Shown: piece by piece, positions 1-5,482 of the stretch
Layout: each line of letters starts with the position of its first letter
How positions within the stretch are numbered: the stretch's first letter is position 1
Source of the DNA: Deltaproteobacteria bacterium
GTDB taxonomy: Bacteria > Desulfobacterota_B > Binatia > UBA9968
NCBI GenBank assembly: GCA_030620935.1
Contig: JAUXIP010000168.1
Span: forward strand, 1-5,482
Length of the DNA stretch: 5,482 nucleotides
Direction: 5' to 3'
Translations under genes and position numbers: made by a program
The notes under the pieces: generated by a model
The model's input: the letters and a program-made list of their open reading frames with translations, nothing else
The model's database searches: none
Told to the model about the DNA's origin: nothing

Positions 1-1326
1 AACGTCTTGATTCGTCAAGCGTTGACTTGGTTCGGCCTGGAGATAAACAAGGTGCAGATCAACATCTACTCGCTGGGGGGGATGATCTTTCTCGACGGAC
101 TTCGGGGGGTGACGACCGTATTCCTGATCGTTGTCGGGGCGTTCCGGATGATGGATCCGACTTTGGAAGAGGTCGCACGCACGGCCGGAGCAACGATCCG
201 TGAAACCCTTTTCAAGATAACGCTGCCCGTGTTGCTTCCCTCCATCCTCGCGGCTTTCCTGTATTCCTTTATGTCTTCGATGGAGTCTTTCGAAGCGCCG
301 TTAGTCGTGGGGATGCCCGCAAAAATCTATGTCTACAGCACCATGATTTACTTTTCTACCCGGGTCGTGCCCAGCTACGGGCTTGGGGCGGCGTTCGGCG
401 TCAGCTATTTTCTCCTCGCGCTGATTTTTGTTTATATCTATCAAAGAGCGGTCATTTACCGATCTGAACGGTTCGCTACTATTACAGGAAAAGGTTATCG
501 ACCGCACGTGATTTCTTTGGGAAAGTGGCGTTACCCCGCACTGGGTATCTTTCTCGTTTATTTCGTCCTGGCTGTCATTCTACCGCTTGCCATCCTGGTA
601 TGGGTCTCTTTGGTGCCGACTTATAAGATCCCGAGTCTGGAACAGCTGAGCTACCTCACTCTGGATCACTATTGGGCGCTCTGGGAGGACGACGAAGTGC
701 TGCGGGCCACGTGGAATACGATCCTTGTCACTGTAACCACGGCAACCTTGACCGTTGCTCTCGGGTTCGTCGTTTCCTGGATCATCGTACGCACTAAGAT
801 TCGGGGCCGTTTTTTGCTCGACGGACTGACTTTTCTTTCGCATGCAATCCCCGGGATCGTTGTCGCCCTGGCCTTCATATTTCTTTACTTACAGCCCCCG
901 TTTCGTTATTTGGGCCTATATGGAACGGTCTGGATCATATGTCTTGCGATGACCACACAGTATATCGCCTTTGCGACGAGAACCATGAACGCCTCGATCC
1001 TCCAAGTACACCAGGAGCTCGAAGAGGCAGCCAGAGTATCAGGAGCGAGCCGTCTGCACGTGTTATTCAGGATCACCGGTCCGTTGATCGCCCCGGCATT
1101 GGCGGCTGCATGGATCTGGGTAGCGGCTCATGCAGTGAGAGCGTTTTCCATCCCTCTCATGATGGCCAGCCGAGATAACTGGACGCTTTCCGTGATGCTT
1201 TGGCATTACTGGGATGAGGTTCAGATCTTTCCGGTAGCAGCGGCGTTGGGGGTTGTTCTGATCGTATCCCTGATGATCATCACATTTATCGGGAGAAGTC
1301 TGATCGTTCGCACATTCACGCAATAG
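1..1326 (+). CDS. Two-domain ABC transporter permease, Fe(III)/FbpB type (5' end missing)
   Basis: The frame is open from base 1 to the TAG at 1324-1326, so the N-terminus lies upstream of the window and about 441 residues are visible. The sequence is strongly hydrophobic, with repeated membrane helices and two ABC-permease EAA loops: one begins EEVARTAGA (about 166-243) and the other EEAARVSGAS (about 1021-1086). Two permease halves fused in one chain are typical of the FbpB/AfuB ferric-iron importers, which usually run to about 500-550 residues; roughly 100 residues are therefore probably missing. ThiP-type (thiamine) and phosphonate permeases share this layout, so the substrate is uncertain. 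The protein would form the inner-membrane channel and couple through the EAA loops to the ATPase encoded 33 bp downstream. A periplasmic binding-protein gene is expected upstream. Family call is firm; iron specificity is inference. Confidence 0.85.
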   Translation, partial: NVLIRQALTWFGLEINKVQINIYSLGGMIFLDGLRGVTTVFLIVVGAFRMMDPTLEEVARTAGATIRETLFKITLPVLLPSILAAFLYSFMSSMESFEAPLVVGMPAKIYVYSTMIYFSTRVVPSYGLGAAFGVSYFLLALIFVYIYQRAVIYRSERFATITGKGYRPHVISLGKWRYPALGIFLVYFVLAVILPLAILVWVSLVPTYKIPSLEQLSYLTLDHYWALWEDDEVLRATWNTILVTVTTATLTVALGFVVSWIIVRTKIRGRFLLDGLTFLSHAIPGIVVALAFIFLYLQPPFRYLGLYGTVWIICLAMTTQYIAFATRTMNASILQVHQELEEAARVSGASRLHVLFRITGPLIAPALAAAWIWVAAHAVRAFSIPLMMASRDNWTLSVMLWHYWDEVQIFPVAAALGVVLIVSLMIITFIGRSLIVRTFTQ

Positions 1327-1359
1327 GCGAACTTTTACCTGCAGAAAGGCGAGGAAACA

Positions 1360-2466
1360 GTGCTGGAAATCCAAGGGGTATCAAAAAAATTTGCTACGGA
1401 AGGTTCAGAACTGAGGGCGGTGGACCAGGTGGACCTGATTGTCCCCCAGGGAGCATTTTTTACACTGCTTGGGCCGAGCGGCTGCGGTAAGACGACCACG
1501 TTACGGTGTATCGCGGGACTGGAATTTCCGGACGAAGGAGATATCTCTATTGGGGGCACTTTGGTTTATTCTTCCACGAGGGGAGTCGCCCTGTTCCCGG
1601 AGGAGCGGGAGGTGGGGATGGTGTTTCAGTCCTATGCGATCTGGCCGCACATGACTGTATTCGAGAACGTCGCGTTTCCGCTTAAAGTCAGTCGGAGACG
1701 GCTCGCGAGACGGGAGGTAAAAGGAAGAGTCGAATGGGCTTTGTCGCTGGTGCGATTGGAGGGACTCGAAGACAGGCCATCGACGCGCTTGAGTGGCGGG
1801 CAGCAGCAACGGGTCGCTCTGGCACGCGCGTTGGTAGGTCAGCCTAAATTGCTTTTGTTGGATGAACCGCTTTCCAATTTGGACGCAAAACTGCGCGAGG
1901 AAATGCGCCAAGAACTCCGCCAGTTACAGCAATCGCTCAATCTAACGACTATCTACGTGACCCATGACCAGACAGAAGCCCTTGCGATGTCCGATAAAAT
2001 AGCAATTCTCCGTAACGGGAAGATCATCCAACTGGGAAGCCCCAAGGAGATTTATGAAAAACCACTGGATCCCTTTACCCTTTCCTTCGTCGGATCCACA
2101 AATCTCCTGCCCGGGGTCATCTCGTCGATCGAGCCTAACGGCTTCTGTACAGTTGAGACTCGGGGGGGAGCGATCCAGTGTCTTGCCCCAGCAAGTGCTT
2201 CTGAAAAAAGCCAGGTTTTGGTGTCCATTCGCCCGGAAGACATTCGTTTGCAGCTCCGGCCACCGGATGATACGAACAGTCAAAAACCTTGGGTCGGTGA
2301 AGTGAAACAGCTCGTTTACCTAGGGGAATATATCCTATGCGAAATCGTCGTAAGCGAGGACCTGTGTTTAAAGGTGAAAGTCCATCCTGAGCAAGAGCTT
2401 CAAATGGCCCAAAAAGTTTACGTTTCATTTAATGAGCGCCGATCTCTTGCCATTAAAGCCGAGTGA
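1360..2466 (+). CDS. ABC transporter ATP-binding protein with C-terminal TOBE-type domain, FbpC/PotA-like
   Basis: This 368-residue cytoplasmic ATPase would power the upstream permease. All nucleotide-binding motifs are visible: Walker A GPSGCGKTTT (residues 38-47), Q-loop Gln90 in VFQSYAIWPH, signature LSGGQQQR (144-151), Walker B LLLLDEP (164-170), D-loop SNLD (172-175) and switch His202 in VTHD. After about residue 240 a separate region containing VSIRPEDI fits the TOBE regulatory domain of the MalK/PotA/FbpC group. The GTG start at 1360 is preceded by GAGG (1351-1354) at 5 nt, which supports it. The gene ends in TGA, with another in-frame stop (TAG) only a few codons later. Context suggests an Fe(III) importer, but the ATPase alone does not define the substrate. 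I see no direct link to the mer-like operon downstream beyond adjacency. Confidence 0.9.
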   Translation: MLEIQGVSKKFATEGSELRAVDQVDLIVPQGAFFTLLGPSGCGKTTTLRCIAGLEFPDEGDISIGGTLVYSSTRGVALFPEEREVGMVFQSYAIWPHMTVFENVAFPLKVSRRRLARREVKGRVEWALSLVRLEGLEDRPSTRLSGGQQQRVALARALVGQPKLLLLDEPLSNLDAKLREEMRQELRQLQQSLNLTTIYVTHDQTEALAMSDKIAILRNGKIIQLGSPKEIYEKPLDPFTLSFVGSTNLLPGVISSIEPNGFCTVETRGGAIQCLAPASASEKSQVLVSIRPEDIRLQLRPPDDTNSQKPWVGEVKQLVYLGEYILCEIVVSEDLCLKVKVHPEQELQMAQKVYVSFNERRSLAIKAE

Positions 2467-2480
2467 GATTTGCCTTAGAG

Positions 2481-2509
2481 TTGACAACCCTACTTTTCGG
2501 TATTATATA
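2481..2509 (+). promoter_or_regulatory. Sigma-70-type promoter for the regulator/mer-like operon
   Basis: A perfect -35 hexamer TTGACA (2481-2486) is followed after 17 bp by TATATA (2504-2509). Overlapping alternatives such as TTATAT at 2503 are possible. It lies just after the ATPase stop and before the regulator's ribosome site. No terminator hairpin is visible between the ATPase stop and the promoter, so read-through from the ABC operon is possible. Confidence 0.72.
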
Positions 2510-2529
2510 TTCTTATATTTTAATATTCT
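2507..2529 (+). promoter_or_regulatory. Candidate operator for the ArsR-family regulator
   Basis: An AT-rich palindrome ATATT-TT-AATAT (2515-2526) sits over the predicted transcription start. It is flanked by direct copies of ATATTCT at 2507-2513 and 2523-2529. A palindrome overlapping the -10/+1 region fits repression by an ArsR/SmtB-family dimer, and the regulator gene begins about 20 bp further on. Assigning this site to that regulator is inference. Confidence 0.5.
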
Positions 2530-2545
2530 GACAAAGGAGCAAAAG

Positions 2546-2893
2546 GTGGCAAGAGCGAGGACTAAGCCTATCGCGATGGCAGAGTCGAACGGGATTCTGA
2601 TGAAGTTTTTTAAAGGACTCGGAGACCCGACCAGACTTCGAATTGTCGAGGCTCTCTTAGATAGGGAAAGGAACGTTTCAGAGCTCATTCAGTTGATCGG
2701 GGTACCTCAAAGTAATGTCTCTAACCATCTCGCCTGCCTAAAGTGGTGCGGTTACATTACGACTCGCAAAGAGGGGACCAGCGTCTACTATCAAATTACC
2801 GACGAACGGGTAAAAAAGATCGTGGAATTGGCGCGAGAGATCATTGCTGATCACGCCGAAAACCTATACGCCTGCACGCGGATTAAGGGCTAA
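2546..2893 (+). CDS. ArsR/SmtB-family metal-sensing repressor, CmtR-like
   Basis: This 115-residue winged-helix protein is probably an autoregulating repressor of the operon. The core GLGDPTRLRIVEALL (24-38), recognition helix VPQSNVSNHLACLKWCG (53-69) and wing ITTRKEGTSVYYQI (71-84) are typical of ArsR proteins. The metal site resembles CmtR: Cys64 and Cys68 sit as C-x3-C in the recognition helix, and Cys110 is near the C-terminus; CmtR uses Cys57, Cys61 and Cys102. The ArsR-type CVC motif in helix 3 is absent. CmtR senses Cd(II)/Pb(II), and three thiolates would also suit Hg(II). I chose GTG 2546 because AAAGGAG (2533-2539) lies 6 nt upstream; the longer frame from ATG 2432 overlaps the ATPase gene and runs through the promoter. 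An ArsR-family sensor replaces the usual MerR here. Confidence 0.88.
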   Translation: MARARTKPIAMAESNGILMKFFKGLGDPTRLRIVEALLDRERNVSELIQLIGVPQSNVSNHLACLKWCGYITTRKEGTSVYYQITDERVKKIVELAREIIADHAENLYACTRIKG

Positions 2894-2915
2894 TAAGACT
2901 TAAAGAGGGAGGTTT

Positions 2916-3251
2916 ATGCAAGAGCGATCCCCGACAAAGTATTCTATGAGTTCCGTGCTGAGCGCGCTCATCGGAAGCTGGTGATGACTCGCAGCGCTGG
3001 CCTACGCCTTGTTGGGCGGAGGTGCCGGCTTGGCCGCCAGTCTGGCGGCCTATCGTGAGTGGCTAGGACCGTTCCGGGATGTTTTCTTTTTCGTTGCCCT
3101 GATTCTGATAGCACGATCCCACTATCTCTACTGGGGAGGCCTTAGGAAAAGGGCAAAATGGGTCACAACCATAGCCTTGTGGGTGTCGAGTGTTTTGACG
3201 CTGGCAATGACGGCTGTCTTCTATGTTTATGAGAATCCTATGTTTTTCTGA
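2916..3251 (+). CDS. MerT-like membrane protein with vicinal selenocysteines (UU), selenoprotein
   Basis: Reading two adjacent in-frame UGA codons (2982-2987) as Sec gives a 111-residue protein. Residues 20-30 read GSWUULAALAY, placing Sec23-Sec24 in the first membrane helix, where MerT carries its Cys-Cys pair (Cys24-Cys25 in Tn501 MerT). Further helices lie near residues 53-73 and 82-105, and LGPFRDVFFFVAL resembles the MerT region after TM1. The protein contains no cysteine and lacks the MerT cytoplasmic-loop Cys pair, so it is a divergent MerT-like transporter. ATG 2916 follows GAGGGAGG (2905-2912). The nearest start after the UGAs, TTG 3009, has no ribosome site and would lose the first helix. 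A SECIS-like hairpin begins 13 nt after the second UGA. The probable role is moving Hg(II) or a similar soft metal across the inner membrane. Sec insertion is inferred, not shown. Confidence 0.8.
3001..3022 (+). promoter_or_regulatory. Candidate bacterial SECIS element for the UGA-UGA of the MerT-like gene
   Basis: CCTACGCC (3001-3008) pairs with GGCGGAGG (3015-3022) around the six-base loop TTGTTG: eight stacked positions with one A·G mismatch. The loop starts 21 nt after the second UGA and 24 nt after the first, inside the usual window for SelB recognition. It lies within the coding sequence, as bacterial SECIS elements do. A G near the loop start is commonly expected; here the first G is the third loop base. 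Confidence 0.6.
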
Positions 3252-3278
3252 GGCGCCTCCAGAGAGGATTGATTGGGT

Positions 3279-3632
3279 ATGACTCTGAAGAGTCTTCAAG
3301 CTGGACTTGTAAGCTTCACTGGAGCCATGATCGCTTCTCTCTGTTGCCTTTTACCCTTGACCGTTGTTCTTTTGGGCTTAGGCAGTGGGGCATTTATGAT
3401 GGTGACCATGCAGTACCGCTCGATCTTTCTTCCTGCCGGAGTGGTTAGTGTAGGGTTGGGATACTATCTTTACTTTCGAGAAAAGCGTCGCTGTGCCACT
3501 CTTGCCTGTGCTTTCGCAGGGAGGAAAACTAACCTGGCACTATTGATGTTTGCCACAGTGGTGGTGGCTACAGCCCTCGTTTTGGATATCTTCCCGGAAC
3601 TGAGCTCGGAGTTTTTGCAGAGGGCTATGTAA
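3279..3632 (+). CDS. merT: Mercuric ion transport protein MerT (canonical Cys form)
   Basis: The 117-residue protein has the classic MerT layout of three membrane helices. The vicinal pair Cys22-Cys23 lies in the first helix (ASLCCLLPLTVVLLGLG). A second pair, Cys72 and Cys77 (CATLAC), sits in the cytoplasmic loop after helix 2, matching the Cys pair of known MerT. In the family, MerT takes Hg(II) from MerP and passes it to the cytosolic reductase. The ATG at 3279 is the likely start, with AGAGAGG (3261-3267) 11 nt upstream; the in-frame TTG at 3273 is 5 nt from the same site and would add two residues. The gene lies 27 bp after the Sec MerT-like gene and ends in TAA. Having Cys and Sec versions side by side is unusual and suggests duplication followed by Cys/Sec exchange. 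Confidence 0.9.
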   Translation: MTLKSLQAGLVSFTGAMIASLCCLLPLTVVLLGLGSGAFMMVTMQYRSIFLPAGVVSVGLGYYLYFREKRRCATLACAFAGRKTNLALLMFATVVVATALVLDIFPELSSEFLQRAM

Positions 3633-3649
3633 ATGGGTAGGGGATAGGC

Positions 3650-3973
3650 GTGAGAAGCAGGCGGATTGTTTTTCCAACTCTTTTTTTTCTCCTGACCTTC
3701 GGGTGGCTGTCGGCTTGCGATCCGGGCAATGAAGCACTGGATACGAGTAGCCTAAGCCAAGTCACCTTGCGGATCGAGGGCATGACCTGAGGGGGTTGAC
3801 CCCTCACCGTGAGGAGGGCCCTGGAGGGGCTCGAAGGAGTTAAAAAGGCGGAAGTAAGCTTCTCTCAAGAAGAAGCGGTTGTCTACTACGAGCAAGGAAG
3901 GGCAAGTATTGATGAGATGATGAGTGCTGTTGGCAACGCAGGTTTTCGGGCGACGAAAAAACAGCGTCCGTGA
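3650..3973 (+). CDS. merP: MerP-like lipoprotein with U-x-x-U metal site, selenoprotein
   Basis: With two in-frame UGA codons (3788-3790 and 3797-3799) read as Sec, this encodes 107 residues. Residues 44-58 read GMTUGGUPLTVRRAL, aligning position for position with the MerP motif GMTCAACPITVKKAL, so Sec47 and Sec50 replace both metal-binding cysteines. The remainder fits the HMA ferredoxin-like fold (EGVKKAEVSF, then a helix ending AVGNAGF). The N-terminus is a lipoprotein signal: basic RSRR, a hydrophobic stretch, then lipobox L20-S-A-C23. Asp24 at +2 would favour inner-membrane retention under the E. coli Lol rule. Known MerP is a soluble periplasmic protein, so a tethered form is unusual. 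GTG 3650 follows TAGGGGAT (3638-3645). Standard gene calling would miss this gene entirely. Its inferred role is to capture Hg(II) outside the membrane and donate it to MerT/MerF-type carriers. Confidence 0.85.
3788..3806 (+). promoter_or_regulatory. Perfect hairpin enclosing both UGA codons of the MerP-like gene
   Basis: TGAGGGG (3788-3794) and CCCCTCA (3800-3806) form a perfect 7-bp stem around the loop GTTGA. The first UGA is the base of the 5' arm and the second UGA ends the loop. It is too close to the first UGA for a standard SECIS, so it may modulate decoding or may simply follow from the Gly-Gly/Pro codons. Confidence 0.5.
3816..3832 (+). promoter_or_regulatory. Candidate bacterial SECIS element for the MerP-like gene
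   Basis: GGGCCC (3816-3821) pairs with GGGCTC (3827-3832), with one G·U pair, around the loop TGGAG (3822-3826). The loop starts 22 nt after the second UGA and 31 nt after the first, so one element could serve both. A G at the second loop position fits the bacterial SECIS preference. Confidence 0.6.
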
Positions 3974-3995
3974 ACCTTCGCAAGTGGAGGTCGTG

Positions 3996-4211
3996 ATGGA
4001 TGGTAACAAGTGCTTTAAGACAGGTCTGTGGGGATCAATTATCGCAGCCATATGTTGTTTCACACCGGTCCTCGTGGTGGGGCTTGGTTTGGTGGGACTG
4101 GCAACGCTTACCTCTTATCTCGACTATGTGCTTTTTCCTCTTCTTTGTCTTTTCTTGATCTTGGCGTTGTACGGTTGGTGGATTAGGAAGAGCCAGAGCA
4201 AAAGCTCTTAG
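3996..4211 (+). CDS. merF: Mercuric ion transporter MerF
   Basis: The 71-residue protein has two membrane helices and closely follows MerF. AAICCFTPVLVVGLGLVGL (17-35) contains the vicinal Cys20-Cys21 pair and the CCFTPVLV signature, and YLDYVLFPLL matches the start of MerF helix 2. MerF moves Hg(II) across the inner membrane into the cytosol. ATG 3996 has GGAGG (3986-3990) 5 nt upstream; an in-frame ATG at 3924 would overlap the MerP-like gene and is unlikely. Known MerF is about 81 residues and has a second vicinal Cys pair near its C-terminus. This one ends ...RKSQSKSS with no such pair, so its cytosolic hand-off may rely on another protein, perhaps the Sec glutaredoxin or Sec MerP-like protein downstream. 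Cys6 is an extra thiol at the N-terminus. Confidence 0.92.
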   Translation: MDGNKCFKTGLWGSIIAAICCFTPVLVVGLGLVGLATLTSYLDYVLFPLLCLFLILALYGWWIRKSQSKSS

Positions 4212-4233
4212 CTTCCAGCGAGGGAGGACCGAT

Positions 4234-4470
4234 ATGGGAAAGAAAATTACCGTATATTCTGCTACCGGCTGAGCATCATGCCACGCAGCGAAAGAGTTTC
4301 TTTCGCATCATAACATTCCCTTCACAAATAGGAACGTAGCAGAAGACCCGGAGGCTCTACGCGAGCTTACCGAGAAGACCGGACGCAGAGCTACGCCTGT
4401 GATTGTGGTGGACAAGGAGGTTATTGTGGGCTTCGACCGCGGGAAACTAGAGCGGCTTTTGAGTCTATGA
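4234..4470 (+). CDS. Glutaredoxin/NrdH-like protein with U-x-x-C active site, selenoprotein
   Basis: With the UGA at 4270-4272 read as Sec, this encodes a 78-residue cytosolic thioredoxin-fold protein. Strand 1 KKITVYSATG leads straight into U13-A-S-C16, the position of the glutaredoxin C-x-x-C; Sec would be the N-terminal attacking residue. Family features follow: helix HAAKEFLSHHNI, the cis-Pro loop ATPVIVV with Pro55, and the C-terminal GFDRGKLERLL found in small Grx-like proteins. ATG 4234 has AGGGAGGA (4221-4228) 5 nt upstream. A perfect SECIS-like hairpin lies 16 nt after the UGA. In this operon the protein could reduce oxidised Sec/Cys pairs in the MerP- and MerT-like proteins, or relay the metal; that is inference. 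It terminates at UGA in frame with the next gene, only 9 nt before that gene's ATG. Confidence 0.87.
4288..4306 (+). promoter_or_regulatory. Bacterial SECIS element of the Sec glutaredoxin
   Basis: GCGAAAGA (4288-4295) and TCTTTCGC (4299-4306) form a perfect 8-bp stem closed by the loop GTT (or AGTTT if the last pair opens). The loop begins 23 nt after the UGA, with G as its first base. Length, distance and loop G all match bacterial SECIS expectations, making this the clearest of the four. Confidence 0.75.
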
Positions 4471-4479
4471 GGTCGTCGA

Positions 4480-4779
4480 ATGGCAGTTCTTATTTGCCCC
4501 GGGTGTGGGGAAACGGTGTCGGTAAATGAGTTAACAGTTGGAGACCGGATGAATTGTCCTAACTGCGCCAATTTGACACTGAAGCTTTCCGAAAAGGATG
4601 GCCGGCTTTTTCTCAGGGAGGTCGCCAAAGTCAGCTGTCCGTCTTGTGATCGCATGATGGAGGTACCAGAGGGAATGGGCCCCGGAGAGAGCCTGAATTG
4701 CTGCGGCGAGCAATTCACTCTTACGTATGAATTTGGCTCATTCGCATTAGTTCGTGACGTTAACCGTGAAAACAACTAA
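4480..4779 (+). CDS. Duplicated zinc-ribbon protein of unknown function
   Basis: This 99-residue soluble protein shows two similar halves. Each has a CPxC knuckle, an acidic/Val stretch, a G-(D/E)-x-(M/L)-N-C element and a beta-rich tail: CPGC (6-9) with CPNC (26-29), then CPSC (53-56) with Cys74-Cys75. The first half resembles LysW-like zinc ribbons. I do not recognise a named family for the whole protein. ATG 4480 has GAGG (4469-4472) 7 nt upstream, overlapping the glutaredoxin stop, which suggests translational coupling. Lying between a Sec glutaredoxin and MerE in a metal operon, its eight cysteines could bind Zn or Hg(II) as a buffer or chaperone; this is speculation. It has no signal peptide or membrane segment, and its end overlaps the start of the MerE gene. 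Confidence 0.82.
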   Translation: MAVLICPGCGETVSVNELTVGDRMNCPNCANLTLKLSEKDGRLFLREVAKVSCPSCDRMMEVPEGMGPGESLNCCGEQFTLTYEFGSFALVRDVNRENN

Positions 4780-5020
4780 GAACACGTTTCTCCTCGCTAT
4801 CGCTGTGATCACATGTCCGTGCCATCTCCCGTTTGTTCTCCCTGGCCTCGCCGGACTATTGGCCGGTACCGCCATAGGTGCTTTTGTTTCCGAGAACACG
4901 GCTTTGCTTGCCGGCCTGGCTATAATTTCCTTTGTCGGAACCACGGTCTACTGGATATCGCAAACCACTGATACGAAACGCAATGAAGAAACAAACCGTC
5001 CTGAGCGCCCGCATGAATAA
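4754..5020 (+). CDS. merE: Mercury transporter MerE
   Basis: The 88-residue protein has two membrane helices. AIAVITCPCHLPFVLPGLAG (15-34) holds the diagnostic MerE motif TCPCHLP with Cys21 and Cys23, and the following LLAGTAIGAFVSENTALLAGLA matches the MerE loop and second helix. MerE has been described as a carrier for Hg(II) and methylmercury. The tail after the second helix (TDTKRNEETNRPERPHE) is hydrophilic and longer than usual. The start is uncertain: GTG 4754 overlaps the zinc-ribbon gene by 26 nt, and GTG 4766 in the same frame overlaps by 14. Neither has a clear ribosome site, so coupling to the upstream gene is likely. The stop overlaps the next gene's ATG by 8 nt. Here, unlike in neighbouring genes, the Cys pair is not replaced by Sec. 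Confidence 0.9.
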   Translation: MTLTVKTTKNTFLLAIAVITCPCHLPFVLPGLAGLLAGTAIGAFVSENTALLAGLAIISFVGTTVYWISQTTDTKRNEETNRPERPHE

Positions 5021-5267
5021 AATAAAAATAGTAATAGGAGATATGGGTTGAGAAAGATGTGTCTCCCGTGTGGAGACTGCTTTCCGTGATCTCCCCGGCA
5101 TTCACGTCGTTGAGGTTCGGCTTATAGCCAGTAACGTCGGTGAAGCCGACCTTTTCTGTGATGCAGGGGTGCCCGATCGTTGGCAGCTACAGGAAGTTCT
5201 ATCACGCGCTGGCGGCGAAAAACACCATTTCAAGGTCGTGTCTGTTCTCGAAGAAAGACCGTCCTAA
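5013..5267 (+). CDS. Cytosolic MerP/NmerA-like HMA domain with U-x-x-C site, selenoprotein
   Basis: Reading UGA 5049-5051 as Sec gives 84 residues. Strand 1 NKIKIVIGDMG runs into U13-E-R-C16, followed by VSRVETAFRDLPGIHVVEV, which matches the HMA pattern GMxCxxC...V..AL..LPGV. There is no signal peptide, so it acts in the cytosol, unlike the lipoprotein MerP. ATG 5013 overlaps the MerE stop (ATGAATAA), implying coupling. ATG 5043 follows an AGGAG at only 2 nt and would delete strand 1. An additional Cys49 lies in FCDAG, and the C-terminal half (WQLQEVLSRAG...KVVSV) fits the second helix and last strand. It directly precedes a MerA-like gene that starts at its FAD domain without an HMA domain, so this may be a free-standing NmerA-type donor to the reductase. 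Standard calling would truncate it to GTG 5070. Confidence 0.84.
5052..5084 (+). promoter_or_regulatory. Candidate bacterial SECIS element of the cytosolic Sec HMA protein
   Basis: GTCTCC (5061-5066) and GGAGAC (5072-5077) form a perfect 6-bp stem with the loop CGTGT, which has G at its second position and starts 15 nt after the UGA. A lower helix, GAAAG (5052-5056) with CTTTC (5080-5084), begins right after the UGA and is separated by an asymmetric internal loop (ATGT/TG). Confidence 0.68.
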
Positions 5268-5373
5268 ATCTTTGTCCAGATAGTTACTAGGATCAAGGAC
5301 AAGAAACGGGCGCTGCTCATTCTTTTAGCTTTCTTCGTTGTCGGCGCACAGCCTGTGAGAGGAGAAATCTGTC
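5268..5373 (+). other. Intergenic stretch with a signal-peptide-like reading frame lacking a start codon
   Basis: In the frame of the preceding gene, codons from about 5292 read IKDKKRALLILLAFFVVGAQ, which looks like a signal peptide, and continue to TGA 5388-5390. No ATG, GTG or TTG opens it after the TAA at 5265-5267. A weak stem, TTTGTCC (5271-5277) with GGACAAG (5297-5303), spans a 19-nt loop. This could be a leader peptide with a rare start, a gene remnant, or chance. The ribosome site of the next gene (AGAGGAG, 5358-5364) lies at its end. Confidence 0.35.
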
Positions 5374-5482
5374 ATGAAAAAAACTTTTGATCTTATAGTC
5401 ATTGGAACTGGCGCGGCGGCCTCTGCGGCGGCATTTAAATGTCGCTCCGCGGGGTGGAACGTGGCAGTCATCGACTCGAGAC
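5374..5482 (+). CDS. merA: Mercuric reductase-like flavoprotein disulfide reductase, N-terminus only
   Basis: Only 36 residues are visible before the window ends. They begin MKKTFDLIVIGTGAAASAAA and continue with a second strand ending AVIDS. This is the beta-alpha-beta FAD-binding fold with GTGAAAS for the usual GxGxxG/A, seen in mercuric reductase and dihydrolipoamide dehydrogenase relatives; the Ala-rich GTGAAA form is common in MerA. ATG 5374 has AGAGGAG (5358-5364) 9 nt upstream. Position at the end of a mer operon points to MerA, which reduces Hg(II) to Hg(0) with NADPH. Many MerA proteins carry an N-terminal HMA (NmerA) domain; this one starts directly at the FAD domain. The catalytic Cys pair and C-terminal Cys pair lie outside the window, so dihydrolipoamide dehydrogenase or another relative cannot be excluded. 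Confidence 0.72.
   Translation, partial: MKKTFDLIVIGTGAAASAAAFKCRSAGWNVAVIDSR

What the first reader, a model, noticed from the sequence alone, without database searches (positions are those of the whole stretch)
2916..5267. A mercury-resistance operon rebuilt with selenocysteine: six predicted Sec in four genes
Four mer-type genes (MerT-like, MerP-like, glutaredoxin-like, HMA-like) carry in-frame UGA exactly at metal-binding or redox Cys positions. Each has a SECIS-like hairpin at a suitable distance and each sits among intact mer genes. Selenolates bind Hg(II) more tightly than thiolates while exchanging ligands quickly, so a selenol relay for Hg(II) would be chemically striking; it could also serve another soft metal. 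Individual Sec forms of MerP- or Grx-like proteins have, as I recall, been reported in selenoproteome surveys. A whole pathway with this density is unknown to me.
Basis: partly seen in the sequence, partly recalled or inferred. Interest (0 to 1): 0.95.

Follow-up and report, generated by a model that had tools for sequence, protein, structure and literature searches.

The report
Selenocysteine-built mercury-type metal transport operon
An uncultured bacterium carries a mercury-type metal-handling gene cluster in which four proteins appear to use selenium in place of sulfur exactly where they should grip the metal, and some other uncultured bacteria do the same in parts, which points to a selenium-based hand-over of a toxic metal.

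Summary
Confirmed: 2916-5267 holds six in-frame UGAs in four mer-type genes (MerT-like 2982/2985, MerP-like 3788/3797, glutaredoxin 4270, HMA 5049), all at metal-binding or redox Cys positions (about 7e-12 by chance). UGA also terminates three of the four, so the code is not reassigned. Relatives support selenocysteine: all five MerT matches start 8-20 residues after the UU; a 59% MerP relative reads GMTWGAW, probably UGA shown as Trp; nine Acidobacteriota genomes have UGA at the first Cys of MerP's motif; two genomes of another lineage keep three such UGAs, omega 0.09-0.19 downstream. Strict SECIS hairpins follow 10 of 11 Sec but 5 of 155 Cys MerP-type sites. Ten relatives' genomes have tRNA-Sec hits, one weak. 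Single Sec MerT, MerP and Grx proteins are listed in reviews; I found no report of this operon. Most likely a partly selenolate-based relay for Hg(II) or another soft metal. The metal is inferred: the regulator is CmtR-like, the flavoenzyme is cut off at 36 residues, and the window's own genome is not held.

The parts
2546..2893 (+). ArsR/SmtB-family regulator with CLKWC in the recognition-helix region (CmtR-like)
   Evidence: PF01022 57.7 bits; best solved relative 2jsc, Rv1994c, with both Cys of SNHLxCLxxCG aligned
2916..3251 (+). MerT-like membrane protein with two adjacent Sec (SWUUL)
   Evidence: no Pfam match at E up to 0.1; NCBIfam merT_RC607 E 6e-11, 42.6 bits against a cut-off of 130; five relatives, 71-81% identical, all starting 8-20 residues after the UU
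2982..2987 (+). tandem Sec codons UGA UGA
   Evidence: UU also in MerT-like frames of L127 and L122
2996..3029 (+). candidate SECIS of merT-UU
   Evidence: -19.8 kcal/mol, 0 of 166 other TGAs of the window as stable; strict hairpin 3005-3018 -6.5, codon-shuffle p 0.22
3273..3632 (+). second MerT-like protein, Cys form (LCCLLP)
   Evidence: PF02411 30.1 bits, below the 32.9 cut-off
3650..3973 (+). MerP-like protein with GMTUGGU; LSAC lipobox-like N-terminus (pattern recalled)
   Evidence: PF00403 45.2 bits; NF041115 85.7 bits, cut-off 95; residues 47/50 fall on residues 14/17 of MerP 1afi by match coordinates
3788..3790 (+). Sec codon 1 of MerP
3797..3799 (+). Sec codon 2 of MerP
3816..3832 (+). 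SECIS hairpin of merP, loop GGA 23 nt after second UGA
   Evidence: -9.8 kcal/mol, codon-shuffle p 0.03; same loop and distance with a different stem in L002
3993..4211 (+). MerF, Cys form
   Evidence: NF033565 86.5 bits, cut-off 50; PDB MerF 2m67 E 1e-13
4234..4470 (+). glutaredoxin (YruB / Uxx-star-like) with TGUASC
   Evidence: PF00462 61.4 bits; NF041212 65.8 bits, cut-off 66; TIGR02196 85.5 bits, cut-off 88.55
4270..4272 (+). Sec codon of Grx
   Evidence: aligns with the first Cys of CPHC in 7c10; UGA at the same site in L002 and L152
4288..4306 (+). SECIS hairpin of grx (GCGAAAGAGTTTCTTTCGC)
   Evidence: -8.6 kcal/mol, codon-shuffle p 0.003; the same hairpin at the same distance in L002
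4480..4779 (+). small zinc-ribbon protein with several CxxC (LysW-like), Cys only
   Evidence: NF041070 37.3 bits, below its cut-off of 75
4766..5020 (+). MerE-like membrane protein, Cys form (CPCH)
   Evidence: PF05052 31.2 bits, cut-off 22.8; NCBIfam MerE 38.1 bits, cut-off 80, not met
5013..5267 (+). small protein with HMA N-terminus, GDMGUERC; no signal peptide evident by eye
   Evidence: PF00403 25.8 bits, cut-off 24.8 (scanned from 5016); start overlaps the merE stop
5049..5051 (+). Sec codon of HMA protein
5061..5077 (+). candidate SECIS of HMA gene (GTCTCC-CGTGT-GGAGAC), loop 15 nt after UGA
   Evidence: -7.5 kcal/mol, codon-shuffle p 0.003 only when the range is widened to 14-37 nt; nothing in 16-37
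5374..5482 (+). start of FAD/NAD-linked disulfide reductase (MerA position), cut off by window end
   Evidence: PF00890 and weaker PF07992; 25/33 and 22/36 identical to the GGTCxxRGCDPKK enzymes of L121 and L126 versus 15/32 and 14/33 to canonical MerA of L002 and L004

Best explanation
This is a mer-type soft-metal transport and detoxification operon in which four proteins are selenoproteins. UGA is read as selenocysteine through SECIS hairpins just downstream, replacing the metal-binding or redox Cys. Proposed path: a membrane-tethered, extracytoplasmic MerP-like protein captures the metal with a UxxU pair and passes it to the adjacent UU pair in the first membrane helix of the MerT-like protein. 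Inside, the HMA (UxxC) and glutaredoxin (UxxC) proteins take the metal or re-reduce the relay, and a flavin disulfide reductase completes detoxification. A CmtR-like ArsR repressor senses the metal. Shown by sequence: UGAs at motif sites, their conservation, SECIS enrichment, the gene set, Sec machinery in relatives. Inferred: membrane topology, the relay and its direction, the metal (Hg(II) or methylmercury favoured, Cd or another soft metal possible) and the reductase step. The second MerT, MerF and MerE keep Cys, so the relay is mixed.
For: Six of six UGAs at motif positions, P 7e-12. MerT relatives: 5 of 5 matches start 8-20 residues after the UU. MerP relative GMTWGAW. Acidobacteriota: 10 of 81 MerP-like matches hold one TGA and none holds TAA/TAG; 9 of the 10 are at the first motif Cys; MerT-UU in two of these loci. 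L002 and L152: Sec in Grx and two HMA proteins beside MerF, MerE, MerT and MerA; all three UGAs kept, omega after UGA 0.19, 0.09, 0.13. SECIS: 10 of 11 Sec versus 5 of 155 Cys sites. tRNA-Sec above cut-off in 10 of 10 (one weak) and SelB in 8 of 10. MerF and MerE over Pfam cut-offs.
Against: The window's own genome is not held, so its sel genes are untested. Strict SECIS is weak for MerT (p 0.22) and outside the published distance for HMA. Looser SECIS tests gave weak results (Fisher p 0.010; p 0.13). SelA is found in only 6 of the 9 Acidobacteriota genomes with Sec-MerP, against 222 of 347 in the phylum. The five MerT relatives were seen only as proteins: two come from contigs under 500 bases and one has no Met start, so a contig edge or an internal start could explain some of the truncation. 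MerT-UU matches no Pfam family. Nothing here identifies the metal; no MerR and no full MerA are seen.
Confidence: 0.8

Rival explanations
1. The genes are selenoproteins, but the system handles another soft metal or an organometal (Cd, Pb, Cu, Ag, As, organomercury), or serves mainly as redox defence, not Hg(II) resistance.
For: Regulator nearest to CmtR 2jsc with both Cys of its Cys-pair motif (that CmtR senses Cd/Pb is recalled). Flavoenzyme start closer to a non-canonical reductase without C-terminal CC. HMA domains also match Cu chaperones and Cu ATPases. L002 operon holds an ArsP_1-type permease.
Against: MerF, MerE, MerT-like and MerP-like proteins together are a mercury set; L002, which shares the Sec-Grx, has a MerA-like enzyme ending SCCAE.
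Confidence: 0.3
2. Decaying pseudogenes or assembly/sequencing errors at Cys codons.
For: Individual TGAs could arise by one base change from TGC/TGT.
Against: All six at motif sites, none elsewhere and no TAA/TAG; same sites in other data sets and genomes; omega 0.09-0.19 after UGA in relatives; SECIS enrichment.
Confidence: 0.03
3. UGA is reassigned genome-wide (Trp, Gly or Cys) in this organism.
For: One database relative is shown with W at both sites.
Against: The ABC ATPase gene, merT-UU, merP and grx all end with TGA, and four of the five MerT relatives end at the same residue, the fifth one residue later.
Confidence: 0.02

Closest known systems
Sec-containing mercuric transport proteins (MerT-like C/SxxU, ABB16073; MerP) of the Olavius symbiont and GOS surveys, as listed in PMC13188914, PMC9312934, PMC2398784 (passages seen)
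   Same: Sec in MerT- and MerP-type proteins
   Different: Listed as single families; the review gives the MerT motif as C/SxxU with one Sec, here two adjacent Sec in MerT and four Sec genes in one operon
NCBIfam NF041115 UxxU metal-binding (seleno)protein
   Same: HMA domain with UxxU; best NCBIfam match of the window's MerP, 85.7 bits
   Different: Below the curated cut-off of 95
NCBIfam NF045683 MerT/CopZ fusion-like heavy metal transport selenoprotein
   Same: MerT plus HMA selenoprotein
   Different: A fusion of 235 positions; here separate genes, scores far below cut-off
SAO and Tso selenoprotein operons (PMC13188914)
   Same: Several selenoproteins in one operon, SAO with links to organometals; the window's Grx resembles the UXX-star families the review lists with the Tso work
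   Different: No SaoX- or TsoA-type family matched the eight window proteins scanned; UXX-star matches are all below cut-off
Canonical mer operon
   Same: MerT, MerP, MerF, MerE types, a flavin reductase at the end
   Different: ArsR/CmtR-like regulator, Sec at metal sites, added Grx and zinc-ribbon genes, reductase start closer to a non-canonical type

Membership tests
bacterial selenoprotein genes | in-frame UGA at a conserved Cys position | tested here: met
   6 of 6; relatives
bacterial selenoprotein genes | bSECIS hairpin, loop 16-37 nt downstream, G in first two loop positions | tested here: met
   MerP and Grx met; MerT met with an interrupted stem, weak with a strict one; HMA at 15 nt, outside the range. 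Across loci 10 of 11 Sec versus 5 of 155 Cys MerP-type sites
bacterial selenoprotein genes | SelA, SelB, SelD and tRNA-Sec in the same genome | not testable with these tools
   no genome held for the window. In ten relatives: tRNA-Sec 10 of 10 above cut-off, SelB 8 of 10; SelA 7 of 10; SelD not tested
mer operon | MerT/MerP/MerF/MerE transport and binding genes | tested here: met
   MerF over Pfam and NCBIfam cut-offs; MerE over the Pfam but not the NCBIfam cut-off; both MerT-like proteins below cut-off; MerP is an HMA protein below the MerP cut-off (65.5 against 92.55)
mer operon | mercuric reductase MerA | tested here: inconclusive
   only 36 residues in the window
mer operon | MerR-type Hg(II) regulator | tested here: not met
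   ArsR/SmtB family, nearest solved relative CmtR
NF041115 UxxU metal-binding protein | curated score cut-off 95 | tested here: not met
   85.7 bits
Uxx-star glutaredoxin-like NF041212 | curated score cut-off 66 | tested here: not met
   65.8 bits, marginal
SAO / Tso systems | presence of Sao or Tso families | tested here: not met
   none named Sao or Tso among NCBIfam matches at E up to 0.01 for the eight window proteins scanned; the regulator and the reductase start were not scanned with NCBIfam

The most novel reading that the evidence does not exclude
A dedicated selenolate relay for Hg(II) or another soft metal: the ion is handed from a UxxU binding lipoprotein to a UU membrane transporter to UxxC cytosolic carriers, a metal pathway in which selenium ligands replace thiols at successive steps, evolved or spread in several uncultured lineages.
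Probability: 0.5. Interest if true: 0.88.

Novelty: new variant of a known kind. Interest (0 to 1): 0.78.

Why it matters
Sec is known mainly as a redox catalyst; here it occupies metal-binding positions in several consecutive steps of one transport pathway. If true it gives a natural test of how selenolate ligands trade very tight soft-metal binding against fast exchange, adds an operon-scale use of Sec, and shows that such genes are miscalled in databases: the five relatives of this MerT found here are stored as truncated pieces. It also links selenium supply to the handling of mercury-type metals in microbes.

Tried and rejected
Rfam on the window: no match at E up to 1; I did not check which bacterial SECIS families the library holds. 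Taxonomy of the host: ABC permease against 50 genomes matched 13, at best 35% identity; ABC ATPase search gave as nearest named relative a Nitrospiraceae MAG at 63%; host left undetermined. MerT-UU was sought in 4, 282 and 329 genomes, in plasmids and in viral contigs without a match; the 282 and 329 sets share at least the handles G011-G029 and are probably the same phylum. With the L127 form it rang in 2 of 347 Acidobacteriota genomes, one being itself, the other a Cys form; that search missed the more distant UU frame of G411 (L122), so it is not exhaustive. Phylum names are taken from the record titles of the loci used as centres; the tool names no group.

The first scan of public genomes found 258 relatives of MerP and kept 80. 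A motif scan of those 80 loci plus the window gave many chance pattern hits, judged by eye; only L002 and L004 held convincing Sec frames.

SECIS statistics: the first, loose hairpin definition was weak (ranks 0 to 0.28; Fisher p 0.010 over 19 sites; codon-shuffle p 0.13 overall, 0.036 for the window). The strict loop pattern printed in PMC13188914 gave p 1e-10 over 19 sites against 0.49 for 5 Cys controls; 2 of the 19 (window HMA, L126) had no strict hairpin at all. The Cys control found only one site because my pattern was too narrow; one search replaced it with 155 Cys sites. The sites are not independent (several Acidobacteriota hairpins are nearly identical), and the strict definition was tried after the loose ones, so the p-values are indicative; the Sec versus Cys contrast is the sturdier result. 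In one search MerP matches without a recognisable motif near their start (among them the two Sec-HMA sites of L002) and duplicate sites were dropped before counting, their number not printed; the 166 sites left were all scored. Widening the distance to 14 nt for the HMA gene was done after seeing its sequence.

Association with SelA was not seen: 6 of 9 Sec-MerP Acidobacteriota genomes against 222 of 347. Gemmatimonadota as control: 5 of 109 matches hold a stop (2 TGA, 2 TAG, 1 TAA), none in the motif. In the tenth Acidobacteriota match with a TGA (G456) the motif is Cys. The 'SEC' mark on the flavoenzyme in L121 was its own stop codon. The promoter scan found fewer and the terminator scan no clear excess over shuffles; no inverted repeat before the regulator.
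Full report
What is there. The window (5482 bases) holds an Fe(III)-type ABC permease and ATPase (1-2466), an ArsR-type regulator (2546-2893) and then a tight run of small genes, all on the + strand: MerT-like with UU (2916-3251), MerT-like with CC (3273-3632), MerP-like with UGGU (3650-3973), MerF (3993-4211), glutaredoxin with UASC (4234-4470), a zinc-ribbon protein (4480-4779), MerE-like (4766-5020), an HMA protein with UERC (5013-5267), and the first 36 residues of a flavin disulfide reductase (5374 on).

Six TGAs lie inside four frames of 380 codons in all, and all six occupy the eight Cys positions of the CC and CxxC motifs (P about 7e-12). MerP residues 47 and 50 fall on residues 14 and 17 of solved MerP 1afi by the match coordinates; these are, from memory, its Hg ligands. 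The Grx UGA aligns with the first Cys of the CxxC of 7c10. MerT-UU, MerP and Grx terminate at TGA themselves, as does the ABC ATPase gene, so UGA is not reassigned.

Relatives. A search of 5.8 billion proteins with MerT-UU scored 176 candidates and gave 5 matches, 71-81% identical; all 5 are 68-80 residues long and start 8-20 residues after the UU position. The best MerP relative (59%) reads GMTWGAW, which looks like a caller that translates UGA as Trp (inference). In 347 genomes of the phylum of G002 (Acidobacteriota by record titles) 81 MerP-like matches in 67 genomes were found; 10 hold one TGA and none holds TAA or TAG. In 9 of these 10 the TGA is the first Cys of GMTCxxC or GMICxxC (G002, G332, G408, G411, G430, G447, G540, G547, G645). 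In 249 genomes of the Gemmatimonadota 5 of 109 matches hold a stop of mixed type, none in the motif. Two of the Acidobacteriota loci also carry a MerT-like frame with UU: L127, next to the Sec-MerP, and L122, about 4 kb away on the other strand. A genome with Cys in MerT has Cys in the MerP beside it (G657). In L002 (MAG 'bacterium isolate JZ-2') one cluster holds MerF, a Cys HMA protein, an HMA protein with CVFU, an ArsP_1-type permease, an HMA protein with CEKU, MerE, Grx with GUAAC, MerT and, further on, MerA. Of the four genomes held for that phylum two have this cluster; the second (L152) keeps all three UGAs, and Nei-Gojobori omega downstream of the UGA is 0.19, 0.09 and 0.13.

SECIS. 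With the strict loop pattern given in PMC13188914 (section 5 read), the window's MerP and Grx have hairpins of -9.8 and -8.6 kcal/mol, loop 23 nt after the last UGA, better than synonymous-codon shuffles of the same protein (p 0.03 and 0.003). The Grx hairpin recurs in L002; the MerP one recurs in L002 with a different stem, the same loop and the same distance. Among MerP-type sites in the loci then held, 10 of 11 Sec sites but 5 of 155 Cys sites have such a hairpin of -7 kcal/mol or better (the window is one of the 11, L126 is the miss). The HMA hairpin sits one nucleotide closer than the published range, and MerT's strict hairpin is not better than shuffles (p 0.22). Looser definitions gave weak statistics; these are told in full under Tried and rejected.

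Sec machinery. The window's genome is not held. In ten relatives' genomes with Sec mer-type genes, tRNA-Sec reaches the gathering score in 10 (nine at 66-75 bits, G447 at 48.9), and SelB passes the cut-off in 8 (not G411, G645). SelA was found in 7 of the 10: G001 and six of the nine Acidobacteriota; G411, G547 and G645 are not in the list of matching genomes. The control shows that the tRNA-Sec model also rings above cut-off in 5 of 14 well-known genomes, so the weak hit in G447 means little; G447 has SelA and SelB close together on one contig.

What it does. By its parts this is a mer-type uptake and detoxification operon. MerP has an LSAC lipobox-like N-terminus (pattern recalled), so it is probably a membrane-tethered lipoprotein. 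The mechanism I favour is the stepwise hand-over given under Best explanation. The metal is not shown. MerF and MerE argue for mercury; the regulator is nearest to CmtR (2jsc) with both Cys of its CxxxC aligned, which (recalled) senses Cd and Pb; the flavoenzyme start is 25/33 and 22/36 identical to enzymes with GGTCxxRGCDPKK and no C-terminal Cys pair, against 15/32 and 14/33 to canonical MerA.

What is known. Sec forms of a mercuric transport protein (C/SxxU), of a UxxU metal-binding protein and of Grx are listed in reviews (PMC13188914: passages and section 5 read; PMC9312934 and PMC2398784: passages seen), and NCBIfam has a MerT/CopZ selenoprotein model. The passage on selenoprotein operons of PMC13188914 names SAO and Tso but no mer operon. 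Passages of PMC12013277 and PMC8318568 hold no word beginning with 'mercur'. Literature searches listed no paper on such an operon, judged by titles and the starts of abstracts; two searches listed only 20 of 69 and 15 of 73. The two primary papers PMC1976440 and PMC9879109 are not held, so an earlier remark there cannot be excluded. Verdict: real, Sec with high confidence, a new variant of the known mer kind, metal and relay still to be tested.

Noticed in passing
window 5374-5482; L121 6091 (-), L126 1596 (-), L007 4385 (+): A flavin disulfide reductase with GGTCxxRGCDPK(K) and no C-terminal Cys pair recurs on the same locus as MerP-like genes; it may be a different metal or thiol reductase from canonical MerA. 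The window's last gene is closest to this type.
   Followed up: partly
window 2546-2893: The operon's regulator is CmtR-like (SNHLACLKWCG plus a C-terminal Cys) instead of MerR.
   Followed up: partly
L004 2152 and 5889: An Acidobacteriota mer-type region has two more Sec-HMA proteins, GMTUDSC and GMIUGLU, with MerT-like and Cys MerA genes and frames that look MerR-like by eye.
   Followed up: partly
P0006: A JGI-sourced relative of the MerP is stored as GMTWGAW, probably because UGA was translated as Trp; Sec genes may hide in databases this way.
   Followed up: no
window 4480-4779: A small zinc-ribbon protein with several CxxC (LysW-like, below cut-off) sits between grx and merE; function unclear.
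   Followed up: no
window 5061-5077: The candidate HMA SECIS hairpin is also reported as a terminator-like site on the minus strand.
   Followed up: no
window 3650-3721; L121, L122, L123, L125: Several Sec-MerP proteins begin with lipobox-like sequences (LSAC, GGC, SSAC, GVGC, SAGC; judged by eye), suggesting lipoproteins rather than soluble periplasmic MerP.
   Followed up: no
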